NCBI RefSeq assembly: GCF_003432035.1
Contig: NZ_QOHO01000043.1
Coordinates: 1-64,000, forward strand
Direction of reading: 5' to 3'
Length of the DNA: 64,000 nucleotides
Origin: Lacrimispora amygdalina
Lineage (GTDB): Bacteria; Bacillota; Clostridia; Lachnospirales; Lachnospiraceae
In this document: positions 1 through 64,000 of the stretch, in pieces
How the letters are laid out: each line of letters begins with the position of its first letter
Numbering within the stretch: position 1 is the first letter of the stretch
Notes under the pieces: generated by a model
The model's database searches: none
What the model was told of the DNA's origin: nothing
Seen by the model: only the letters and a program-made list of their open reading frames with translations
Translations under genes and position numbers: made by a program

Positions 1-189
1 TACTATATTGACATAAATCCAAGGATAATTAAAATCGTTGTAACGCACCCACATGGAGCTTTTATTTCAGCGTTATCAATACCTATTTCTAGGCTTACGG
101 CTTCCCCCGACATTCGACAATTTAAGGCTTATCACCTAGGGTATGCTAAGAGGCATAAATGATTATACATTAGACACTCTCTACATTAA
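1..189 (-). other. 5' part of a probable group I intron in the tape-measure gene
   Basis: Downstream of the tape-measure reading frame the minus strand stops coding. It shows conserved-core-like stretches (AAATTGTCG, GGGGAAGCC, TAAGCCTAG) typical of the P3-P4-P6 part of group I introns. The tape-measure frame ends in 10-15 residues that do not look like tape measure. I infer that the exon ends shortly before 190-260 and that the intron continues left of the window, where its P7/P3 region, 3' splice site and the second exon would lie. The 5' splice site cannot be fixed from this fragment. Confidence 0.45.
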
Positions 190-3027
190 TTACATGGCTA
201 AATATTGTAATCCTATGTATAAAGGGGCGCGGTACAATTTACCCATACCTGTTTTGTTCATCAATAGCCCACTTAATGCTCCAAGTGTGCCACCGATAGA
301 ACTTATATTTCCACCAAGAGAGTTTATATATTTGATAGCAGATGCTAGCGAATCTAAACCTTTTACTCCTGTGGTTCCTAAATCTACAAAGAATTTTACC
401 AGTTCAGAGTCAATTATTGTATTGGACAAAGACTGAAATGCTGAGACATTTTGAGAAATTTTACCACTGATACTATCAAGGTATTTTTCATTTTCCTTAG
501 TAGCACTACCCACACTGTTAATCGCCTGTTCTGTTGCTTTTTCGGCATCTGAGAACTGTTGGGTAATTGCATTCCAAGTTGTTACGTTTCTCTTACCAGC
601 AGCAAGTTCTGCATAATACTGTTTCTGCTTATCAGTAAGGGTTGGTAATACCTTTGAGTAATCTTGGGCAATCTGATATATACTTCTAAGATTTCCATCA
701 GCATCCTCAATGGCTATGCCAATTTTACCAAAACTTTTTTGTAGTTCTGCTGATAATCCATCAATACTTTCTCCGTCTTCGTTTACACCTCGTAAGCGAG
801 CAGAAAGAGTAATAAGGGAGGTTGACACTTTTTCAACATTACGCAATTGTGCATAACCCGCTGTAAGCAATCCTATTGTTTCTTGAATTGTAGTTCCACT
901 TTGAGCCATGGTTCCAGCGGTACGTTCTAATCCTTCTGCTAATTCGTCAAAACCAATTGGACTCTGGTTAGATGTACTGTTTAACATATCAACAATAGAC
1001 ATGGTTTGAGATTCAGCCATATCATATCCTTTTAGTACAGATATAAGCGTTCCTGCCGCATCAGTTGTCTCGGTAATTCCTTCTGCGACGTTTGTCATCA
1101 TAAGCGCAGCTTCTGCCATATCCATACTATCAGATAATTCATAACCAGCACGTTTAAACTCGGTTATGGCATCAATTACCTGGGTTCCAGTTTTACCTAC
1201 AGTTTCCCCTAATTTGTATGCTTTATCTGTAATCTCAGCTAATCCCTTTGCGGATAAATCGGAAACCTTTGATAACTCAAGTAGAGAATTATCTAGGTTT
1301 ATAACTTCTTCCCTCATTTTTCTCAATGAATTTAATCCGGTCATAATTAACCCGGAAACACTTACCCATGAGAAAAATTTACTTCCCATATCTTTGACGG
1401 AATCCCATGGAGTTTTTCCCAACAAATTCATTTCTCTAGCATTAATTTTAATCTTCTCAAACTCAGCATTAAGTTTGTCATACTCAGATGTTGGTAAATT
1501 CGGTTTTTTCAACCCATCAAGAACCCTATTTACGTCAGCGCCTAATAATTTCATAGCTTTACTATTATTATCTGCCCATGTTTTAATGGAATTGGTTTTT
1601 GATAGTCGCTGAGAATCAGTTGCTAATTTATTTGTTTTGAGCGTGACTTCTGAAACGGATATTCCGGCAGATTTAGCAGAATCAGAGAATGATTTAAACC
1701 TACTATTGACGACAGAAAAATCACCTTGCGTTTTTACTTTAGATAAATCACTAAGCAAACTCTCAACACTAACTTCTGCTCCATTAATTTGAGTTTTGAA
1801 TTTATTAATCTCTGGACTAATTCTCTGAATATCTGCGATTTTTGCTTCAAGACCAGAAACATTAATTCCAACTTTTTCATCTTTATTGATGGCAACAGTT
1901 TCAGCCTTTACTTTTGATAGTTCTGATCTAGCAACCCTTAATTGATCATTAAAAGTATTCAGAGAAGCAGTATCTCCAACTTTAGATAAAGCAACATCTA
2001 AGTCATTTACGGTTTTTGTAATTTGAGGAAAATCTTTTGCATCAGCTTTTAATTTTTCTAAGTCATTGTTGGCAATCGAGAGTCCAGAATTAAAGTCAGT
2101 TCCCTTTAATTTGCTAGAAACATTTTCTGCATTTCGATATTCCTTGACCATACTTTGCAAAATGGAAATTTGTTTTTTCGCTTCTACTTCCATATCTGCA
2201 AAATTAGACTTAGAAGCCGCACCAACGCTATTAATACTAGCTTTTACCACTTCGTACTGTTTTGATAGAGAGTCAATATTAGCCTGCGATTTAATTGGCT
2301 TTGATGAATTTTGATCTTTATAACCAGATTGGATAGAATCAAGTGAGTTACTTAATTGCCCAACTAATCTTTTTTGCTGACTTATGAAGTTGTCTGTTTT
2401 AATTGTTGCGGTATCAAGTGATTTTGAATACTGTCCTGCAACCTCCACAAACCCACGAAGAGCTTCTTCTTCCCCGTTTGCATTTTTATTGGTTCCAATT
2501 TGTCTCCACGCTATTGTTTTTTTTATTACTTCATTAAGTTCATTCTTATAAGAAACAGTAGCTTGATGAAGTCTTGTAATATTTTTACCAGCATCTTTAT
2601 CAAATGAAGTACGGGTATCTATTTTTATATCTGTAAGTTGACCCTTAGCTTCAGTCCAATTGCTTACTAACCCTTCCATTTCACGTTTGAATTCATTGGA
2701 TGTAGAGGGGTCAATTTTGAAATATTTCCCCATTGATTTAGAGCTAACATTTGATATTGCCTTATCTGCATTATCAGAAATCAACTGTCCAACGGTTTTT
2801 CCAATCTGTTTCGCCTGATTCTGTAATTGGTTTGTATTACCAAACACGAGGTTAATGTCAATTCCGTTTTTAGTTAACTGATTTTTTAATTCAGTAATTG
2901 CCGACTGATCTAAATTTAGTTTAGATACAGTTACAGCCAAATCTTTAATTGCCTCGGCTTGTTTTTGTAAATCACCTTTGGCATTAGCATCTAATAAGGC
3001 ACCAAGCTGAATTTTATAATCGTTCAT
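190..3027 (-). CDS. Phage tail tape measure protein (TP901-type), 5' exon
   Basis: This 945-residue frame encodes the protein that sets tail length and forms the tail-tube core. Residues 1-540 are long coiled-coil-like helices rich in K, S, N and D. A conserved TP901-type tape-measure core follows (around 565-800: small-residue helices, KRAGYELSDSMDMAEAA, SPIGFDELAEGLERTAGT). Hydrophobic glycine-rich segments near 900-935 resemble the membrane-insertion region. The ATG at 3027 follows AAAGGGGTGATAG. The C-terminus is abrupt and its last residues look intronic, so the full protein is probably longer after splicing. It is preceded by a strong intrinsic terminator although the upstream tail gene is co-directional. 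Confidence 0.85.
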   Translation of the reverse strand: MNDYKIQLGALLDANAKGDLQKQAEAIKDLAVTVSKLNLDQSAITELKNQLTKNGIDINLVFGNTNQLQNQAKQIGKTVGQLISDNADKAISNVSSKSMGKYFKIDPSTSNEFKREMEGLVSNWTEAKGQLTDIKIDTRTSFDKDAGKNITRLHQATVSYKNELNEVIKKTIAWRQIGTNKNANGEEEALRGFVEVAGQYSKSLDTATIKTDNFISQQKRLVGQLSNSLDSIQSGYKDQNSSKPIKSQANIDSLSKQYEVVKASINSVGAASKSNFADMEVEAKKQISILQSMVKEYRNAENVSSKLKGTDFNSGLSIANNDLEKLKADAKDFPQITKTVNDLDVALSKVGDTASLNTFNDQLRVARSELSKVKAETVAINKDEKVGINVSGLEAKIADIQRISPEINKFKTQINGAEVSVESLLSDLSKVKTQGDFSVVNSRFKSFSDSAKSAGISVSEVTLKTNKLATDSQRLSKTNSIKTWADNNSKAMKLLGADVNRVLDGLKKPNLPTSEYDKLNAEFEKIKINAREMNLLGKTPWDSVKDMGSKFFSWVSVSGLIMTGLNSLRKMREEVINLDNSLLELSKVSDLSAKGLAEITDKAYKLGETVGKTGTQVIDAITEFKRAGYELSDSMDMAEAALMMTNVAEGITETTDAAGTLISVLKGYDMAESQTMSIVDMLNSTSNQSPIGFDELAEGLERTAGTMAQSGTTIQETIGLLTAGYAQLRNVEKVSTSLITLSARLRGVNEDGESIDGLSAELQKSFGKIGIAIEDADGNLRSIYQIAQDYSKVLPTLTDKQKQYYAELAAGKRNVTTWNAITQQFSDAEKATEQAINSVGSATKENEKYLDSISGKISQNVSAFQSLSNTIIDSELVKFFVDLGTTGVKGLDSLASAIKYINSLGGNISSIGGTLGALSGLLMNKTGMGKLYRAPLYIGLQYLAM

Positions 3028-3047
3028 TATTCTATCACCCCTTTAAC

Positions 3048-3074
3048 AAAAAAAAGACTAACATAAATTAGTCT
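3048..3074 (-). terminator. Intrinsic terminator between tail genes
   Basis: On the minus strand AGACTAA, a 6-nt loop and TTAGTCT are followed by a run of eight T. It lies between the stop of the 3073-3576 gene and the start of the tape-measure gene, with no clear promoter in the 45-bp gap. Confidence 0.85.
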
Positions 3075-3576
3075 AGGTTATTTTAATACCCTGTTTTATT
3101 AAGTTTTCTTTTAAAATATCAATAATTTCTCCAAGTTCCTTCAAGGCTCTGTCCCAAAATCCACCTGAATTTACACGTGCAGTATAACCGTGATTTCCGC
3201 CATCGCTATCATCATCAGGAAACCTAAAGTTTGCCCAATTGACTACATCCATACCCATAGCAAATCTGCCGTCATAATCATGTGGGTAACTTGGGTCGAA
3301 TTTTCCAGTATAAGGATAGGCATAATTGAGATAATCTTCATCTATTTTAACTTCACATGCAAACCCGTTTTTTGTTTTAACTATGTCGGTCTTTACAAGC
3401 GAAGTTAATAAACGTTCTGTTCTTTCGTATATTTTTGGTGTAAATTCTATATAGTATTGTTTTATAGAATCATCTATTGCTTTATAAACTTTTTTTTGAA
3501 CATCCGATAACATTTTCTTAGCAATTTTCTCAAATAGTTTATCTAAATCTTTTCCATTCTTAATTACAGTAGCCAT
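3073..3576 (-). CDS. Putative tail completion / minor tail protein
   Basis: This 167-residue protein sits immediately upstream of the tape-measure gene, where tail-completion (HK97 gp10-like) or tail-assembly proteins are common. The N-terminus is helical with many lysines. The middle is beta-rich and ends in a Gly/Asp/Tyr-rich stretch (YPHDYDGRFAMGMDVV). No catalytic motif is visible. The start ATG lies just after the stop of the 75-residue gene, suggesting translational coupling. The assignment rests on position and size more than on sequence. Confidence 0.55.
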   Translation of the reverse strand: MATVIKNGKDLDKLFEKIAKKMLSDVQKKVYKAIDDSIKQYYIEFTPKIYERTERLLTSLVKTDIVKTKNGFACEVKIDEDYLNYAYPYTGKFDPSYPHDYDGRFAMGMDVVNWANFRFPDDDSDGGNHGYTARVNSGGFWDRALKELGEIIDILKENLIKQGIKIT

Positions 3577-3578
3577 AG

Positions 3579-3806
3579 CTATTCTCTTTCTTTCTTATCA
3601 TTCCCATCATCCTTATGTACAGAATCATGAATAACACTAGCTAATTCAGCCAAAAATTCTTTTTTAACATCATCAGGAGTCATTTCCTTACTAGCGATAG
3701 CTAATTTGGTTAACATCTCTATATAGTCATCACTATGAGAGAGTGCCTTATAAATTTCCATTTTTAGTTTTGCATAGAATAATTTTGATTTGATGTAATT
3801 TAACAT
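3579..3806 (-). CDS. Hypothetical small tail-operon protein
   Basis: This 75-residue charged, probably helical protein has a basic N-terminus and an acidic/lysine-rich tail (HKDDGNDKKERE). The ATG at 3806 follows AAAGGAAA. It ends three bases before the next gene starts. Its place just before the tape-measure region is where phages often carry a tail assembly chaperone, but nothing in the sequence proves that role. Confidence 0.6.
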   Translation of the reverse strand: MLNYIKSKLFYAKLKMEIYKALSHSDDYIEMLTKLAIASKEMTPDDVKKEFLAELASVIHDSVHKDDGNDKKERE

Positions 3807-3820
3807 TTAAGTTTCCTTTC

Positions 3821-4003
3821 TTATTGTGAGTGAACTGAAAATTTCCAATAGTTACAATTTGTCAAAACCTCAAATTTGTTCTCGTTTGGTAGATATTTTA
3901 CTCGTGAAATTTGTGGGCTTGTAGAGCATATGTATTGATAGGTCTTTGAATCTAGGTTGTATTTATTGTCGCCTAATATTTTTGCGATTTCCCAATCATA
4001 CAT
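3821..4003 (-). CDS. Hypothetical 60-residue protein
   Basis: The start ATG overlaps the stop of the RusA-like gene (TAATG, one shared base at 4003), so it is likely translationally coupled. The protein is mixed alpha/beta with two cysteines. No family is recognised. Confidence 0.55.
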   Translation of the reverse strand: MYDWEIAKILGDNKYNLDSKTYQYICSTSPQISRVKYLPNENKFEVLTNCNYWKFSVHSQ

Positions 4004-4437
4004 TAATGAATAATCACCTCGATTTCGGTACGAGGGTTATTCTTGTCATAGCTAGTTTTTAAAGTGAGAGAGCGAAGATGCGACCCGTCGTCGTCAACAA
4101 TGAAGCCAGACTCGCTAAAGCCATCTAAAATAAATTTAGGAACCGTATTATCACAATCTATCCGTCTTTTAGTTGGCATATATGTAGTAAAAATCATTTC
4201 AAAGTTATCAAGATGTTCATTTTGTAATCCTAAATCGTTAATCCACCAAAAAATGAAATCTTTCCACTTTTGCTTTAGAGCATTCATTTGAATACGTGGC
4301 AACACCATCCAAATATTTATGGAAGGGTGGTAGGCATGTTCAATTGCCTTTTTTCTAGCTCTTGGGTGTTTGGAAAAATAATACTTATTATATTTTTCCA
4401 CCACGCCACCATCTAATATCAATTTTATTTTTTCTAT
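4003..4437 (-). CDS. RusA-like Holliday junction resolvase
   Basis: This is an endodeoxyribonuclease that resolves four-way DNA junctions. The C-terminal half carries the RusA acidic signature: RRIDCDNTVPK, then LDGFSESGFIVDDDGSH, matching the catalytic aspartates of the family. About 144 residues is a normal length. Start choice is difficult. The only conventional start, a GTG at 4476, lies inside the terminator stem of the upstream unit and has no ribosome binding site. The AAAAGGAAGTGA site instead points to ATA (4437) or ATT (4443). This is one of several apparent non-canonical starts in the window. Confidence 0.8.
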   Translation of the reverse strand: MEKIKLILDGGVVEKYNKYYFSKHPRARKKAIEHAYHPSINIWMVLPRIQMNALKQKWKDFIFWWINDLGLQNEHLDNFEMIFTTYMPTKRRIDCDNTVPKFILDGFSESGFIVDDDGSHLRSLTLKTSYDKNNPRTEIEVIIH

Positions 4438-4463
4438 GACAATTTCACTTCCTTTTCTGCAAT

Positions 4464-4495
4464 ATAAAAACTCCACCAGATTGCCCGGTGGAGTT
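4464..4495 (-). terminator. Intrinsic terminator upstream of the RusA-like gene
   Basis: On the minus strand AACTCCACC, an 8-9-nt loop and GGTGGAGTT are followed by TTTTTAT. It ends the antirepressor unit yet lies directly before the RusA-like coding region, whose only GTG candidate is inside the stem. Confidence 0.8.
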
Positions 4496-4524
4496 GTATC
4501 TATGTATTATGAATTTATGTAAAG

Positions 4525-4701
4525 TTAACTTAAAGTGTTTGTCATACTAGTCTTCGCCAAAAGACAAATATAACCTTTTGATTCCAATTCTTGTTTTAGG
4601 ACAATAGCTTCATCTAATTCCGATAACGGATAGTTGTCCTCAAAAAAGATGGAAGATATGTAATCGTCAATGGATAATGCAATAAGTTTGTAATACCCCA
4701 T
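4525..4701 (-). CDS. Hypothetical 58-residue protein coupled to the antirepressor
   Basis: The start ATG at 4701 overlaps the stop of the antirepressor gene (TAATG) and is preceded by GAGGTAGC. The protein begins MGYYKLIALSID and is acidic in the middle, then ends in TSMTNTLS. No family is recognised. The gene is closed by the terminator at 4464-4495, so it forms a two-gene unit with the antirepressor. Confidence 0.65.
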   Translation of the reverse strand: MGYYKLIALSIDDYISSIFFEDNYPLSELDEAIVLKQELESKGYICLLAKTSMTNTLS

Positions 4702-5498
4702 TATGCTACCTCTAAATATCCGTGCTTACGAAGTTGTTTTGTTATGTATGCAATGCCCTCTGGATAGACCCTTGTCTGTAAATGAGCGGTACCATCAGGA
4801 GCAATGGCAGGACACGCCATAAATTTCCCACGATGTACAGGTCTTTCATATGGAACGTTGTCTCCATTTTCATTTTTAAAGCAAATCCCGATCTCTCTTA
4901 ATCTGTCAAATAACTTATACTCACCAATTCCAATAAAGTGTGCGACTTCATTTACAGAAAATGTTCCTTTAGTATCCATTAAGAGTTTCCAGTCTTTTTC
5001 GGTTTCTTCAAGTGAAGATATTCTCTTCTTTTGAGCGGCGATAATTTCATCTTTCTTTTCAATCGTTGCATTTGCGATTTTCACTGCTCTTGCAAGAAAT
5101 ACCTCATTTGGCTCTTCTTCTATGACCGGTATATATCCACCCGTCTTGCGAATCTGAGGAAGTATTTCTGATGTCACCCACTTGCGAAACGCTCTTGCAT
5201 TCTTGGCTTTAGATTCAAACGTTAAATCATAGAGAGAATCTTCAGTAATTCGTGTAGCTTCAAAGTTGCTATCTAACGTTATTGTTTCAAAGTTGTCACC
5301 TGGTGACAACCCTTTAATAGAAAGGCTTTCACAGATATGCACTATTTTATCCTTTCTCAGATATGTACGTCCTTTTGCCTGTTTGGTGTATCCTAAACAT
5401 GAACAAACTTCTCCAAGAAAAAAATAAATGTCTTCATTAAATTTTGTGACAGTTAATTTACCAAATTCAATGTTCTTAAAAATTTTTAAATCATTCAT
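4701..5498 (-). CDS. Phage antirepressor, Bro-N plus KilAC-type domains
   Basis: This 265-residue DNA-binding antirepressor probably inactivates a phage repressor or acts as a regulator. Residues 10-115 form a Bro-N domain (FFLGEVCSCLGYTKQAKG ... ARAFRKWVTSEILPQIRK, GGYIP). Residues about 175-262 look like a KilAC/ANT C-terminal domain (FSVNEVAHFIGIGEYKLFDRL, then ITKQLRKHG). The ATG follows TGGAGGAATTAAATA. It lies, unusually, inside the tail gene block with its own terminator, as an independently acquired unit (moron) would. Three more antirepressor-type genes occur elsewhere in the window. Confidence 0.88.
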   Translation of the reverse strand: MNDLKIFKNIEFGKLTVTKFNEDIYFFLGEVCSCLGYTKQAKGRTYLRKDKIVHICESLSIKGLSPGDNFETITLDSNFEATRITEDSLYDLTFESKAKNARAFRKWVTSEILPQIRKTGGYIPVIEEEPNEVFLARAVKIANATIEKKDEIIAAQKKRISSLEETEKDWKLLMDTKGTFSVNEVAHFIGIGEYKLFDRLREIGICFKNENGDNVPYERPVHRGKFMACPAIAPDGTAHLQTRVYPEGIAYITKQLRKHGYLEVA

Positions 5499-5587
5499 TA
5501 TTTAATTCCTCCATTCAATGTTGTAAAAATGAGTTGGAGTGTGTATAATGATAATACGCACTCATGCTACCTAGTGTTTGTGCGATA

Positions 5588-5627
5588 AAAGGTGCTGCCG
5601 ACTTGTCCAGAGTGGGGCAGTGCCTTT
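5588..5627 (+). terminator. Bidirectional-looking terminator hairpin
   Basis: AAAGGTGCTGCC and GGCAGTGCCTTT pair over 12 bp as plus-strand RNA, using two G-U pairs, followed by ATTTTTT. On the minus strand two A-C mismatches weaken the stem, though TTTT follows there too. It lies between the RHH gene and the antirepressor. Confidence 0.55.
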
Positions 5628-5793
5628 ATTTTTTGATTTTCTCTAATATTTCTGACGCACTTATACCACTGTTCAAATATATCTCTACAAATTCTTTTAT
5701 GAATCCTTGAACAGAAATTCCATCTTTTATCGTCTTTAACTTAAGACTTTGATGAATGTCGTCATCTAATCGCACAATTATCTGTTTAATAAT
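5626..5793 (-). CDS. Small ribbon-helix-helix (Arc/CopG-like) regulator with ATT start
   Basis: The product is about 55 residues. It reads QIIVRLDDDIHQSLK near the N-terminus and then KDGISVQGFIKEFVEIYL, the strand-helix-helix pattern of small DNA-binding regulators. GGAGG lies six bases before ATT ATT, and the frame has no ATG or TTG; the only GTG is 24 bases downstream inside the conserved strand. I therefore place the start at ATT 5793 (5790 possible). A promoter with a palindromic operator lies just upstream and fits autoregulation. It is probably the local repressor of the RHH-antirepressor cassette. Confidence 0.65.
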   Translation of the reverse strand: MIKQIIVRLDDDIHQSLKLKTIKDGISVQGFIKEFVEIYLNSGISASEILEKIKK

Positions 5794-5826
5794 TTTACAC
5801 CTCCATCTATAATATTTGATAATAAG

Positions 5827-5868
5827 ATATCATGATATTATGATAGCATGAATGCAGAAATAAGTCAA
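5827..5868 (-). promoter_or_regulatory. Promoter with palindromic operator for the RHH regulator
   Basis: On the minus strand there is TTGACT at 5868-5863, a 17-bp spacer and TATCAT at 5845-5840. ATATCATGATAT, a perfect 12-bp palindrome at 5827-5838, overlaps the transcription start. The palindrome suits a dimeric RHH repressor. Confidence 0.7.
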
Positions 5869-5903
5869 CTCATTTTATTATTTCCTCTATGGCTTTATAA
5901 ATA

Positions 5904-5967
5904 GGATAGTGAACGTGGTCAGAGGATTCCCACTTCGCAAAGGAGCGACCTTCGCTATTCACTACCC
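5904..5967. other. Large imperfect hairpin in a non-coding gap
   Basis: GGATAGTGAA at 5904-5913 pairs with TTCACTACCC at 5958-5967 around smaller hairpins. A further stem, GGCGAG/CTCGCC, follows near 5970-5995. The gap 5870-6065 has no convincing gene. The elements may form a small structured RNA or decayed intron sequence. Confidence 0.35.
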
Positions 5968-6065
5968 AAGGGCGAGTTCAATAACCTCTCGCCACACAGA
6001 TATGAAAATACCTGCATCAACCTATTGGTGCTCATGTAGATATTCTCTATTTTGAAATGCAAAAA

Positions 6066-6101
6066 GAGCGAAATCAAATTAATGAAATCGCCCTTTAATC
6101 A
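6066..6101 (-). terminator. Intrinsic terminator after the holin-type genes
   Basis: On the minus strand AAAGGGCGATTTCA, a short loop and a partly mismatched TGATTTCGCTC are followed by TTTTTG, directly behind the stop of the 6103-6627 gene. Confidence 0.7.
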
Positions 6102-6102
6102 G

Positions 6103-6627
6103 TTAATCTACTACATTCAATTCTCGCATAACCGGCTCAACGACACTATGAATGAATCCGTTGCCGCCGTGTGATTCGTAGCTTTTAAATAAATCCCAAA
6201 AGGCATCCTTTTCCAGTGCGCTCCATTCACCAAGATCTTTATATTTCTTATAATAAATAATTATAGTGTCTTTTAACTTTGCCATTTCTGTCTCGTCCAT
6301 CTTGTTCTGCATAAAGGTGATTTGATCACTCAACGTATCAATTTTATTCGATACACTTTGCAAGTTTTCCTTTAATTTTTCATCATGCTTAATAGACTGT
6401 TCTACGTCGATGGCTCTTTGTTTCCATAAGTCATCAAGGCTTTTGGCTGTCTGTATAATAAGTCGTCTCTCTTCATTTTTTTGTTTTACCCACCTGACCG
6501 GTTTACCAATTGCCACAGAGAACTTTTCTATTGCGACTTGGGCGGCAACAAAGATAGCCAATATTTGAAAACCTGTTGTCACCCATGTCAATATGTCAAT
6601 ATTTTGTAATTCCGCAAGTTTTTTCAC
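6103..6627 (-). CDS. Holin-associated membrane protein with coiled coil
   Basis: This 174-residue protein has one N-terminal membrane segment (around 14-33: WVTTGFQILAIFVAAQVAIE). A long charged helical region with coiled-coil spacing follows (around 60-130). Its position right after the LLH-type holin and in front of a terminator fits a second holin, antiholin or spanin-like lysis accessory. The GTG start at 6627 follows AGAGGTAGGTACATAATGA; an ATG four bases upstream is in another frame and ends after 11 codons. Confidence 0.6.
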   Translation of the reverse strand: MKKLAELQNIDILTWVTTGFQILAIFVAAQVAIEKFSVAIGKPVRWVKQKNEERRLIIQTAKSLDDLWKQRAIDVEQSIKHDEKLKENLQSVSNKIDTLSDQITFMQNKMDETEMAKLKDTIIIYYKKYKDLGEWSALEKDAFWDLFKSYESHGGNGFIHSVVEPVMRELNVVD

Positions 6628-6650
6628 TCATTATGTACCTACCTCTCGAA

Positions 6651-7040
6651 TTATAACGCTTTATTTTTGATATCAAATAATGCGGTGCCAACCAATGAAT
6701 CTAAATAATCTTCAAAATCAGAATTGGCTTCTTTCAAACTTCTGTAAATGGAAGTTGATAATGCCTGACACACTTTAGTCTTGGCAAGTTCTTTTACTTC
6801 CTCCTGTTTTTCAGGTGTCCAGTCCGATGTTTTCTTAATATGTTTCACTTCTACCTCATAAACCGATTTTACCGATTTGACAACTTCCTCATATAAAATG
6901 GAAGCATATTTATCTAGTTTCTTTGTTTCAGTCCATGCGTAAATCTGCTTCCATGCATATCCTAAAATTGGAACCAAAACAACCGTCCATATAGTGGACA
7001 ACACTTCCATAATATTGATATTCTGCAATACTTCATTCAT
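6651..7040 (-). CDS. Phage holin, LLH-like
   Basis: This 129-residue protein has a single N-terminal membrane helix (around 12-30, VLSTIWTVVLVPILGYAW) and a long soluble alpha-helical C-terminus, the usual form of LLH-family phage holins. It would assemble in the host membrane and time lysis. The ATG follows GGAGGTATTATATT. A folded leader lies upstream at 7071-7135. The endolysin is 14 kb away, so the lysis genes are not in one cassette. Confidence 0.75.
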   Translation of the reverse strand: MNEVLQNINIMEVLSTIWTVVLVPILGYAWKQIYAWTETKKLDKYASILYEEVVKSVKSVYEVEVKHIKKTSDWTPEKQEEVKELAKTKVCQALSTSIYRSLKEANSDFEDYLDSLVGTALFDIKNKAL

Positions 7041-7070
7041 AATATAATACCTCCATTCTGAAATAGGAGA

Positions 7071-7135
7071 GTAGCAGATTCTCGGCTATTTCACATATGC
7101 TGTGTGTCATGTGGTCACGAGTATATCTGATCTAC
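7071..7135 (-). promoter_or_regulatory. Structured 5' leader upstream of the holin gene
   Basis: The minus strand can fold into three nested stems: GTAG-CAGAT with ATCTG-CTAC (two-base bulge), CTCG with CGAG, and CACAT with ATGTG. It ends about 30 bases before the holin start. It has no T-loop or CCA end, so it is not a tRNA. It could control lysis timing. Confidence 0.45.
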
Positions 7136-7176
7136 TTTTACACTCATTATCTTGAGCAACCTATATTGATTTGACA

Positions 7177-7380
7177 TCAGTTTTCGTATTTTTTATCAGC
7201 ATACATTTCTGACAATGCATCCCACAATGATTTACACTTTTTATATTTCCAGACAGATATCTTATCTGTGCTAGTATATACCCATGTATAACGAATTCCT
7301 TTTGATTTCAGAAAGGCAACCTCATTAACAAATGAAGTTGCATATTCTTTATCCCACTTGTTTTTATTTTCCATATTCAT
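7177..7380 (-). CDS. Hypothetical small phage protein
   Basis: This is about 67 residues with the pattern FLKSKGIRYTWVYT ... WKYKKCKSLWDALSEMY, which resembles small conserved clostridial-phage proteins of unknown role. The frame extends to 7416, but that start lies inside a terminator stem, so MNMENK (7380) or MENK (7374) is preferred. No ribosome binding site is visible, so translation may be leaderless or weak. Confidence 0.5.
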   Translation of the reverse strand: MNMENKNKWDKEYATSFVNEVAFLKSKGIRYTWVYTSTDKISVWKYKKCKSLWDALSEMYADKKYEN

Positions 7381-7390
7381 TATTAATCGT

Positions 7391-7449
7391 AAAAAAATGG
7401 GACACATAAATATCAATTAAATAGATTAAAAGAATTTTATGCATCCCAT
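7391..7449 (-). terminator. Strong intrinsic terminator
   Basis: The minus strand has ATGGGA-GCATAAA paired with TTTATGT-TCCCAT (about 13 bp, one G-U and a single-base bulge), followed by seven T. It lies between the zinc-ribbon gene and the next co-directional gene. Confidence 0.8.
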
Positions 7450-7453
7450 CTCT

Positions 7454-7714
7454 CTATTCAATCTGCTCGCTTTCCTTTTCATTTACAGAAGTACTCTTAT
7501 TAGGTTTTCTTTCTTTAACCCTATTAGTTGCTTCTGTATTGCTCTTGTTGTCGATATCTCTTGCGGATATGACTTTTTGCAAATATTCCTGTCCGCATTC
7601 AACGGAGCACGCCACCGTCCTCCAATGAAAAGCCGTATTATCATGTTCACAATCGCTGCAAGGAGTGTATAATTTACCACATATCTTACACGGTTTTTGG
7701 ACTTTATATGCCAT
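7454..7714 (-). CDS. Small zinc-ribbon protein
   Basis: This 86-residue protein has a CxxC (CKIC), CSDC, then HWRTVACSVECGQEYL, giving six cysteines and histidine ligands of a treble-clef/zinc-ribbon type (residues 8-45). A polar Lys/Asn/Glu-rich tail follows. The ATG at 7714 (MAYKVQKPCKIC) follows GAAAGGATACTT; an earlier in-frame start lacks a site. It directly follows the tail-tube gene. A role in tail assembly or DNA/RNA binding is possible but not shown. Confidence 0.65.
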   Translation of the reverse strand: MAYKVQKPCKICGKLYTPCSDCEHDNTAFHWRTVACSVECGQEYLQKVISARDIDNKSNTEATNRVKERKPNKSTSVNEKESEQIE

Positions 7715-7763
7715 AAGTATCCTTTCTAACAATTTAAGAGAAAAATTACCTCTCTTGCATTGG

Positions 7764-8537
7764 TTAATAGACTATGAAATCCCACAAATTCGTTGAACCA
7801 GAACAGCCACCAGCGAGAGACTCTGCTTCAATAGCATGTACTGTTGGATCTCCTCCCATAGAAATATCAAACTCGCCACTAAAATCAGCTCTGTTAATAA
7901 TAAACTGTCCGTGGAAAAGGTTATCACAATTATCTTGTGCCGTTACATCAACGTACATCTTGAGAGTCTTACTATAGGTTTCGGAATCATTTGAAATCTT
8001 CGCAGAAACAACCTCCTCGTCATAGAAAACCACAATTTCTGACCCAGCAGGAATATCACCATCAAAAAATGTAATTTCACTTGCGGCATATGCAAATTTA
8101 CCCGTAGCAGAAGCAGTTGCATCCTGTTCCAACTTTTTACCAAGAGAACCATTTGCGTTTTTCAAATACGCATACCCAATCTCTGCACCGGCTGTTCCCA
8201 CAGGAGTACCAGTCAACGTTGCCTTGTTAGAATTAACTATAGCAACCTCTGTCTTTCTTACTTTGAAGCTTCCCTGTTCAACGGATGTACCAGTCTGAGC
8301 AGCCAAGGCTCCACCAACTAATAATCCATTAGTAGCAGTAACCGTTACCGCCTTATTCTTCTTAAGAGAGCCAATCTTACGCCCACCCCGTCCAGTAATA
8401 TCAACTTTTTCCTGAGTGTTATTGATCGCCCCCTCCTGAATCTCGTCCATAATAAATTCAAGTTCACCAGCATTATTAAAACATGTAATCTGATCAATTT
8501 CAGTGATGCTTAACTTGCTTACGTCAATATCTGCCAT
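7764..8537 (-). CDS. Putative major tail tube protein
   Basis: This 257-residue beta-rich, Gly/Ala/Thr-rich protein has few charged helices, as expected for a tail tube subunit. It contains repeated strands (GYAYLKNANGSLG, ITFFDGDIPAGSEIVVFYDEE) and a Gly-rich C-terminus (AEAESLAGGCSGSTN region). AAAGGAGGATTTAAA precedes the ATG, a very strong site suiting a high-copy protein. It lies after the head-tail genes, where the tube gene is expected. Inside the gene an immunoglobulin-like insertion around residues 100-185 is possible. Confidence 0.72.
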   Translation of the reverse strand: MADIDVSKLSITEIDQITCFNNAGELEFIMDEIQEGAINNTQEKVDITGRGGRKIGSLKKNKAVTVTATNGLLVGGALAAQTGTSVEQGSFKVRKTEVAIVNSNKATLTGTPVGTAGAEIGYAYLKNANGSLGKKLEQDATASATGKFAYAASEITFFDGDIPAGSEIVVFYDEEVVSAKISNDSETYSKTLKMYVDVTAQDNCDNLFHGQFIINRADFSGEFDISMGGDPTVHAIEAESLAGGCSGSTNLWDFIVY

Positions 8538-8560
8538 TTTAAATCCTCCTTTAGTTGTAT

Positions 8561-8590
8561 AAAAATAAGACCCTATCTAAAATGGGTCTC
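8561..8590 (-). terminator. Intrinsic terminator before the tail tube gene
   Basis: The minus strand has AGACCC, a 10-nt loop, GGGTCT and then TATTTTTAT. It separates two co-directional tail genes. Confidence 0.8.
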
Positions 8591-8592
8591 TG

Positions 8593-9324
8593 CTACTTAT
8601 CATCAATCCACCACGACAAACATGACTTGTCGGTCATTTTCGAAACATCTACCGTCCCGGAGTAAACTCCTGTCATAGTTTTATCAAAGGTAATACTTTT
8701 CTGTATTTGCTTGAAACTTTGGTTAAATTTATATATTGATAAATTCATTACTTCTTCATAGTTGTATTTAAATTCTGGTCTGTTAACCAGCGCAACTATT
8801 AAGTTTTCCAAATATGGCTTGTATGGTTTCTTGGCATTGCGCTTTTGTCTCTTTCTCTCCTTTTCAAGCAAATAACGCTTTGCCTCATCATTACCTGGCT
8901 TTGACTTAATCTCTTCAATATTGTTGATTTTTCTAAGAGCGTTTACAATTTTTATGTATATAAATTCATCAATTTTATAATCTATTCCGTTTGTAGGACT
9001 ATACAAAATATTTGTATCATTGGTTTGATCCACATAAACGCCGTAATCATTTGTATTCATATCAAAAAACAACATTGATAAATCCGATTTACCATACATG
9101 GGAAAGAGAGTCATAAATAACTCGTAATTTGATATCTCGGTATAATCTATTCCCATATCATCCAACTGCACCATATACTGATATGGTGTAGCAGTAAGAG
9201 AGGAGATGATAGAATAATATGTTTGTTCATCTTCGAGAATTTCGCCAACTTTGGGTATGCGAAGTCTAAGTTTCTCCGTAATATTTATATGGTCAGATAA
9301 TAGTAAACTCTTCTTATCTTCCAT
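8593..9324 (-). CDS. Hypothetical tail/neck-region protein
   Basis: This is about 243 residues of mainly helical, charged sequence with a basic stretch (KERKRQKRNAKKPYKP, around 150) and a Trp-rich end (CLSWWIDDK). The ATG at 9324 overlaps the end of the upstream gene by 11 bases. It is placed between head-tail connectors and the tail tube. The family is not recognised. Confidence 0.55.
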   Translation of the reverse strand: MEDKKSLLLSDHINITEKLRLRIPKVGEILEDEQTYYSIISSLTATPYQYMVQLDDMGIDYTEISNYELFMTLFPMYGKSDLSMLFFDMNTNDYGVYVDQTNDTNILYSPTNGIDYKIDEFIYIKIVNALRKINNIEEIKSKPGNDEAKRYLLEKERKRQKRNAKKPYKPYLENLIVALVNRPEFKYNYEEVMNLSIYKFNQSFKQIQKSITFDKTMTGVYSGTVDVSKMTDKSCLSWWIDDK

Positions 9325-9805
9325 ATTTGGCACCATCACTGAAATCCTTCACTACAAATTTAAGCAGACGACCTTTGAATTTTTGTTGCGGATAATACGG
9401 AACATTACTTACCAAAGTAGTAGTTCCTATACCCAGAATATTTTTATCGGAGAAGATATTGTCCAACTCACAAACTGCTTTATCATACCAGAGATAAGTT
9501 CTCCCATTTTCCTCATATCTTATTGCGTCTTGATGGCAGATGATATAGAAGTATATGGTTAAATCCTTATATACATCATTCCTTGGGTCAATGGCAGCAC
9601 TAATTTCAAAGTTGATGAATTTATCGGTTTGAGTAATGGTCTCTGGAATATATTCATGAGGAAAAGACCATTTATAAGGGATAATGTCTTCCGGATATTC
9701 TTCTTCAGCTTCGCCAAGTAATTTTATCAACTCTTCTGACCTACAAATTTGATCCATAATTAGCTTACGATACTCTATTATTTCATAACTTCTTGCTTTA
9801 CCTAT
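9314..9805 (-). CDS. Putative head-tail connector / tail terminator protein, ATA start
   Basis: This is about 163 residues. The frame is open 16 codons upstream of the first ATG (9757), and those codons read GKARSYEIIEYRKLIMDQIC, which looks like the natural N-terminus of such phage proteins (short basic start, then helix). A run of nine G plus TGG lies just upstream of ATA at 9805, while the ATG at 9757 has no ribosome binding site. I therefore infer an AUA start. The C-terminal half is beta-rich (TYLWYDKAVCELDNIF, GIGTTTLVSNVPYYPQ), as in minor head-tail proteins. Confidence 0.65.
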   Translation of the reverse strand: MGKARSYEIIEYRKLIMDQICRSEELIKLLGEAEEEYPEDIIPYKWSFPHEYIPETITQTDKFINFEISAAIDPRNDVYKDLTIYFYIICHQDAIRYEENGRTYLWYDKAVCELDNIFSDKNILGIGTTTLVSNVPYYPQQKFKGRLLKFVVKDFSDGAKYGR

Positions 9806-9812
9806 ACCACCA

Positions 9813-9821
9813 CCCCCCCCC
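9813..9821 (-). repeat. Run of nine G at a gene junction
   Basis: This is an uninterrupted G9 on the minus strand in an otherwise AT-rich genome, two bases after the stop TAA of the upstream gene's ATTTTAA end. It doubles as the ribosome binding site of the AUA-started gene. Such a run is slippage-prone. Confidence 0.8.
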
Positions 9822-10832
9822 TTAAAATCCTTCTACAATAGTTATCTCAATCTCGCCAACATTTTTACCATCAACCAAAATACATAATAAAAAAGATTCT
9901 CCTATTAGAGAATCATCATCTACTTGCAATTTAATTGTATTCCCAGAAATCGTCTGAGTTATTTTATCAGCGAAATTACATTCCACATTCCACTCAAAAT
10001 CTACATCTGCAACAGCAGCTCCATCATTATCTGAAAAATTAACCAAATAAGTTCTCGAATATCCGACCTTTAAGTTGGTATTTCCGGTGATATTTGCAAA
10101 TAAATTCGCTGTTTCATCGGGTGGGTCTGGATTAGGTGGGGTAGTGATCGGTTCAAAATAGTTACACACACCATTTTTATCAGTATCACGATTATAAGAA
10201 CTATCTTGTTGTAATGTTAATTCAATCAACCCCTTGCTTCCATAATTAAAAGTAGTATTGTTTACATTTGTAACAGCGTAAGTGGTAGTGCTATATTTGT
10301 CTAAGAAAAATCTTCGCGCTTCTCTAATTAATTTTGTATTCTCATCAAATGGAAGCTTAACACGGTGCACTCCGTTTAGAGTTGTGAGAACTGAATCTTC
10401 ATCTGTCCCAATTGTATTAGTTGAATTATCAACACAAGGATATGAGAGTATGACTCCTTCTGGTGATTGAAATAGAAGAGTATAATTACATAACGTAAGT
10501 TCCCCCTGCTTATGTATTTCGCCGATATTAAATAGATTTGTACACAGCCAATATTCTTTAGTATTGTTATCAAATATAATACTACCTACTACAAGATTAC
10601 TGTCTAACAATGTTTGAATAGTAGATATGACTAAGTTTGAACTCTTTTTCCTACTAAATATTCTACAGTCTAGTTTATCGTCAGATTCCCAAAATGTTAT
10701 GTGTGGGTTAAATGATGGATCTTCATAAAATGTAGACTGTAATAATATTTTACTGTTTTTGATATTTTCATCTCTTATAGTTGAACCACTAGAATTTAGC
10801 ATTCTTTTCTTGAAAATTTCTAAAGCAGTCAA
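9822..10832 (-). CDS. Minor head-tail protein with C-terminal Ig-like domain
   Basis: This 336-residue protein starts at TTG, 11 bases after AAAGGAGG. The N-terminal 210 residues are mixed. A proline-rich linker follows (TTPPNPDPPDE, around 230), and then an Ig-like/Big-like beta domain (around 240-336: NTNLKVGYSRTYLVNFSDNDG ... GNTIKLQVDDDSLIGESFLLCIL). Such domains often decorate virion proteins and bind carbohydrate. Position suggests a head-tail connector or tail adaptor. Confidence 0.65.
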   Translation of the reverse strand: MTALEIFKKRMLNSSGSTIRDENIKNSKILLQSTFYEDPSFNPHITFWESDDKLDCRIFSRKKSSNLVISTIQTLLDSNLVVGSIIFDNNTKEYWLCTNLFNIGEIHKQGELTLCNYTLLFQSPEGVILSYPCVDNSTNTIGTDEDSVLTTLNGVHRVKLPFDENTKLIREARRFFLDKYSTTTYAVTNVNNTTFNYGSKGLIELTLQQDSSYNRDTDKNGVCNYFEPITTPPNPDPPDETANLFANITGNTNLKVGYSRTYLVNFSDNDGAAVADVDFEWNVECNFADKITQTISGNTIKLQVDDDSLIGESFLLCILVDGKNVGEIEITIVEGF

Positions 10833-10856
10833 TTACCCACACACCTCCTTTTTGTA

Positions 10857-11273
10857 TTATTTTTGTTTTCTCCACGAGTATCTTGATAACAGCGTCTCAT
10901 TTTCTTTGAGATATGTATTATGCATCAATATTAATTTATCTAAAAAATTTGCAGGAGAAAACGCATTGAAATCCTTAGAAGAAAGACTTGCCTTTAAAAC
11001 TGTAGGTACTCTAATATAATTGGAATCTATAAAAGATAAAAGTAAATAATTAGATAATATTTCTATCTCCATATCATCCAAGTCATCGTTAAATTTACCT
11101 TCTGCTTCATTTCTACTTGATAAATCTTTTTTACATGTGTGAAATGAGACAATAGCGGGTCTTAAATGTTCATGTAGCATTTCATATACTTCATTTTCTT
11201 CCATTAAAGGAATATCAAAATCCTTTAACTTTGGCAGCACACTGTCATAGATTACTGTATATAGAGTTGCCAT
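10857..11273 (-). CDS. Putative head-tail adaptor protein
   Basis: This 138-residue mostly helical protein has the start ATG at 11273 after TAGGAGGTGCTT. Size, helicity and place (second gene after the capsid) match head-tail connector proteins of the gp6/adaptor type. No diagnostic motif was seen. Confidence 0.55.
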   Translation of the reverse strand: MATLYTVIYDSVLPKLKDFDIPLMEENEVYEMLHEHLRPAIVSFHTCKKDLSSRNEAEGKFNDDLDDMEIEILSNYLLLSFIDSNYIRVPTVLKASLSSKDFNAFSPANFLDKLILMHNTYLKENETLLSRYSWRKQK

Positions 11274-11282
11274 AAGCACCTC

Positions 11283-11846
11283 CTATAAATCAAGCAAATC
11301 AAATAAATCTATATTCAACAGCCTTTCCAAACTTTTAACCACCTTGACATCAGAAATGCCCCCGCTAACTACCATGTTCTTGATTTTTGTTACAATAGTA
11401 TTCTTAATTCCTCGTGGGGGTAATGCGTCAAACTTTTCTTTGATTTCTGACATATTTTCAATAGTGTAAATTGAACCATCCATTAAATCTGCATAATTTT
11501 TATAAACAGAAACCAATCCAAATGCTTTGACAACTCTATCATCCTTTGGCTCCAACCATAAATCCTTAAAGTACGATTTATAATTTCTATTCATATCCTT
11601 TAAAGCAGAATATGTCATGACTTCTTCGTGTCCAACTGTATCCCATTCATAAAAATCATTGTTCTTAGAATCTTTGTATGAAACATGAGGAATCAATGAT
11701 ACAACGACAATTTCTTCATCGTCCTTTAGTGTTTTAGTATCAACCGTTTTCTTTTCCACAGTTACATTAGAAGATGCCACTGTAGATTCCTCTACAACAG
11801 CATCTTCGATTATTGTGGTTGCGGTCTTTTTGCTAGTATTAGCCAT
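11283..11846 (-). CDS. Head-tail region protein, hypothetical
   Basis: This 187-residue protein has a low-complexity Thr/Val/Glu N-terminus (1-45), then a globular part with Trp/Tyr-rich motifs. It directly follows the major capsid gene in transcription order. AAGAGGTGG precedes the ATG. It may be a capsid accessory or connector. Confidence 0.55.
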   Translation of the reverse strand: MANTSKKTATTIIEDAVVEESTVASSNVTVEKKTVDTKTLKDDEEIVVVSLIPHVSYKDSKNNDFYEWDTVGHEEVMTYSALKDMNRNYKSYFKDLWLEPKDDRVVKAFGLVSVYKNYADLMDGSIYTIENMSEIKEKFDALPPRGIKNTIVTKIKNMVVSGGISDVKVVKSLERLLNIDLFDLLDL

Positions 11847-11883
11847 ATTTTCTAACCACCTCTTATATTATTTTTTTTATGTA

Positions 11884-12924
11884 TTAGGCAAATGTAAATA
11901 CACCAAAATAAGGAGGAAGCAATAACCCCATTCCTAATTTTGTCTGAACCTGAATATCAACGCTCTGGTCATTATTCTTCTTTCCAGTTGTATCCATATC
12001 AGAACGAGTGTCACCAATAAATTCAAGTTTAATTGGCTTTACATCTCCACCCATAACAAATACTTTTGAATCATCAAGAGCTAATTCAAAAGTGCCAGAT
12101 TTCAACGTCTGAGGAATAACCATCAGAGTATTACCTTCCCAATCACCAATTGAACCAGTTGCTGCCTTTGCCTGTTTCTGAGAATCTGCGAACATCTTAT
12201 CAGGTACGGCATTTGCAAGTTTCCTTAATGCGCCTTTAGTACCAGCCAATGTCATAGAGCTATATCCACCGGCAGCCTGTACTAAATCTACAAGAGAACC
12301 AAGTGCTGATTCATCGTTCCCAGACTTAGAAAATTCATCGGGAACAGAGTTTGCAACATTCTGGAACTGTGCATATAATCTATCCTGGATGTACTTATTA
12401 GTAGATTTATAAATCTTGTCCATAATTTTTTCAAGACCAGTGATGCCAAGTAAGAATCTTTCCAAATCCTCGTAAACATGAATATAAATCCACTCAGAAG
12501 GAAGAGTAATCTCAGCCCCTACGTCAATAGCCTGACGATTTGTATCCCAGTGGTTACCGGCGAAACTAGCTACAGACAATAATCCACCTTCAGAATAAAA
12601 TGCAGTCATATCTCCAAGAGCTCTGTTTTTAACTTCAACAAATGCATCAATAAAAGGAGAATTTAACACATTCTCACCAATAGTGATATTTGTGATTTCC
12701 TCCATGATTTCAAAAAGCACAAGATTATTTCTTCTGTATGCCTGGTATAAAGTTTTGCCCTGAAGCATGTCTTTATTGATTTTATCTCTAAGATAATTTT
12801 CTAAATCCACTCTGGATAATTTTTCGGAATCAATATACTGAGTATAGTCCCCTCTTGCGAGATCAAGAGTTAAATCATAAATCTTTGTTTCTTCTTTAGA
12901 AAAAGTTAATTTATTTCTATTCAT
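11884..12924 (-). CDS. Major capsid protein
   Basis: This 346-residue protein has a very strong ribosome binding site (AAAGGAGGGATATTTAATT) and lies right after protease/scaffold and decoration-type genes. It begins with a helical charged segment (SKEETKIYDLTLDLARGDY), contains alternating helices and strands (YIHVYEDLERFLLGITGLEKIMDKIY), and ends in strands with a hydrophobic C-terminus (LLLPPYFGVFTFA). These features fit an HK97-fold shell protein. Assignment is from length, position and context. Confidence 0.75.
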   Translation of the reverse strand: MNRNKLTFSKEETKIYDLTLDLARGDYTQYIDSEKLSRVDLENYLRDKINKDMLQGKTLYQAYRRNNLVLFEIMEEITNITIGENVLNSPFIDAFVEVKNRALGDMTAFYSEGGLLSVASFAGNHWDTNRQAIDVGAEITLPSEWIYIHVYEDLERFLLGITGLEKIMDKIYKSTNKYIQDRLYAQFQNVANSVPDEFSKSGNDESALGSLVDLVQAAGGYSSMTLAGTKGALRKLANAVPDKMFADSQKQAKAATGSIGDWEGNTLMVIPQTLKSGTFELALDDSKVFVMGGDVKPIKLEFIGDTRSDMDTTGKKNNDQSVDIQVQTKLGMGLLLPPYFGVFTFA

Positions 12925-12954
12925 AATTAAATATCCCTCCTTTAATAATTGTAA

Positions 12955-13503
12955 TTAAGCCAGTGTCGTAACTTTGATCTCATACATATCTCTTGAATAT
13001 CCATATGTATTTGCAGCGGTTACGAGTGTTGCGCCCTGTACACGTTTTCTCATTACAGTTCCCTCGAATGCAACATCTGCGGTTGTGGTGGCAGAAGCTA
13101 CTAATTTTCCAGTAGTAGCGTCAACTGTTACATAAGCATCCTTTACAAAATTTGCTACAGAAGCGGCAGTGACACATGCTGTATTTACTAAAAATTCATC
13201 ATTTAAGGCTAGTTCTCTTACTCTAAATTTTGTTCCAGCCGGAATAACAAATTTATCTTTTCTCTGATTGGATTTATATGTAGTATCAGCAGTCCAAGCG
13301 GGCTGATCGATTACAACGGTTGTCTTACCTGCACTCAATCCTTTATGAAACACATAAGTATAATCCTCTCCATCGGCTAATTCATCAATATAACCTATCA
13401 GTCCATTTTCCAATTCCTCAGTTGTAGAAATTGCATCAAAAATTCTTTTTGCACCTTTAGTGCTTAACATATTTGAGCTTTCGAATACACCTTTAATTGC
13501 CAT
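12955..13503 (-). CDS. Putative capsid decoration / head fiber protein
   Basis: This is a 182-residue beta-rich protein with Ala/Thr/Val-rich C-terminus (DATTGKLVASATTTADVAFEG) and a strong AAGGAGGATATTGAATT site. Decoration proteins commonly sit between the protease/scaffold and capsid genes. No catalytic residues are seen. Confidence 0.6.
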   Translation of the reverse strand: MAIKGVFESSNMLSTKGAKRIFDAISTTEELENGLIGYIDELADGEDYTYVFHKGLSAGKTTVVIDQPAWTADTTYKSNQRKDKFVIPAGTKFRVRELALNDEFLVNTACVTAASVANFVKDAYVTVDATTGKLVASATTTADVAFEGTVMRKRVQGATLVTAANTYGYSRDMYEIKVTTLA

Positions 13504-13522
13504 AATTCAATATCCTCCTTAA

Positions 13523-14284
13523 TTATTTGCTTACTTTAATTGCGCCATATTTTGTCTGAACGACTCCCTCATCATTAGATGTGTAGTCAACAATATCAGC
13601 GGTTAAAGTATCATTGTTTTTCTGCTTCTTTGTAAAATTTGTATTTAAAGATTTTTGTGTAAATAAAATTGCACATTTTGCTTCAATCTGATCCAATGAT
13701 AAATTATCTTTCTCATTTTTAAGTGCCGTGTACTCATCCACTGTACTTAAATGTTCATCAAATTTCGCAAAACACTCATCCTTTTTAAGTTCAACGGCTT
13801 TCTTCTCGTTTTCGGCTTTTTCTCTTACGAAATCTTCATATTTCGGTTTAATCTCGTCGTATTCTGACTTAATAGAAGAGTAGTTAGTTTCAGCAGTTTC
13901 TTTCGCAGTTGTTAATTCGCCAATCTTTTTATCAGCGGTTTTACAGAAATCTTCCACTTCATTTGCAAAAGAAAAAGCACCATCAATTACTTGAGTGCCT
14001 TCTTCAAAATTTGTGTATTCAATTTTCTTTCTGGTTTTAGTTGTAAAATCTACCGCTGGTTTGTCTCCATTCATCGTAAATTTAAAACCGAAGTAGGTAT
14101 AATTTTCTGCTCTATCAATACAAATTACCTCATCGTTCTGTAAATCTACGGCAGAATATCTTATTCTTAAATCTCCCCAACGATCTCGATACTGTTCATG
14201 TGCAGAAACTATATTATCTATTTCGCTAAACTGTTGCATCGCAGTTAAAGAGAAATCAGTTTTTGTTTCCTCTGGTTTTGCCAT
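13523..14284 (-). CDS. Nested scaffold protein from internal start
   Basis: Inside the protease-scaffold gene, AAAGGAGGTACACAA immediately precedes an in-frame ATG at 14284. It would yield a 253-residue protein starting MAKPEETKTDF that contains the whole coiled-coil scaffold part. The upstream residues encoded by the site (NKGGTQ) look like a linker. This matches the nested-scaffold strategy known from lambda Nu3. Confidence 0.7.
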   Translation of the reverse strand: MAKPEETKTDFSLTAMQQFSEIDNIVSAHEQYRDRWGDLRIRYSAVDLQNDEVICIDRAENYTYFGFKFTMNGDKPAVDFTTKTRKKIEYTNFEEGTQVIDGAFSFANEVEDFCKTADKKIGELTTAKETAETNYSSIKSEYDEIKPKYEDFVREKAENEKKAVELKKDECFAKFDEHLSTVDEYTALKNEKDNLSLDQIEAKCAILFTQKSLNTNFTKKQKNNDTLTADIVDYTSNDEGVVQTKYGAIKVSK

Positions 14285-14989
14285 TTGTGTACCTCCTTTA
14301 TTAATGTTTTGTTTAACATAATCTGTGTAAGTCTTTAATTTATTTGACAATTCACTTTGAATGCTTTTTACAAAATCACTCATTGTAAACTGGACTTCAA
14401 TTGTGGAATTGTGCATACCTGGTTCTTGGTCATTGCCTAATATACAAGCTGCTCTAAATGAAAATTTGGTGAAATGGAATAGATTGTTTTCGTCTTCCCA
14501 CCCTTCAATAGAATCCCATAATTCCATAGAATGTGATTTAACTAAATCTCTATTGATAATTTCAGAGCTTTTATCGAACATGTTCCAAATAATTCCATCT
14601 ACAACTAAAAAAGTACGTGTTACACCATCATCACATAACCTATCCTCATAATGTGCGTTATTATCTTCGGAGCTTAATATGACACCATACGCTGAACCAG
14701 CATATTTTTTTTCAACGTTTCCGTCTTTTCTTGTGATTATGTATCTGTGATCACTAAAATCATCTTCACCCGAAGAATTTTTCTCTATAAACCCGACAAT
14801 CGGGATGTACTCAATTGTTGGGATTGCATCATCGACGACAGAGCGTTCAAAAATAGATCCGTTATAATTATCTTGCAAATGCATCATCCAGATCCTGACT
14901 TTAGTAAATCGCCCATCAGAAGTGTCCATCTCATTTAGTTTTTGAAACATAACAGGAACAGAATAGTTTTCTAGTTTTTTTATATCCAT
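13523..14989 (-). CDS. Prohead protease with fused C-terminal scaffold
   Basis: This is about 488 residues. Residues 1-215 form the protease-like domain. Candidate elements are VKSHSMELW around 163 and FTKFSFRAACILG around 184, as seen in phage prohead proteases of the XkdF/S78-like kind. A variable linker follows, and then a long charged coiled-coil region (around 340-430: KKIGELTTAKETAETNYSS) typical of scaffold. The ATG at 14989 follows GGTGGTGATAGATAAA. The fused layout with an internal start resembles lambda C/Nu3. Serine-type chemistry is inferred. Confidence 0.7.
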   Translation of the reverse strand: MDIKKLENYSVPVMFQKLNEMDTSDGRFTKVRIWMMHLQDNYNGSIFERSVVDDAIPTIEYIPIVGFIEKNSSGEDDFSDHRYIITRKDGNVEKKYAGSAYGVILSSEDNNAHYEDRLCDDGVTRTFLVVDGIIWNMFDKSSEIINRDLVKSHSMELWDSIEGWEDENNLFHFTKFSFRAACILGNDQEPGMHNSTIEVQFTMSDFVKSIQSELSNKLKTYTDYVKQNINKGGTQMAKPEETKTDFSLTAMQQFSEIDNIVSAHEQYRDRWGDLRIRYSAVDLQNDEVICIDRAENYTYFGFKFTMNGDKPAVDFTTKTRKKIEYTNFEEGTQVIDGAFSFANEVEDFCKTADKKIGELTTAKETAETNYSSIKSEYDEIKPKYEDFVREKAENEKKAVELKKDECFAKFDEHLSTVDEYTALKNEKDNLSLDQIEAKCAILFTQKSLNTNFTKKQKNNDTLTADIVDYTSNDEGVVQTKYGAIKVSK

Positions 14990-15010
14990 TTTATCTATCA
15001 CCACCTTTCA

Positions 15011-16570
15011 TTATCTTTTTGCATTTTCATCACCATTTTCTGTTTGCTCACCGGCGGTATCTAACGGCTCACCTTTTGAAGCATTTGTAGGTCTGCCTCC
15101 ACTGTCTTTACTTTGGGTATAAGAAGATGAAAGTGGTATCAAATTATTCTGAAAGTCAAATATCTTTTGCTGTAAAATAAAAGAACCATCAATCTTAGAA
15201 GGCGTCATATCTAGTGCAGCAAGCCATTTTGATATAACGGGTGCACCAAATGAACAACCAGACTGATACCGATCTATAACATCTTTTCGATTGTATATAG
15301 TGATATCCAGTAAAAAGAATGAAAATTTATAATTCAATTTATTGTGCTTGTTTAACTTGATATATCTGTTTATCCAGCGTTCAAACTGACGGTAAATACC
15401 GTATATTAAACCAGAATCATTTTCTATTGAATACCCCAACGCCGTACCACTAGAGGAGCCATTAAACATTTCATTTGAAACACCTGCCGAGTTATAGGTA
15501 TCAGTAGTAGCGTCAGCGACATTATTTCGAGTATTGCTCGAATCTTTAAAGCTAATGGCTTCTGCTTTAGAGCCTAATGTATGAATTAATCCAATGTCGT
15601 CTGACATACTTTCTTTATTTAATTCTGCAAAAACAGCCAGAGTGTCAGGTGTCAATAATGGCTTATCAACGGTACTTTCATCTATTGGAACCTGAACTAA
15701 AATTGCTTTATAATTATCTGTTCTAGCTGATTGTAATTTTAATTTTTTATAAGTGTCCAAATCAAAAATATCCCTTACTATGGAAATTAGTAACGGATAC
15801 GGATATGTTAGATGACTATTTAATTTTATACATATTTGCTTATCTGAAGGTGGGATATACCAATTAATAATATCTCCATTACGATAGTCAATATAAGCTT
15901 GCTGAATATAGTCTGGATAAGCACCTATATTTAAAGGATTAATACTTGATAAATCAAATTTGAAATTATATAGCCCGTCCTGAACCTGTCTTAATTTACA
16001 ATGACGATTATCTAATTGCTGAATAAAAAAATCTGTAGAATTCTCTAAAATAACTCCGTAAAAGACATCTTGGTAAGGGAGAACTTTCATGATTTTTGAG
16101 AACTCATGCTTCAGACTCATCTTTTCAAGTTGCGCAGCTAAAGCAAAATAACTCTTTTTCAAAGTGTCCAAGTTATAGCTATCTTTTACATCATATAAAT
16201 CAATTCCCCAATCAAAAAGAGCCATGTTACTGTAATATGTATTTAGTCTATTATAATGAGGCGAAATACGCATAAGAAAATCACTTGTAGACAATAAGAT
16301 TTGAGACGATGAATGCGGATGCTCCAAAGCCAGATTAATGTCATCTAAAGAATAATTTCCGCAGCGATATGTCTCTATTATATTGTTCAAATATAAGTCA
16401 TTTATCATGAGACGCTTAAATCCAGACCAATCAACAGGTTTGTTCCCATTCATAGATTTATTAAAGTTTGACTCGTCCCGTTCATAGATTTGCTGCGAAT
16501 TAATAGCAGAAGAGGGGAGTGGAGTAGTGAAATTCTTTGGCTTGTTTTTCGAGCCTTTTGGTCTTGGCAT
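15011..16570 (-). CDS. Portal protein
   Basis: This 519-residue protein is encoded directly downstream of the large terminase with a 20-bp gap and AAAAAGGAGGTGATACATAAAT before its ATG. Length, a basic N-terminus (PRPKGSKNKPKN), a long helical C-terminal wing region and a polar Ser/Gly/Glu tail suit a portal ring subunit. Assignment is mainly by synteny: terminase, portal, protease/scaffold, capsid. Confidence 0.75.
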   Translation of the reverse strand: MPRPKGSKNKPKNFTTPLPSSAINSQQIYERDESNFNKSMNGNKPVDWSGFKRLMINDLYLNNIIETYRCGNYSLDDINLALEHPHSSSQILLSTSDFLMRISPHYNRLNTYYSNMALFDWGIDLYDVKDSYNLDTLKKSYFALAAQLEKMSLKHEFSKIMKVLPYQDVFYGVILENSTDFFIQQLDNRHCKLRQVQDGLYNFKFDLSSINPLNIGAYPDYIQQAYIDYRNGDIINWYIPPSDKQICIKLNSHLTYPYPLLISIVRDIFDLDTYKKLKLQSARTDNYKAILVQVPIDESTVDKPLLTPDTLAVFAELNKESMSDDIGLIHTLGSKAEAISFKDSSNTRNNVADATTDTYNSAGVSNEMFNGSSSGTALGYSIENDSGLIYGIYRQFERWINRYIKLNKHNKLNYKFSFFLLDITIYNRKDVIDRYQSGCSFGAPVISKWLAALDMTPSKIDGSFILQQKIFDFQNNLIPLSSSYTQSKDSGGRPTNASKGEPLDTAGEQTENGDENAKR

Positions 16571-16590
16571 ATTTATGTATCACCTCCTTT

Positions 16591-18450
16591 TTAATAGATT
16601 TTTGGCTTTTTGTTTAGCTTTGATAGGGATTGAGCATATGACTGGGCGTTGAATGAAGATATAGGTTTTTCATTTGTGATTATCTGTCCTCTTCTTAATT
16701 CGTATAACCTATGGGCCAACATAATTAATACATAAAAGCGGTCATCGTGCATGGAGCTTTCCTTATCTTTTGCTAAGGCATAGGTTTTTGTAGTCTTCTC
16801 AGAGTTTTCATATTTATATATTGATGTTGTTTCAAGTTTCATTAAATCAATATTGGCTAAAGCAGAGATTTCTTTGTCGGACAGTTCATATTTTTCAATT
16901 ATCTCCTCGTCTGAATCTTCTTGTTTTTTAGCCATTGAAATAAATTCTTGTTTAAATTCATAAGGGAACTTTATTACCCCTAAATCAATCAATTCTATAA
17001 ACTCGTCAACCATTTGTGTTCTATATTTTCTAGGGCTAATTAATCTTAACTTATCAATAGCATTAGGGTAAAGTTCTTTATATCCAGTATAGATATCGTG
17101 AGATGCATCTATTAATCCCCTATGATGTCGGCCATCTTCACCAACCCAATCATTAAGTAATCCATCCGCATATGCGGAAACTCCCGCACCTCCAGATCCT
17201 TGGTCGATCAGTAAACTATCTATATTTTGATAATCGTTGTATTGTCCATTATAGGAAGCAAGATACTTTCGGATTTCCGCTAATTGTCTGTTCGAATCTA
17301 ATTTATATCCCCTTTTACTCGCCTTATCAAACAAATTAACACAATTGACAATCTCACCAATATACCCATAATTGGGATCATTAACAATATTCATAGCACC
17401 AAGAATTGAATTATCAAGTGTTCTGGCAGGATCTAACGCGAGACATATTGAAGTATCTGGTTTATAAGATAATTGAGGAAGATAGAAACATTCGTTTCGT
17501 CGTATAGTCCCCCATTTGACAATCTGGTTTACTCCACCATCACGAGTGGGCTGATTATAGTACTCCCTTAATGCTTTTTCTCTGTTCGCTTTCATGGCAG
17601 CATCAACTTTATCCTGGGTAAGTAGAGCGGTATATGGTTTCCCATCCATGAATGTTTTTATTGCTGTATCGCAAATCATATCAACAACTATGTAATCTCT
17701 ATCACCGGCAATCATTCGTTTTGCGAAGTTTTTATAATGCTGATAGAAAATTTTGCTCATGTCATCTTGAGATGATGCATAAACCAATTGTGTTGGACAT
17801 TTTCTTTTCAAAGTATCGGGATTAAATCCTTTGGCAACTGAGGTCTTGAATTCTGTGTTTTGCGTCGCAAAAGCTTCACATACTGCAATTAGTTCGTCTG
17901 AAGAGAATGCGGCTTCATCAAAAAATACTAAGGTTGCTCGACGTGATCTATTGTTGTCTGGATTCCCGTTTAATGTAAATATTTCACTACCATTATAGAA
18001 CTCCACATGAAATCCTGACTGAGCATGACCAAAACCAGTCTTATTATTACTTGATTTTTTAGTTTCCTTTTCAACAATATCCTTAAGAGAATCAATAGAT
18101 GCCGCTGTCTTACCGATACGAAGAACAATCTCTTCAATTTTTGAAAAGGTTTCTTTTGATTGATCACCAACGGAACTTACAATATAAATAGCTTGATTTT
18201 CATATAAAATTGCTTTGAGAACCATAAAAATAGCGCCCAAAAATGATTTTCCGAAATTTCGGCTACAACACCATAAAACATGTGGTTTATTCCAACTTGC
18301 TTGTAATATGTATTTTTGGCTATCTATAAGTTTTATTCCGAGCAAATCTTCACAAGCAATACAAGGGTTTCTTCTATAATAAGCAATACTTTTGGCATCT
18401 AGCTCACAAATACGTCTTTTTCTCTCCGATATTAAATTATGATAAGCCAT
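16591..18450 (-). CDS. Terminase large subunit
   Basis: This is an ATP-driven DNA packaging motor and headful or cos nuclease. It is about 619 residues. The Walker A-like motif is CSRNFGKS (about 62-69). Walker B is LVFFDEAAF (about 165-175). The RNase H-like nuclease half has acidic positions in LALDPART (about 340) and LLIDQGSGG. The frame also opens at GTG 18459, but ATG 18450 with GAGGACGGTGACG upstream is the better start, overlapping the small-terminase gene by 14 bases. Confidence 0.9.
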   Translation of the reverse strand: MAYHNLISERKRRICELDAKSIAYYRRNPCIACEDLLGIKLIDSQKYILQASWNKPHVLWCCSRNFGKSFLGAIFMVLKAILYENQAIYIVSSVGDQSKETFSKIEEIVLRIGKTAASIDSLKDIVEKETKKSSNNKTGFGHAQSGFHVEFYNGSEIFTLNGNPDNNRSRRATLVFFDEAAFSSDELIAVCEAFATQNTEFKTSVAKGFNPDTLKRKCPTQLVYASSQDDMSKIFYQHYKNFAKRMIAGDRDYIVVDMICDTAIKTFMDGKPYTALLTQDKVDAAMKANREKALREYYNQPTRDGGVNQIVKWGTIRRNECFYLPQLSYKPDTSICLALDPARTLDNSILGAMNIVNDPNYGYIGEIVNCVNLFDKASKRGYKLDSNRQLAEIRKYLASYNGQYNDYQNIDSLLIDQGSGGAGVSAYADGLLNDWVGEDGRHHRGLIDASHDIYTGYKELYPNAIDKLRLISPRKYRTQMVDEFIELIDLGVIKFPYEFKQEFISMAKKQEDSDEEIIEKYELSDKEISALANIDLMKLETTSIYKYENSEKTTKTYALAKDKESSMHDDRFYVLIMLAHRLYELRRGQIITNEKPISSFNAQSYAQSLSKLNKKPKIY

Positions 18451-19540
18451 CGTCGTCACCGTCCTCTACAGTGGACAATTGCGATTTTAGCTCATCAACC
18501 TGAATAAGTAATTGACGCACTTGTTCTTTTTTGTCATCTAACTCTTTATATAAATCTTCTATAAGCTTTATCTGCGTTTCATATACTTCCTTCTTATCAT
18601 TTTCATCAAATAGGCAGTGATCAAGAAGTGCCTTTTGAGACACCGAAATTGCCCATTGAGTTCCAGGCCCACTTAGCTGATCATAGTAATCGGCTTCGGC
18701 CTTATCAAAATGCTTCTCTCTAAGGTCGCGCATTAAATACGTCAGAGTTGATTTACCGACATCCTTGTTAGATCTGTTCTTTACGGAAATTTCATTTTCT
18801 TTTGCTATTTTATCGTTACTGGCGACAAGATCTTTCTTTATGACATTTAAAGTTTTAATGTCATTTGCATCCTTGACCGGATCTAAGTTTGCAATTCGTT
18901 TATCACAAACATGAATCTGTTTATTGTTATTAACTATTTGTAGTATCTGGGAAAGTTTATAAGCATCTTCAGCTGAATCTTCATCTTCCAAATACGGGGC
19001 AAGCTGATTAAACAAAAATCGCCTATCCTCTTCTGGATAATCTTCAAATGGATCGTATCCAATGAGTTCAATTGCGTAATCTCTATTTTGAGTGTCTTGT
19101 TTTGACCACTTGACTTCTTTATCTTGATCAAGATCAGTAGAATTCTTGCCTATTTCACCAGCTAAAATTGATTGTGAAAAGTCTTGATATTGATACTGAC
19201 GACCATTTATTTGACGCATATAAAGCCCCATGCTAAAGTTGTTGTTGGCCTTTATAATACTGTCGAAAAGAGAATAGTAATAAGGAATATCAAGCTTATA
19301 ACACATGAAAATACAAGCTGATTTTGTATCATATTTTTTCTCATAATGTGTAAAGAGTTCATTAACACAATCCTTGCAAATATGTGTAAATTTAGAATTC
19401 TTTTCAAAACATTCTGACCACGGAGATTTAAAGAATTTACCAACTGGATTTTCATAACTTTTGCCGCAACGTAGGCATGTATAAACATGAGAATCGTCAA
19501 AGTTATCTGTTAAGTCGGCAACTTTGGGTTTTCGTGCCAT
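18437..19540 (-). CDS. Putative terminase small subunit with N-terminal zinc finger
   Basis: This 367-residue protein lies immediately upstream of and overlaps the large terminase. The N-terminus has two CxxC pairs (CLRCGKSY and CKDCVNEL, residues 21-65) forming a likely zinc ribbon. The C-terminus is a long coiled coil (about 320-360, VYETQIKLIEDLYKELDDKKEQ cut in the middle). It would recognise phage DNA for packaging. AAAGGAGGTATTATAA precedes the ATG. It is longer than classical small subunits. Confidence 0.7.
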   Translation of the reverse strand: MARKPKVADLTDNFDDSHVYTCLRCGKSYENPVGKFFKSPWSECFEKNSKFTHICKDCVNELFTHYEKKYDTKSACIFMCYKLDIPYYYSLFDSIIKANNNFSMGLYMRQINGRQYQYQDFSQSILAGEIGKNSTDLDQDKEVKWSKQDTQNRDYAIELIGYDPFEDYPEEDRRFLFNQLAPYLEDEDSAEDAYKLSQILQIVNNNKQIHVCDKRIANLDPVKDANDIKTLNVIKKDLVASNDKIAKENEISVKNRSNKDVGKSTLTYLMRDLREKHFDKAEADYYDQLSGPGTQWAISVSQKALLDHCLFDENDKKEVYETQIKLIEDLYKELDDKKEQVRQLLIQVDELKSQLSTVEDGDDDGLS

Positions 19541-19569
19541 TTATAATACCTCCTTTGCTGTTTACAATA

Positions 19570-19601
19570 AAAATAAGCACCACCGCCAGTGCAGTAGCGC
19601 T
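19570..19601 (-). terminator. Intrinsic terminator upstream of the terminase operon
   Basis: The minus strand has AGCGCTACTGC, a 4-nt loop and GCGGTGGTGCT, pairing over 11 bp with several G-U, then TATTTTTATTG. It lies between the P-loop gene and the terminase genes with little room for a promoter. Confidence 0.8.
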
Positions 19602-19668
19602 TGTTGATAGCTTCTGTATTTTGTTTTCACCATTGAATGTGCAGTTCTAGGTCCAAATGGGAAAGTGA

Positions 19669-20304
19669 TTATGTTAATTTAAAGCCTATAACAATATGAC
19701 TTTCTTTTAATTTGTCAATTTGTTCATTACTTAATCCAGAACATTCATCAAGAAATAAAATTTTATTTTTGACTTGTCTCATACTTAAAACATATCTGTA
19801 ATTACAAATTGGTACATTAAATCCAAACTGCTTGCAATTATTCTTTATTCCAAACGAACCATTAGTTGTTTCAGATACTACAATACCATTGTATTTGTGA
19901 CACAGACTCGCTAAAGCATAAGATTTTCCTGTCCCTCTACATTCATCTCCATAAGTACAAATATAAGATTGCCGATTAGCAATACAGGATTCAAACTTTT
20001 CAATCCATACATTCTTTTTATCAGTTGAATCATAAGTCTGATATTCTTTTAGGTTTCTAATTTCACCACAATGATTCTGTTCCCAGATTTTCAACTGCTT
20101 CCCAGTAGTGGTTTCTAACTCGGAATACTTTAATTCCCAATCATACTCTTTAATAAGAGCGAGGGTATCTTTTAAAAGACGCATACAACTTAACGCTTCT
20201 GTAAAATTATTATTTTCCTGACACTTTGAAAATTTAGCTTGTAGTTTCTTTGCATCTTCGATTAATGTTGCTACAGTTTCTTCAAATACATTTTTGTTTT
20301 CCAT
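19669..20304 (-). CDS. Putative P-loop NTPase
   Basis: This 211-residue protein contains GDECRGTGKSYALASL (about 117-132) as a Walker A-like loop and KILFLDECSGLS (about 185-196) as Walker B. The N-terminal half is helical. It is located next to the terminase genes but closed off by its own terminator. It may be a packaging or DNA-handling ATPase; the exact family is not recognised. Confidence 0.65.
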   Translation of the reverse strand: MENKNVFEETVATLIEDAKKLQAKFSKCQENNNFTEALSCMRLLKDTLALIKEYDWELKYSELETTTGKQLKIWEQNHCGEIRNLKEYQTYDSTDKKNVWIEKFESCIANRQSYICTYGDECRGTGKSYALASLCHKYNGIVVSETTNGSFGIKNNCKQFGFNVPICNYRYVLSMRQVKNKILFLDECSGLSNEQIDKLKESHIVIGFKLT

Positions 20305-20362
20305 ATTATTTCTCCTAGTGGTAAGTCACGACCTGTTATTTCTCTTCGTGATAGAAGAGTAA

Positions 20363-20444
20363 CGCCGTACACACGATTCGAACGTGCAAGCCTGTTAAAG
20401 CCAAGTGTTTTCAAGACACCTCCATCGCCACCCGGACATACGGC
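20363..20444 (-). tRNA. tRNA-Ser (UGA)
   Basis: An acceptor stem GCCGTAT/GTACGGC and anticodon arm GGTGT-CTTGAAA-ACACT (anticodon TGA) are present. A class II variable region and T arm GCACG-TTCGAAT-CGTGT are present. CCA is not encoded. Confidence 0.9.
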
Positions 20445-20446
20445 AT

Positions 20447-20476
20447 AATAAAAGAGACAGGTCTATTCCTGCCTCT
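20447..20476 (-). terminator. Intrinsic terminator after the endolysin gene
   Basis: The minus strand has AGAGGCAGG, a 6-nt loop, CCTGTCTCT (one G-U), then TTTTATT, directly before tRNA-Ser. Confidence 0.8.
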
Positions 20477-20501
20477 TCCAAATAAATACTCATTTCCTCA
20501 A

Positions 20502-21332
20502 TTAGTCAACATACCAAACTTCCAAAGCTCCGTTACCAGAGGCGCTTTCATGATAACAGGCCCCCTCGTAATCTGCACCAGACGTATTCTCCAAGAAATA
20601 CCATTGTCCATTCCATAACTGCCACCCGGTGAGCATATATCCATTAGGATCAAACAAATACCAATGATGATTGATTAACTTCCAACCGTCTTTGGCATAA
20701 CTACCATCACTATACTGATACCACCAACGTACATTATCAGCAGCTTTAAGCCAACCCTCTACATACTCCTCTACAAGACTGTAATCTGGTGTACCAAAGC
20801 CGGGTATACGAGGTTTATAATCGCTATATGTATAATTCTTCTTTGCTACGCAACCACCATTTTCTACTATGCCAGTTAATCCACCGGTATTCCCCTCGAT
20901 TGTGGTCATCTTACCAGAAGCATAATCTCTGACATAGAATGTATGATAGATTCTTGTATCATTTTTGAAAAATCCCACATAACCCTCTTCGGGTGTTCCG
21001 GTAGACCATCGATTAATATTTTTGAAATACTGTGCGGAAGTAGGGGTGTAAGCAGAGAATCCGCCCAGAAGCTTCTTAGCCTTTTCAACCCCAAATAAGT
21101 GAATAAAAATTGTATCAATAAAACTGTCGCACCAAGGCTGACCCTGAACATCAATTCCTGTTTTCTCTTTATATACCTTTGCAAAAATTGTGTAATTATT
21201 ATCACCGGCCCCAGATGTATAGGACTCAGGGTTATCATAATTAGTTCCCACACTAGAAGCTTTTGCTTTTTCGCAATATCCAATCCATTTTTCAAATTCT
21301 TTTGTAACTTTATTTACAACATTATATTTCAT
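20502..21332 (-). CDS. Endolysin: CHAP-like peptidase with choline-binding repeats
   Basis: This 276-residue lysin cuts host peptidoglycan. The N-terminal domain shows the CHAP pattern: catalytic Cys68 in QPWCDSFID, His130 in RIYHTFYVRD, and a following TIEGNTGG. The C-terminus (about 200-262) has aromatic repeats (DGWKLINHHWYLF, TGWQLWNGQWYFLE) of the choline-binding/glucan-binding type, which anchor the enzyme to the cell wall. There is no signal peptide, so release depends on the holin. AAGGTAGGGATAAT precedes the ATG. Confidence 0.88.
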   Translation of the reverse strand: MKYNVVNKVTKEFEKWIGYCEKAKASSVGTNYDNPESYTSGAGDNNYTIFAKVYKEKTGIDVQGQPWCDSFIDTIFIHLFGVEKAKKLLGGFSAYTPTSAQYFKNINRWSTGTPEEGYVGFFKNDTRIYHTFYVRDYASGKMTTIEGNTGGLTGIVENGGCVAKKNYTYSDYKPRIPGFGTPDYSLVEEYVEGWLKAADNVRWWYQYSDGSYAKDGWKLINHHWYLFDPNGYMLTGWQLWNGQWYFLENTSGADYEGACYHESASGNGALEVWYVD

Positions 21333-21376
21333 ATTATCCCTACCTTTCGAAAATGGGAGAGTTATTATTTTCTTTA

Positions 21377-21515
21377 TATATTAGGTGAGGATTTGCACCT
21401 CACATACATCAGCCACGATAGGCAATCAGTTCTCTATTCGTCAGTAAAGACTGGTGGCACATATTACCTGATTGCGTTTGCTTTTATAAGCGTCTACCTA
21501 TTCCGCCACTAATAT
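21377..21515 (-). tRNA. tRNA-Leu-like element with expanded anticodon region
   Basis: The ends look like tRNA. There is an acceptor ATATTAG/CTAATAT, a leucine-type D region (TGGCGGAATAGGTAGACGC), and a T arm TGAGG-TGCAAAT-CCTCA. Between them lie about 90 bases rather than the usual 45-50. These include the perfect stem GCAATCAG/CTGATTGC and the alternative GCCAC/GTGGC. No anticodon arm can be assigned confidently. It may be an interrupted tRNA, a pseudo-tRNA or a tRNA-like part of a larger RNA. Confidence 0.4.
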
Positions 21516-21763
21516 AGTTACAGGGGTACTCCTCATCACCTGTTTATCTCCAAGCGCCCACCTCACCGCATGTCTACGGATTCGTAGAGAACATCTTCCC
21601 TAACTAATTGCGCTATTTCCCTATTTTGACCGCACAGCAGTCATTCGCTATTAATTATCCAGTCGGTTGGCAGTCCGATATCTCTTTAAGACCCTTAGGG
21701 CGTGACAACTGCCTGTCCTATCCTTAAATAATTCATTGTGATATTGCCGATGAAAGGCGGATT
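21516..21763 (-). other. Structured non-coding block next to the integrase gene
   Basis: This stretch has no plausible gene but has dense inverted repeats: GGCAGT/ACTGCC, CCCTAAGGG, TCTACG/CGTAGA, ACAGG/CCTGT. It resembles decayed tRNA genes or a folded RNA. Its position just past the 3' end of the tyrosine recombinase gene makes it a candidate attachment-site region. Confidence 0.35.
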
Positions 21764-22792
21764 CTATTGATTAGATTCATCGGCTAGTGCGTTTTTAAGC
21801 TTTTCTAGCCCTTTCCATTTTCTGTCTTTTGCAGTATTATCGTTGTATAAATCAACGAGATCTGATGAAGACCAGTTTTGAAGTTCTTGAATTAACTCTT
21901 TTTCAAGTCCAATTGACGATAAATATGAAGTCCAAAAATGCCTTCCTGCATGAGGATACCAATGTTTTGTAAGATAGTTATCCCACTTTTCCATCCAGCC
22001 ACGAATTCCACTAACTTTTATTGGATCACCTGTCCTAGTTATAAATAAGTAATTATGTTCCTTGTTATTTTCATCCATAATTAATTGCCTTACAGGAAGG
22101 TATTTATTATAGAATGGAACAAATAAGTCTTTAATAATATATCTTTCTATGTATTTACCATCAACACCACGACCTTTAACTTTTATTTTAGATGTTGTTT
22201 CTAAAAATAATCCATCAAAAGCAGTATTATTATAATCAATCATGTCTGTAGTAAACCTAACCAACTCACTGGCTCTTGCCCCAGAAGCCATAATTAGTGC
22301 AAGTAAACACTGTTCATTAATAAGATTTTCTTTTCCTAAACAATCCATCAAATAATCAAGTTCTTCTTTTTTGAATACGGATTTTTCCCTTGAATTTTCT
22401 TTTGGAAGTTTTTCTACAAATTTAAGTAGATTTCTAAAATTTGGATATGTTTCATCGAAAAATTTTTCAATAAATTTTGATAGTTCAGAAAGAGAACTGT
22501 GAATACGTGCATATCTATTTGATTTCCACTTTAAGTCAGTAATTCCAAAATCAAAAAAATCTTGCATATCAAGTTTCTTCAGATTTGTGAATAATTCATT
22601 ATCGTTGTATAAATAATTCCATGCAAAAAATACGTTAAAATCTGATTTATATGCATTGACTGTTTTTGGGCTTCTTTTAGTGGCAAGATTTTTGAGATAT
22701 TTATTTACTAATTTTTGATTTTCCGGATTGAAATTTGCAATAATTTCGTCCGTTACAATTATGTTTCTATAGGTTTTCCTAGCTTCTGGCAT
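21764..22792 (-). CDS. Tyrosine recombinase / integrase
   Basis: This 342-residue protein has an N-terminal core-binding (SAM-like) domain (about 25-110) and a catalytic domain with Arg (GARASELVRF), Lys/strand (TTSKIKVKGRG), HxxR (HAGRHFWTSYL) and Tyr (DLVDLYND) near the end. The ATG at 22792 follows GGAAGGAAGTGATAAA. It probably integrates the phage or resolves dimers. It sits in the late strand among homing endonucleases, and a second recombinase of different sequence lies at 57.9 kb. Confidence 0.88.
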   Translation of the reverse strand: MPEARKTYRNIIVTDEIIANFNPENQKLVNKYLKNLATKRSPKTVNAYKSDFNVFFAWNYLYNDNELFTNLKKLDMQDFFDFGITDLKWKSNRYARIHSSLSELSKFIEKFFDETYPNFRNLLKFVEKLPKENSREKSVFKKEELDYLMDCLGKENLINEQCLLALIMASGARASELVRFTTDMIDYNNTAFDGLFLETTSKIKVKGRGVDGKYIERYIIKDLFVPFYNKYLPVRQLIMDENNKEHNYLFITRTGDPIKVSGIRGWMEKWDNYLTKHWYPHAGRHFWTSYLSSIGLEKELIQELQNWSSSDLVDLYNDNTAKDRKWKGLEKLKNALADESNQ

Positions 22793-22813
22793 TTTATCAC
22801 TTCCTTCCATAAC

Positions 22814-22849
22814 AAAAAAGAAGTGGATAATGTCTAAGCCACTTCTTTT
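22814..22849 (-). terminator. Intrinsic terminator
   Basis: The minus strand has AAAAGAAGTGG, a 12-nt loop, CCACTTCTTTT and further T. It lies at the end of the homing endonuclease gene (the stem overlaps its last codons) and before the integrase. Confidence 0.8.
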
Positions 22850-24003
22850 ACAATTTTATTAATGCGCTCAAATAATAACCCGTAAATTTCTTTAAACGAT
22901 TTTGAGTAAATATCTTTCTGATATAAATCAATCAATGGTACATTATATTTTCTGCACAAATTAATTTTTTCTTGCTTTCTTTTTTCATACTTTAAATTTC
23001 CTTCTATGCCAAATAACTCCACATAAATTTTTTGTCCGTCAATAAACAGAACAAAATCAAATCTGTATTTTCTTTTAAAGTTTGGTATTATTGTGCTATA
23101 TAACATTTCATTTTCAAAATTTATATTATATCTTTCAAGCATTTGAGCAAATTTCAATTCATAAGTAGAACGACATTTAACTCCGTTTTTTGTCTTTAAA
23201 ACATTTATTTTACTATAACCAGATTCTTTTAGTGCTTCTTTAAAACTTCCAAACTCTGATATATAGGTACTGCAACTAGGCATAAAATCATATAAAATTA
23301 AGTCTTTTTGAGTAGGTCTTCTGCCTAATAATTTTCCAAGCTTTTGTAAACAGACAATCATTTCTAGTCTTGAAGCACCTTTACCCGGATGGGTTTTCAC
23401 AAAGCCACATATTTCTTGTAAATTATGTAATGTTCCAAAATGGTTTAAATAAGCTTCTGTAGAGTATATATATTCTTTGTTACTTTTAGATAATCTTGTT
23501 ATATCTCTACTAGACAAACTTTTACCATGTTCTTTACATGCTCGCTTATATTTAAATAGCATGTCCTTTTCAAGGGCGGAATTGTTAAACTCCTTTTGGT
23601 TATATCCGATTAATTCATTTATATGCTCAAATGAACTGAAGCGCCGTATATAAACACTGGTACACTGTATATAATCACAAGCATCTACCTCATCATTTGT
23701 CGGTAAGTAAATATTTGTCTTTAAGTGCTCTTCAACAAATTTCTTGTAATTAATTAACATTTCGTTATCGGTTAAACATTCTCTTTGAAACAAATATTCT
23801 TTATCATAAACATTTATGTCGGCTTCTTTTAAACAGTTTTGAAATGAACCAAAAGCATTTATTACTTGTGTGACAGACGGAAGTCCATTTTTATGTCTCA
23901 AATCTCTTATTACAATTTTCCCGTTTTTATCATACCAATTTTTAATTAATGATATTATTTCGTCATTAGTATATAATTTATAACCCTGTTTACTCTTTAC
24001 CAA
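22834..24003 (-). CDS. Homing endonuclease with repeat domain and PD-(D/E)xK-like C-terminus
   Basis: This 389-residue protein contains repeated helical units of the homing-endonuclease-associated type (FGSFQNCLKEADI, FSSFEHINELIGY, FGTLHNLQEICGF, FGSFKEALKESGY). Its C-terminal nuclease-like part has CRSTYELKFAQML and DFVLFIDGQKIYVELFG, resembling EDxHD/Vsr-related homing enzymes. The start is TTG 24003 behind ATGAGGAAATAAA. It is free-standing between the integrase and HU genes and ends in a terminator. It would spread by cutting cognate phage DNA. Confidence 0.75.
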   Translation of the reverse strand: MVKSKQGYKLYTNDEIISLIKNWYDKNGKIVIRDLRHKNGLPSVTQVINAFGSFQNCLKEADINVYDKEYLFQRECLTDNEMLINYKKFVEEHLKTNIYLPTNDEVDACDYIQCTSVYIRRFSSFEHINELIGYNQKEFNNSALEKDMLFKYKRACKEHGKSLSSRDITRLSKSNKEYIYSTEAYLNHFGTLHNLQEICGFVKTHPGKGASRLEMIVCLQKLGKLLGRRPTQKDLILYDFMPSCSTYISEFGSFKEALKESGYSKINVLKTKNGVKCRSTYELKFAQMLERYNINFENEMLYSTIIPNFKRKYRFDFVLFIDGQKIYVELFGIEGNLKYEKRKQEKINLCRKYNVPLIDLYQKDIYSKSFKEIYGLLFERINKIVKEVA

Positions 24004-24041
24004 TTTATTTCCTCATTTCTCCTCATTCAATAATAAAAGTA

Positions 24042-24103
24042 GAAGAGGGCGGTGCGAATGAGGTTACACCTTCTAAGGCTCATGACTTCCTTATATCCTC
24101 TTC
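24042..24103 (-). other. Three-way-junction-like RNA element
   Basis: GAAGAGG and CCTCTTC (7 bp) close a domain containing AAGG/CCTT, GGTG/CACC and the alternative ATGAG/CTCAT. It is immediately upstream of the homing endonuclease start. A CCAGCAT/ATGCTGG hairpin follows at about 24,110-24,140. Confidence 0.4.
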
Positions 24104-24237
24104 AAAATCCCAGCATCAGCAATGACGCATAATGCTGGACACTACTTATTTCTCCAAACAAAAAGAGAACCACTGAAAAATCAGCAATTCCCATAAAAAT
24201 AGACCCTACGCGTTTGACCGCATAGAATCTCATATAA

Positions 24238-24384
24238 TTAATCCAACTTCTCTAACAATGTTTCAATCGTCATCACTTCACCAACAGAAATACACTTATC
24301 CTGTCTTACTTCCAGAATTTCCTTTAAAAGGGTAATTTCATCATCGGTTAAGTTGACGGTTTTTATAATTTCATCATATCCCAT
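24238..24384 (-). CDS. Hypothetical 48-residue acidic protein
   Basis: The ATG at 24384 follows GGCGGTGATTATGTA. The protein (MGYDEIIKTVNLTDDE ... ETLLEKLD) is acidic and probably a helical hairpin. It lies 15 bases after the HU gene and is likely co-translated with it. Function unknown. Confidence 0.6.
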   Translation of the reverse strand: MGYDEIIKTVNLTDDEITLLKEILEVRQDKCISVGEVMTIETLLEKLD

Positions 24385-24399
24385 TACATAATCACCGCC

Positions 24400-24693
24400 T
24401 TATTCAACAAACAGTCCCTTAACTGATTTTGACAGCTTAAATGTAGGTTCTTGATGCGCCGGTGTTACATATTCCTCGCCTTTACGATCACCCATCATAA
24501 TTGTACCTCTACGCTCATTTACATCTTTTACTTTAAATGTGCCAAGTCCAGGAAGAGGAATAGCTTCGTCTTTATTTTTTATTAAACTCTCTGTAACAAC
24601 TGTTGCATATGCTGCTAATACAGTATCAATATCTTTCTGTGATAACTCCGCAACGCTATTTGTGATTTCTTTTAATAATTCTGCCTTTGTCAT
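24400..24693 (-). CDS. HU-family DNA-binding protein
   Basis: This is a 97-residue histone-like protein. It has the N-terminal helical dimer (TKAELLKEITNSVAELSQKD), the beta arm and HU signature (LPGLGTFKVKDVNERRG), and C-terminal FKLSKSVKGLF. It bends and compacts DNA and may assist replication, packaging or recombination; it lies close to the integrase. GATGAGGATTTGATAAGAT precedes the ATG. A second, divergent HU-like protein may be at 30.7 kb. Confidence 0.9.
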   Translation of the reverse strand: MTKAELLKEITNSVAELSQKDIDTVLAAYATVVTESLIKNKDEAIPLPGLGTFKVKDVNERRGTIMMGDRKGEEYVTPAHQEPTFKLSKSVKGLFVE

Positions 24694-24730
24694 ATCTTAT
24701 CAAATCCTCATCTTTCAAATATTTTTAGTC

Positions 24731-24760
24731 AATAAAATAGAAGAGTAGTAGACGCTCTTC
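24731..24760 (-). terminator. Intrinsic terminator with flanking folded RNA
   Basis: The minus strand has GAAGAG, a 9-nt loop, CTCTTC and TATTTTATT. Just upstream (24,761-24,816) CTTAGATA pairs with TATC-TAAG around a CAGCC/GGCTG hairpin, giving another branched structure in the intergenic space. Confidence 0.6.
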
Positions 24761-24874
24761 TTAGAGATAATGGCCAGCCCGCCCGTGGCTGACTTTTCTT
24801 GTCCTGTATCTAAGTGGTGCTTTAATCCAATTGAATATCATATAACGTTTTAATTTTTATAACTAGTTACGATA

Positions 24875-25969
24875 TTACACATATTCCCAATAGTACCCAT
24901 ATGCTTTGTTTGCTCTATTCTTTAAACTTCTTGAAATATTCCCAGAACATCGTTTTCCTGTTATGTATTCTCCTGCATCAGAAACAGACTTAAAGATATT
25001 TATTATCTTCCCATTGCTATCTATTTGTTTTATAGATTTCTTCTGACTTTTATTCCGTTCATAATCAGACAAAGAAAATTTGTCATAATCAGACTCGTAT
25101 ATCCATATATACCCATAAGCACTTTTGGCATTACTAGATAAGCAATTATGAATATTAGAATAAGATTTTTCAATGTTATTATCAAACTGAAAACAAGCGT
25201 CAGTTATGGAATCATAATCAGTTACGATTTTTCCGTATAAAGTTAACTGCATTATTCTTTCATTACACTTATTGAAATTCACGCGTCCAATATTGTCACA
25301 CTTATAATATTTCCATTGAAACCCGTATGCAACTTCTCGTGTTCCATTACAGCAATTTGATATATGACCTCCATTGGCAATGCCCATTTGTTTTACCACA
25401 TCTGGTACAGTCCCGCATTTTTCAACAAAGTCACCTGATAATGAATATTTATATACTATTCTTGAATTTGTTAATTCAATATATTTTCCAATATTGTTTT
25501 TCTTATCAAAAGACCATCTATAATCTCCGGCACTTTTCCTTGAACCATTACAACATTCAGATATTTTTCCTTCACAAATATTGAACTCTCTATTAGCATC
25601 AGAAATAGAATTAAATTCACGAATGTAAACCCCATCCATAGAGTATTGAAAAACAGTTTTACCCAAACAATTATGCTCATTCCCTCCATTAGTTAAGTTA
25701 TACCCAAATTCTGAGTTCGTTGATTTGTATTGTTTTATATAAAACTTTTCTCTATCATTTGCAATTTCTTGCGTATGTATATTATCTTCTAAAATTTCAT
25801 GAGAGAAATTATCCCACCCATATTTCTGTATTGCTTTATAAAATAATTTACATCCTCTATATCCAACTCCATTCTTTCCAAACCTTGCACGGAGAGATGT
25901 GTATGTTTGACCTACATATACCTTCCCGTTTATAGTATTTGTATGCTTATAAATTTTATAGTTTTTCAA
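24875..25969 (-). CDS. GIY-YIG homing endonuclease with NUMOD1-type repeats
   Basis: This is about 364 residues starting at TTG 25969 after TTGGAGGTAATT. Residues 3-95 carry the GIY-YIG module (KIYKHTNTINGKVYVGQT, then the conserved Arg in LRARFG and a Glu/Asn later). Several DNA-binding repeats follow (VFQYSMDGVYIREFNSISDA, VYKYSLSGDFVEKCGTVPDV, IKQIDSNGKIINIFKSVSDA), each with GYxWxY endings typical of NUMOD1 homing endonucleases. It is a selfish element between the HU gene and the phosphoesterase unit. Confidence 0.9.
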   Translation of the reverse strand: MKNYKIYKHTNTINGKVYVGQTYTSLRARFGKNGVGYRGCKLFYKAIQKYGWDNFSHEILEDNIHTQEIANDREKFYIKQYKSTNSEFGYNLTNGGNEHNCLGKTVFQYSMDGVYIREFNSISDANREFNICEGKISECCNGSRKSAGDYRWSFDKKNNIGKYIELTNSRIVYKYSLSGDFVEKCGTVPDVVKQMGIANGGHISNCCNGTREVAYGFQWKYYKCDNIGRVNFNKCNERIMQLTLYGKIVTDYDSITDACFQFDNNIEKSYSNIHNCLSSNAKSAYGYIWIYESDYDKFSLSDYERNKSQKKSIKQIDSNGKIINIFKSVSDAGEYITGKRCSGNISRSLKNRANKAYGYYWEYV

Positions 25970-26004
25970 AATTACCTCCAAGTTTTTCTACATTATAATT
26001 CTCC

Positions 26005-26041
26005 AAATAAAAAGTGAACTACTTATTTGAAGTCCACTTTT
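26005..26041 (-). terminator. Intrinsic terminator
   Basis: The minus strand has AAAAGTG, then CACTTTTTATTT after an 18-20-nt loop. It overlaps the last codons of the 57-residue gene and precedes the GIY-YIG gene. Confidence 0.7.
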
Positions 26042-26192
26042 CCAAAAGAGTATTAAGTTTTTCATCTTTTACATAAATCCAAAATAGATTTTTACTATTC
26101 GGATTTAATGCTGCCAGTTTGTATCTCAACCCGTTTTCACGTAAATAATTACGGAGCGGAAGTGAATAACAGCAATATAAATTTATGTCCAT
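26019..26192 (-). CDS. Small protein resembling DUF5659
   Basis: This 57-residue protein has the pattern YSLPLRNYLRENGLRYKLAA, then LNPNSKNLFWIYVKDEKLN, then EKW. It closely resembles a short phage/mobile-element family annotated DUF5659, of unknown function. The ATG at 26192 is preceded by GTAGGTAAAACAT. Confidence 0.65.
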   Translation of the reverse strand: MDINLYCCYSLPLRNYLRENGLRYKLAALNPNSKNLFWIYVKDEKLNTLLEKWTSNK

Positions 26193-26204
26193 ATGTTTTA
26201 CCTA

Positions 26205-27431
26205 CTAATTTAAAATAATCTTATAAGTCTCATCGTGACCATATATTTCATTGAATCCATATATCTTTACGGAAGCCTTGCTTCCTTTCATTAGGGAATC
26301 GGAATATGGGTCACTCCCAACAAATGATGGAGCAATTAGAACCTCACAATCTGAACAGCAACCTTCATTACTTGTGAGTTCTTTTCCAGCATGAAAATGT
26401 CCCATCAGAAGAACATCTATAAATGACCGTCTTAACATAGATAAATCTTTTAATGAATTTTCTATGCTTTTAATCTGATGCCCGTGAAGCGCTACAATCT
26501 CATTCCCCAAAATAGGAATGTCAATATATCCTTTACCTTCATCTGCTAAGTGAACACAAATTCGTTCGTTATCTTTGCATAAATCCTTAATATAATTGCC
26601 AATAAGGTACTCTAAATCCTCGTCCATAAGTTCGTTGGCTTTACTGCCCAACACCCGCGTCTGCGTATGATTTGCCATCGGCACATGATAATATTCGATT
26701 TTTACGAAAGTGGATAATTCATTTAAGAATGTTGCAATAAGACGGCTGATTTCAACCGTAGACTTAACAACGGTACTATCGTTAATTCGTAAATCATTAA
26801 TCCGAAGAATTCCTTGAAGTAAGTCTCCTAGACTGACAATATGTAATTTCTGCAATTCTTTTTCGGTGATAAATCTCACCAGCTCATAACCCAAAAATTC
26901 CAAACGCTCTTTTATTATATCGGGAGAGTATTCATTGTTTTCACTTTTAAATTTTGCCCCATAATGAATGTCTGCCAGTGCTACTAAATATTCTTCTGGG
27001 AATGATTTTTTGCAATCACTTGGTTCATACGAATACAAAGGCTTAAAATCAGGCAGTGGGAGAGCATCACATGTTCTTCCAACATATTCATAGTACATTT
27101 CTTGACGAGAAACGTTTCTATCAATGCGACTTCTTTCGATGTTGGCTGTCTGCAATTTAATATTTTCCTTGCGGATAGCATCTAATTTTAAATCAAGTTC
27201 CCTCATATGTTTATCAGAATCACATGATTCAGTTTTAGCGTCACTATATCCTTCCAGATAACTTTTCATATGCTTACGATGAGCAGATTCATCAAAACAT
27301 ACTCCGAAAGCTTCGTTACACAGCCTGCCGATCTCAGGATTACTTAATCCATATAGTTCCTTATTCTTGTACAGTCTTATTCTGTATGCCTTTGGTTCTT
27401 CGTTTGGCTGTCTTAATGCCTTACTGTCTAT
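26205..27431 (-). CDS. Calcineurin-like metallophosphoesterase with N-terminal helical domain, ATA start
   Basis: This is about 408 residues. Phosphoesterase metal motifs are DIHYG, GDLLQG, NHTQ, LHGH and MGHFH in order, as in SbcD/Mre11-like DNA exonucleases or phosphodiesterases. The first conventional ATG (27269) would delete a domain that is open upstream and looks conserved (RLYKNKELYGLSNPEIGRL ... SAHRKHMKSYLEGY). The upstream frame runs to a TGA with no ATG, GTG or TTG. AAGGGTGGGC lies eight bases before ATA 27431. I therefore infer an AUA start. Confidence 0.82.
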   Translation of the reverse strand: MDSKALRQPNEEPKAYRIRLYKNKELYGLSNPEIGRLCNEAFGVCFDESAHRKHMKSYLEGYSDAKTESCDSDKHMRELDLKLDAIRKENIKLQTANIERSRIDRNVSRQEMYYEYVGRTCDALPLPDFKPLYSYEPSDCKKSFPEEYLVALADIHYGAKFKSENNEYSPDIIKERLEFLGYELVRFITEKELQKLHIVSLGDLLQGILRINDLRINDSTVVKSTVEISRLIATFLNELSTFVKIEYYHVPMANHTQTRVLGSKANELMDEDLEYLIGNYIKDLCKDNERICVHLADEGKGYIDIPILGNEIVALHGHQIKSIENSLKDLSMLRRSFIDVLLMGHFHAGKELTSNEGCCSDCEVLIAPSFVGSDPYSDSLMKGSKASVKIYGFNEIYGHDETYKIILN

Positions 27432-27448
27432 ACGTCAGCCCACCCTTC

Positions 27449-27676
27449 TTATTCATCGTCATCTGACAAATCAACTTCTTCAACTTCATCTGGTAACTCT
27501 AATGAGATCTTAATTGTAAATGTAGTATCTTCTCCATTAGGAAGGGCTTCAACGAGCCTGTCCATAATAGAACCCTCCTCATCTACAAATTTATCTCCAT
27601 CAACTCTGATATTTTCAATAGTAATATTTTTCTTACGTGGACTCCACTTAGAGTCTACATCTTTAACCTTAATCAT
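27449..27676 (-). CDS. Hypothetical acidic protein
   Basis: This 75-residue protein has a basic N-terminus (VKDVDSKWSPRKKN) and an acidic C-terminus (ELPDEVEEVDLSDDDE). AAAGGAATTTTTTATA precedes the ATG. It ends 17 bases before the phosphoesterase start. Possibly a nucleic-acid-mimic or regulatory partner; no family is recognised. Confidence 0.6.
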   Translation of the reverse strand: MIKVKDVDSKWSPRKKNITIENIRVDGDKFVDEEGSIMDRLVEALPNGEDTTFTIKISLELPDEVEEVDLSDDDE

Positions 27677-27712
27677 TATAAAAAATTCCTTTCATTCTCA
27701 AATTTTCGCACA

Positions 27713-27739
27713 AAAATAGAAGAGTTTAATTTACTCTTC
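27713..27739 (-). terminator. Intrinsic terminator
   Basis: The minus strand has GAAGAG, a 9-nt loop, CTCTTC and TATTTTTG, of the same design as the 24,731 terminator. It overlaps the stop of the upstream membrane-protein gene. Confidence 0.65.
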
Positions 27740-27988
27740 CTCAAAATCATCTTCATAATATTCGTCTTCATTTGGTGTATAGTGAAATCCAATAGCGCAT
27801 GCGTCAGATTCCGTACCATCATCTTCAGCTACCATCTTCTTATTCCAATCATTTATAATCCCGGACGGCTTTGTTTTCAGAACTTCAATCCATGAGAACG
27901 CTACATTGATTAATTCCTCAATTAACGGTATGAAAATAAATCCAGTGATCAGTCCCAATATGTATGATATTAAGTTTTTGTTTTTCAT
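27731..27988 (-). CDS. Small membrane-anchored acidic protein
   Basis: This 85-residue protein has one or two N-terminal hydrophobic segments (LISYILGLITGFIFIPLIEE) and a strongly acidic tail (NEDEYYEDDFEEE). The ATG at 27988 follows AAGGGAGCCT. Function unknown; it may tether something to the host membrane. Confidence 0.6.
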   Translation of the reverse strand: MKNKNLISYILGLITGFIFIPLIEELINVAFSWIEVLKTKPSGIINDWNKKMVAEDDGTESDACAIGFHYTPNEDEYYEDDFEEE

Positions 27989-27996
27989 AGGCTCCC

Positions 27997-29229
27997 TTAT
28001 AGTAAATCGCATAGTTCTGCAATTCTACTCCTCCAAACGTTCTGTAACTGAACATATCCAAACTCACCATGATCCTTAAATACATCAATTGCGCGCTTCA
28101 TTCCGTTCTTTTCACCCTGAAAATGGACACTATCAATCTGCTCGAAATCTCCCTCGATAAAGACTTTTGCACCGGATGATACTCTAGATAAGCAGATCTT
28201 AATTAAATCAATTGATGTATTTTCACATTCTGTAATCCATAAAATTTCATTATCACGGATTTCCATTCCGCGACAGTCTGACATACAGACCAATTTGATT
28301 TTATCCTGGTTAATTAACAAATCCACACCAAGTCTATCACCAAATTTAGTAGTGAGAATCTGCCCGATTCCACTCTGCATAGCTTTTTCTGTAGCAGATC
28401 CCGGATAATACCCCTGGTTTTCTGATCCGCGTAATTTTATTGGATTGTATAAGATAACAAGTCGGTCGTATTTGCCACTTTCAATTAGGTGCATGGCGAC
28501 CATTAATGATAAAAGAGATTTTCCACTACCGGCTTTGCCAGATATTGCAGTCATGGTATTTTTAATTAATGAATCAATGGCCATTTGCTGATAAACATCT
28601 TTAGCTTTAAGTTTATCCCCGAACGAAGCAGATTTGATTGGCTTTTTGTATAATCCCTCATACTCTTCGCCAGTCCATCGATAAATATCAATTACTTCGT
28701 TCAACTCATTTTTAAGAACTATGTATTCATTTATGAAAAGTCCATATATATTTTCACTTAAATGCTCGTAGAACCACGCTATCTCTGGTTCACTAAGAAT
28801 TTTTTCAATAAAGCCCATATATGCGTCATCAGCATTACTCTTTAAACTGTCTACAGCCAACCCAAAATATTCTTTTGCAATTAACTTACATAAAATATCG
28901 TCGGTAATAAATATTAAATCTCCGTAACCCATTACCGATTTGGCATATGTGGCACACTCCACAATCTGTGTATCATGTGTCTCATCTAAAAGGTGGTCAT
29001 TAAAATCACGGACTTCTCCATCATATATAATCGCCTTATATTTTTCAGGATGGTCATTTAACCATCTGACAGCAACCCTTGCACTATAACGTAATTCTTC
29101 GGTCTTCTTGCTGTTTGTTTTAATTTCTTCAAGCTCCTGAATACTTACTGAACTAATCAGAAACATATTTTCATTCTCCAACACATCTAGGTGGGAGAGT
29201 AGTATATTGGTATCTATGAACTTAGTCAA
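27997..29229 (-). CDS. PIN-PhoH2-like protein (PIN domain plus PhoH ATPase)
   Basis: This 410-residue protein combines an RNase-type PIN domain (FIDTNILLSHLD at the start; DDILCKLIAKE around 130 with acidic residues) with a PhoH-type P-loop ATPase (AISGKAGSGKSLLSLMVA, VFIEGDFEQIDSV, C-terminal ...LQNVWRSRIAELC). In bacteria PhoH2 proteins act as RNA helicase/RNase. The TTG start at 29229 is nine bases after AAAGGTGG. It probably affects RNA turnover during infection. Confidence 0.88.
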   Translation of the reverse strand: MTKFIDTNILLSHLDVLENENMFLISSVSIQELEEIKTNSKKTEELRYSARVAVRWLNDHPEKYKAIIYDGEVRDFNDHLLDETHDTQIVECATYAKSVMGYGDLIFITDDILCKLIAKEYFGLAVDSLKSNADDAYMGFIEKILSEPEIAWFYEHLSENIYGLFINEYIVLKNELNEVIDIYRWTGEEYEGLYKKPIKSASFGDKLKAKDVYQQMAIDSLIKNTMTAISGKAGSGKSLLSLMVAMHLIESGKYDRLVILYNPIKLRGSENQGYYPGSATEKAMQSGIGQILTTKFGDRLGVDLLINQDKIKLVCMSDCRGMEIRDNEILWITECENTSIDLIKICLSRVSSGAKVFIEGDFEQIDSVHFQGEKNGMKRAIDVFKDHGEFGYVQLQNVWRSRIAELCDLL

Positions 29230-29270
29230 TAACGGATACCACCTTTCACGTATATTTCGTCACAGTACTT

Positions 29271-29444
29271 CTACTTAACGATCTTAGATTTCCGAATTTT
29301 CTGTAAATCTGCCATACCTTTTCTTGATTCGGTAAAATAATATTTTTTGTATCGGCTATAAGTATGATGTAAGTCACCTTCATTTCCAAACATATAACCT
29401 AATTTTTGCAACTCAATACTTTCTGATTTTGTAATCTGAACTAT
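29271..29444 (-). CDS. Hypothetical 57-residue basic protein, ATA start
   Basis: Read from ATA 29444 the protein starts (M)VQITKSESIELQKLGYM and ends MADLQKIRKSKIVK, a coherent small phage protein with helical, lysine-rich character. AAAGAGGG lies eight bases before the ATA. The frame has no usable ATG, GTG or TTG near the start (the first TTG is codon 12), so this is an AUA-start candidate. It lies between tRNA-Asn and the PhoH gene. Confidence 0.65.
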   Translation of the reverse strand: MVQITKSESIELQKLGYMFGNEGDLHHTYSRYKKYYFTESRKGMADLQKIRKSKIVK

Positions 29445-29489
29445 TGGTAAAACCCTCTTTCTTGTTTTGTATTCCGTTTAATACGGTAA

Positions 29490-29562
29490 CTGACTAAGTA
29501 GGACTTGAACCTACGACCCAACGGTTAACAGCCGTTTGCTCTACCAACTGAGCTATTGGTCA
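29490..29562 (-). tRNA. tRNA-Asn (GUU)
   Basis: It has an acceptor TGACCAA/TTAGTCA (one C-A mismatch), D arm AGCTCAGTTGGTAGAGC, anticodon arm AACGG-CTGTTAA-CCGTT and T arm GTAGG-TTCAAGT-CCTAC. CCA is not encoded. Confidence 0.92.
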
Positions 29563-29631
29563 ATAAAATACCAATGACAACACTACCAGAACGGTAATAC
29601 CGCCATTGGCTTGAAAAGTAACCTTATTCAT

Positions 29632-29977
29632 TTTTGTAGTTATTACAGCCTTGTACAAACCTAATCGTCAATTACACGACACGAATAAAACTTAATCAAG
29701 GGTTTTATCGAATTTTAGTAATTACGCTTTAAACTTTATAAATAAAGAGTTTTAAAATATAATCTTTAAATTCTGAATATTGAATTTTGAGCTTTTACCA
29801 TCATATGTATTAGTAAATACATCTATCGTAAGTAATGTATTTGCCATTCATCAATATTTGATAAATTCAAATTATTCTATTAAGAATTGTTCTTGATTTT
29901 ATTTTACCTATGATTATCCGTGGATACCCGCATAGGTGACGGGGTGTAAGTTTTAGGTTTTCATAATAACTACAAAA
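29632..29977. repeat. 14-bp perfect inverted repeat flanking a 318-bp non-coding segment
   Basis: TTTTGTAGTTATTA at 29632-29645 and its exact complement at 29964-29977 bracket a region with no convincing gene. Inside is an ACCTATG/CATAGGT hairpin near 29,900. The whole 29,563-29,987 gap has no other feature I can support. Confidence 0.5.
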
Positions 29978-29987
29978 TATTTATGAC

Positions 29988-30620
29988 TTAAAAATCAATT
30001 GCAATTTTTGTAATAGCATTTGAAATGACAAGCTGAGTATCTACCTGGCTTTTGAAATTATCAATTTCTTCTTCAAGTTTAACAATTTTGTTGTAAATTT
30101 CAATTGGGTCAATAAGCTCAAACTCGTTTTTGTCTCGGTATGGTTTTTCAATAGCTTCCTGATCTTCCTTGCTGATTTTTTTATCGGAGTCCTTACCAAT
30201 CAGGGTTGCAAGCAGTTCATCAACCTTATTGTCAACTTTCTTATTTTCCTTATTTACTAATTCACTAGCATTCGCATACTGCCTTTTCATTTCAGATAGG
30301 AGAGTTTCTTCATACTCAATAGAGTTTTTACGTTCAATAGCCTCTGCAACCGTCATAACTTTATCGGCTACCTGAACTTCTGTAATAGCATTAGATTTTA
30401 CAATTGCAGACTTTAAAGAATTTCTATTTGCTATTAAATCAATGGAAGACTGGTAGGTGGCTTTTGCTCGTTCGTTAAATATATCCTTTGAAACTACACC
30501 GATTTTATCTGAGGACTTTTTAGCACCACCTACAAATGATGCATTAGTAATAGCTTTTGTAATTTTAGAATCATACAGTTTTAACTCATTAAGTGCCTCT
30601 GTAATACTGATTGTTCTCAT
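29988..30620 (-). CDS. Hypothetical helical phage protein
   Basis: This 210-residue, almost entirely helical protein (coiled-coil-like NKVDELLATLI, YNKIVKLEEEIDNFKSQ) resembles septation/DIP1984-like small proteins found in phages and prophages (ISITEALNELKLYD at the start; VSNAITKI near the end). AAAAGGAGCGAATTTAAT precedes the ATG. No catalytic motif was seen. Confidence 0.55.
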   Translation of the reverse strand: MRTISITEALNELKLYDSKITKAITNASFVGGAKKSSDKIGVVSKDIFNERAKATYQSSIDLIANRNSLKSAIVKSNAITEVQVADKVMTVAEAIERKNSIEYEETLLSEMKRQYANASELVNKENKKVDNKVDELLATLIGKDSDKKISKEDQEAIEKPYRDKNEFELIDPIEIYNKIVKLEEEIDNFKSQVDTQLVISNAITKIAIDF

Positions 30621-30664
30621 ATTAAATTCGCTCCTTTTATTCTCAATTATTTTATTTGTTACAA

Positions 30665-30988
30665 TTATGTATTCTCTGTTTTTCCAAATAATTTTTCATT
30701 TAATCTGTTATTATAATATTTTGAAACAGATGCTTTTAATTTTACATGTTCTGGACAATCTAAATCCTCAAACATTCCCTTTGTATAAGATTTTCTACTT
30801 ATATAATTTCTTCCAATGCTCATTCCATTGAAAATTTTAATATCTATTTTTTCAGTAGGAGAGGAAGAAGAAGATAAATAGTCGAAAATAATTTTCTCTG
30901 CCGACTTAAAAATCAATCGGACTGTCGCTATGTTAATATCTTCTACACTTGCAATTTCTTTAATAATATCTTCTTGTACAATAGTCAA
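30665..30988 (-). CDS. Possible divergent HU-like DNA-binding protein
   Basis: This 107-residue protein has an N-terminal helical pair (VQEDIIKEIASVEDI ... VRLIFKSAEKIIFDYL), a strand region around a Gly (IDIKIFNGMSIGRNYISRK), and a basic C-terminus (KASVSKYYNNRLNEKLFG). The layout is like HU/IHF-type phage proteins. The TTG start at 30988 follows GGGAGGAGCGC. Identification is tentative. Confidence 0.5.
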   Translation of the reverse strand: MTIVQEDIIKEIASVEDINIATVRLIFKSAEKIIFDYLSSSSSPTEKIDIKIFNGMSIGRNYISRKSYTKGMFEDLDCPEHVKLKASVSKYYNNRLNEKLFGKTENT

Positions 30989-31082
30989 ATATTATGCGCT
31001 CCTCCCATCTAATCGAATTCGATATATAAGAAACATATCTTGATTTGTAATTGATAACATTTTATAATTCTCCTTATAATAG

Positions 31083-31577
31083 TTATTTGTGCGATATGTG
31101 TTCAGCTAATTTTGCATCTTTACGTGCTTTTTCTAGTCGTAATTCATACAATTCACTTGTTGTATATTTAGATTTTTTCTTTACATTTGGTGGAACGTAT
31201 ATTCCTATAATTTTGTCTTTTACTGTTCCATAATTCATATTATATTTTCTAGTACACCATTCTAAATTTTCAACGCGATTATTTTTCTTATCTTCATCTT
31301 TGTGATTTACTTCTGGTAGATTATTTGGATTATCAATAAATGCAATTGCCACCAGGCGATGGATAAATTGGGCTTTATACTTTCCGTTTTTACATAGGCG
31401 AATCGAAAAATAACCACGGTTATTAACAGTAGGTTTTCTTATTGATTCTTTTTGTAACCTGAAATTATTGTTATTACTTTTCACCAATCTCTCAATACTC
31501 TTTACTCTACCGTAGTTTGATATTTCATATAAATCTTCGTAGCCGAATATAGGTTTCCAAACTTCTTTATTTTTTAT
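31083..31577 (-). CDS. HNH homing endonuclease with NUMOD4 domain
   Basis: Residues 1-50 form a NUMOD4 module (EVWKPIFGYEDLYEISNYGRV). Then comes an HNH_3-type nuclease (FIHRLVAIAFI ... EVNHKDEDKKNNRVENLEWCTRKYN). It is free-standing just downstream of the RNA polymerase gene. The frame can start at GTG 31586 or at ATA 31577; the latter sits six bases after AAGAAGGTG and gives MKNKEVWKPI, the usual family start. The start is therefore ambiguous. Confidence 0.88.
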   Translation of the reverse strand: MKNKEVWKPIFGYEDLYEISNYGRVKSIERLVKSNNNNFRLQKESIRKPTVNNRGYFSIRLCKNGKYKAQFIHRLVAIAFIDNPNNLPEVNHKDEDKKNNRVENLEWCTRKYNMNYGTVKDKIIGIYVPPNVKKKSKYTTSELYELRLEKARKDAKLAEHISHK

Positions 31578-31616
31578 GTAAAACACCTTCTTCCCTTAAT
31601 GAAACAAATTTTAATA

Positions 31617-31670
31617 CGTTATTTACGGATTATTTAAATTTTGGTATGTAAATTTAATCCGTAAATAACG
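31617..31670 (-). terminator. 16-bp perfect inverted repeat at the 3' end of the RNA polymerase gene
   Basis: CGTTATTTACGGATTA at 31617-31632 pairs with TAATCCGTAAATAACG at 31655-31670 across a 22-nt AT-rich loop. There is no T run, so termination or mRNA 3'-end protection is inferred. Confidence 0.55.
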
Positions 31671-31678
31671 AGCTTTAT

Positions 31679-33332
31679 TTATTTTGTCAACTGGTGGGAC
31701 ATTCGTTGTTTTCTCTTTTTCTCTCTTTCGATACGACGTCTTTCAATGTCAAAACAATCGTCACATCTTATCCTTTTTGAATCAATATCCACTTCAACCC
31801 ATTCTCCACAATTAATACACTGAATAAACTTAGTTTTCTTAATCTGAATATTTTTCTCCAAACTATTTACAACACATTGACCATAGCAGAACCAAAGCAA
31901 TTGCTTGTATCTTTTTTCATGTCCGTATAAATATTCCACCAACATGTCGGCAATAATTTCGTCTGAATATCCAGTTTTGCTAAACAATTTTCTAATCTGA
32001 CAAGCAACGTATCTCAAATTGTCAATATACTCATCTTTCATATTTATCATATAACGATATTTTCTATTTAACTCGTTATATAAATTAGCAACCTCTTCAC
32101 TACAAACCACATTTACATTATTCATCATTAAACGATAATCTATAGAACCAAGATTCAACCCCTTTGTGTTAATTGCCTTATTTGGAATTCTATCAAATAT
32201 TTTGTTAACAAAACTCTGATTTCTAGTTTCAACTTGTTCCTTTTCTTTATCCTTAGCATATTTAAAAAATGCGGGTAGTTTCTTTTTGGTATATTTCGAA
32301 ACAACGGGTTTGAACCAATCGGGTCTTTCGGGCATATATAATGTCTTGGCACTGTCAATACAGAAGTTGTTTTCCATACAAAGAAGCTTTACAACGTCAA
32401 TAGCTTCCCCCTGTTCTTCCTTACTTCCTTCCACAAACACATCATCATTCCATATCTTTGAAATGTCGTTACTATAGATTCCGATATTTCCATGAGTAAA
32501 AGCAGCATTTAGTCCATCATAAATTGTCTTATTATTAAGTAATGTAGGATCTGCTTTTCTCATGTTGTAATAGAGTGGAACAACCCCGTTCATATTTCTT
32601 TCTGCAATTCTCACAAAATCCGGTTCAGCTACAACTAGACTTTTATCTCCATCAACATCAAACTGAAGAATTTTGCTTATTAAATCGTGAACACTAGTGT
32701 AAACAGCATTAGTAGTAAACCACTCTTTGATTTTTGACACGCGATCACCATATCCATCACTTGCAACATTAAATCTTATGGCATGTTCCATATATAAATG
32801 AGGACTTCTGAGACAATCCAGTTTGTCACTTTTTTTAAACAAATTACAAAAAACTTCCTTATCACTTAATAATCCATTTGGATTTTCTATTCCACCAAAC
32901 CAATACTCACAAGCCGCATAAAAATCCGGAAGTAAGAATGTATATTTGCCAACCACTTCAAGCTTTCCACTACGATATTTCTTTAAAAGACTATCTTTAA
33001 CTTCACGAACTACATCTTTTGCATATGTATCTGATAAAAGTGGGGGATATATTTTAATGGCTTTTTGAAAAGGAGTCATTTTGGTGTTATATGGAGTAAC
33101 TCCTAGAATATTCATCATTGTATCTTTTGACGTACAGATATTCTCTATTTTTTCGACAGACTTTTCCGTTAGTATATCTATTTCAGAATCAGTAATATTC
33201 GTAAGAGTTTGAAGCATTTGATAATTGATTTTTGCATTCTTAACTCTATCTTCTTCAATATTACAAATACCGGCAGTACAATTATATTTTTTATAAAAGT
33301 TTTTGTATTCGTCCCATGACTCATAGTATTTC
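31679..33332 (-). CDS. YonO-like single-chain RNA polymerase, 3' exon
   Basis: This carries the catalytic half of a DNA-dependent RNA polymerase of the two-barrel YonO/crAss-phage type. It contains LQFDVDGDKSLVV, matching the universal DxDGD metal-binding motif (about residue 590 of the spliced protein). A C-terminal zinc ribbon is CINCGEW ... CDDC, followed by a basic tail. The exon is open upstream of its first ATG (33217) to 33332, where it reads KYYESWDEYKNFYKKYNC. Joining to the 5' exon at 34739 keeps frame and gives 916 residues, close to YonO's length. It probably transcribes late genes. Confidence 0.85.
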
Positions 33333-34738
33333 CTTAATACCCTCGGTTTCCCGATATTTAAGTAGGGGAGTAGACTATATCATCACCCTTAAAGGGTGCG
33401 TGGCACTTCGCAAGTGGGAATTTCGCCCACAAGCTACTCCTTTCGGATAGTCGTTACACCTTCTTCTTTTAAAGAAGCTTGGCACGGAATTGACTTGTAT
33501 ATTTCAAAATTCGATAATATATTTTTAATACTTGTTTCTATGTCGTCATTATATTTGATTTCAAATAATGGTATATTATGCTGATTACAGTATTGTCTTT
33601 TTAATGGATCCGTTTCATTTCGTTGTTGTTCTCCAAACCATCCATATGACTCATCGTAATGTTGCTGACCTTGAAATTCCAAAAGACACAACAGCATATC
33701 TTCACTATTCATTATTGCAAAGTCAAATTTTAACTTCCAACCTTTTTTACTTTTTAAATCATTAAACCCATATTGAGTTTTAAAATTTACACTCATTGTG
33801 TTTAACAAAATCCTGATGGTTTCTTCTCCACGAGAAATTGTACATCCACAACTTGTTACACTACCACGAACTAAATCATGACCTCTTATAGTTTTTGTAG
33901 AACCACATTCGCATTTGCAAAGCCATTGTGAATATTTTGCTCCATTTTCTCCGACAAAAGAACCATCTCTATTTAATACTGTTAATTTCCCAAATTTCTT
34001 TCCTAATAAATCCATTGAAAATCTTTCAGAAGTTATTTTACTCTTATAGCATCCGCAACTCGTAGTAGTTCCTTCTTTCAATGAATAGGAGATAATAGAT
34101 ACTTCATTGCCGCAATCACATTGACACTTCCAATATACTCCTTGAGATTTAGGCATTGTTTCATCACGTTCTATAACAACCAATTTTCCAAAACGTTTGC
34201 CAACTAAGTCAATTGTTAATTTTTCTGATGTAACTTCACTATGTAAACATCCACAACTCTGTGTCAACCCTCGCTTTACATTGGTTGCATTAACAGAAAC
34301 TATATTTCCGCAATCGCACTCACAAATCCAATTTAATTTGTTATTTACGTCTGGATGTAAAAATGTTAATCTATGTAAATGGATACCAGTCATATCTGCC
34401 TTTTTATGTTTTAAACAACCACAACTTTTCACATGTCCACTTGTTAATCGACTACTTGTTACTTCAATAATATTTCCACAAGAACATTTACATTTCCATC
34501 TAATAAATGTTCTATTATTTTTAAAAGAGTAGTTCTCAATTTTATCTATTACTATTAATTCGTTGAACTTTTTACCAACTAAGTTTTCCATATTTCACCT
34601 CCATTCATAATAAAATTTGTTTTATCGAATTAAAATATATTTAGTTTTTCTCCGTTAGCTGCAATAGCAACACCCTAGATGTCTAGGTTCACCACGTTTT
34701 CGATACACATTACTGTGTAAAGGCACTCATGTTAATGC
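33333..34738 (-). other. Group I intron in the RNA polymerase gene
   Basis: The 5' boundary is after a U (exon ..AAAAT, intron GCATTAAC). The 3' boundary is after a G (intron ..GTATTAAG). This obeys group I rules and restores TKSQFKM-KYYESWDEY across the join. Core elements visible: GTGGTGAACCTAG and GCTAACGG near the 5' end; ACGACTATCC at 33,436-33,448 pairing with GATATAGTC near 33,370 (P7), with P8-P9-like hairpins between (GGGCG.AATTCCC). The intron carries the homing endonuclease at 33434-34591 in the same strand. Confidence 0.85.
33434..34591 (-). CDS. Intron-encoded homing endonuclease with four zinc-ribbon repeats
   Basis: This 385-residue protein has four tandem modules of the form VGKKFGKLxVI followed by CxCxCG...SCGC (around 1-65, 66-115, 120-170, 195-250), which bind DNA. 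The C-terminal domain has RGEETIRILLNTM, DFAIMNSEDMLLCLLEFQGQQHY and RQYCNQHNIPLFEI, a PD-(D/E)xK-like nuclease of the EDxHD/I-Bth0305I-related type. TGGAGGTGAAAT precedes the ATG. It drives homing of the intron into intronless polymerase genes. Confidence 0.85.
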   Translation of the reverse strand: MENLVGKKFNELIVIDKIENYSFKNNRTFIRWKCKCSCGNIIEVTSSRLTSGHVKSCGCLKHKKADMTGIHLHRLTFLHPDVNNKLNWICECDCGNIVSVNATNVKRGLTQSCGCLHSEVTSEKLTIDLVGKRFGKLVVIERDETMPKSQGVYWKCQCDCGNEVSIISYSLKEGTTTSCGCYKSKITSERFSMDLLGKKFGKLTVLNRDGSFVGENGAKYSQWLCKCECGSTKTIRGHDLVRGSVTSCGCTISRGEETIRILLNTMSVNFKTQYGFNDLKSKKGWKLKFDFAIMNSEDMLLCLLEFQGQQHYDESYGWFGEQQRNETDPLKRQYCNQHNIPLFEIKYNDDIETSIKNILSNFEIYKSIPCQASLKEEGVTTIRKE

Positions 34739-35835
34739 ATTTTAAATTGACTTTTGGTAAAGATTACTTGTATATCTTCTTTGATAATGTCATGTTCTTT
34801 TCCATAAATATCTTTAATAATGGAAGAGTAGTGGTTGACCTCAACAAATTTCCTAAAATCAAATACTCCTAATAACCCCTTAATCCACGGCGCACGAAAC
34901 ATAAAATTCTTTTGACTTACACTGGGTAGCATCATACCAGCTCCGTCCGTGTGAGGAATTGGAACATAATCAGTTTTTCTGGTGATAGAATAATCAGATT
35001 CATCTATGAAGTCAAAAGTACCATATACATTGCTTTCAAAATCATCAATTACTATTGACTTATCTATATCAAAATTTCCCCACAAATCGGTTGCTGAATT
35101 AGTAAGAGCCATATAAGCAAGATGCTTATTAACATTGTTACCTCCTTTTGAATTGATTTTATCAATAGTCAATCCACACATTACAGTTTTTTCAATGCGA
35201 TTCCAAACAGATTCTTTTATAAAAACCGCTTTTTTCTTACGAATTTGCCCAGCAGATGAAGTGAAATACTTATATTTTTCACCTTTATATGTAAATCCAT
35301 AAAAAGAAATATCTTTAAATACATCGAAATAATATACCTGCACAACCATTAATGCATCTGTTAGTTCATCTTGCTTTATCCCAATCGTTCTGGTGAGAGC
35401 GGAATCAAAGACCGATATTACATTGTTATCAGTTAAACTTCCTTCTCTTATTTCTCGTATATGGTCTTTACCATCTGTTTTCTCATTTTGACTAACCTTA
35501 TTAGACAAGAGAGTAAGCAACTTCTCTTTTGAATCTTTTGCCTTTTCTCTTTTATGCCTTATAAGATTATTCCATTTTATATATTCCTGAATGGTATCTA
35601 TATGTTCTGGTAATATTTCAAATTCAACCTCTTCAGATTTATTTGATCGAAACAATGAAATATCATCTTTGGAGTATCCAAATTCTTTTAGATTTTTTTC
35701 TAATTCAGGAAGTTTGTTGTTTAAGTAATTACGTTCTCTGCGATATTTACAATTCATATCATGAAGATATTTTTCATGATTACTATAAAAATGTCCAGTA
35801 TCAACAGAGTACATGTTAATTTGTACGTCTAAAAT
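34739..35835 (-). CDS. YonO-like single-chain RNA polymerase, 5' exon, ATT start
   Basis: This is the N-terminal 366 residues of the polymerase. Near the end it has IPHTDGAGMMLPSVSQ, FMFRAPWIKGLLGVFDFRKF and VIFTKSQFKM, motifs shared with YonO/QDE-1-like polymerases (first double-psi barrel). Without splicing the frame ends two codons past the splice site. The only upstream conventional start, GTG 35850, overlaps the GGAGG itself; ATT 35835 is eight bases after GGAGG and gives MLDVQINMYSVD. An AUU start is therefore inferred; ATG 35799 lacks a site. Confidence 0.82.
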
Positions 35836-35953
35836 ATCTACATCCTCCACAATCTATATTTTATTATTCTTTTTAGTCTTAACTTGTGTTACAATATTCT
35901 TAATGCTATGTGGCAATAGCAGGAAACCAATTCAACCATAAGGAGGTTCATAT

Positions 35954-36115
35954 TTGACAGAATTAACTTTTCTCATGATTGCAATAGCAGTTGTAATTCA
36001 TGAGATAAACAATTTGCTTCTTATTTGTGTTACATTCAAACCTGATACAAAGAAAGTTGTTTCTTGCGCCAACAAGAAGATCATGAAGCAAATTTTAAAA
36101 TCTCTTAGCGACTAG
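35954..36115 (+). CDS. Small membrane protein on the opposite strand
   Basis: This 53-residue protein starts at TTG 35954, seven bases after TAAGGAGG. It has one membrane helix (LTFLMIAIAVVIHEINNLLLICV) and a basic C-terminus (KKVVSCANKKIMKQIL). It is the only plausible plus-strand gene within the 40-kb minus block and has its own terminator at 36,153. It could be a moron, for example a superinfection-exclusion or toxin-like protein. Confidence 0.65.
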   Translation: MTELTFLMIAIAVVIHEINNLLLICVTFKPDTKKVVSCANKKIMKQILKSLSD

Positions 36116-36152
36116 CTAAGTCTCTATATGGTATGAATTTATGTAAAACGCG

Positions 36153-36186
36153 GTCTAGTATCTGAATAAGGTACTAGGCTGTTTTC
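36153..36186 (+). terminator. Intrinsic terminator of the isolated plus-strand gene
   Basis: GTCTAGTA, an 11-nt loop, TACTAGGC (one G-U) and TGTTTTCC follow the membrane-protein gene by about 40 bases. Confidence 0.75.
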
Positions 36187-36238
36187 CTTATATAATTCTC
36201 CAATGAGTTATGTTTGCATTGTATAGTCCCGTACTTAA

Positions 36239-36577
36239 TCATTTGCCTTTTCTCTCTTTCTCCATAATCTCAAAACCCCTATCGAAGCATTTCAGCTCGT
36301 ATTCGTACCTGTCTATGTATTTCTTGAAGAATCCGTCCGTAAGAAGATCTGTCACGTACTGAGCCATATCACGCTTGATAGTCTTCATGTCCGATTCCAT
36401 CTCAACGTTAGCAGCTTCTTCAATCAAATCCCATTTCTCAACTGAATTTTCGTGCAGTCGGAGGGTAGTGTAGTATTTTTTCTTCTCGTTATCCCACCTC
36501 GCCATTGCAATAACTGTATAACCATTCTGTAAATCAATTGAAACTATTACGTTTGCCTCTGTTTCATATCTAAGCAT
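36239..36577 (-). CDS. Hypothetical phage protein
   Basis: This 112-residue protein has an N-terminal beta region (ANVIVSIDLQNGYTVIAMARW) and a helical, charged C-terminus (DRYEYELKCFDRGFEIMEK). AAGGAAGACAAAAAT precedes the ATG. No family is recognised. Confidence 0.6.
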   Translation of the reverse strand: MLRYETEANVIVSIDLQNGYTVIAMARWDNEKKKYYTTLRLHENSVEKWDLIEEAANVEMESDMKTIKRDMAQYVTDLLTDGFFKKYIDRYEYELKCFDRGFEIMEKERKGK

Positions 36578-36702
36578 ATTTTTGTCTTCCTTTCTATTCC
36601 TTGATTAATATTTGATTTTTGTGTGCATGTTCTTTAGGTAAGTATTTCTCCACCAACAGTAGTAGAATTTTCTGTGCAATGGTGGTAATTGAAATTCTGG
36701 GC

Positions 36703-37059
36703 TTAAAATTCATTCTGCGTTAATTTACTCGCCTGATATTTTCTCATGCGCTCACCGGCCGCCTGTCTTTGCTCATCTGATAATTCTTTCTTCTTTGCCC
36801 GAAAACTGATTAGCGTTTTATCTTGTAGTAAATATGTTTTCCCACATTTTGTTTCCTCGATAACTGAGTACATGTCGGGACTGGTACCACACAGTTTATC
36901 TAGCTTTGTTATGTACGTACTGTCAGATGTGTAAATAGTTGCAGTTTTCTCGTCTCTCATCATATTGATACATACTTCCTGTTCATAAATTGGAACAGAA
37001 GTTGGAGATTTTAATTCTAAAAACTCTTCATCTTCGATAAATTCATTATTCATTTTCAT
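36703..37059 (-). CDS. Hypothetical phage protein
   Basis: This 118-residue protein ends in a basic segment (FRAKKKELSDEQRQAAGERMRKY) that is a recurrent C-terminus of small phage/plasmid proteins. The core resembles YTSDSTYITKLDKLC ... CGKTYLLQDKTLISF. It overlaps the next upstream gene by four bases (ATGA-type), suggesting coupling. Confidence 0.6.
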   Translation of the reverse strand: MKMNNEFIEDEEFLELKSPTSVPIYEQEVCINMMRDEKTATIYTSDSTYITKLDKLCGTSPDMYSVIEETKCGKTYLLQDKTLISFRAKKKELSDEQRQAAGERMRKYQASKLTQNEF

Positions 37060-37241
37060 TTACTGTCCCTTCTTTCACAATTTTTTCTACACTGTTCATC
37101 AAACTTCATATCTGATAAAATCCGTCCTGCAATATCGCCCATAGTTGAAAACCCACGATATTCAGTATTAAAGCTTTCTACATTAATAGCACCTCCATAT
37201 GTTCTATGTTTTCTGTTTGAGTATGTATTTGTTCCTGTCAT
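37056..37241 (-). CDS. Hypothetical 61-residue basic protein
   Basis: The start ATG at 37241 lies 13 bases after AAAAGGAG; a TTG at 37265 precedes that site and is less likely. The protein is Arg/Lys-rich (SNRKHRTYGG, RKNCERRDSK) and may bind nucleic acid. Confidence 0.5.
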   Translation of the reverse strand: MTGTNTYSNRKHRTYGGAINVESFNTEYRGFSTMGDIAGRILSDMKFDEQCRKNCERRDSK

Positions 37242-37351
37242 GTAATTTGTAATTCTCCTTTTCAATATTTAGTTTTGCTATAATTTCTTTCATCATTGAC
37301 CGCCTTTCTGGTGAGCCATTGATTGTTTGGTTACGATTAATTTATTCTCTA

Positions 37352-38224
37352 CTACTCTTGATAAAACTTCTTATTTCTTCGTTCAAATAAGTATTGGATT
37401 CCATACTTTAATTCTCTTTCCCAATCGTATTCATCGTTATCACAAATTCTAAAGGTTTTATTATTGAGTAATATCTTGTATGGAAAAATGTAAATGATAT
37501 CATCGGTACGCCAATTTGATTCCTTGTCCTTATAGCTAGGCATTCTATAAGTCTTTATAAGTCCCAATTCTTCTAAAACCGTAGTTGCTCTTGATACCAT
37601 TTTCCGATTCATTCCTAAAAAACCCCCCATTGCTTCAAAATTAGAATGAAATATTTCTGGCTTATCCTTTTTCGATTTTTCTGAATGACCAGTTATCTCA
37701 TTAGTGCGAGTCCAAGTAAATGCTCTAATATAGGAGAGTAACAATAATAAAATACTTTTATTTAATGGTTTGTATGAAGATTGATATTTCATGATGGCAG
37801 CAATCTCAAAATCATATATGATACCAAAATTTTTATCTGGTATTAATTTCTCCATATTTAAAAAGGAAGACTGAAAATTATTTTGCAGATATTTATCTGA
37901 ATCGAAGTCCAGAATATAACCATTTTCAAAATACCAGTTCATACATAATAGATATTTATCATAAATATTAGGTTTGTCTTTTGTACTCGTTCTCCAATTG
38001 GCCTTATAACCAGACCACTGAATCATGTAAATGGGGGAGTAGTGCACCATCTCGTCCCAAGTTTGGTTATGATTCAAATATGCAAGTATTGAAATCCGAT
38101 GTTCAGGTAAAGTACTTGCTAAAATTACTTCTTTTGAAACCTTTATGTATCGATTTGGTATTTGAGGGGTTACTGGCATAGTTTCTGACTCTGTTGGTGA
38201 TTTATTGTTTTCTGGAATATCTAT
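37352..38224 (-). CDS. Winged-helix replication-initiator-like protein, ATA start
   Basis: This is about 290 residues. The C-terminal half contains a helix-turn-helix/winged-helix region (GGFLGMNRKMVSRATTVLEE, then LGLIKTYRMPSY), as in DnaD/replication initiation proteins of phages and plasmids. The first ATG (38179) has no ribosome binding site. The frame is open 15 codons upstream to ATA 38224 (DIPENNKSPTESET), which sits seven bases after AGGTGA; further upstream is an in-frame TGA. I infer an AUA start. It may act on the repeats near 41.5 kb. Confidence 0.68.
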   Translation of the reverse strand: MDIPENNKSPTESETMPVTPQIPNRYIKVSKEVILASTLPEHRISILAYLNHNQTWDEMVHYSPIYMIQWSGYKANWRTSTKDKPNIYDKYLLCMNWYFENGYILDFDSDKYLQNNFQSSFLNMEKLIPDKNFGIIYDFEIAAIMKYQSSYKPLNKSILLLLLSYIRAFTWTRTNEITGHSEKSKKDKPEIFHSNFEAMGGFLGMNRKMVSRATTVLEELGLIKTYRMPSYKDKESNWRTDDIIYIFPYKILLNNKTFRICDNDEYDWERELKYGIQYLFERRNKKFYQE

Positions 38225-38257
38225 TGGTTGTTCACCTGCCTTTCATTTGTATATTCT

Positions 38258-39106
38258 CTATACATATTTTGTTTTTCTGTTTTTCACCCGATCATACTCA
38301 ACCTGTAAAATCTTCTTTCGCTCTTCATACGAATAAATCTCTTGTGAAATAATTAATTGTGCATCATACCTTTCCAATCGTTCAACATCATCAAGTTGGT
38401 CGTTGGTAAAGTGATTGCGAATCTGTTCTTTTTCTGAAATGTTGTTTATAGCCCGATATTGTTTTGCTGACATACCCATAATTACAGTATTCAACAACGA
38501 GAATTCAATGGAGTACAGATTTCCACTTGTTATCCACTCTGGAACACCATTGAGTAGTTCTTCTCTTTTAGAAATTAAAGCGCCACGTAATTCCTTACAG
38601 TTAATAAGTGTGTTTTTACGATTGTGATTCCATTTCACGCGATTCTTAAATGCTTTTTCTATAATAATGAAGTAGCGTCTAGTTAGCGCTCCAATATCAG
38701 TACGTTCAACCATGGCAAGCTGCTTGGCACAATCAAGTGTAAGAATGTAATCGGTAGTCTCTTTGGGTTTTACTCGATGTTTAACGGTTTCATAAAAGTG
38801 TGAAGCCATAAAATAATCTACATCTTCTATGAGCCGATATGTTTCAATACGGCTTTTGATCCAGTCGGCAAATTGACGGCCTGATTCTAGTTGCTTATGT
38901 AGATCTCTTGCGTTAACATTTCTACTATTGTTTATACCTTGTAAAACCGGCAATAGTGCTTGATAATCAAGGATTGTAGATATATCCTCATCTGATAACC
39001 CGTAACGTAATAGTTCTTCCTTAGTAAATAATCCGTCTTTCAACGATTCACTTTCGTATGGTATTTCTCTTCTTGGTTTTGGTTCTCTGGTTTTAATATT
39101 TCTCAA
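38258..39106 (-). CDS. Antirepressor, AntA/AntB type
   Basis: This 282-residue protein contains an AntA/AntB-like domain (around 60-150: VNARDLHKQLESGRQFADWI, IEDVDYFMA, TDYILTLDCAKQLAMVERT, RRYFIIIEK). The C-terminal part is helical. The TTG start at 39106 is eight bases after AAAAGGAG. It is a likely antagonist of a phage repressor. Confidence 0.85.
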   Translation of the reverse strand: MRNIKTREPKPRREIPYESESLKDGLFTKEELLRYGLSDEDISTILDYQALLPVLQGINNSRNVNARDLHKQLESGRQFADWIKSRIETYRLIEDVDYFMASHFYETVKHRVKPKETTDYILTLDCAKQLAMVERTDIGALTRRYFIIIEKAFKNRVKWNHNRKNTLINCKELRGALISKREELLNGVPEWITSGNLYSIEFSLLNTVIMGMSAKQYRAINNISEKEQIRNHFTNDQLDDVERLERYDAQLIISQEIYSYEERKKILQVEYDRVKNRKTKYV

Positions 39107-39160
39107 AATTTATTCTCCTTTTACTATTATCCGTTTACGACATATATGTTGTTGTGATGA

Positions 39161-39193
39161 CATATACTTTCCGAAAATAAGCAAAAGTATATG
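39161..39193. other. 10-bp inverted repeat upstream of the AntA/AntB gene
   Basis: CATATACTTT and AAAGTATATG pair across a 13-nt loop. A direct repeat of ATAAAGAAAGAC lies nearby at about 39,225-39,262. Both are between two antirepressor genes and may be operators. Confidence 0.4.
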
Positions 39194-39297
39194 CTGCTGT
39201 GGGTGTCGAAATCAGCCACCCTTTTATAAAGAAAGACTGTAATAATATAAAGAAAGACCTCTATTATTCGTTTCCTTTTATAATTTTTGAGTTGTCT

Positions 39298-39531
39298 TTA
39301 TATTTTTTTCTTCTTCCTGTAACATGTATTACTTCTCCGTTTCTGTAATTCTGTTTTAGTGGCATATGCGAATAATCCATCTTTAGAATATGTAACTCTG
39401 TCAATGTGGTAGTCTGTCCAATAGTCATGATATGTGTCGCCTGGCTTTGGAGTCGTGTTCTTTGGTAAGCTAATATCTGATGATAAATAATGATATTGCT
39501 TTTGTGGCAGTTCTCTTACATAAAACTTCAT
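39298..39531 (-). CDS. Hypothetical small protein
   Basis: This 77-residue protein begins MKFYVRELPQKQYHYLSSD and ends basic (KTELQKRRSNTCYRKKKKI). The ATG follows AAGGAAAATATTATT. No family is recognised. Confidence 0.6.
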   Translation of the reverse strand: MKFYVRELPQKQYHYLSSDISLPKNTTPKPGDTYHDYWTDYHIDRVTYSKDGLFAYATKTELQKRRSNTCYRKKKKI

Positions 39532-39549
39532 AATAATATTTTCCTTTCT

Positions 39550-40431
39550 TTACTTTGTACATATTTCTTCTATAGGAGTATCAAATATGGTTATGTGCTT
39601 CTTGGATGTTATTGGATCATCTTCAGATGCAATACCGTATTTAATAAGATTGCTATTGACTATTTGCTCAATCATATCTCTATATTTTGGACTGTATTCA
39701 TATGGTTCTAATGGATAACACGATGTAAGATTATTTTCGTAAAGGTAATCTGCCTGTATCTGTTGAGTATCCATATCATATAAATTCTCTAATTCGTTTA
39801 GGATATTTCTATATAAGGAACCTCTGTTGATATGAAAATGTTCTTCTAGTAACGTATATTTTGGAGACATTTTTCTAAACCATGGATTATATGGCTTTCT
39901 GTATGTCGGTTCTGGTAATGATGTCTGTTGATGTTGATACTCCTCTAATTTGGAGATACGAGATTCTTGATTCTCTAATAAGGCAACTATTTTATTTAAA
40001 GAATCTGTAATTGGCTTCATATCTATATTTGATATATTTTGTTTATCAATAAAGACAGATGCCAATACATCGGCACATTTATCTTGATAAAGTTCTAATC
40101 TATGTGTTATGTTGGGATAATCTCTTATCATGCGTTTTGTAATATTGATCTTTGCTAACGCAATAGGTAATTTTCTCGAATTAATACATTCTGAATTTTG
40201 ATTACCCTTATTTGTAGGTATGTTGAACTTTAACACCCCTTTTGAAATTGAAATATCATTGATCCATTTACTACGTTGATATCTTACTTGCTCATCTTTG
40301 AATCCTAATCCTCTGAGCACCGAATTAATTGCTGTATAAACCTCACCAGTTGAATTATCTTTTAGTGCCACAAGTGAATCTCCATAAAAATCAAAATCTG
40401 TTACTTGTAAAGCTGTTTTTGTATTGCTCAT
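39550..40431 (-). CDS. Antirepressor, P22_AR_N type
   Basis: This 293-residue protein has an N-terminal P22 antirepressor-like domain (about 10-130: VTDFDFYGDSLVALKD, YTAINSVLRGLGFKDEQVR, SRKLPIALAKINITKRM, LELYQDKCADVLASVF). A coiled coil follows (about 140-165), then a C-terminal domain (YTLLEEHFHINRGSLYRNILNELE). AAAGGAGAGATTTATT precedes the ATG. Confidence 0.87.
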   Translation of the reverse strand: MSNTKTALQVTDFDFYGDSLVALKDNSTGEVYTAINSVLRGLGFKDEQVRYQRSKWINDISISKGVLKFNIPTNKGNQNSECINSRKLPIALAKINITKRMIRDYPNITHRLELYQDKCADVLASVFIDKQNISNIDMKPITDSLNKIVALLENQESRISKLEEYQHQQTSLPEPTYRKPYNPWFRKMSPKYTLLEEHFHINRGSLYRNILNELENLYDMDTQQIQADYLYENNLTSCYPLEPYEYSPKYRDMIEQIVNSNLIKYGIASEDDPITSKKHITIFDTPIEEICTK

Positions 40432-40951
40432 AAATAAATCTCTCCTTTACATATTGAAATGTTGTAATTTAGTCTCCGATATTTATTTCTCCATTTGAGA
40501 TGTGATTTTTTGAAAAGGGGCGAAAATATATTGCCAGTAATAATGATGGGAGTAGTGGTGTGATATGTAATTCTCTGTTTAGATGTAAAGTACACCCTCC
40601 CTTATGGTCATGAGATATATGTGATTGCAATAAGATGGAATTTTCATTTATATAGGGAGATTTAGGATTAAATAATATGAAATATAAGATATGATGGATA
40701 TTGAATGTGGTAATTATATGCAAATATTACATTTTATTTTTGGTAGATTTACACAATGATGATGAGATGAACATATGATTATGACGTTCAAATTTGACCA
40801 TATACAGGCTTGTAATGCTTTGGATGATATAATTGTTGTGTAGGAGATAAAGTGTATTAGAATTGATTCTGGTGCGTTGTAGAGGGTATGGATATATTGA
40901 TGAGTTTTGTTACTTTGAATTTGTGGTGACTAAAACTCTTTTTAAATAAAT

Positions 40952-40986
40952 AAAAATAGATAAGCAATATTTACCTATCTATTTTT
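40952..40986. terminator. Bidirectional terminator hairpin
   Basis: AAAAATAGATA, a 13-nt loop and TATCTATTTTT form a perfect 11-bp stem with A/T tracts on both sides. It ends the 41,010-41,204 gene on the minus strand. The adjoining 40,432-40,951 interval has no gene I can support. Confidence 0.7.
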
Positions 40987-41009
40987 CGGTTTTAATCTAG
41001 TATTATTTT

Positions 41010-41204
41010 TTAATCAAAGTATTCAAGGACTTCTGCAAAAATAGCAGCTAAGTCCTTTTTTAATTGAATTTTGTCTGCTTGGAATGCATCAATTGATATT
41101 GATACGTTTATTCCATGTGATAAGACTTCACCTTTTCTATTGGTGAGTGTTGGTTTCTCAAATGAGAACTGTTGTGGTACGATTGATAAATTGGATTTTG
41201 ACAT
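41010..41204 (-). CDS. Hypothetical 64-residue protein
   Basis: The ATG at 41204 follows GAAAGGGGAAACACAA; starts further upstream lack a site. The protein (MSKSNLSIVPQQFSFEKP ... LAAIFAEVLEYFD) has a polar N-terminus and a helical acidic C-terminus. It is isolated at the edge of the non-coding hub. Confidence 0.6.
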   Translation of the reverse strand: MSKSNLSIVPQQFSFEKPTLTNRKGEVLSHGINVSISIDAFQADKIQLKKDLAAIFAEVLEYFD

Positions 41205-41472
41205 TTGTGTTTCCCCTTTCGTTGGAATTATGAAATCGTGATTATTGGCTACAAGTATTAATTCTCTTTTGGAGTTTGTAAAAATCAAAAAAATAGGCAT
41301 GATGATTTATGCCTATATATTAAGGAGTGTTCTGTTGTGGGGTAATTGAAGATCATAATAAAAAGTAAATAATCTGACAGTTTGAGACTATTTAGATGTA
41401 AATTGTTTGAAGGTAAATTATAGCTACTTCGACAGAGAGGGATTTTTGTGCTGCCAAAATATAAGATAAGTG

Positions 41473-41673
41473 TTGATTTATAAGGGGTATGTGAGATTTG
41501 AGTGGATGGGAAATATGGGATCAGATGTGTTGATTTTGGTAAAATTGAGGATTGTTCGAGAAAGTGCTTGATTTATAAGGGTTTTGTGGTGATTTAGGGT
41601 GTTATTTATGGTGATTTTTTGATGGAATGAATTATCTGACAATTTAAAATGCTTATTTTATAAGGGTTTTGTG
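41473..41673. repeat. Three iteron-like direct repeats
   Basis: Copies start at 41473, 41568 and 41653, consensus TTGATTTATAAGGGTTTTGTG. Copies two and three differ at two positions. Spacing is 95 and 85 bp in an AT-rich, gene-free stretch. Related CTGACARTTT motifs occur at 41,374 and 41,636. This is a candidate replication origin or regulator binding array. Confidence 0.6.
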
Positions 41674-41837
41674 AATGTGTGTCGAACATACTACCGAAGT
41701 GAAAATGCGAATTGTGTATGAAAAATATACAATTGTGATGAAAATTTTAAGTTGGTCTGTGAGTGGAATAGATAGCGGCTATTATGAATTTGAAAATCAT
41801 TTTCAAAATGTAAACTAGGCCCCCGGTCTATGAAAAG

Positions 41838-42215
41838 TACCATAATACTACACTATTATGGTATGTTTAGTTGGTAGTTACATAGATTGTCAACTAAATT
41901 ATGGGTAGTCATAAACCAGGACGAATCCTTTCATGTGGTCATTTTGTTGTAATTACAACGTAATATTTGAATGTATATAGGCGTGCCTGTTGAATTGCGT
42001 ATACAATTTAGTTCGGTCATAAGTGAATGATCATTCAGTTAAAACAATACTATACGCCATATAGTATCATATGGAAAATAATATATTGCCCTTACGATAA
42101 TCATATAACAATACATGACTATTTCATCATGTACACATGAATAAATGGTAATATATAATAACTCAAATTCGCCATGTTTCTATCAATCATAACTAAACGA
42201 TCATTCACTTATAAT
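41838..42215. repeat. Palindrome-rich non-coding segment
   Basis: It contains TACCATAATA/TATTATGGTA (41838-41863), GTTGTAATTACAAC (41946-41959, perfect), TGAATGATCATTCA (42024-42037, perfect) and ACTATA/TATAGT near 42,050. A TAACT..GATCATTCACTTAT element near 42,190-42,212 is an inverted copy of the 42,020 site. No gene is seen from 41,205 to 42,297. Confidence 0.6.
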
Positions 42216-42297
42216 CTTAATCACCTCAGCTACCAGGACATTCCCATTCCCACGCTCAATCAATCCTCATTCACCTTTTCAGCCGGTACAATGTCAA

Positions 42298-42522
42298 TCA
42301 TTCTTTTTCTCTTATGTCAATTATTAAATCGCAGCCAATAGCATCACAGTATAATTTTATGGTTTCTAATGTGGGATTGGTGCTTTTATAATTCAAGAAA
42401 TTTGATACCGTTCCTTTATTAAACCCAGTGTAGTCTATGATATCCTTTTGCTGCTTTTTTACATCAATCATTTTATGCTTAATCATATCTATTATTTTGT
42501 CTGAATTTCCATCATAAATCAT
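42298..42522 (-). CDS. Small HTH (XRE/Cro-CI type) repressor
   Basis: This 74-residue single-domain regulator has the HTH KQQKDIIDYTGFNKGTVSNFLN (about 23-45 in total). TGGAGGAATAAAGCAT precedes the ATG. It is divergently arranged with the plus-strand early genes and separated by overlapping promoters and an inverted repeat, which suggests that it governs that switch. Confidence 0.85.
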   Translation of the reverse strand: MIYDGNSDKIIDMIKHKMIDVKKQQKDIIDYTGFNKGTVSNFLNYKSTNPTLETIKLYCDAIGCDLIIDIREKE

Positions 42523-42553
42523 ATGCTTTATTCCTCCATAAAAGTATTGCTAT

Positions 42554-42648
42554 ATTATAATTTCTCTATATCATATCAAAAAAAGTTGTAAAAAACAATA
42601 ACTTTTTTGCGTAAAAGTATTGACAAAACACAACTATTACGGTATAAT
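42554..42648. promoter_or_regulatory. Divergent promoter/operator region
   Basis: Plus strand: TTGACA 42620-42625, 17 bp, TATAAT 42643-42648, a perfect consensus. Minus strand: TTGTTT, 17 bp, TATGAT at about 42,600-42,572 toward the repressor. Between them AAAAAAGTTGT (42,579-42,589) and ACAATAACTTTTTT (42,595-42,608) form an imperfect inverted repeat, a probable operator. The decamer AAAAGTATTG is also repeated at about 42,540 and 42,613. Confidence 0.75.
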
Positions 42649-42718
42649 AAGTACATAAGATAAAGGTAAGCAATACGAAACACACAAACAAGTCAATCAT
42701 GAAAGCGAGGTAAACACC

Positions 42719-42949
42719 ATGACAAATACTGTAAAACTTCAAGGGATATGCAATCATAAAATGGGAATTAAGGTATCCGATTTAAGGCCAGGAAATATAC
42801 TACTCTGGAATTATGGATACAAAAGCGAGGTAATAAATTTAATTCCAAGTAAGACCGGTAAGACCATTACATTACAGCTAAAATCTTTACAAGACGGAAT
42901 TTTAAGAGATAGGAAGATGTCTTCTGAGACCTTAGTAGTAAAAGCCTAA
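42719..42949 (+). CDS. Hypothetical first early protein
   Basis: This 76-residue basic protein (VSDLRPGNILLWNYGYKSEVI ... KTGKTITLQL) has a beta-barrel-like strand pattern and a site GAAAGCGAGGTAAACACC. It is the first gene behind the strong 42,620 promoter, and the rest of that transcript is the structured RNA region. Confidence 0.7.
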   Translation: MTNTVKLQGICNHKMGIKVSDLRPGNILLWNYGYKSEVINLIPSKTGKTITLQLKSLQDGILRDRKMSSETLVVKA

Positions 42950-43414
42950 ACGAAAAGCGTTACAGTCAGGTGCAATCCCTGACTAGGCTATCAACTGATT
43001 AAGATATCAGTTTCCATAATGAACGGACATAGGCTCAAGAGTAGCAATGCCTCATAGTTGTGCTACCATATGTGTACAGTGGAATCACATAGAAAAAGAT
43101 ATTCACTTGATTTTAAAGGATGCAGTTTTTAAGAAAACGCATGGGTGAGCGTCAGCCTACGTAGAACGCTGGACAAGAAAATGCAGGTAGGGAGCGAACA
43201 TAATGAATAAAACCAGGGAACACATTCTTCTATAGGGTGCCTGATATTAAAAAGCCTGGATACTTCCTAAGTTGCCATAAAGGGTAACGAAAACAAATAA
43301 GCCGGAATGAGAGAGCCGGAGCGGTGGGAGCACAAATAACCCGATGAAAGTGCAACTCTCAAAAAATTACAAGTGATGATACTTGCCCCACATAGAACGG
43401 AAAAGAGCCTGACA

Positions 43415-43589
43415 GCTACCAACTGTCAAGCCCTAACCAACTACATATTGGGAGGTGATGGAATGCCAAAAGGCTACTTAGTTCCTTCCGGTTACATGGG
43501 TTTTGTAAATAATAGCTACCAACTATTTGCAACAGAAGCCGAGTATCTGGAATACATAAGTTAATCACCAAAGGCGGGAAGCTACCAAC
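43415..43589 (+). repeat. Three hairpins with the same CTACCAA loop
   Basis: GCTACCAAC occurs at 43415, 43515 and 43581. Each is the loop of a different stem: TGACAG/CTGTCA, AATAG/CTATT and GGGAAG/CTTCC. The stems vary while the 9-nt core is invariant. The second lies inside the 33-codon ORF. Confidence 0.8.
43463..43564 (+). CDS. 33-residue mini-protein within RNA region A
   Basis: GGGAGGTGATGGA precedes ATG 43463. The peptide MPKGYLVPSGYMGFVNNS ... EYLEYIS belongs to a recognisable type of very short Gly/Tyr-rich proteins (PSGYMG..N..Y.LFATE.EYLEYI) that occur in clostridial mobile elements. Function unknown. Its coding sequence also forms one of the three CTACCAA hairpins. Confidence 0.65.
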   Translation: MPKGYLVPSGYMGFVNNSYQLFATEAEYLEYIS

Positions 43590-43819
43590 TTCCTGCCGAC
43601 CCAAAGGGAAATACAGAAATGTATCTCATCTTCACAAATTGAGATTATCACATTTCTTGCAATCTGTCAATTCTGGCAGAGAGTTTCCCTACAAACAGAG
43701 AATTAACTTCTATACCGATTGACAACGCACCAAGCAGTCAACCGCTCATCTATAACAATTCTTAGATAGAATCCCGGAAATTTTGCGCACCTTGAAAAGT
43801 GAATAGAAATGTATTAGAG

Positions 43820-43924
43820 TTATTTCTTTACAAATACTTTGTGAGCTAATGCGATGAGTAAAATTACTATAGCCAACGGTGGGTAAATAAACAGGCAAAT
43901 TATAAAAATTACAAACCAAAACAT
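43820..43924 (-). CDS. 34-residue hydrophobic peptide, type I toxin-like
   Basis: GGAGG lies eight bases before ATG 43924 on the minus strand. The peptide MFWFVIFIICLFIYPPLA ... HKVFVKK is one membrane helix with a short basic C-terminus, like small type I toxins. It overlaps, in antisense, the plus-strand structured RNA. An overlapping frame starting at ATG 43931 is less likely because the site is only two bases away. Toxicity is inferred only from form. Confidence 0.6.
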   Translation of the reverse strand: MFWFVIFIICLFIYPPLAIVILLIALAHKVFVKK

Positions 43925-44000
43925 TTTTCATTCCTCCATTATCCCTTTTGTATTATATATAAATATGATACAATAATATCAAAGTAAAGGAGGTTTTGCA

Positions 44001-44210
44001 ATGATAACATACTATAAATTATTTGATGTGCTGAAACGTCGACAAATGACCGTTGAGCAACTTAGAATTGACATACAGGCATCAAGCTCTACCATGACAA
44101 AGTTGCGTAAGAATCAAAATGTGGCAATCGATGTTATTGATCGTATTTGTGATAGATTGGATTGTCAGCCAGGAGATTTAATGGAATTTGAAAAATCTTT
44201 AAAAAGTTAA
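44001..44210 (+). CDS. Small HTH (XRE/YozG-like) regulator
   Basis: This 69-residue Cro/CI-type protein has MTVEQLRIDIQASSSTMTKL, then a C-terminal VIDRICDRLDCQPGDLMEF, the hallmark of short YozG-like regulators. AAAGGAGGTTTTGCA precedes the ATG. It is divergent from the hydrophobic peptide with overlapping AT-rich promoters (about 43,945-43,985), so it may regulate it. Confidence 0.88.
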   Translation: MITYYKLFDVLKRRQMTVEQLRIDIQASSSTMTKLRKNQNVAIDVIDRICDRLDCQPGDLMEFEKSLKS

Positions 44211-44219
44211 AGAAAACAG

Positions 44220-44248
44220 TTGACAAGTCAAAGAATATATGATATACT
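44220..44248 (+). promoter_or_regulatory. Sigma-A promoter of RNA region B
   Basis: TTGACA at 44220-44225, a 17-bp spacer and TATACT at 44243-44248, immediately after the HTH gene and pointing into a 700-base non-coding region. Confidence 0.8.
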
Positions 44249-44254
44249 TGTATT

Positions 44255-44940
44255 ATCAAAAGGAAATAGAAAAGCCGGTTTCCCACCGACCAAAGTAGTT
44301 ACCGACTTTTCACAAAACACTTGATAAACAAGCGTATAATCATTCTAATACATTTTTATTCGCTTTTCAAGTGCAATCGCACACTAATTTCCATTTTGAA
44401 AAAGAGAATTACCAAGTATCAAACCCGATCAGTAATGAAAGAAGCTACTGACCGCTAACAACATTAATTAGTCAAGTGTAGGCATATTGTGACTTTCCGA
44501 TTCTATACGGGAAGAAGTGAAGCGAAATAAACCGTTCCATCCGTTACATCAAATTAGATGTGACAAGAGATGCATAAGGGTTGAATCACACTAGCATATA
44601 TTGTAGTCACTGGTTACGGCGGTTTTGAAAAAGTAGACACTTAGTAGAATATATAGAGGCAGCCAGCGAATGATAAATTTGCATTGCTTGCGAAATAAAA
44701 AGCAGAAATGAACTAGAGCCGTAAGGCTTGCTTTAATATAGGAAGAAACACATTTCACCAGAAATGTTTTATCAGTTATACCATGCAGACGAAAACAAAG
44801 AAACAAACGTGAGACGTTATAGAAGAATCCCAACCACCGCCAAACGGGACATACGGCAAACTTCTATAATTAGTCATATCCCTTGAAAAATTCTATTTTC
44901 GTCTGTATGAATATCTGATAAAGATAAGATTTTATAAAGG
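44255..44940 (+). ncRNA. Large structured RNA region B
   Basis: About 690 bases show no credible gene but many stems: CGGT-TTCCC-ACCG, TCAGTA/TACTGA, CTTTCC/GGGAAG, GTTACATC/GATGTGAC. A nested AAAGCA/TGCTTT closes around AGCC-GTAA-GGCT (GNRA-type loop). There are also ACATTTC-ACCA-GAAATGT and a final TTATAGAAG/CTTCTATAA domain. It has its own promoter. Its 5' part pairs with region A over about 30 bp. Confidence 0.6.
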
Positions 44941-44953
44941 AGGATAATTACTA

Positions 44954-45832
44954 ATGCACGAAAACGATCTACTGGAAAACAAAGCATTTAGGGAAAAGTT
45001 GGTTGCCAAAGTGGAAGTTTTGGAAAAGGTGAAGAAATTACTTCTCATTCCAGGGACAGAAAAGGCAACAGTTGGTCAGGTCGCTGGTTACTTTGAAGTA
45101 GGAGAAGAAGCTATAAAAGCAGTTGTGCAGCGTAACCGCATTGAACTTGAAGAAGATGGACTTTATTCGAAGTCCGGGAGGGAAACAAAAGAATTTTTAG
45201 AAAGTTGCAACTTGCAACCTTCTAACTTTCGAGGTGGTTTTGAAACAGATGGAATGCGTTTTAGCAATAGGGGAAATCTTCTTTTTCCTCGACGGGCAAT
45301 CCTACGTATAGGTATGCTACTTAGAGATTCAGAGATTGCAAAGGAAGTCAGGACTCAGCTTCTTAATATAGAAGAAAAGACAACTATCGAAATCAAAACA
45401 GCCGATATTACAGAGGAAGAAACACTTGCTTTATCTGTAGGCATGGCTTACGCAAGTGGTGATCCAGATGCCATCTTAATGGCAACAACAAAGATGATGG
45501 ACTATAAAAACCGCCACATTAAGAAACTGGAACAATCAAACAAAGCACTTGCTAATGGCATTCTTGAATGGGAAGATAGAAGCAGAATCAACTTTGCAGT
45601 AAGAAAATTATCTATTTATGCTCATGTTGGATATGGAAAAGTTTGGAATGAATTATACTCGCAGCTTAAAAACAAGTATCATATGAATTTACAGGGCAGA
45701 GGGAAACAGCCTTGGATTCAGCACGTAAAAGAAGATGAGTGGAAATGTGTGATTAAAGCATTTTCGGCTTTGTGTGAGTATTACGAAACAGATGTAAACG
45801 AAATGTTTAACGATCTGAAAATTGAAGTTTAA
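44954..45832 (+). CDS. Antirepressor-like protein (ORF6C/KilAC-type C-terminus)
   Basis: This 292-residue protein has a helical N-terminus, a HTH-like region (KATVGQVAGYFEVGEEAIKA), a conserved phage motif LLFPRRAILRIGMLLRDSEI with VRTQLLNIEE, and a C-terminal domain (INFAVRKLSIYAHVGYGKVW, ELYSQLKNKY) like ORF6C/antirepressor C-termini. GGAGGATAATTACTA precedes the ATG. It is the fourth antirepressor-type gene and the first large early gene. Confidence 0.78.
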   Translation: MHENDLLENKAFREKLVAKVEVLEKVKKLLLIPGTEKATVGQVAGYFEVGEEAIKAVVQRNRIELEEDGLYSKSGRETKEFLESCNLQPSNFRGGFETDGMRFSNRGNLLFPRRAILRIGMLLRDSEIAKEVRTQLLNIEEKTTIEIKTADITEEETLALSVGMAYASGDPDAILMATTKMMDYKNRHIKKLEQSNKALANGILEWEDRSRINFAVRKLSIYAHVGYGKVWNELYSQLKNKYHMNLQGRGKQPWIQHVKEDEWKCVIKAFSALCEYYETDVNEMFNDLKIEV

Positions 45833-45837
45833 AAGTA

Positions 45838-45867
45838 GGGCTTGTAACTGTCAAAGGTTATAAGCTC
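45838..45867 (+). terminator. Intrinsic terminator
   Basis: GGGCTTGTAAC, a 7-nt loop and GGTTATAAGCTC (11 bp with G-U) are followed by ATTTTAG, after the antirepressor-like gene. Confidence 0.75.
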
Positions 45868-45908
45868 ATTTTAGTTAAAAAAATAAGTAATCAGAAGGGG
45901 ATATAACG

Positions 45909-46157
45909 ATGAAGGTTAACATATACACAATTGGTAAGAAACAGTTAATCGGAACTTACAATGTAAGAAACGCTTATGATTCAAGTTTCTATTTTCGTGA
46001 AATGCCTACATTGTCAGCGAAAAGGTGCAGAGAAATTTTAAACATTGTATCTCCTGATTATAAAATCGAATCAGAAACTTTGATATTCGAAAATGTTGAA
46101 ACAGAACATACGGGAGTGCAAAAGGTACACAGAAACGGTACTATATTAAATTTTTAG
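45909..46157 (+). CDS. Hypothetical early protein
   Basis: This 82-residue, beta-leaning protein (MKVNIYTIGKKQLIGTYNV) has AGAAGGGGATATAACG before the ATG. No family is recognised. Confidence 0.6.
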   Translation: MKVNIYTIGKKQLIGTYNVRNAYDSSFYFREMPTLSAKRCREILNIVSPDYKIESETLIFENVETEHTGVQKVHRNGTILNF

Positions 46158-46170
46158 GAGGAATAAAGAC

Positions 46171-46629
46171 ATGAACAAATACAATACATCAAACTGTCTG
46201 CCGAGCTTTGCAAAAATGAAAAAGTCATTTCCAGCACTGACAGAGAATAAGAAAGAGTTCACCAATAACAAAAAGTATCTATATGATTTTTCATTGCTTG
46301 ATGGTAAAATTCCGGCTGACATTGCGGAATCAATTTTCAATCAGGCTATGAAACAAACCGGCATTATTGATTGCTTTTCGGTATGTGATGCCATATCGGG
46401 TATAGAGGGTAAGAAATACTATGTATATTTAGATTTTATCCCATATAAGGTTATAAACATGAATACAGGTAAAACAAGTTATTGCATTATGGAAGTATCT
46501 GGCTTGCGGATATCTGTCCATAACCTGAATGTATACGGCTATGCTGAGAATATCCAAGCGGATTATATAGAGGCTGGTCATTGGAGAACAAATACACTGA
46601 CATATATCAATGATATAGAAGTAGCTTAG
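46171..46629 (+). CDS. Hypothetical early protein
   Basis: This 152-residue protein, with GGAGGAATAAAGAC before the ATG, has an N-terminus rich in Lys/Asn and a beta-rich middle (KYYVYLDFIPYKVINMNTG, ISVHNLNVYGYA). No family is recognised. Confidence 0.6.
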   Translation: MNKYNTSNCLPSFAKMKKSFPALTENKKEFTNNKKYLYDFSLLDGKIPADIAESIFNQAMKQTGIIDCFSVCDAISGIEGKKYYVYLDFIPYKVINMNTGKTSYCIMEVSGLRISVHNLNVYGYAENIQADYIEAGHWRTNTLTYINDIEVA

Positions 46630-46660
46630 AATATCCATTTTAAGGGAGGCTAAAAATATT

Positions 46661-46900
46661 ATGAATGAAACATTAGAAAGTATTAAGTATGTAGAAGCAA
46701 ATAAATTACATGAGGAAGCAAACAAACTTGCCATTAAGGTGGGGAATATTTATATGGCTAGTTTAATGCTTTACAAAAATATCCCACTAACAGAAAAAAA
46801 TATAGCCATATGCAAAAAAATTGTGTTAGAACGCAAAGAAAATGAAAATAAATGGTTTACATGGTTTATCAATGGTGGATGGAAAGAAGATCTTAAATGA
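46661..46900 (+). CDS. Hypothetical early protein
   Basis: This 79-residue helical protein has GGGAGGCTAAAAATATT before the ATG and a Trp/Phe-rich C-terminus (WFTWFINGGWKEDLK). No family is recognised. Confidence 0.6.
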   Translation: MNETLESIKYVEANKLHEEANKLAIKVGNIYMASLMLYKNIPLTEKNIAICKKIVLERKENENKWFTWFINGGWKEDLK

Positions 46901-46927
46901 AACGATTATTTGAAGGGAGAAAAATAT

Positions 46928-47692
46928 TTGAAAATTGGAGAGATAGGAAAGAATTCAAAGGGAACAGAAATGAAAATAGTATCTGCAAGAAATTCTTGTG
47001 ATATAGATGTTCAATTTCTTGATGACTATGGTTACATTTATAAACATAATATTTATACAAATTTCAAAAAGGGAAATATAAAGAATCCATATGACAAAAC
47101 AATTTCTAATGTTGGTTATTTTGGTGTTGGAGAATATGAAAGTTTAGGAAGAAAACACGCGAAAGAATATGACGCATGGAGGCTAATGATACGGCGTTGT
47201 TATAATGAAGGTTCAGATAAAAGATATCCAGCGTATTATGACAAGTGTACAGTATGTGAAGAATGGCATAATTATCAAGTGTTTGCAAGATGGTATGAAG
47301 AAAACGTTTATATTGTAAACGAAAGATTACATATAGATAAAGATATACTAAATCCTAACTCTCACGAATATTCACCTGAAAACTGTTTGCTTGTGCCACA
47401 AAGAATTAACATGTTATTTCTAAATAAACCAAACAAAAGAGGGTTGCCCAACGGAATAAGAGCTGATAAACATGGATTTTCAGCAAGATATAATCACATT
47501 GAATTGGGTAATTTTAGTACATTAGAGGAAGCATATTCCAAATATGCAAAAGAAAAAGAAAAGAAGATTAAGGAGATTTCAGAAGAGTATAAAAGCATAA
47601 TACCAACAAAGCTATATGAAGCATTGATGAATTATAAGGTGCTCTTAGAGAATGATAAAAATTATATAAAATCAAATATTTATAAAACTTAA
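46928..47692 (+). CDS. HNH-type homing endonuclease, copy 1
   Basis: This is about 254 residues, start TTG 46928 eight bases after GGGAG. It contains YDAWRLMIRRCYNEG and AYYDKCTVCEEWHNYQVFARW. The nuclease-like HIDKDIL then leads to YSPENCLLVPQRINMLF, and a C-terminal AP2-like part has NGIRADKHGFSARYNH. This is the layout of phage HNH/AP2-type selfish nucleases. It is strongly similar to the protein at 52,852, so the two are paralogs inserted among small genes. Confidence 0.8.
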   Translation: MKIGEIGKNSKGTEMKIVSARNSCDIDVQFLDDYGYIYKHNIYTNFKKGNIKNPYDKTISNVGYFGVGEYESLGRKHAKEYDAWRLMIRRCYNEGSDKRYPAYYDKCTVCEEWHNYQVFARWYEENVYIVNERLHIDKDILNPNSHEYSPENCLLVPQRINMLFLNKPNKRGLPNGIRADKHGFSARYNHIELGNFSTLEEAYSKYAKEKEKKIKEISEEYKSIIPTKLYEALMNYKVLLENDKNYIKSNIYKT

Positions 47693-47705
47693 TCGGCAGA
47701 GTGGA

Positions 47706-47769
47706 GCAGTCTAAACGGCTGCTTTAATGCACTTGACACACGTCAGACGGTCACAAGTCCGTAAGCATT
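47706..47769 (+). other. Branched RNA element upstream of a small gene
   Basis: A GCAG/CTGC hairpin is followed by AATGC/GCATT closing two inner hairpins (TGAC-ACAC-GTCA and ACGG/CCGT). It ends about ten bases before the ribosome binding site of the next gene. It is vaguely tRNA-like but lacks a T-loop. Confidence 0.45.
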
Positions 47770-47788
47770 GAGAAAGGGAGAGTTAAAC

Positions 47789-47992
47789 ATGAGAAAAACA
47801 AGAGTAGTTAAAAATCTTGACAATGGATACGAATATATTTTTGCAAATAAAACACCAATGGAGGCATTACAAGCTATGATTTATACGCTTAATCTAAAGG
47901 CAAAAGAGAATTGTACAATAAATAAAACAGTAAGCGGGGAATGCCTTTATTTTGAATACAAAGGGGAAATGTATTCTACGGTAAACAATTAA
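47789..47992 (+). CDS. Hypothetical small protein
   Basis: This is 67 residues; the ATG at 47789 follows AAAGGGAGAGTTAAAC. The protein (VVKNLDNGYEYIFANK ... SGECLYFEYKGEMYST) is beta-leaning. It lies directly behind the branched RNA element, which might regulate it. Confidence 0.6.
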   Translation: MRKTRVVKNLDNGYEYIFANKTPMEALQAMIYTLNLKAKENCTINKTVSGECLYFEYKGEMYSTVNN

Positions 47993-48018
47993 ATTCTTAT
48001 TTGATGGAGGAAAAGAAA

Positions 48019-48210
48019 ATGATTAATATTGATATGTGGTATGGAGGCAATAAGAAAGAAGCTGACAAAATAGACATTACATTTTACCCAAACGAGGGCA
48101 AGTACAGAGGGAATATATACAAGAATGGTAAAGCTATCGGTGATTATTCTTGTAAGGATTCTGTATTGTTAGAAAAAGCATTTCCTCAATTAACATTTAA
48201 TTGGAATTAA
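48019..48210 (+). CDS. Hypothetical small protein
   Basis: This is 63 residues; the ATG at 48019 follows ATGGAGGAAAAGAAA. It contains ITFYPNEGKYRGNIYKNGKAIG, a beta-sandwich-like pattern found in small proteins of mobile elements. Function unknown. Confidence 0.6.
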   Translation: MINIDMWYGGNKKEADKIDITFYPNEGKYRGNIYKNGKAIGDYSCKDSVLLEKAFPQLTFNWN

Positions 48211-48234
48211 ACAGAATATTTATTTCCAGTCAGA

Positions 48235-48270
48235 AGCCATTAGAGAATATAGTTCTAGTGGCTTTTATAG
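48235..48270 (+). terminator. Intrinsic terminator
   Basis: AGCCATTAGA, a 9-nt loop, TCTAGTGGCT (one G-U) and TTTATAG. A related terminator is at 56,279. Confidence 0.75.
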
Positions 48271-48310
48271 TGGGAATAACACAAAAAAAATAAATCAAAA
48301 CGGAGGTAAT

Positions 48311-49954
48311 ATGACAATGTCAAATTATTATGATTACAGGGAAGTAAAGGTTATGATAGCTCATAGATTAATGGCTTTAGACGGTTGGAAAGTGTACGAT
48401 TATTCACCGGATCAATCGGACAGTATGACAGATTATTATTGTCCTGCTACGTGGGGAGGAATTGCAGAGAAAAACGGTTATGTTCTTTGCGTTGATGTTT
48501 ACGGAGCCAGAGAACCACGGGAAATTAGAAAGTATAACTATACCGGTTTTTCCTATGATACAAGTATTGCGGACAAAATAAAGAAGTTGGAAGCTATGAC
48601 CGTTGAGCGTGGAGCATCAGAACAGGAAGCAGCAAGCGCAAAAGTTATGATTGAACGGTTACAGAAGAAAGCGGAAGAAAACGCAGAGAATCAAAGTAAA
48701 TATATTGTAACTGGTATGATTCCAGGACATCAGGCACACCCAAATAAATGCAATTGGCATATTGAAAAAGACGGTATTATCATTGCAAAGGGTAACGGCA
48801 TTTTAAAATACTCTGAAATCTATTACAAAGAAGATTACAAAAAGCAAACAGAAAAAGAAATTAGAGAGGAAATAACAAGAAGAAATAGTGGTGCTGGCTG
48901 GTTTAATGATGAAGAATTAGAAAAATCAGTTAAGTATCAGTTAGAAGAACAAGAAAAGGTTTTGAAACTGAAAAATGATTTTGATAAGTTCATCAATAAA
49001 ATTGATACCACGTGTGGAGGACTTCTTGGAGAGGGTGACGGCTTTATTTATGAGAAAGTAACCGTTACTGAATATAAGAAAGAAAACAAGGTATTCGAAA
49101 CTGAAAACGGAAGTATTAAAGAGGGGCAATGTTTTATATTAAAAACTGGTTTTAATTATGGAAGAAGTAAAGGTCTTGTTTATCGTATTCATAGAACCGA
49201 ATACAACGGAAAAGAACATTTTCACGCTTATAAACTTAATGGAAAACTTACAAAAGAATGCACAGGCAGAGCAAACCAGGCTAATTATTGGAGTTATATT
49301 ACAGATGATACATTTTTGAAGTGGATTGTAAAAGGTTCTATTTCCTGGTGTGATATTAAGGAAGTAAAAACAGCTTATGAAGTGGAAAAGGTTGTTAAAA
49401 AGACCATTAATAGCAAGGTAGCTAAGACAGAAAAGAAACAATCAGATACAAAAGAGACAGAATCACAAGAAAATATTGATATTAATAACTTAACTTTTGA
49501 AGTATCAGAAGATATAGACACAAGAGATAATTCTAAAATATATATTGTTAAAATCAATGAATCATTAAGCCGTGAGGAATATATAAAAGTTAATAGTTAT
49601 ATTAAATCAATCGGCGGTTATTATAGTAAATTCAAACATGGATTTATTTTTAAAGAAGATCCAAAAGAGTTATTAAACGTAGCATTAAGTACAGTTACAA
49701 AAGAAACAGAAGCAAACACTAAAACAGAAGCAACAGAAGAAGTAAAACCTACAATAGAATATGAAATTACAGAGGATAAAAGCCCGTTTAAGCAATCGGA
49801 AATTATCTATCTTGTAAAAGTAAAAAATGAATTATCAAAAAATGATTTTGCAGAGGTCAAGCAGAAGTTAGCAAAATTAAATGGATTTTATAGCAGCTTA
49901 AAGGATAGTTTTATATTCAAATATGATCCATCGGAAAAATTGATAACAAATTAA
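48311..49954 (+). CDS. Large early protein with duplicated C-terminal module
   Basis: This is 547 residues. The N-terminal part (1-130) has REVKVMIAHRLMALDGWKVY and CPATWGGIAEKNGYVLCVDV. A long charged helix lies around 120-240. The C-terminus carries two related modules (around 395-465 and 480-547), each with a Y/IxIVKxxxxLS start, a Gly-Tyr/Phe-Tyr-Ser segment and F(I/S)FK(E/Y)DP. These resemble the small polyvalent-protein-associated domains of mobile elements. CGGAGGTAAT precedes the ATG. An anti-defence role is possible but unproven. Confidence 0.65.
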   Translation: MTMSNYYDYREVKVMIAHRLMALDGWKVYDYSPDQSDSMTDYYCPATWGGIAEKNGYVLCVDVYGAREPREIRKYNYTGFSYDTSIADKIKKLEAMTVERGASEQEAASAKVMIERLQKKAEENAENQSKYIVTGMIPGHQAHPNKCNWHIEKDGIIIAKGNGILKYSEIYYKEDYKKQTEKEIREEITRRNSGAGWFNDEELEKSVKYQLEEQEKVLKLKNDFDKFINKIDTTCGGLLGEGDGFIYEKVTVTEYKKENKVFETENGSIKEGQCFILKTGFNYGRSKGLVYRIHRTEYNGKEHFHAYKLNGKLTKECTGRANQANYWSYITDDTFLKWIVKGSISWCDIKEVKTAYEVEKVVKKTINSKVAKTEKKQSDTKETESQENIDINNLTFEVSEDIDTRDNSKIYIVKINESLSREEYIKVNSYIKSIGGYYSKFKHGFIFKEDPKELLNVALSTVTKETEANTKTEATEEVKPTIEYEITEDKSPFKQSEIIYLVKVKNELSKNDFAEVKQKLAKLNGFYSSLKDSFIFKYDPSEKLITN

Positions 49955-49959
49955 TTATA

Positions 49960-49985
49960 GGCGGTTGAAAAATACCGCCTTTTAT
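49960..49985 (+). terminator. Intrinsic terminator
   Basis: GGCGGT, an 8-nt loop, ACCGCC and TTTTAT, directly behind the 547-residue gene. Confidence 0.75.
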
Positions 49986-50005
49986 AACGGAAGGAGTAAA
50001 ACAAC

Positions 50006-50197
50006 ATGACTATAAATAATATAAAATATGGCATTAGTTTATTGCCTGAAAATTGTTTACCGTATAGAGAAGGTTATAGATATGGAGCATATAAACAAGA
50101 TTTAAAAACTAGTGAATCACATATAACAGAATTTTTTAAGACTAAAGAAGATATACAAATATTTGTAAATAATAATAAGGAATACGGAAAGGAATGA
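50006..50197 (+). CDS. Hypothetical small protein
   Basis: This 63-residue protein has GGAAGGAGTAAAACAAC before the ATG and ends four bases before the methyltransferase gene, so it is likely co-translated. No family is recognised. Confidence 0.6.
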   Translation: MTINNIKYGISLLPENCLPYREGYRYGAYKQDLKTSESHITEFFKTKEDIQIFVNNNKEYGKE

Positions 50198-50201
50198 TAA
50201 A

Positions 50202-51851
50202 ATGTTTACAGATAATAAAGATTTTTATCCCACGCCAAAGCATCTTATTGACAAGATGCTTTTTGACTTAGATTTTAACTATATTAATAGCGTACTAGAA
50301 CCATCAGCGGGTAAAGGGGATATAGTAAAAGCATTAGAAGATATTAAGAAGCCTATACACCAGTACGGAAGAAATAAATACAATTTTGATATTGATTGTA
50401 TAGAAGTAGACCAAAATCTACAACACATTTTAAAGGGTAAAAATTACAGAGTTGTACATGATGATTTTCTAACGTATGACACCATGAAAGAATATGACTT
50501 AATTGTAATGAATCCGCCCTTCAGCAGCGGAGTAAAACACCTTTTAAAAGCTTTAGAAATGCAAGAGCGTAACGGAGGCGGTATAATTTGCCTTCTTAAT
50601 GCCGAAACGCTTAAAAATCAATTTAGCAACGATAGAATAATACTATCAAGAAAGCTAGAAGAATATAACGCAACTATTGAATATTTGCAAGACACATTTT
50701 TAGATGCAGAACGAAAAACAGATGTTGAAATAGCACTTATTAAAGTACAACTTCCAACAGTACAGAGGCATTCTTTTATATTTGACGGACTTAGAAAAGC
50801 AGCAGAACAGAAAGAAGAATATATAAATACAGAAGATACACAAATAGCGGAAAATAATCTATATAAGTCTATTGTAAGGCAATATGAATTAGAAGTTCAG
50901 GCCGGTATTAATCTAATCAAAGAATATAACGCAATGTATCCGTTAATCATGCGTGAATTTGGGAAAGATGCAGGAACAGGAGAAACAATACAGAAGGGCG
51001 GTTGTATTTTAAGTCTGGATTTATCAAGAAATAAAGACAAATACAGAAATGAATTATCTGTAAATAATTTTATTCAAGAAGTCCGGGGAAAATACTGGAC
51101 AGCACTTTTCAATAATCCTAAATTCATTGGTAAATTAACTGGGAATCTGAAAACAGATTTTTATAATCGAATTGAGGATTTAAAAAACTATGAATTTTCT
51201 CTATACAATATTTACGAACTAAAAATTGAAATGAGTAAGAAAGTAGTGAAAGGCATAGAGGAAACTATAATCGGTTTATTTGATGAATTTAGTCATAAAC
51301 ATTATTGGGATAAAGATAATTCTAGTAATATCCATTATTACAACGGTTGGAAAACTAATAAATCATGGTACATCAATGACAAAATAATTATTCCTTTATC
51401 TGGTTTTGATTCATTTTGGAATAAATATCGACCAACAGATTATAAAGTAAAAGAGAAATTACAGGACATTGAAAAATGTTTTAATTATCTTGATGGTGGA
51501 TTAACTGAAGCGGTCGATCTTGAAGAATCTCTGAAATTTTCGGAAGAATATGGAGAGACAAAAAACATTGTCTTAAAGTATTTCAACATTACTTTTTATA
51601 AGAAAGGAACTTGTCATATTACATTTACTAATCCTGAATTATTGAAGAAATTCAATATTTTTGGATCACAGAAAAAAGGCTGGCTGCCTCCTTCATATGG
51701 AAAAAAGCAATACAAAGATATGACACCAGAAGAAAAGTCTGTTGTAAACGAATTTGAGGGAGAAAAAGAGTACAACAAGGTTATGAGCGACACTAAGTAT
51801 TATTTATTTGATGGAAATAGTATGAATTTGTTAGAAGATAAAACAGCATAA
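50202..51851 (+). CDS. N6-adenine DNA methyltransferase with DUF4942-like C-terminus
   Basis: This is 549 residues. The N-terminal half is a Rossmann methyltransferase: EPSAGKGDIVKAL (S-adenosylmethionine loop, about 31-43), DIDCIEVDQ, and catalytic VMNPPFSSG (NPPF, about 103-111). The C-terminal half has LFDEFSHKHYW, IIIPLSGFDSFW, LKYFNITFYKKGTCHITF and KKGWLPPSYGKK, matching DUF4942 modules often fused to phage methylases. No partner restriction gene is nearby, so it probably protects phage DNA or affects regulation. Confidence 0.87.
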   Translation: MFTDNKDFYPTPKHLIDKMLFDLDFNYINSVLEPSAGKGDIVKALEDIKKPIHQYGRNKYNFDIDCIEVDQNLQHILKGKNYRVVHDDFLTYDTMKEYDLIVMNPPFSSGVKHLLKALEMQERNGGGIICLLNAETLKNQFSNDRIILSRKLEEYNATIEYLQDTFLDAERKTDVEIALIKVQLPTVQRHSFIFDGLRKAAEQKEEYINTEDTQIAENNLYKSIVRQYELEVQAGINLIKEYNAMYPLIMREFGKDAGTGETIQKGGCILSLDLSRNKDKYRNELSVNNFIQEVRGKYWTALFNNPKFIGKLTGNLKTDFYNRIEDLKNYEFSLYNIYELKIEMSKKVVKGIEETIIGLFDEFSHKHYWDKDNSSNIHYYNGWKTNKSWYINDKIIIPLSGFDSFWNKYRPTDYKVKEKLQDIEKCFNYLDGGLTEAVDLEESLKFSEEYGETKNIVLKYFNITFYKKGTCHITFTNPELLKKFNIFGSQKKGWLPPSYGKKQYKDMTPEEKSVVNEFEGEKEYNKVMSDTKYYLFDGNSMNLLEDKTA

Positions 51852-51896
51852 AAGCCAATGAAAAGTAAGTTTCAATTGAAGAATGGGGGTGGAAAC

Positions 51897-52199
51897 ATGG
51901 CGGCCTGTAAAACATGGACTTATCCAAACACAGAGACAACAACACAGTTTGAGAAGTTGTTTTCTAAAATTGATAATATCATATTGAACAAGTGGTATCA
52001 AATTAATAATAACCATACATTCATTTACGAAAACAATAGATTCTATTATCATATGGCCATTTCAAAAAGAAATAGTCTGGGATTCTATATTGATGATTAT
52101 GTTTTGAGTCGTAAGGGAGAATTAGTATACATTACGACATATGGATATTTTAAGACAAAGGAAAAACTTGCAGAATTCTTAAACAGTAAAACAATGTAA
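51897..52199 (+). CDS. Hypothetical early protein
   Basis: This is 100 residues; the ATG at 51897 follows GGGGGTGGAAAC. It contains FYYHMAISKRNSLGFYIDDY and is mixed alpha/beta. No family is recognised. Confidence 0.6.
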   Translation: MAACKTWTYPNTETTTQFEKLFSKIDNIILNKWYQINNNHTFIYENNRFYYHMAISKRNSLGFYIDDYVLSRKGELVYITTYGYFKTKEKLAEFLNSKTM

Positions 52200-52215
52200 C
52201 GGAGGTATAATACAA

Positions 52216-52521
52216 ATGGAAATTAAAAACTTATCACAATTGAAGAAATCTATCGCAGCGGGTAACATATTTATCATAAAGAATCACAGAGTACCGGAAT
52301 TTATAGGACAGAAACGCAAAGGCAATGTAATTCAAACCAACGCAATATATACTATTGTACCGAATGAACCAGAAAACAGAGTAACTCTTGCCAATGGTGG
52401 AAAAGGTTCCTGGCTTGAATATGGTAAAGCTTCAGCTTGGGAATTTAATAATGGAATATGTACGCTTTATAACGGAGAACATAAACCGGAAAATCTGGTA
52501 ATGTCCTTCGTTTTTGAATGA
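52216..52521 (+). CDS. Hypothetical early protein
   Basis: This 101-residue protein has CGGAGGTATAATACAA before the ATG. It is beta-rich with basic patches (NHRVPEFIGQKRKGNVIQTN) and Gly-rich turns (ANGGKGSWLEYGKA). No family is recognised. Confidence 0.6.
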   Translation: MEIKNLSQLKKSIAAGNIFIIKNHRVPEFIGQKRKGNVIQTNAIYTIVPNEPENRVTLANGGKGSWLEYGKASAWEFNNGICTLYNGEHKPENLVMSFVFE

Positions 52522-52536
52522 TTGGAGGAAAATATC

Positions 52537-52815
52537 ATGGAAAAAGTATGTGTTAGTTTTAAAGAATTATATTTAGAAAATGGATCTGATTTACGCTATG
52601 GAGGTTACATTGACTTTTATAGTGATGAAGATAGCGAATATTATGATTTAAGAACTCATGATCCAGATGATACAAGAAGTGAATTAATTGCTTGTGACGG
52701 TGAAAATTATTGTATTTTAGCAAAAGATGAAGAACGTGTAATTTTAAGAAGTTTAGAAAATGGACGTACTATATTTTTGTCATTAGATGAATTTAATATT
52801 GCGGTATTTAGATGA
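52537..52815 (+). CDS. Hypothetical early protein
   Basis: This is 92 residues; the ATG at 52537 follows TGGAGGAAAATATC. It is acidic (DFYSDEDSEYYDL, HDPDDTRSELIACDGE), like DNA-mimic anti-restriction proteins in charge, but no family is recognised. Confidence 0.6.
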   Translation: MEKVCVSFKELYLENGSDLRYGGYIDFYSDEDSEYYDLRTHDPDDTRSELIACDGENYCILAKDEERVILRSLENGRTIFLSLDEFNIAVFR

Positions 52816-52851
52816 ATGACGAATTTCCTTTGAATAATTAACGGAGGTAGA

Positions 52852-53607
52852 ATGAAAAACAGAGTAGGAGAAGAAAAACTAAATCACAAGGGCGATTTAA
52901 TGAAAATTGTCCAAGATAATAAAAGTACTATAGTTGTTGAATTTCAAGATTGGTTTAAATACAAAAAGGAAACCGTTTATACTAACTTTAAAACTGGAAG
53001 CATACAAAATCCTTATCATAAGTCCATATACGGGGTGGGATATATTGGAGAGGGTTCATATACCGCAAGTAGATTAACCAATCCAGAGTATGACACATGG
53101 CGCACAATGATTATGAGATGTTATGACACAGGAGCGAAGAAAAGATACCCTGCTTACTACATGAATTGTACGGTATGTAGAGAATGGCATAATTATCAGA
53201 GTTTTGCAAAGTGGTATAGTAAAAACTATTATACTTTGAATGATGGAAAGAGAATGCATTTAGATAAGGATATATTGGTTCCTGGTAATAAGATATACAG
53301 TCCAGAACGATGTATTTTTGTTCCACAAAGGATAAACATGCTTCTTCTGAATAAACCAAACAAAAGAGGGTTGCCAAACGGAATAACCAGAACAAAATAT
53401 GGGTATTCAGCCAAGTATGATCATGTAGAGTTGGGGATATTTAGCACCATAGAGGAAGCATTTTCTCATTATGCAACAGAAAAAGAGGGTGATATTAAGA
53501 GGGTGGCAAATGAATATAAAGACAGAATCCCTATGAAGCTATATGAAGCGTTAGTGAATTATATTTTGTTACTAGAAAACGACAAGAATTACGTAAAAGC
53601 CAGTTGA
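52852..53607 (+). CDS. HNH-type homing endonuclease, copy 2
   Basis: This 251-residue paralog of the 46,928 gene has YDTWRTMIMRCYDTG, AYYMNCTVCREWHNYQSFAKW, HLDKDIL, ERCIFVPQRINMLLLNKPNK and a C-terminal NGITRTKYGYSAKYDH. The start ATG is five bases after CGGAGG. Shared blocks run the whole length; the N-terminal 20 residues differ most. Confidence 0.82.
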   Translation: MKNRVGEEKLNHKGDLMKIVQDNKSTIVVEFQDWFKYKKETVYTNFKTGSIQNPYHKSIYGVGYIGEGSYTASRLTNPEYDTWRTMIMRCYDTGAKKRYPAYYMNCTVCREWHNYQSFAKWYSKNYYTLNDGKRMHLDKDILVPGNKIYSPERCIFVPQRINMLLLNKPNKRGLPNGITRTKYGYSAKYDHVELGIFSTIEEAFSHYATEKEGDIKRVANEYKDRIPMKLYEALVNYILLLENDKNYVKAS

Positions 53608-53653
53608 AAGGAAAATTTTATCGTGTCATATGACACAGAAAGAAGGTTAATAT

Positions 53654-53773
53654 ATGACAACTTATAAATTTAATGATTGTAATGGAAAAGAATATTTACA
53701 CAAATTTAAATCTGTAGACGAAGCAAGAAGGTTTGCATATGTACACGGCTTATGCTTTTTAGGAAGGGTGTAG
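53654..53773 (+). CDS. 39-residue hypothetical protein
   Basis: AGAAGGTTAATAT precedes ATG 53654. The peptide MTTYKFNDCNGKEYLHKF ... RFAYVHGLCFLGRV is coherent and compact. A perfect palindrome GTGTCATATGACAC lies upstream at 53623-53636. Confidence 0.55.
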   Translation: MTTYKFNDCNGKEYLHKFKSVDEARRFAYVHGLCFLGRV

Positions 53774-53781
53774 GTGGTAAT

Positions 53782-54012
53782 ATGAAATTAAGTAGCAACA
53801 ATGGAACAAGTTTTACAATTAGCCAATTGAAACAATGTAATGAACTTTTAAATGATTGTTTTGAAAGAATTAACGAAATAAACAATGGAACTTTTAAAAA
53901 ATCAGAAGATGCAATTCAATTTGATTATTGTACTTGTCCAGAATTATCTAACGAAGTTGATAAAATAAACATGATAATGAAAAAGATTACTAAAGTAGTT
54001 TATCAAGAGTAA
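53782..54012 (+). CDS. Hypothetical small protein
   Basis: This is 76 residues; the ATG at 53782 follows GTGTAGGTGGTAAT. It is helical (FTISQLKQCNELLNDCFERI) with a CxC motif. No family is recognised. Confidence 0.6.
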   Translation: MKLSSNNGTSFTISQLKQCNELLNDCFERINEINNGTFKKSEDAIQFDYCTCPELSNEVDKINMIMKKITKVVYQE

Positions 54013-54048
54013 CACGATGAAAAATAGATTTCAAAGGAGGTCATTAAT

Positions 54049-54225
54049 ATGACATTAACAAGAGAAGAACTAAAAAACGTTCATAATAATGTTATGACGA
54101 TTATGGAAAATAGAATTATGATGCTTACTGGATGTGATCGGCTCGCGGCAAATCTAACAGCTAACGAAGTTTTAAATATTGATAGAGATGCAGAATATTT
54201 ATTAAGCAATCCAGAATGTAAATAG
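54049..54225 (+). CDS. Hypothetical 58-residue protein
   Basis: AAAGGAGGTCATTAAT precedes ATG 54049. The protein is helical (LTREELKNVHNNVMTIMEN), then acidic. No family is recognised. Confidence 0.65.
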   Translation: MTLTREELKNVHNNVMTIMENRIMMLTGCDRLAANLTANEVLNIDRDAEYLLSNPECK

Positions 54226-54264
54226 AAAACAGGATTCATAGGTAGCGAAAGGAGAAAGTAAGGT

Positions 54265-54486
54265 ATGAATATTTTTGTAATTGATAAGGCATCTAAAAAG
54301 AATGTGGGAGTAATTGATTTTATCCCTCAGAAGGGTGACAGAATTGTTTTGAAGCCTAGCTTATGGAAAAATTGCGAGTGCATCGTTGAATGTATTCTTT
54401 ATTATCCAGAAGATCATGGAGTTTTAATATGGGTTAGCATGGTAGAGCCATACTACTACAATATGATAAAAGATATTAATTGGTAA
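54265..54486 (+). CDS. Hypothetical small protein
   Basis: This is 73 residues; GAAAGGAGAAAGTAAGGT precedes the ATG. It has a strand-rich N-terminus (MNIFVIDKASKKNVGVIDF), then RIVLKPSLWKNCECIVECI. No family is recognised. Confidence 0.6.
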   Translation: MNIFVIDKASKKNVGVIDFIPQKGDRIVLKPSLWKNCECIVECILYYPEDHGVLIWVSMVEPYYYNMIKDINW

Positions 54487-54516
54487 TAAAAAGCACATTT
54501 TAAGGAGGGATAATCT

Positions 54517-54759
54517 ATGGAATCTGTAAGAAGTTCAGGGGATCGCTATAATGAGTCATATAGTTATCAGCATATAGAACGGAGAAAACGAAAAAGAAAT
54601 CAAATTATATTTCAAAAAATCATGGGAAGCATTTTAATCGTGCTTTCTATTTTTATACCCTTTTTGCTATCAGATCAGGACGCAAACGGAGGAATTGCAC
54701 TTATAGCCCTGGTTGTAAGTGCTGTTTTATTATCACAAATTGGAGGTTGTAATGAGTAG
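54517..54759 (+). CDS. Small membrane protein
   Basis: This 80-residue protein has a soluble basic N-terminus (YSYQHIERRKRKRNQ) and two membrane segments (IMGSILIVLSIFIPFLL, ANGGIALIALVVSAVLL). GGAGGGATAATCT precedes the ATG. It could be a superinfection-exclusion or lysis-related factor; unproven. Confidence 0.65.
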   Translation: MESVRSSGDRYNESYSYQHIERRKRKRNQIIFQKIMGSILIVLSIFIPFLLSDQDANGGIALIALVVSAVLLSQIGGCNE

Positions 54760-54877
54760 GAAATTTTACTATAAGATCGCCCAAAATGGCTTTGTAGAGG
54801 TTTATATTAACAACGTCTATATTGTAACATGTAAGTCATTTAAAGAGGTGTATGAGCTACATATGGCTCTTGTGTAA
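54752..54877 (+). CDS. 41-residue hypothetical protein
   Basis: The ATG at 54752 overlaps the end of the membrane-protein gene in another frame and follows TGGAGGTTGTA. The protein MSRKFYYKIAQNGFVEVY ... ELHMALV is compact. No family is recognised. Confidence 0.6.
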   Translation: MSRKFYYKIAQNGFVEVYINNVYIVTCKSFKEVYELHMALV

Positions 54878-54888
54878 TGGCATACATA

Positions 54889-54948
54889 GCCTTGTCGGTT
54901 ATCTGGAATCAGATTATAAAAGCCGTAGCCAGCAAATGGCAGCAAGGC
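54889..54948 (+). other. Three-way-junction-like RNA element
   Basis: GCCTTG and CAAGGC close a domain holding CGG/CCG with an inner ATCTG-GAAT-CAGAT hairpin and a GCCA-GCAAA-TGGC hairpin. An ACCGC/GCGGT hairpin follows at about 54,978-55,000. The next ribosome binding site is about 70 bases downstream. Confidence 0.45.
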
Positions 54949-55023
54949 ATTTACCGGCAGCCTGTAATGGTTGTCGCTTACCGCATATAATTAGCGGTTG
55001 ATTGTATAAAGGGAGGTGTTTAC

Positions 55024-55215
55024 ATGGGATATAGAGAATTAGAACAATGTAGGGATTTTGAAAAGCTAAAGACAGTTTTTGATGATGATATGCTTAATTA
55101 TTTTGGAAAGCAACTAGAGGAGTATATGAACGGATCAGAGGAACGGCCTACTATCGTGTGTTGGTGGGAAGGTATGATGAGTACGGAGGAACTTATAAAT
55201 CAGAATAGTTTGTAG
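55024..55215 (+). CDS. Hypothetical small acidic protein
   Basis: This is 63 residues; AAGGGAGGTGTTTAC precedes the ATG. It has MGYRELEQCRDFEKLKTVF and a Trp-rich segment (TIVCWWEGMMSTEEL). It lies behind the branched RNA at 54,889. Confidence 0.6.
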   Translation: MGYRELEQCRDFEKLKTVFDDDMLNYFGKQLEEYMNGSEERPTIVCWWEGMMSTEELINQNSL

Positions 55216-55219
55216 GTAT

Positions 55220-55471
55220 ATGATTAAAAATAAGAGTTGCGTAACGTGTAATATCGCCTATACAAAAGGAATTCCTTTTAGAAAAAGGTGTATTTGCAAA
55301 ACAGAAGAACTTGAAAAATGGAGAAAAGTAAAAAGGTTGTACGTTAGACCTTTCTTTCGTTGGTATGATTTATGGATAGGATTATATATTGACAAGACAA
55401 ATAAAACCATATATATCTGTCCATTACCAATGATAGGGTTAAAAATTAAATTAAATAATATAAAATGCTGA
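55220..55471 (+). CDS. Hypothetical cysteine-rich small protein
   Basis: This 83-residue protein has C-x2-C ... C-x-C spacing near the N-terminus (CVTCNIAY, RCICKTEE), suggesting a zinc site, and a basic Trp/Arg-rich middle (KVKRLYVRPFFRWYDLW). The start follows GTAGGTAT. Confidence 0.55.
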   Translation: MIKNKSCVTCNIAYTKGIPFRKRCICKTEELEKWRKVKRLYVRPFFRWYDLWIGLYIDKTNKTIYICPLPMIGLKIKLNNIKC

Positions 55472-55490
55472 TTTGAAAGGAGAAGGCGGA

Positions 55491-55766
55491 ATGGGCGATT
55501 ATAAGATGGATTATGTAAAAACCTTAAAAGATGAGGACATGATATGGATTCAAAAAGATGGTGATGACACTGAGATCAAGCAGCTTATAGGTATTGATTC
55601 AGATTTGAGATACGGAATAGGGGATAGCTTTGTACATGTGAATATTGCAACAAAGTCAAACGATGTACTGAAATGTGAATGGAATGGAAGAACATTTTAT
55701 TATGTAGTAATCAATCCGGTAGATGAAGTAATGGCTTTTTGTTATACGTTGTATCCAGAAGCCTAA
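55491..55766 (+). CDS. Hypothetical small protein
   Basis: This is 91 residues; the ATG at 55491 follows AAAGGAGAAGGCGGA. It is acidic and beta-leaning (WIQKDGDDTEIKQLIGIDSD). No family is recognised. Confidence 0.6.
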   Translation: MGDYKMDYVKTLKDEDMIWIQKDGDDTEIKQLIGIDSDLRYGIGDSFVHVNIATKSNDVLKCEWNGRTFYYVVINPVDEVMAFCYTLYPEA

Positions 55767-55797
55767 TTAGAAGCACGAACTGAAAGGAGAAGGTGAT

Positions 55798-55929
55798 ATG
55801 AACAACAATAAACTATTTTTAGAGAAAATGCCTGATACAGAGTTAAGGAAATTAATTTCGGAAATCAACGATTTTGAAAGAGTGGGTGCTACAAATAGTA
55901 AGATGATCTTGAGATATGCCGACACATAG
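55798..55929 (+). CDS. 43-residue hypothetical protein
   Basis: AAAGGAGAAGGTGAT precedes ATG 55798. The protein MNNNKLFLEKMPDTELRK ... ILRYADT is helical. No family is recognised. Confidence 0.6.
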   Translation: MNNNKLFLEKMPDTELRKLISEINDFERVGATNSKMILRYADT

Positions 55930-55959
55930 TATTCAAATACGGTGGGAATTGAGAGATTA

Positions 55960-56028
55960 ATGCGTCTTACTATAGATGTATACAGAGAGGCCGCAGATAG
56001 GTGGTTGAGACAAATAAGTGTCCAATAG
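55960..56028 (+). CDS. Possible 22-residue peptide
   Basis: ATG 55960 lies behind GGTGGGAATTGAGAGATTA (weak spacing). The peptide MRLTIDVYREAADRWLRQ ... is amphipathic. Expression is uncertain. Confidence 0.35.
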   Translation: MRLTIDVYREAADRWLRQISVQ

Positions 56029-56101
56029 AAGAGATATTTGATTGGAATATAGAGTAAAAAGTGTTACAATAAAAATAAAAAACGAAAAGGAGATTTACAT
56101 T

Positions 56102-56263
56102 ATGGGATTAATAACAGATTTATTATTTGCAACGGGAGTTTTTGAACCATCAAACAAACCAAAGGATTTAGATGCTCTGACAAGAGATAATTTATCCGGA
56201 AAATATACCAAATGGGAGATGAGGAGAAGATTAGAGCAAGGTTACTATGATAAAAAGGATTGA
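56102..56263 (+). CDS. Hypothetical small protein
   Basis: This is 53 residues; the ATG at 56102 follows AAAAGGAGATTTACATT. It has a hydrophobic start (MGLITDLLFATGVFEP), then a DALTRDNLSGKYTKWEMRRR motif reminiscent of short SHOCT-like oligomerisation segments. Function unknown. Confidence 0.6.
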   Translation: MGLITDLLFATGVFEPSNKPKDLDALTRDNLSGKYTKWEMRRRLEQGYYDKKD

Positions 56264-56278
56264 TTATATGAGCTGAAG

Positions 56279-56310
56279 GCCACTGGATAAATTAAAATCT
56301 GGTGGCTTTT
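56279..56310 (+). terminator. Intrinsic terminator
   Basis: GCCACTGGAT, an 8-nt loop, ATCTGGTGGC (two G-U) and TTTTAT. It is homologous in design and flank to the 48,235 terminator. Confidence 0.75.
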
Positions 56311-56348
56311 ATAATGGAGAAATAGTATAATGAAGGAGAAAAAAATAC

Positions 56349-56519
56349 GTGAAAAAGAAATATAATGATAGATATGAGGTGCTTTCAGAATTTGATTGTT
56401 GTGGTGAGCATATGATGACAGTTAGATTTAGAGGGAATGTACATGTGATGACATTGGAAGAGCTAAAGTGTTGGTACGGAAGAATGCACCCTGAGAGATG
56501 GGATAGAAAAGCATCATAG
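56349..56519 (+). CDS. 56-residue hypothetical protein
   Basis: The GTG start at 56349 is ten bases after GGAG. The protein MKKKYNDRYEVLSEFDCC ... RMHPERWDRKAS has Cys-Cys-Gly and His residues. No family is recognised. Confidence 0.6.
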   Translation: MKKKYNDRYEVLSEFDCCGEHMMTVRFRGNVHVMTLEELKCWYGRMHPERWDRKAS

Positions 56520-56532
56520 AATTGGAGAAAAT

Positions 56533-56691
56533 ATGGATAATTATATGAATGAACCGGTGGATTATACATTTACTGATGAGGATATTATAAAGGAATATCA
56601 GCAATTTAATGACATAAAGAGAGTTGCTGCCGTGTTTTGTATTGATAATAAAACGGTGAAACAGATTTTAAAGAGAAATGGAGTGTTGTAA
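56533..56691 (+). CDS. 52-residue HTH-like protein
   Basis: ATTGGAGAAAAT precedes ATG 56533. The C-terminal part (IIKEYQQFNDIKRVAAVF, IDNKTVKQILKRNGVL) has the layout of a resolvase/Hin-type helix-turn-helix. The stop directly abuts the next ATG. Confidence 0.6.
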   Translation: MDNYMNEPVDYTFTDEDIIKEYQQFNDIKRVAAVFCIDNKTVKQILKRNGVL

Positions 56692-56988
56692 ATGAAAGTA
56701 TTAGGAACAAACACAAGCTTACCTTATGGAATGCTCCAAAAGATTAAGCAATTATCCGATAAAGAAATATATCACAATCAGTTTAGAGTAATATGCAGAT
56801 GTAAGGGTATTGCTGATGGGAACAAGAAATGTGAATTAACTGGACTTGGTTCTAAAGTATTCTCTGCTGGTTGGACTTCGATAACTGGGAATAGAACTGA
56901 GTTGGAATTGTGTGAGACTGAAGATATCTGGATTTGCAAAGATGGAACACTTGGAAATGAATATGTCTCTGTTAAGGATTTACAATAG
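56692..56988 (+). CDS. Hypothetical protein
   Basis: This is 98 residues, starting immediately after the upstream stop (TAAATG). It contains CRCKGIADGNKKCELTGLGS and a beta-rich C-terminus. No family is recognised. Confidence 0.6.
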   Translation: MKVLGTNTSLPYGMLQKIKQLSDKEIYHNQFRVICRCKGIADGNKKCELTGLGSKVFSAGWTSITGNRTELELCETEDIWICKDGTLGNEYVSVKDLQ

Positions 56989-57018
56989 AAGGATTGTTTC
57001 AAAGGAGATTGGAGGGAA

Positions 57019-57471
57019 ATGAACACTTTTAATATCAGATTTCAAGATAAATTGGTTATGACTTTAAACGAAGATAATAACCCAATACAAATTGATTGTT
57101 GTCTGCCGGTATTAGGAGAAGGGAATAATCGTATTGTTTATGACATGGGAGACTATATTTTAAAGGTTGCTAAATCCGCCATAGCCAGTATGTACAATCA
57201 GAATGAGATTAGGTTATGGAATTATCTAAGAGAAAGTTCGTCAAAAATAAAATTTAATAGAATAATCGATGCTGATGAAAACGGGTACTGGTATGTTGCA
57301 GAGAAAGCAAATACTGGTGGAGATGCAATGAAGAATGCACTGAAATATATAGAATGGCTTGACTACTCAGATAATGCTGGATACGATAGAAACGGGAAAT
57401 TAACTATCGTGGACGCAGAAAATGTGTATGTTAAAGACATTGAGTATCTTTTGCAAAAGCGTATTATATAA
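57019..57471 (+). CDS. Minimal protein-kinase-fold-like protein
   Basis: This 150-residue protein has LGEGNNRIVYDMGDYILKVA (like a glycine-rich loop and the lysine strand), NEIRLWNYLRE (helix C-like), ENGYWYVAEKA (hinge-like) and NGKLTIVDAENVYV (DFG-like region). The catalytic loop appears absent, so it may be a pseudo-kinase or phage kinase-like modulator. AAAGGAGATTGGAGGGAA precedes the ATG. Confidence 0.6.
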   Translation: MNTFNIRFQDKLVMTLNEDNNPIQIDCCLPVLGEGNNRIVYDMGDYILKVAKSAIASMYNQNEIRLWNYLRESSSKIKFNRIIDADENGYWYVAEKANTGGDAMKNALKYIEWLDYSDNAGYDRNGKLTIVDAENVYVKDIEYLLQKRII

Positions 57472-57512
57472 AGATGAATTGATTATTTTAAATAGAAAAA
57501 TGGAGGGTGATT

Positions 57513-57899
57513 ATGACAAGTCGAGAAAGATTTAATATAGCTAAGGATATTTTAGATAAAAATGATTTATCTCTATGCACTTTAAACTTTAATCAGTTTG
57601 ATAAATTATCTGATTTGGAGTTAATTGTTGGCGCAGAAGACGTGGTTAAGAGAATCAAGAGATATGAGGCATATGTTGACAAGGAAAAAATGAAATATCC
57701 GGAAAGTATTATGAGAGATGTACGAAGAAATCTGGGTTTAAATGAAATGGATACCAGCATGGACTTAGAAATATTCCAAATGGATAGGGAAGATATTTTG
57801 AATTCTGTATGTAACTGGAATAATCTAATTGGGTATGGCGGTACAATCAGAGGTTGGATTGAAGATATTTATCAGATAAAATTAAAAGATGAAATTTGA
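57513..57899 (+). CDS. Hypothetical helical protein
   Basis: This is 128 residues; the ATG at 57513 follows TGGAGGGTGATT. It is helical and acidic. No family is recognised. Confidence 0.55.
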   Translation: MTSRERFNIAKDILDKNDLSLCTLNFNQFDKLSDLELIVGAEDVVKRIKRYEAYVDKEKMKYPESIMRDVRRNLGLNEMDTSMDLEIFQMDREDILNSVCNWNNLIGYGGTIRGWIEDIYQIKLKDEI

Positions 57900-57918
57900 G
57901 ATTTAAGGGGAAATTCAT

Positions 57919-58914
57919 ATGTGTTATAAAGAGGAAGTTCAAAAAAGGAATGCCGAGAAGTTGCAACGTAAATTCGAGGAAGAAAATGTGCCGGAGTTTA
58001 TTTGCGATTTCTTTCCTCGTATCGCTAGTAGATCGGCAAGACTTAATTATTGGTCAACTATAAAAAATATGCTGATATGGTTGATGGAAAACGATTATAT
58101 CAAAAGAGATAAAATAAGTGAAATTATAACAGAAGATATTAAAAACATCAGGACAGCTAAAATGATTTCTTACTTTGAGCATCTGAAATATGAAAAGAAG
58201 ATTTCTCTTAGTACGTTAAATACTCAAAAAAATCAGTTGGGGAGTTTTTGGGAGTATTTAAAAGAGGAACATTATCTCGATGATAATATTGTGCATATGG
58301 TCAAATCAGAGGAGTTCAAACAGGCCAAAACAAATAGAAGAAAAATGGAAAAAATGCCCTTATACGAAGATATTCAGGAGATGATAGAGAAGATACTTAG
58401 TAAACCAGATGAATTTGTTCGCATAAGGAACATTATTGTATTTAGAGTATTAAGAGGTACTGGACTAAGGGAGTCCGAACTTGCTGGACTAGATATTGAT
58501 AACGTATTCCTAGAAGAGGAACACCCTTATATTCTTGTAATTAGTAAAGGAACCTATGACTATACAGATAAAGGAAAAGATATTGTGTATCTTACTAAAG
58601 ACGCTACAGCCGCATTGTCGGAATGGTTTGAGTACAGAAACAAAATTGACAATATCATAGACACAAAAGCTGTTTTTCTGAATAAAAACGGAAAGCGTAT
58701 GAATGAAGATAATATCCAAAGTATGTTTAAAAATTATTCAAATGGCAAATTAACGCCACATATGATGCGTCATGAATATACCACTGTTCTTCAAAGAGAA
58801 ACAAATGATCCTACTTTTGTTCAGGAGCAGGGCAGATGGAAATCTGACAAGGTTATGAAATCGGTTTATGACAGTGGCGCGAGTCGTTCATTGGATAAAT
58901 TAGCGAATATGTAA
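57919..58914 (+). CDS. Tyrosine recombinase (second)
   Basis: This 331-residue XerC/D-like recombinase has an N-terminal core-binding domain (about 15-135). The catalytic Arg is in RGTGLRESELAGL, the Lys-strand is ISKGTYDY, HxxR is HMMRHEYTTVL, then GRWKSDKVMKSVYDSG with the Trp and nucleophile Tyr. AAGGGGAAATTCAT precedes the ATG. It could serve integration, dimer resolution or DNA inversion; no attachment sites were identified beside it. Confidence 0.9.
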   Translation: MCYKEEVQKRNAEKLQRKFEEENVPEFICDFFPRIASRSARLNYWSTIKNMLIWLMENDYIKRDKISEIITEDIKNIRTAKMISYFEHLKYEKKISLSTLNTQKNQLGSFWEYLKEEHYLDDNIVHMVKSEEFKQAKTNRRKMEKMPLYEDIQEMIEKILSKPDEFVRIRNIIVFRVLRGTGLRESELAGLDIDNVFLEEEHPYILVISKGTYDYTDKGKDIVYLTKDATAALSEWFEYRNKIDNIIDTKAVFLNKNGKRMNEDNIQSMFKNYSNGKLTPHMMRHEYTTVLQRETNDPTFVQEQGRWKSDKVMKSVYDSGASRSLDKLANM

Positions 58915-58928
58915 AGGAGGAATAAATT

Positions 58929-59207
58929 ATGTCAGATTACAAAATAACTTATTGTGGAAACAAACATATCGAACGAATGCACCACATCGGCATAGAATAC
59001 AATGGAAATTACTATAGTGTGATTTTTGGAAAGTACGTCAACGGTGGATTCTTTTCTATTCCTGGGTGGAATGTGGGCGGTGAATTAGGAACCTTTGATG
59101 ATGTGTTTTGGAATACCGAGAGTATTGGAAGGGCGCTGAAAAGTAAGAAAGCAGCTAAACAGATTGCTTTAGCGATTGCGGAATATTCAAAGGAGAGAAT
59201 ACAATGA
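58929..59207 (+). CDS. Hypothetical partner of an XRE regulator
   Basis: This is 92 residues; AAAGGAGGAATAAATT precedes the ATG. It contains FSIPGWNVGGELGTFDDVFW and a helical C-terminus (AAKQIALAIAEYS). It overlaps the XRE gene by four bases, so the pair is probably a toxin-antitoxin-like or regulatory couple. Confidence 0.6.
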   Translation: MSDYKITYCGNKHIERMHHIGIEYNGNYYSVIFGKYVNGGFFSIPGWNVGGELGTFDDVFWNTESIGRALKSKKAAKQIALAIAEYSKERIQ

Positions 59208-59452
59208 ACGAAGAATCAATTGATATAGGTGACAGATTAAGCGCTCGTCTTTTTGAGCAAGTGATTGAGATAAGAAAAGAGAAGGGTATGACTCAAAGGG
59301 AACTTGCTCAATTAAGCGGAGTCAATTTATCTGTAATCACAAAAATGGAAAACGGTACATCGTATCCCAGATTATTCACATTTCTAAAAATTTTAGAAGG
59401 GTTAGATGCTACTCTTCAGATGGGGACATTGGAAGACAAAATGATGGAATAA
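59204..59452 (+). CDS. XRE-family regulator / antitoxin-like
   Basis: This 82-residue protein has a classic HTH (KGMTQRELAQLSGVNLSVIT, KMENGTSYPRLFTFLKIL). AAAGGAGAGAATACA precedes the ATG within the upstream gene's end. Probable antitoxin or autoregulator. Confidence 0.85.
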   Translation: MNEESIDIGDRLSARLFEQVIEIRKEKGMTQRELAQLSGVNLSVITKMENGTSYPRLFTFLKILEGLDATLQMGTLEDKMME

Positions 59453-59486
59453 GAGAGAAATAGTAGGGCTCTTATTAAAAATCAAT

Positions 59487-59515
59487 TTGACAATATATGA
59501 TATATCCTATATAAT
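59487..59515 (+). promoter_or_regulatory. Sigma-A promoter
   Basis: TTGACA 59487-59492, 17 bp, TATAAT 59510-59515, upstream of the DUF4160/DUF2442-like pair. The spacer contains ATATATGATATAT, possibly an operator. Confidence 0.8.
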
Positions 59516-59546
59516 GGTTGTAGAACAACAAAGGAGAAATGGTAAA

Positions 59547-59801
59547 ATGCCAGTTATTTCAAGATTCTATGGGATTGTGATAAAGATGTATCTGAGACAA
59601 AAAGAGCATAACCCTCCTCATATTCATGCAATTTATGGGGAATATATTGGTATGTTTTCCTTAGAAGATGGAGAAATGTTTGAGGGTGATATTCCTCAAA
59701 AAGGACAAGTGCATATAAAAGAGTTTATAGATTTTTATAGAGATAGATTATATATAATGTGGGAAACACAGAAATTTGAAGTGTTACCACCGGTTAAATA
59801 A
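59547..59801 (+). CDS. DUF4160-type toxin-like protein
   Basis: This is 84 residues; the ATG at 59547 follows AAAGGAGAAATGGTAAA. Family signature: MPVISRFYGIVIKMY then HNPPHIHAIYGEY. DUF4160 proteins are usually paired with DUF2442 proteins in toxin-antitoxin-like operons, as here. Biochemical role not established by sequence. Confidence 0.82.
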   Translation: MPVISRFYGIVIKMYLRQKEHNPPHIHAIYGEYIGMFSLEDGEMFEGDIPQKGQVHIKEFIDFYRDRLYIMWETQKFEVLPPVK

Positions 59802-59816
59802 TATGGAGGTGATATT

Positions 59817-60287
59817 ATGTCTCATAAACTAAAAAGTGTAAGGGCATTAAATGATTTAATATTGCTCGCTATATTTCAAGACGGTACAGAAAAAATGTAT
59901 GATATCAAGCAGTTATTTACTGTTTTTCCTCAACTTCGTGAGTTAGAAAGATCTTTTGATTTATTTAATGGAGTGCAGATTGACACTGGAGGATATGGAG
60001 TTTCATGGAATGATGATTTGGATTTAGACGCAGAAGAAATTTGGGATAACGGAATTAATACTGAAAAGAAACATTTAATTGACATCAAGCAAAGTTTTGC
60101 CACTAAGCTGATTTCAGCAAGAGAAATTTGCAATATAACACAAAGGGATTTGTCTAAAAGAGCAGGGATTACTCAGGGAGATATAAGTAAAATTGAAAAT
60201 GGAAATGCTAATCCATCATTGAGTACGTTAGAAAGACTAGCGGAAGGACTCGGAATGAGAATTGAATTTAATTTTGTAGGCAAGTGA
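59817..60287 (+). CDS. DUF2442 plus XRE HTH antitoxin-like protein
   Basis: This is 156 residues. The N-terminal half is DUF2442-like (VRALNDLILLAIFQDGTEKM, GGYGVSWNDDLDLDAEEIWDNG in pieces). The C-terminal half is an HTH (NITQRDLSKRAGITQGDISK, IENGNANPSLSTLERLAEG). ATGGAGGTGATATT precedes the ATG. The fusion makes it the likely antitoxin/autoregulator of the pair. Confidence 0.85.
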   Translation: MSHKLKSVRALNDLILLAIFQDGTEKMYDIKQLFTVFPQLRELERSFDLFNGVQIDTGGYGVSWNDDLDLDAEEIWDNGINTEKKHLIDIKQSFATKLISAREICNITQRDLSKRAGITQGDISKIENGNANPSLSTLERLAEGLGMRIEFNFVGK

Positions 60288-60299
60288 GGAGGTATCGTT

Positions 60300-60518
60300 A
60301 TAAACAATTGGGATAATAAGAGTAGAAATGATAAAGACTTTGTAGAAAAAGAACTTGCTGATTACGTCGTAAAGTTTTCTAAAGAAATAGACAAAAATAA
60401 TGCTAGTCAGATTGCCAAAGATATCATTAAATTAATTGATTGGGATAATTCAACCTTAATGCACAAGGGATTGTCGTGGATTGCCAAGAATTACTTAATT
60501 CAACAGAAGATGATTTAA
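60300..60518 (+). CDS. 72-residue hypothetical protein with ATA start
   Basis: GAGGAGG lies seven bases before ATA 60300. The frame from the previous gene's TGA onward has no ATG, GTG or TTG until codon 52. The protein (M)NNWDNKSRNDKDFVEKEL ... LIDWDNST ... LSWIAKNYLIQQKMI is coherent, helical and fully bounded. It follows the DUF4160/DUF2442 pair and may belong to that operon. This is the cleanest AUA-start candidate in the window. Confidence 0.65.
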   Translation: MNNWDNKSRNDKDFVEKELADYVVKFSKEIDKNNASQIAKDIIKLIDWDNSTLMHKGLSWIAKNYLIQQKMI

Positions 60519-60558
60519 TGGAAAATTTAACAGCATAAAGAGAAGACAATAGTAACAG

Positions 60559-60656
60559 GCATAATTATTTTGAGGTCGGAAATGGTTCCTGACGCACTCT
60601 GTAAGGAGTACCTGAGATGATGGATACACCGCCCATCCAGAATAATTATGCTTTTT
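60559..60656 (+). ncRNA. Complex terminator-like structured RNA
   Basis: GCATAATTATTTTG (60559-60572) pairs with CAGAATAATTATGC (60638-60651), 14 bp with one G-U, followed by TTTTTC. The 65-base apical part folds further: GGAA-ATGG-TTCC, ACTC/GAGT, GATGG/CCATC. This is far more than a terminator needs, so it may be a small RNA with its own terminator stem. Confidence 0.6.
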
Positions 60657-60690
60657 CTATCTCCATTTATAAATATGTAAAGACGATAAG

Positions 60691-60963
60691 TTATTCACTA
60701 TCGTCTTTTTCTTTTTGTTCGTCGCGTTGTATCTTGTCAGCATATAGGAGTAATCGGCTTACTGTTGGATCATCAGATATGATGATATCGTTGGGGGTAC
60801 ATTCCAAGACTCTGCAAATTGACTCAAGGATTTCAAAACTTATACTTGCAGTTTTCCCATTATAAATTGCATTTATAGTGGGATACCCAACATTAATAAG
60901 CATAGAAAGCTGGTGACGATTAAGATTTTTTTCTTTCATTTTATCTTTTATATTTAATCTCAT
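60691..60963 (-). CDS. XRE-family repressor
   Basis: This is 90 residues; the ATG at 60963 follows TGAGGTATATAAAA. HTH: NLNRHQLSMLINVGYPTINA, with ECTPNDII near the C-terminal part and an acidic tail (EQKEKDDSE). It is divergent from the MazF-like gene with repeated CATTATAAT sequences between, probably its operators. Confidence 0.87.
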   Translation of the reverse strand: MRLNIKDKMKEKNLNRHQLSMLINVGYPTINAIYNGKTASISFEILESICRVLECTPNDIIISDDPTVSRLLLYADKIQRDEQKEKDDSE

Positions 60964-61022
60964 TTTTATATACCTCACATTAGAAAGTATAACATATAAT
61001 AAATGGAAATTAAATACATATT

Positions 61023-61064
61023 TGGCATTATAATGTTGACATTATAATACAGACGTAGTATAAT
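61023..61064 (+). promoter_or_regulatory. Promoter with repeated operator-like sequence
   Basis: TTGACA 61036-61041, 17 bp, TATAAT 61059-61064. The near-repeats GGCATTATAATG and GACATTATAATA at about 61,024 and 61,038 overlap the -35 element, fitting control by the divergent XRE repressor. Confidence 0.78.
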
Positions 61065-61123
61065 GGTAAATATCAAAGGTAAATATAGTGATGATTACAT
61101 ATCACTAAAAGAAAGGAGGACAT

Positions 61124-61504
61124 ATGGAACTTCATAGATACGATATTATAGAGGCAGAAATTGAATATGGAACAGGTTCAATACAGAAAAAGAAACGTCC
61201 ATATGTGATTGTGAGCAATGAGCATGGTACATCAAATGCTCAGATTATCACTATAATGCCTTTAACACATATCATTAAAAAGGAATATTTGCCAGTACAT
61301 GAATGCATAGAAGCAGAGTCAGAGAACGGATTATCGACTTACTCTATGATTCTAGGTGAACAACCACAAACCATATGTAAAAATGAGGTAATTCGAAAAT
61401 ATGGAACCGTCGTGGATCAGAAACAGAGAAATATGATTAATAAGGTTTGCTTTAATACATTTTTCTATGGTGAGAAAATTGATTGGGAGGAGATATTCGC
61501 ATGA
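61124..61504 (+). CDS. PemK/MazF-like protein
   Basis: This 126-residue protein has the family fold signature: YDIIEAEIEYGTGSIQKKKR followed by PYVIVSNEHG, then QIITIMPLTHI and a C-terminal helix with YGTVVDQKQRNMIN. MazF enzymes cut mRNA at short motifs. GAAAGGAGGACAT precedes the ATG. No canonical MazE-type antitoxin precedes it; the next gene overlaps its stop. Confidence 0.85.
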   Translation: MELHRYDIIEAEIEYGTGSIQKKKRPYVIVSNEHGTSNAQIITIMPLTHIIKKEYLPVHECIEAESENGLSTYSMILGEQPQTICKNEVIRKYGTVVDQKQRNMINKVCFNTFFYGEKIDWEEIFA

Positions 61505-61794
61505 ACGAAGATTTTATAGTGGTTTCAAAAGAAGAAGCGATTAAAAAAATAATGGAAGCTCCTGGTGATACAGTAATTATTGGACGAATTTCCATTACAA
61601 GTCCAGCTATGCATTATAGTCATGATAAACCGGTGAGGGGTAAGAAGAAGGACGGAAAACTGCTAATAATAGCCGCCAATGAAATAGAATATCAAGATAA
61701 TAATTGTTTTGGAACACTCTCTCTACATGGAATTAGAAAGGAGAAGGAGGATGAATCAATAATTCATAGCATTTTGTTTCCCCAAAAAGAATAG
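61501..61794 (+). CDS. Hypothetical partner of the MazF-like protein
   Basis: This is 97 residues; ATG 61501 overlaps the upstream stop (ATGA) and follows GGGAGGAGATATTCGC. It has acidic/basic mixed helices and strands (GDTVIIGRISITSPA, KLLIIAANEIEY). It does not resemble known antitoxins, but coupling suggests a functional link. Confidence 0.6.
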   Translation: MNEDFIVVSKEEAIKKIMEAPGDTVIIGRISITSPAMHYSHDKPVRGKKKDGKLLIIAANEIEYQDNNCFGTLSLHGIRKEKEDESIIHSILFPQKE

Positions 61795-61797
61795 AGC

Positions 61798-61887
61798 AAA
61801 CAAATGTTCGAAAAAAGCTTAAAAAGTAATTGACAGAAACATATGTTCGGAGTATAATCAAAAACAAGTCAAACAAACGTATGTTCG
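61798..61887 (+). promoter_or_regulatory. SOS-type promoter with three LexA/DinR-like boxes
   Basis: TTGACA 61830-61835, 17 bp, TATAAT 61853-61858. Boxes of the form NAAAC-N4-GTTCG lie at 61,797-61,810, 61,836-61,849 (inside the spacer) and 61,874-61,887, evenly spaced at 38-39 bp. Each deviates from the Firmicutes CGAAC-N4-GTTCG consensus only in its left half. DNA-damage induction is inferred. Confidence 0.72.
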
Positions 61888-61893
61888 GAAAAC

Positions 61894-61958
61894 AAAAATT
61901 GCAGCCTACCTAGTATCATCGGTATTGGCGTACCTCCACTAGTTAGACTGCAATTTTT
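61894..61958 (+). ncRNA. Short structured RNA directly behind the SOS-type promoter
   Basis: AAAAATTGCAG (61894-61904) pairs perfectly with CTGCAATTTTT (61948-61958). Inside, CTAGT/ACTAG and GGTA/TACC form an apical hairpin. It begins about 30 bases after the expected transcription start and ends in a T run, so it can be a small RNA or an attenuator for the DUF262/ParB genes. The rest of 61,959-62,130 has nothing I can support. Confidence 0.6.
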
Positions 61959-62132
61959 CAAAGTTAAGTTTTACATAAACAATCATATTAAAATAAGATT
62001 ATTTAAGAAATATAGCAGAACGCTATACCTGATTATATTTTACATAACTATTTCGTAATAGTCAAGTATTTTCAGGTGAATCAGCGTTTCTGCTAAGAAT
62101 TTCCACATTTTAAAAAGAGAATTATATAACAT

Positions 62133-62203
62133 AGCCGATTGGTGTAGTGGTAGCACAAGACAATTTGAATGTCTTGGGGTGTGTTCAATTCGCACATCGG
62201 CTG
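62133..62203 (+). tRNA. tRNA-Gln (UUG)
   Basis: A perfect acceptor AGCCGAT/ATCGGCT, D arm GTGT-AGTGGTA-GCAC, anticodon arm AGACA-ATTTGAA-TGTCT (TTG) and T arm GTGTG-TTCAATT-CGCAC are present. CCA is not encoded. Confidence 0.93.
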
Positions 62204-62251
62204 TTAAATTACCCGTAAATCGCACTAAAACATCTATAGGAGGGATGTGAT

Positions 62252-63379
62252 ATGGAAAGTAGAAGGCAAAATTACAATATTGAAGATCTCATTGAGAAAA
62301 TGGACGAAAATAAGCTTACATTTGATTATCCCATTCAACGAGATGGCGGACAGTTTGATAAAGATCAAAAGGCATTGTTAATTAATACGGTATTTAATGG
62401 ATACCTTATTCCAGAAATATACATAATTAAAGAGGGAACAGAGGATTTCTCTCCCATGTCGGTATTAGACGGTAAGCAAAGACTTACAACATTATACGAT
62501 TTTAGCAAAGATAAGTTTGCTCTTCCAAAAGATGCAGATGATGTTGTTATTAAAACGGTATCTTTTGATGAGGATAAGAACCCAGTCTTTGAAGAAAACA
62601 CATATGTTGTTGCTGGGAAAAAGTTCAGCAAAATAGATCCTGCTTTACAGAAGATTTTTAATAAATACAAAATTGAAGTAAAACTACTTGCTGGTTATAC
62701 AGATGAACAGATTGAAGAACAGTTTTATCGCTTAAACAATGGGTGCGTATTCACGAAGTCCCAGAAGGCCAATACAAAACTTGGTACAGATGTAGCCGCC
62801 AAAATTGAAGAGATAAAAAATTGTGACTTCTTTGAAAATAGAGCCTCATTTACCAACACTCAGAGAAAACGTGGTGAAGTAACAAGCTGTATCTTACAGA
62901 CTATGATGTTGTTGTCTGGATTCGAATATAAGAATTTTGGTGCCAATGAAGTGTTGAGATATGCAAATGAATTAAGTGAAAATCCAGATTATGAGTTGAT
63001 TGCACGTACAAAGGAATTGTTTGATAAATTATTTATCTTGTTGCCTGAATACAACAAGGAGATGGACAAGCAGTTTAAGAAAATACATATACCATCAATG
63101 ATTATGAATTTAGCAACTGTTGAAGATTTAGACGTTGATTATGAGTTGACAGACGATGAATACACGGAGTTTTTAAGTAAGTGGTTTGAAGTTTGGATTG
63201 AAACATCTGGATACATGGATTTTTGTGGACAAGGTTCTACCAGCAAATCGAAAGTCGAGGGTAGAGTTGCGACGATGCAGAAAGAATTAAGAGAATATAT
63301 AATACAGTTATCAATGGAAGGAGAAGCAAGTAGTGAGAGCAACCAAGATGAAAATAGCGGATTTAAAACCGCATCCTAA
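62252..63379 (+). CDS. DUF262 (ParB-fold nuclease/NTPase-like) protein
   Basis: This 375-residue protein has the GmrS-like DUF262 domain: YPIQRDGGQFDKDQKALLIN, VLDGKQRLTTLYDF (the DGxQR signature, about 72-80), and EEQFYRLNNG. The C-terminal region is helical with an acidic, Ser/Glu-rich end. TAGGAGGGATGTGAT precedes the ATG. It overlaps the ParB-like gene. In phages such pairs occur near packaging or DNA-modification genes; a type IV restriction-like or DNA-transaction role is possible. Confidence 0.85.
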   Translation: MESRRQNYNIEDLIEKMDENKLTFDYPIQRDGGQFDKDQKALLINTVFNGYLIPEIYIIKEGTEDFSPMSVLDGKQRLTTLYDFSKDKFALPKDADDVVIKTVSFDEDKNPVFEENTYVVAGKKFSKIDPALQKIFNKYKIEVKLLAGYTDEQIEEQFYRLNNGCVFTKSQKANTKLGTDVAAKIEEIKNCDFFENRASFTNTQRKRGEVTSCILQTMMLLSGFEYKNFGANEVLRYANELSENPDYELIARTKELFDKLFILLPEYNKEMDKQFKKIHIPSMIMNLATVEDLDVDYELTDDEYTEFLSKWFEVWIETSGYMDFCGQGSTSKSKVEGRVATMQKELREYIIQLSMEGEASSESNQDENSGFKTAS

Positions 63380-64000
63380 AAATGCTGAAATATACGGATA
63401 CAACGAAGATGTAAGCGATTTGGTGGAAAAAATCCGTAGAAGCAAAAAGGTTCATACTCTGACGGTTAATTCAGAGGGATATATTTTGGCCGGCAATAGC
63501 AGATACAAAGCTTGTATAGAACTTGGAATCGGAGAGGTCAATGTAGAAGTTATCGACTTTGAAACACCAGAGGAAGAGATTGAGTATATTATCAATGACA
63601 ATGCTACTAGAGAAAAGACGGTCGAGCAGAAGTCAAGAGAGGCCAAGGCATTAAAAGAAGTTGAAGAGGCTCTCGCAAAGAAAAGACAGGCAACGTCTAC
63701 TGGAGGGGTTAGACCTCAGCTTGTGGCAGTTCCGCCACATGCTGTAGAACAAATAGAACAAGGAAAATCCAGAGATATTACCGCAAAAAAAATAGGATTG
63801 CGTTCTGGCAGAGAAGCCGATAGAGCCATAAATACGATAAAGGTCATAGATAAACTGGAAAATGAAGGCAGAAAAGAAGAAGCAGACTTGGTTCGGGCAG
63901 TTTTAAATAAAAGAAGTGTCTCTACTGCCGAAGAGCTGGCAAAAAATATCGACAAGGTAGATATACCTGAAGATGATATTGAGCTAATTAAAATGGGAAG
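63333..64000 (+). CDS. ParB/Spo0J-like protein, truncated by the window edge
   Basis: The start GTG 63333 lies about eight bases after GGAAGGAG, in a different frame inside the end of the DUF262 gene; ATG 63348 is an alternative. The ParB N-terminal domain is clear: MKIADLKPHPKNAEIYG, VSDLVEKIRRSKKVHTLTV, GYILAGNSRYKACIELG, then INDNATREKTVEQKSREAK. A HTH-like stretch follows (GKSRDITAKKIGLRSGREAD). At least 222 residues; the C-terminus is beyond 64,000. Confidence 0.85.
   Translation, partial: MRATKMKIADLKPHPKNAEIYGYNEDVSDLVEKIRRSKKVHTLTVNSEGYILAGNSRYKACIELGIGEVNVEVIDFETPEEEIEYIINDNATREKTVEQKSREAKALKEVEEALAKKRQATSTGGVRPQLVAVPPHAVEQIEQGKSRDITAKKIGLRSGREADRAINTIKVIDKLENEGRKEEADLVRAVLNKRSVSTAEELAKNIDKVDIPEDDIELIKMG

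Follow-up and report, generated by a model that had tools for sequence, protein, structure and literature searches.

The window analysed here covers bases 1–64,000 of contig C114 (95,795 bases), which belongs to a bacterial assembly of 5.94 Mb in total. The GC content of C114 is 33%, versus 41–42% for the sampled host contigs, and its tRNA genes encode tRNA-Ser, tRNA-Asn and tRNA-Gln. One gene in the window is a full-length relative of SPBc2 yonJ (99% of the query, 36.7% identity by tblastn). Phages of staphylococci, enterococci, lactobacilli and bacilli account for most of its tblastn matches, and the best ones include many SPbeta-type Bacillus phages; sequences close to its N-terminus are found in Robinsoniella (Lachnospiraceae), in an uncultured genome of the same family and in Clostridium sp. 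12(A). We infer that C114 represents a phage or prophage of SPbeta-like type whose host is a member of the Lachnospiraceae; a phage of this lineage also appears to be present in the organism of JAGI01000002, "SPbeta-like" being a working label resting on the YonJ-type exonuclease.

Six genes of the window carry ATA as their putative start codon. They are listed with the energy (kcal/mol) and spacing (nt) of their Shine-Dalgarno (SD) sequence and, for the first five, the distance in codons to the first in-frame ATG, GTG or TTG downstream.

60300..60518, plus strand: 72-aa gene, ATA at 60300; SD GAGGAGGT at 60286-60293, -16.5, spacing 7; +53
29271..29444, minus strand: 57-aa gene with a tRNA-Asn gene 45 nt upstream, ATA at 29444; SD AGAGGG, -8.7, spacing 6; +11
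26205..27431, minus strand: 408-aa YonJ-like exonuclease (phrog_284 exonuclease match, residues 44-407), ATA at 27431; SD -9.1, spacing 9, or -11.2, spacing 11, depending on the register; +54
37352..38224, minus strand: 290-aa gene with a weak match to replication initiation proteins (phrog_428, E 0.0031), ATA at 38224; SD -12.0, spacing 10; +15
9314..9805, minus strand: 163-aa virion structural gene (phrog_6123), ATA at 9805; SD -19.5, spacing 7; +16
4003..4437, minus strand: relative of RusA-like resolvases; SD AAAGGA at 4450-4455, spacing 10

The first five had been singled out in the first-pass annotation as AUA-started genes on both strands, with a strong SD and no ATG, GTG or TTG in reach. 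All five positions read ATA on the strand given for them, 60300 on the plus strand and the other four on the minus strand; none has an in-frame canonical codon upstream, and the nearest one downstream is 11–54 codons off. The SDs of 9805, 60300 and 38224 are strong as described, whereas the energies of 27431 and 29444 make these two moderate. Alignment with homologues, which that annotation had suggested, strongly backs the AUA start for four of the five genes, their relatives carrying ATA, ATG, TTG, CTG or ATC at the ATA column; for 60300, for which no homologue was found, the start is likely only.

At 9805, the column is occupied by ATA in G105 and G112, by TTG in G107 and by CTG in G108, each with its own SD. 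Among four distant relatives placed by eye, L125 has ATA, L124 ATG and L126 TTG, and L127 is unplaced. The ATA of 27431 directly follows an in-frame TGA CGT; G103, G104, G105 and G112 share it and L028 has ATG behind the SD AAGGAGG, while several other relatives differ at the N-terminus. For 29444, ATA is found in G104, L034, G103, L009 and L006, ATC in L036, and TTG in G105 and G109, both lacking a clear SD. The ATA of 38224 is matched by ATA in L023/G104, in L026 and, two codons along, in L025/G110, where weaker SDs also precede in-frame ATGs further upstream. The sixth gene (4003..4437) shares 58–59% identity with genes of G103 and G112 that are also ATA-started at that column; the G112 gene matches phrog_1682 (RusA-like).

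Searches of 16 records, of 24 further genomes from the genus and of viral_contigs gave no homologue of the 60300 gene. Its codon-use score is 0.384; 64 short genes have a mean of 0.146 and a 90th percentile of 0.387. Together with its SD, we take its ATA to be a probable start codon. Two small genes precede it (59487-60287), the second of which resembles an XRE-type antitoxin by eye, so the 60300 gene may sit in a toxin-antitoxin operon.

Several other features of the window were noted. The tRNA-Asn gene (29489-29563) lies directly before the 29444 gene, and tRNA-like sequence is present at the equivalent place in relatives. The YonJ-like protein has a mosaic make-up: the first ~80 residues are close to G103-G105, and the remainder has its matches (up to 69%) in L002 and others, which carry a different N-terminus from that of the window protein. 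Two minus-strand genes, 5626-5829 and 34732-35853, are possibly AUU-started; ATT stands well spaced after GGAGGTG and GGAGG, respectively, and no SD-supported canonical start was found for either.

Codons at the ATA column in homologues

In some genes, the position of the ATA leaves little choice of start. The gene of a DnaB-like helicase, located beyond the window on C114 (81125-82735), has ATA immediately after an in-frame stop; its PHROG match begins at residue 14, and the next canonical codons are TTG at +24 and ATG at +44. The G109 relative has TTG three codons upstream. A C5-methylase gene of G103 also has a stop directly before the ATA; its Pfam match begins at residue 3 and no canonical codon follows until the GTG at +22, so a later start would cut off the beginning of the methylase domain. 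Further ATA genes encode an RdRP-match protein aligning with the yonO region, a RusA-like resolvase and a DUF1064/resolvase-like nuclease.

Two cases come from SPbeta itself. At yoqJ (L129:38434; SPBc2 88434), SPbeta has ATA where BUCT083, Goe11, phi3T and SPbetaL3 have ATG, in an alignment made by eye in which the lengths differ by one residue. In-frame ATGs follow 15 and 52 codons after the ATA; GenBank takes the second, at 88590, as the start, and SPbeta yoqJ appears to be mis-annotated. For yoqL (L129:39353; SPBc2 89353), the GenBank start is an ATT five codons after an ATA; in phi3T, the SD of the ATT is altered while the ATA and its SD are kept. This is suggestive only, and yoqL may start at the ATA rather than at the annotated ATT.

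The start column was compared over a curated set of 27 ATA starts, counted after the removal of SPbeta, 39127 and 31083; 13 of the 27 have homologues alignable at the start. Alignments had to begin within query residue 3 at an identity of at most 97%, again excluding genes 39127 and 31083. At the ATA column, 36/37 homologue codons are of start type, compared to 53/432 at columns 2–12, with the caveat that neither the phages nor the homologue pairs are independent of one another and that some pairs were counted from both sides. The 37 codons are ATA (23), TTG (4), ATG (4), CTG (2), ATT (2), ATC (1) and TTT (1); the lone exception, the TTT row, has a CTG one codon upstream. Since a conserved isoleucine could mimic this signal, internal ATA codons of the same proteins were used as control. 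ATA or NTG stands opposite the start in 33/37 cases and opposite internal ATA codons in 77/227 (P 1.5e-10), and the share of ATA among isoleucine codons is 23/26 at the start versus 63/118 internally (P 0.0008). Internal ATA swaps mainly with ATT, ATC and GTT, that is, as isoleucine does, so the genetic code looks standard.

The codons from the ATA to the next canonical one have a dN/dS of ~0.10. Because synonymous sites were saturated in the first calculation, this value was recomputed by subtraction, omitting four whole-gene G112_42392 rows. No in-frame canonical codon exists upstream in 16/27 curated genes; 8/27 have an in-frame GTG three codons upstream, within the SD, and 3/27 have a more distant ATG or TTG. 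That the proteins begin further down, or that sequencing errors or decayed starts account for the ATAs, would agree with existing annotation, which takes later codons such as 88590 in SPbeta yoqJ. However, several genes have an in-frame stop directly before the ATA, purifying selection acts on the N-termini, separate assemblies show the same ATA and the methylase domain would be truncated; we consider such an explanation highly improbable.

Mean SD energy, with all genes cut at -8.5, is -12.06 for ATG, -12.95 for TTG, -13.4 for GTG and -14.08 for ATA starts. The SDs of curated ATA genes are stronger than those of ATG genes (P 0.0025), a comparison biased by the fact that ATA genes were partly picked by SD strength; 63% of the 27 have an SD at -13 or stronger. 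In non-ATA orthologues, ATG is used in 3/10 (or 5/13) cases versus a background of 77%, the numbers being small and the sets of 10 and 13 hand-compiled, with repeats and the TTT row dropped. Taken together, the conserved position of the ATA, its replacement by other start codons in relatives, the purifying selection behind it and the stronger SDs at weaker codons all point to AUA as the start.

These data also bear on whether AUA starts, though real, are neutral, a G-to-A change at ATG being tolerated wherever the SD is strong and serving no regulation. ATG to ATA is a transition, the phages are of 32–34% GC (31% in MT835469), one gene alternates between ATA, TTG, CTG and ATG, the four relatives of yoqJ retain ATG, and the SDs of ATA genes are indeed strong. 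Such a transition in an AT-rich genome may explain why ATA is seen rather than ATT or ATC. Against neutrality, ATA is retained at one column across divergent phages whose synonymous sites are saturated, and the share of ATG among non-ATA orthologues is far below the background. We regard neutrality as unlikely overall, but as a serious alternative; the 10–13 orthologues hint that low yield is maintained by selection in at least some of the ATA genes.

Census of ATA behind Shine-Dalgarno sequences

The census covered nine related sequences (C114, G103, G104, G105, G107, G109, most of G108 and G110, and 60 kb of G112) and their 817 genes of at least 80 codons. An SD-supported canonical start was present in 591/817 genes, and 118 of the remainder have a strong SD without one. 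In the 192 SD-anchored in-frame slots of these 118 genes, ATA occurs 31 times versus 4.78 expected from codon use (binomial P 2.2e-16). Observed and expected numbers in the same slots are 16 and 8.07 for ATT, 4 and 0.91 for CTG, 1 and 2.31 for ATC, 3 and 1.10 for ACG, and 9 and 5.34 for AAG. By spacing, ATA fills 31/184 slots at 5–9 nt and 3.6–5.7% at other spacings; ATT shows no peak confined to 5–9 nt. The 31 genes fall into 24 unrelated families. When read through, about six of these 31 looked ambiguous, which is near the chance expectation. Taken singly, the sequences give signals between P 1.6e-5 (G109) and 0.3 (G108).

The same census of host genes gave ATA in 2/633, with 1.35 expected. 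Five control phages (T4, SPO1, Arawn, Bo-Finn and MT835481, the last retained though it is a distant yonJ relative) gave 0/256 genes with 0.63 expected, which are small samples; compared to 31/817 in the lineage, P is 0.0003. Idris, a near copy of Arawn that also has no ATA, was omitted. The SPbeta relatives were kept out of the pooled controls, and their observed and expected ATA numbers are 2 and 0.33 for SPbeta (100 kb), 1 and 0.37 for phi3T, 2 and 0.60 for the faecal phage MT835469, and 1 and 0.07 for the Staphylococcus SPbeta-like phage. Earlier versions of the census point in the same direction (23 versus 3.39 in six sequences; host 0 versus 0.48). When SDs were scanned more loosely, without regard to gene position, ATA was not among the top 20 codons.

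Several ATAs were rejected on reading. The one at 39127-39297 in the window was dropped as its SD is lost in G104, and it is too short for the census. The HNH gene at 31083-31595 (ATA at 31577) has a GTG three codons upstream that could serve, and the ATAs at 13523 in the window and 94460 in G105 have GTG GTG directly upstream. G103 61810 was dropped for an ATG one codon upstream, G112 35064 for an ATG two codons downstream, and G110 1231 as having only its SD in favour. Except for 39127, these stay within the unedited count of 31.

SD-supported canonical starts in the nine sequences number 440 for ATG, 93 for TTG and 36 for GTG; with 31 cases, ATA is almost as frequent as GTG. AUA thus appears to serve as the start codon for a few per cent of the genes, some of them replication genes, in large SPbeta-like phages of Clostridia-type gut bacteria. 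Common gene finders accept only ATG, GTG and TTG as starts, so a few per cent of genes in these phages would be truncated or missed. Among those affected are the relative of a replicative helicase and a DNA methylase whose catalytic domain would be cut short at its beginning.

Initiation machinery and known AUA starts

The initiator of the host is an ordinary tRNA-Met (CAT) at C18:516-589, with GGGCTCATAACCC. No initiator-like tRNA was found in the scanned phage stretches, outside which lie G107, G108, G112 and parts of G109 and G110. G109 encodes a tRNA-Ile(UAU), which we take to be without initiator features. An IF3_N search of the genome gave one match only, the host IF3 gene. This gene (infC; L163, G000 C125) itself seems to be ATT-started, after TGGAGGTG, as is the autoregulated gene of E. 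coli.

Some phage or host feature, such as an altered initiator tRNA, a modified anticodon or an anti-IF3 factor, might render AUA initiation efficient in infection. The excess is specific to ATA, with ATC below expectation and ATT lacking a spacing peak; the signal is strong in the lineage and absent from the sampled host genes, and one relative (G109) has the tRNA-Ile(UAU). However, that tRNA lacks known initiator features, the tRNAs of C114 are the three given above, the host initiator tRNA is standard, and the sole IF3_N match is the host gene. Published AUA starts of S. aureus require no altered initiation factor or tRNA, according to the available part of PMC13009471. On the stretches scanned, such a feature is improbable, and the earlier proposal of altered initiation during infection finds no support here. 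Little more probable is a broader version, in which AUA, through a phage or host feature that lets the initiation complex take AUA but not AUU or AUC, would be a standard start near GTG in frequency, with the level of IF3 during infection tuning low-copy replication, modification and virion proteins.

The explanation we favour, with good confidence, is that AUA is a genuine and regularly used minor start codon in the SPbeta-like lineage, working through a long SD and the ordinary initiator tRNA at reduced yield. The long SD helix, usually 5–9 nt upstream, would position the 30S subunit; the host initiator tRNA (CAU) would read AUA via a weak C:A pair at the third position; and the product would be a normal fMet-started protein made at reduced yield. 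This mechanism is of a known kind, since AUA starts with long SDs have been measured in S. aureus. In reporters there, AUA starts with extended SDs yield ~10% of AUG, and ccpN up to 30% in rich medium (PMC13009471, available part). The view of the first-pass annotation that AUA is an extremely poor initiator in known bacteria overstates the case where Firmicutes and long SDs are concerned. Weak pairs at the third base are excluded by IF3 in vitro (PMC10158994, excerpt), and an ATG-to-ATA variant of E. coli rpoS has reduced RpoS (PMC12864459, excerpt).

By analogy with the S. aureus reporters, yield from the phage AUA starts would be low and the products are probably made in small amounts, with IF3 presumably limiting the yield. 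A low-level, IF3-sensitive gene set is plausible on this analogy, together with the stronger SDs and the use of ATG in 3/10 orthologues. With many natural AUA starts in one lineage, near-cognate initiation and IF3 control of expression level become directly testable, and SPbeta yoqJ offers an AUA-start case in B. subtilis 168.

As in E. coli infC, where IF3 autoregulates through an AUU start (PMC13009471, available part), the phage genes would use a near-cognate AUH start that IF3 discriminates against. Unlike infC, they are many and unrelated and would mostly start at ATA. Mitochondria read AUA as methionine with a changed tRNA. The phage lineage resembles them in that AUA would be read by an initiator, and differs in that internal ATA behaves as isoleucine and the code looks standard.

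Among the open-licence PMC full-text matches listed, no report of AUA starts at ~3–4% of phage genes was found, which is not proof of absence. The closest system is that of S. aureus, where infC, ccpN and citZ start at AUA and cvfC1 at AUU, all with an extended SD, and the ccpN case is conserved in B. subtilis also (PMC13009471, in its available part). The phage genes share with these the AUA start, the strong or extended SD, conservation across species and the phylum. Different from the four chromosomal genes named in that part of PMC13009471, they belong to a phage lineage, amount to ~3–4% of its genes and cover many functions. Single AUA-started genes are thus already known in Firmicutes; their routine use by a phage lineage seems to be new.
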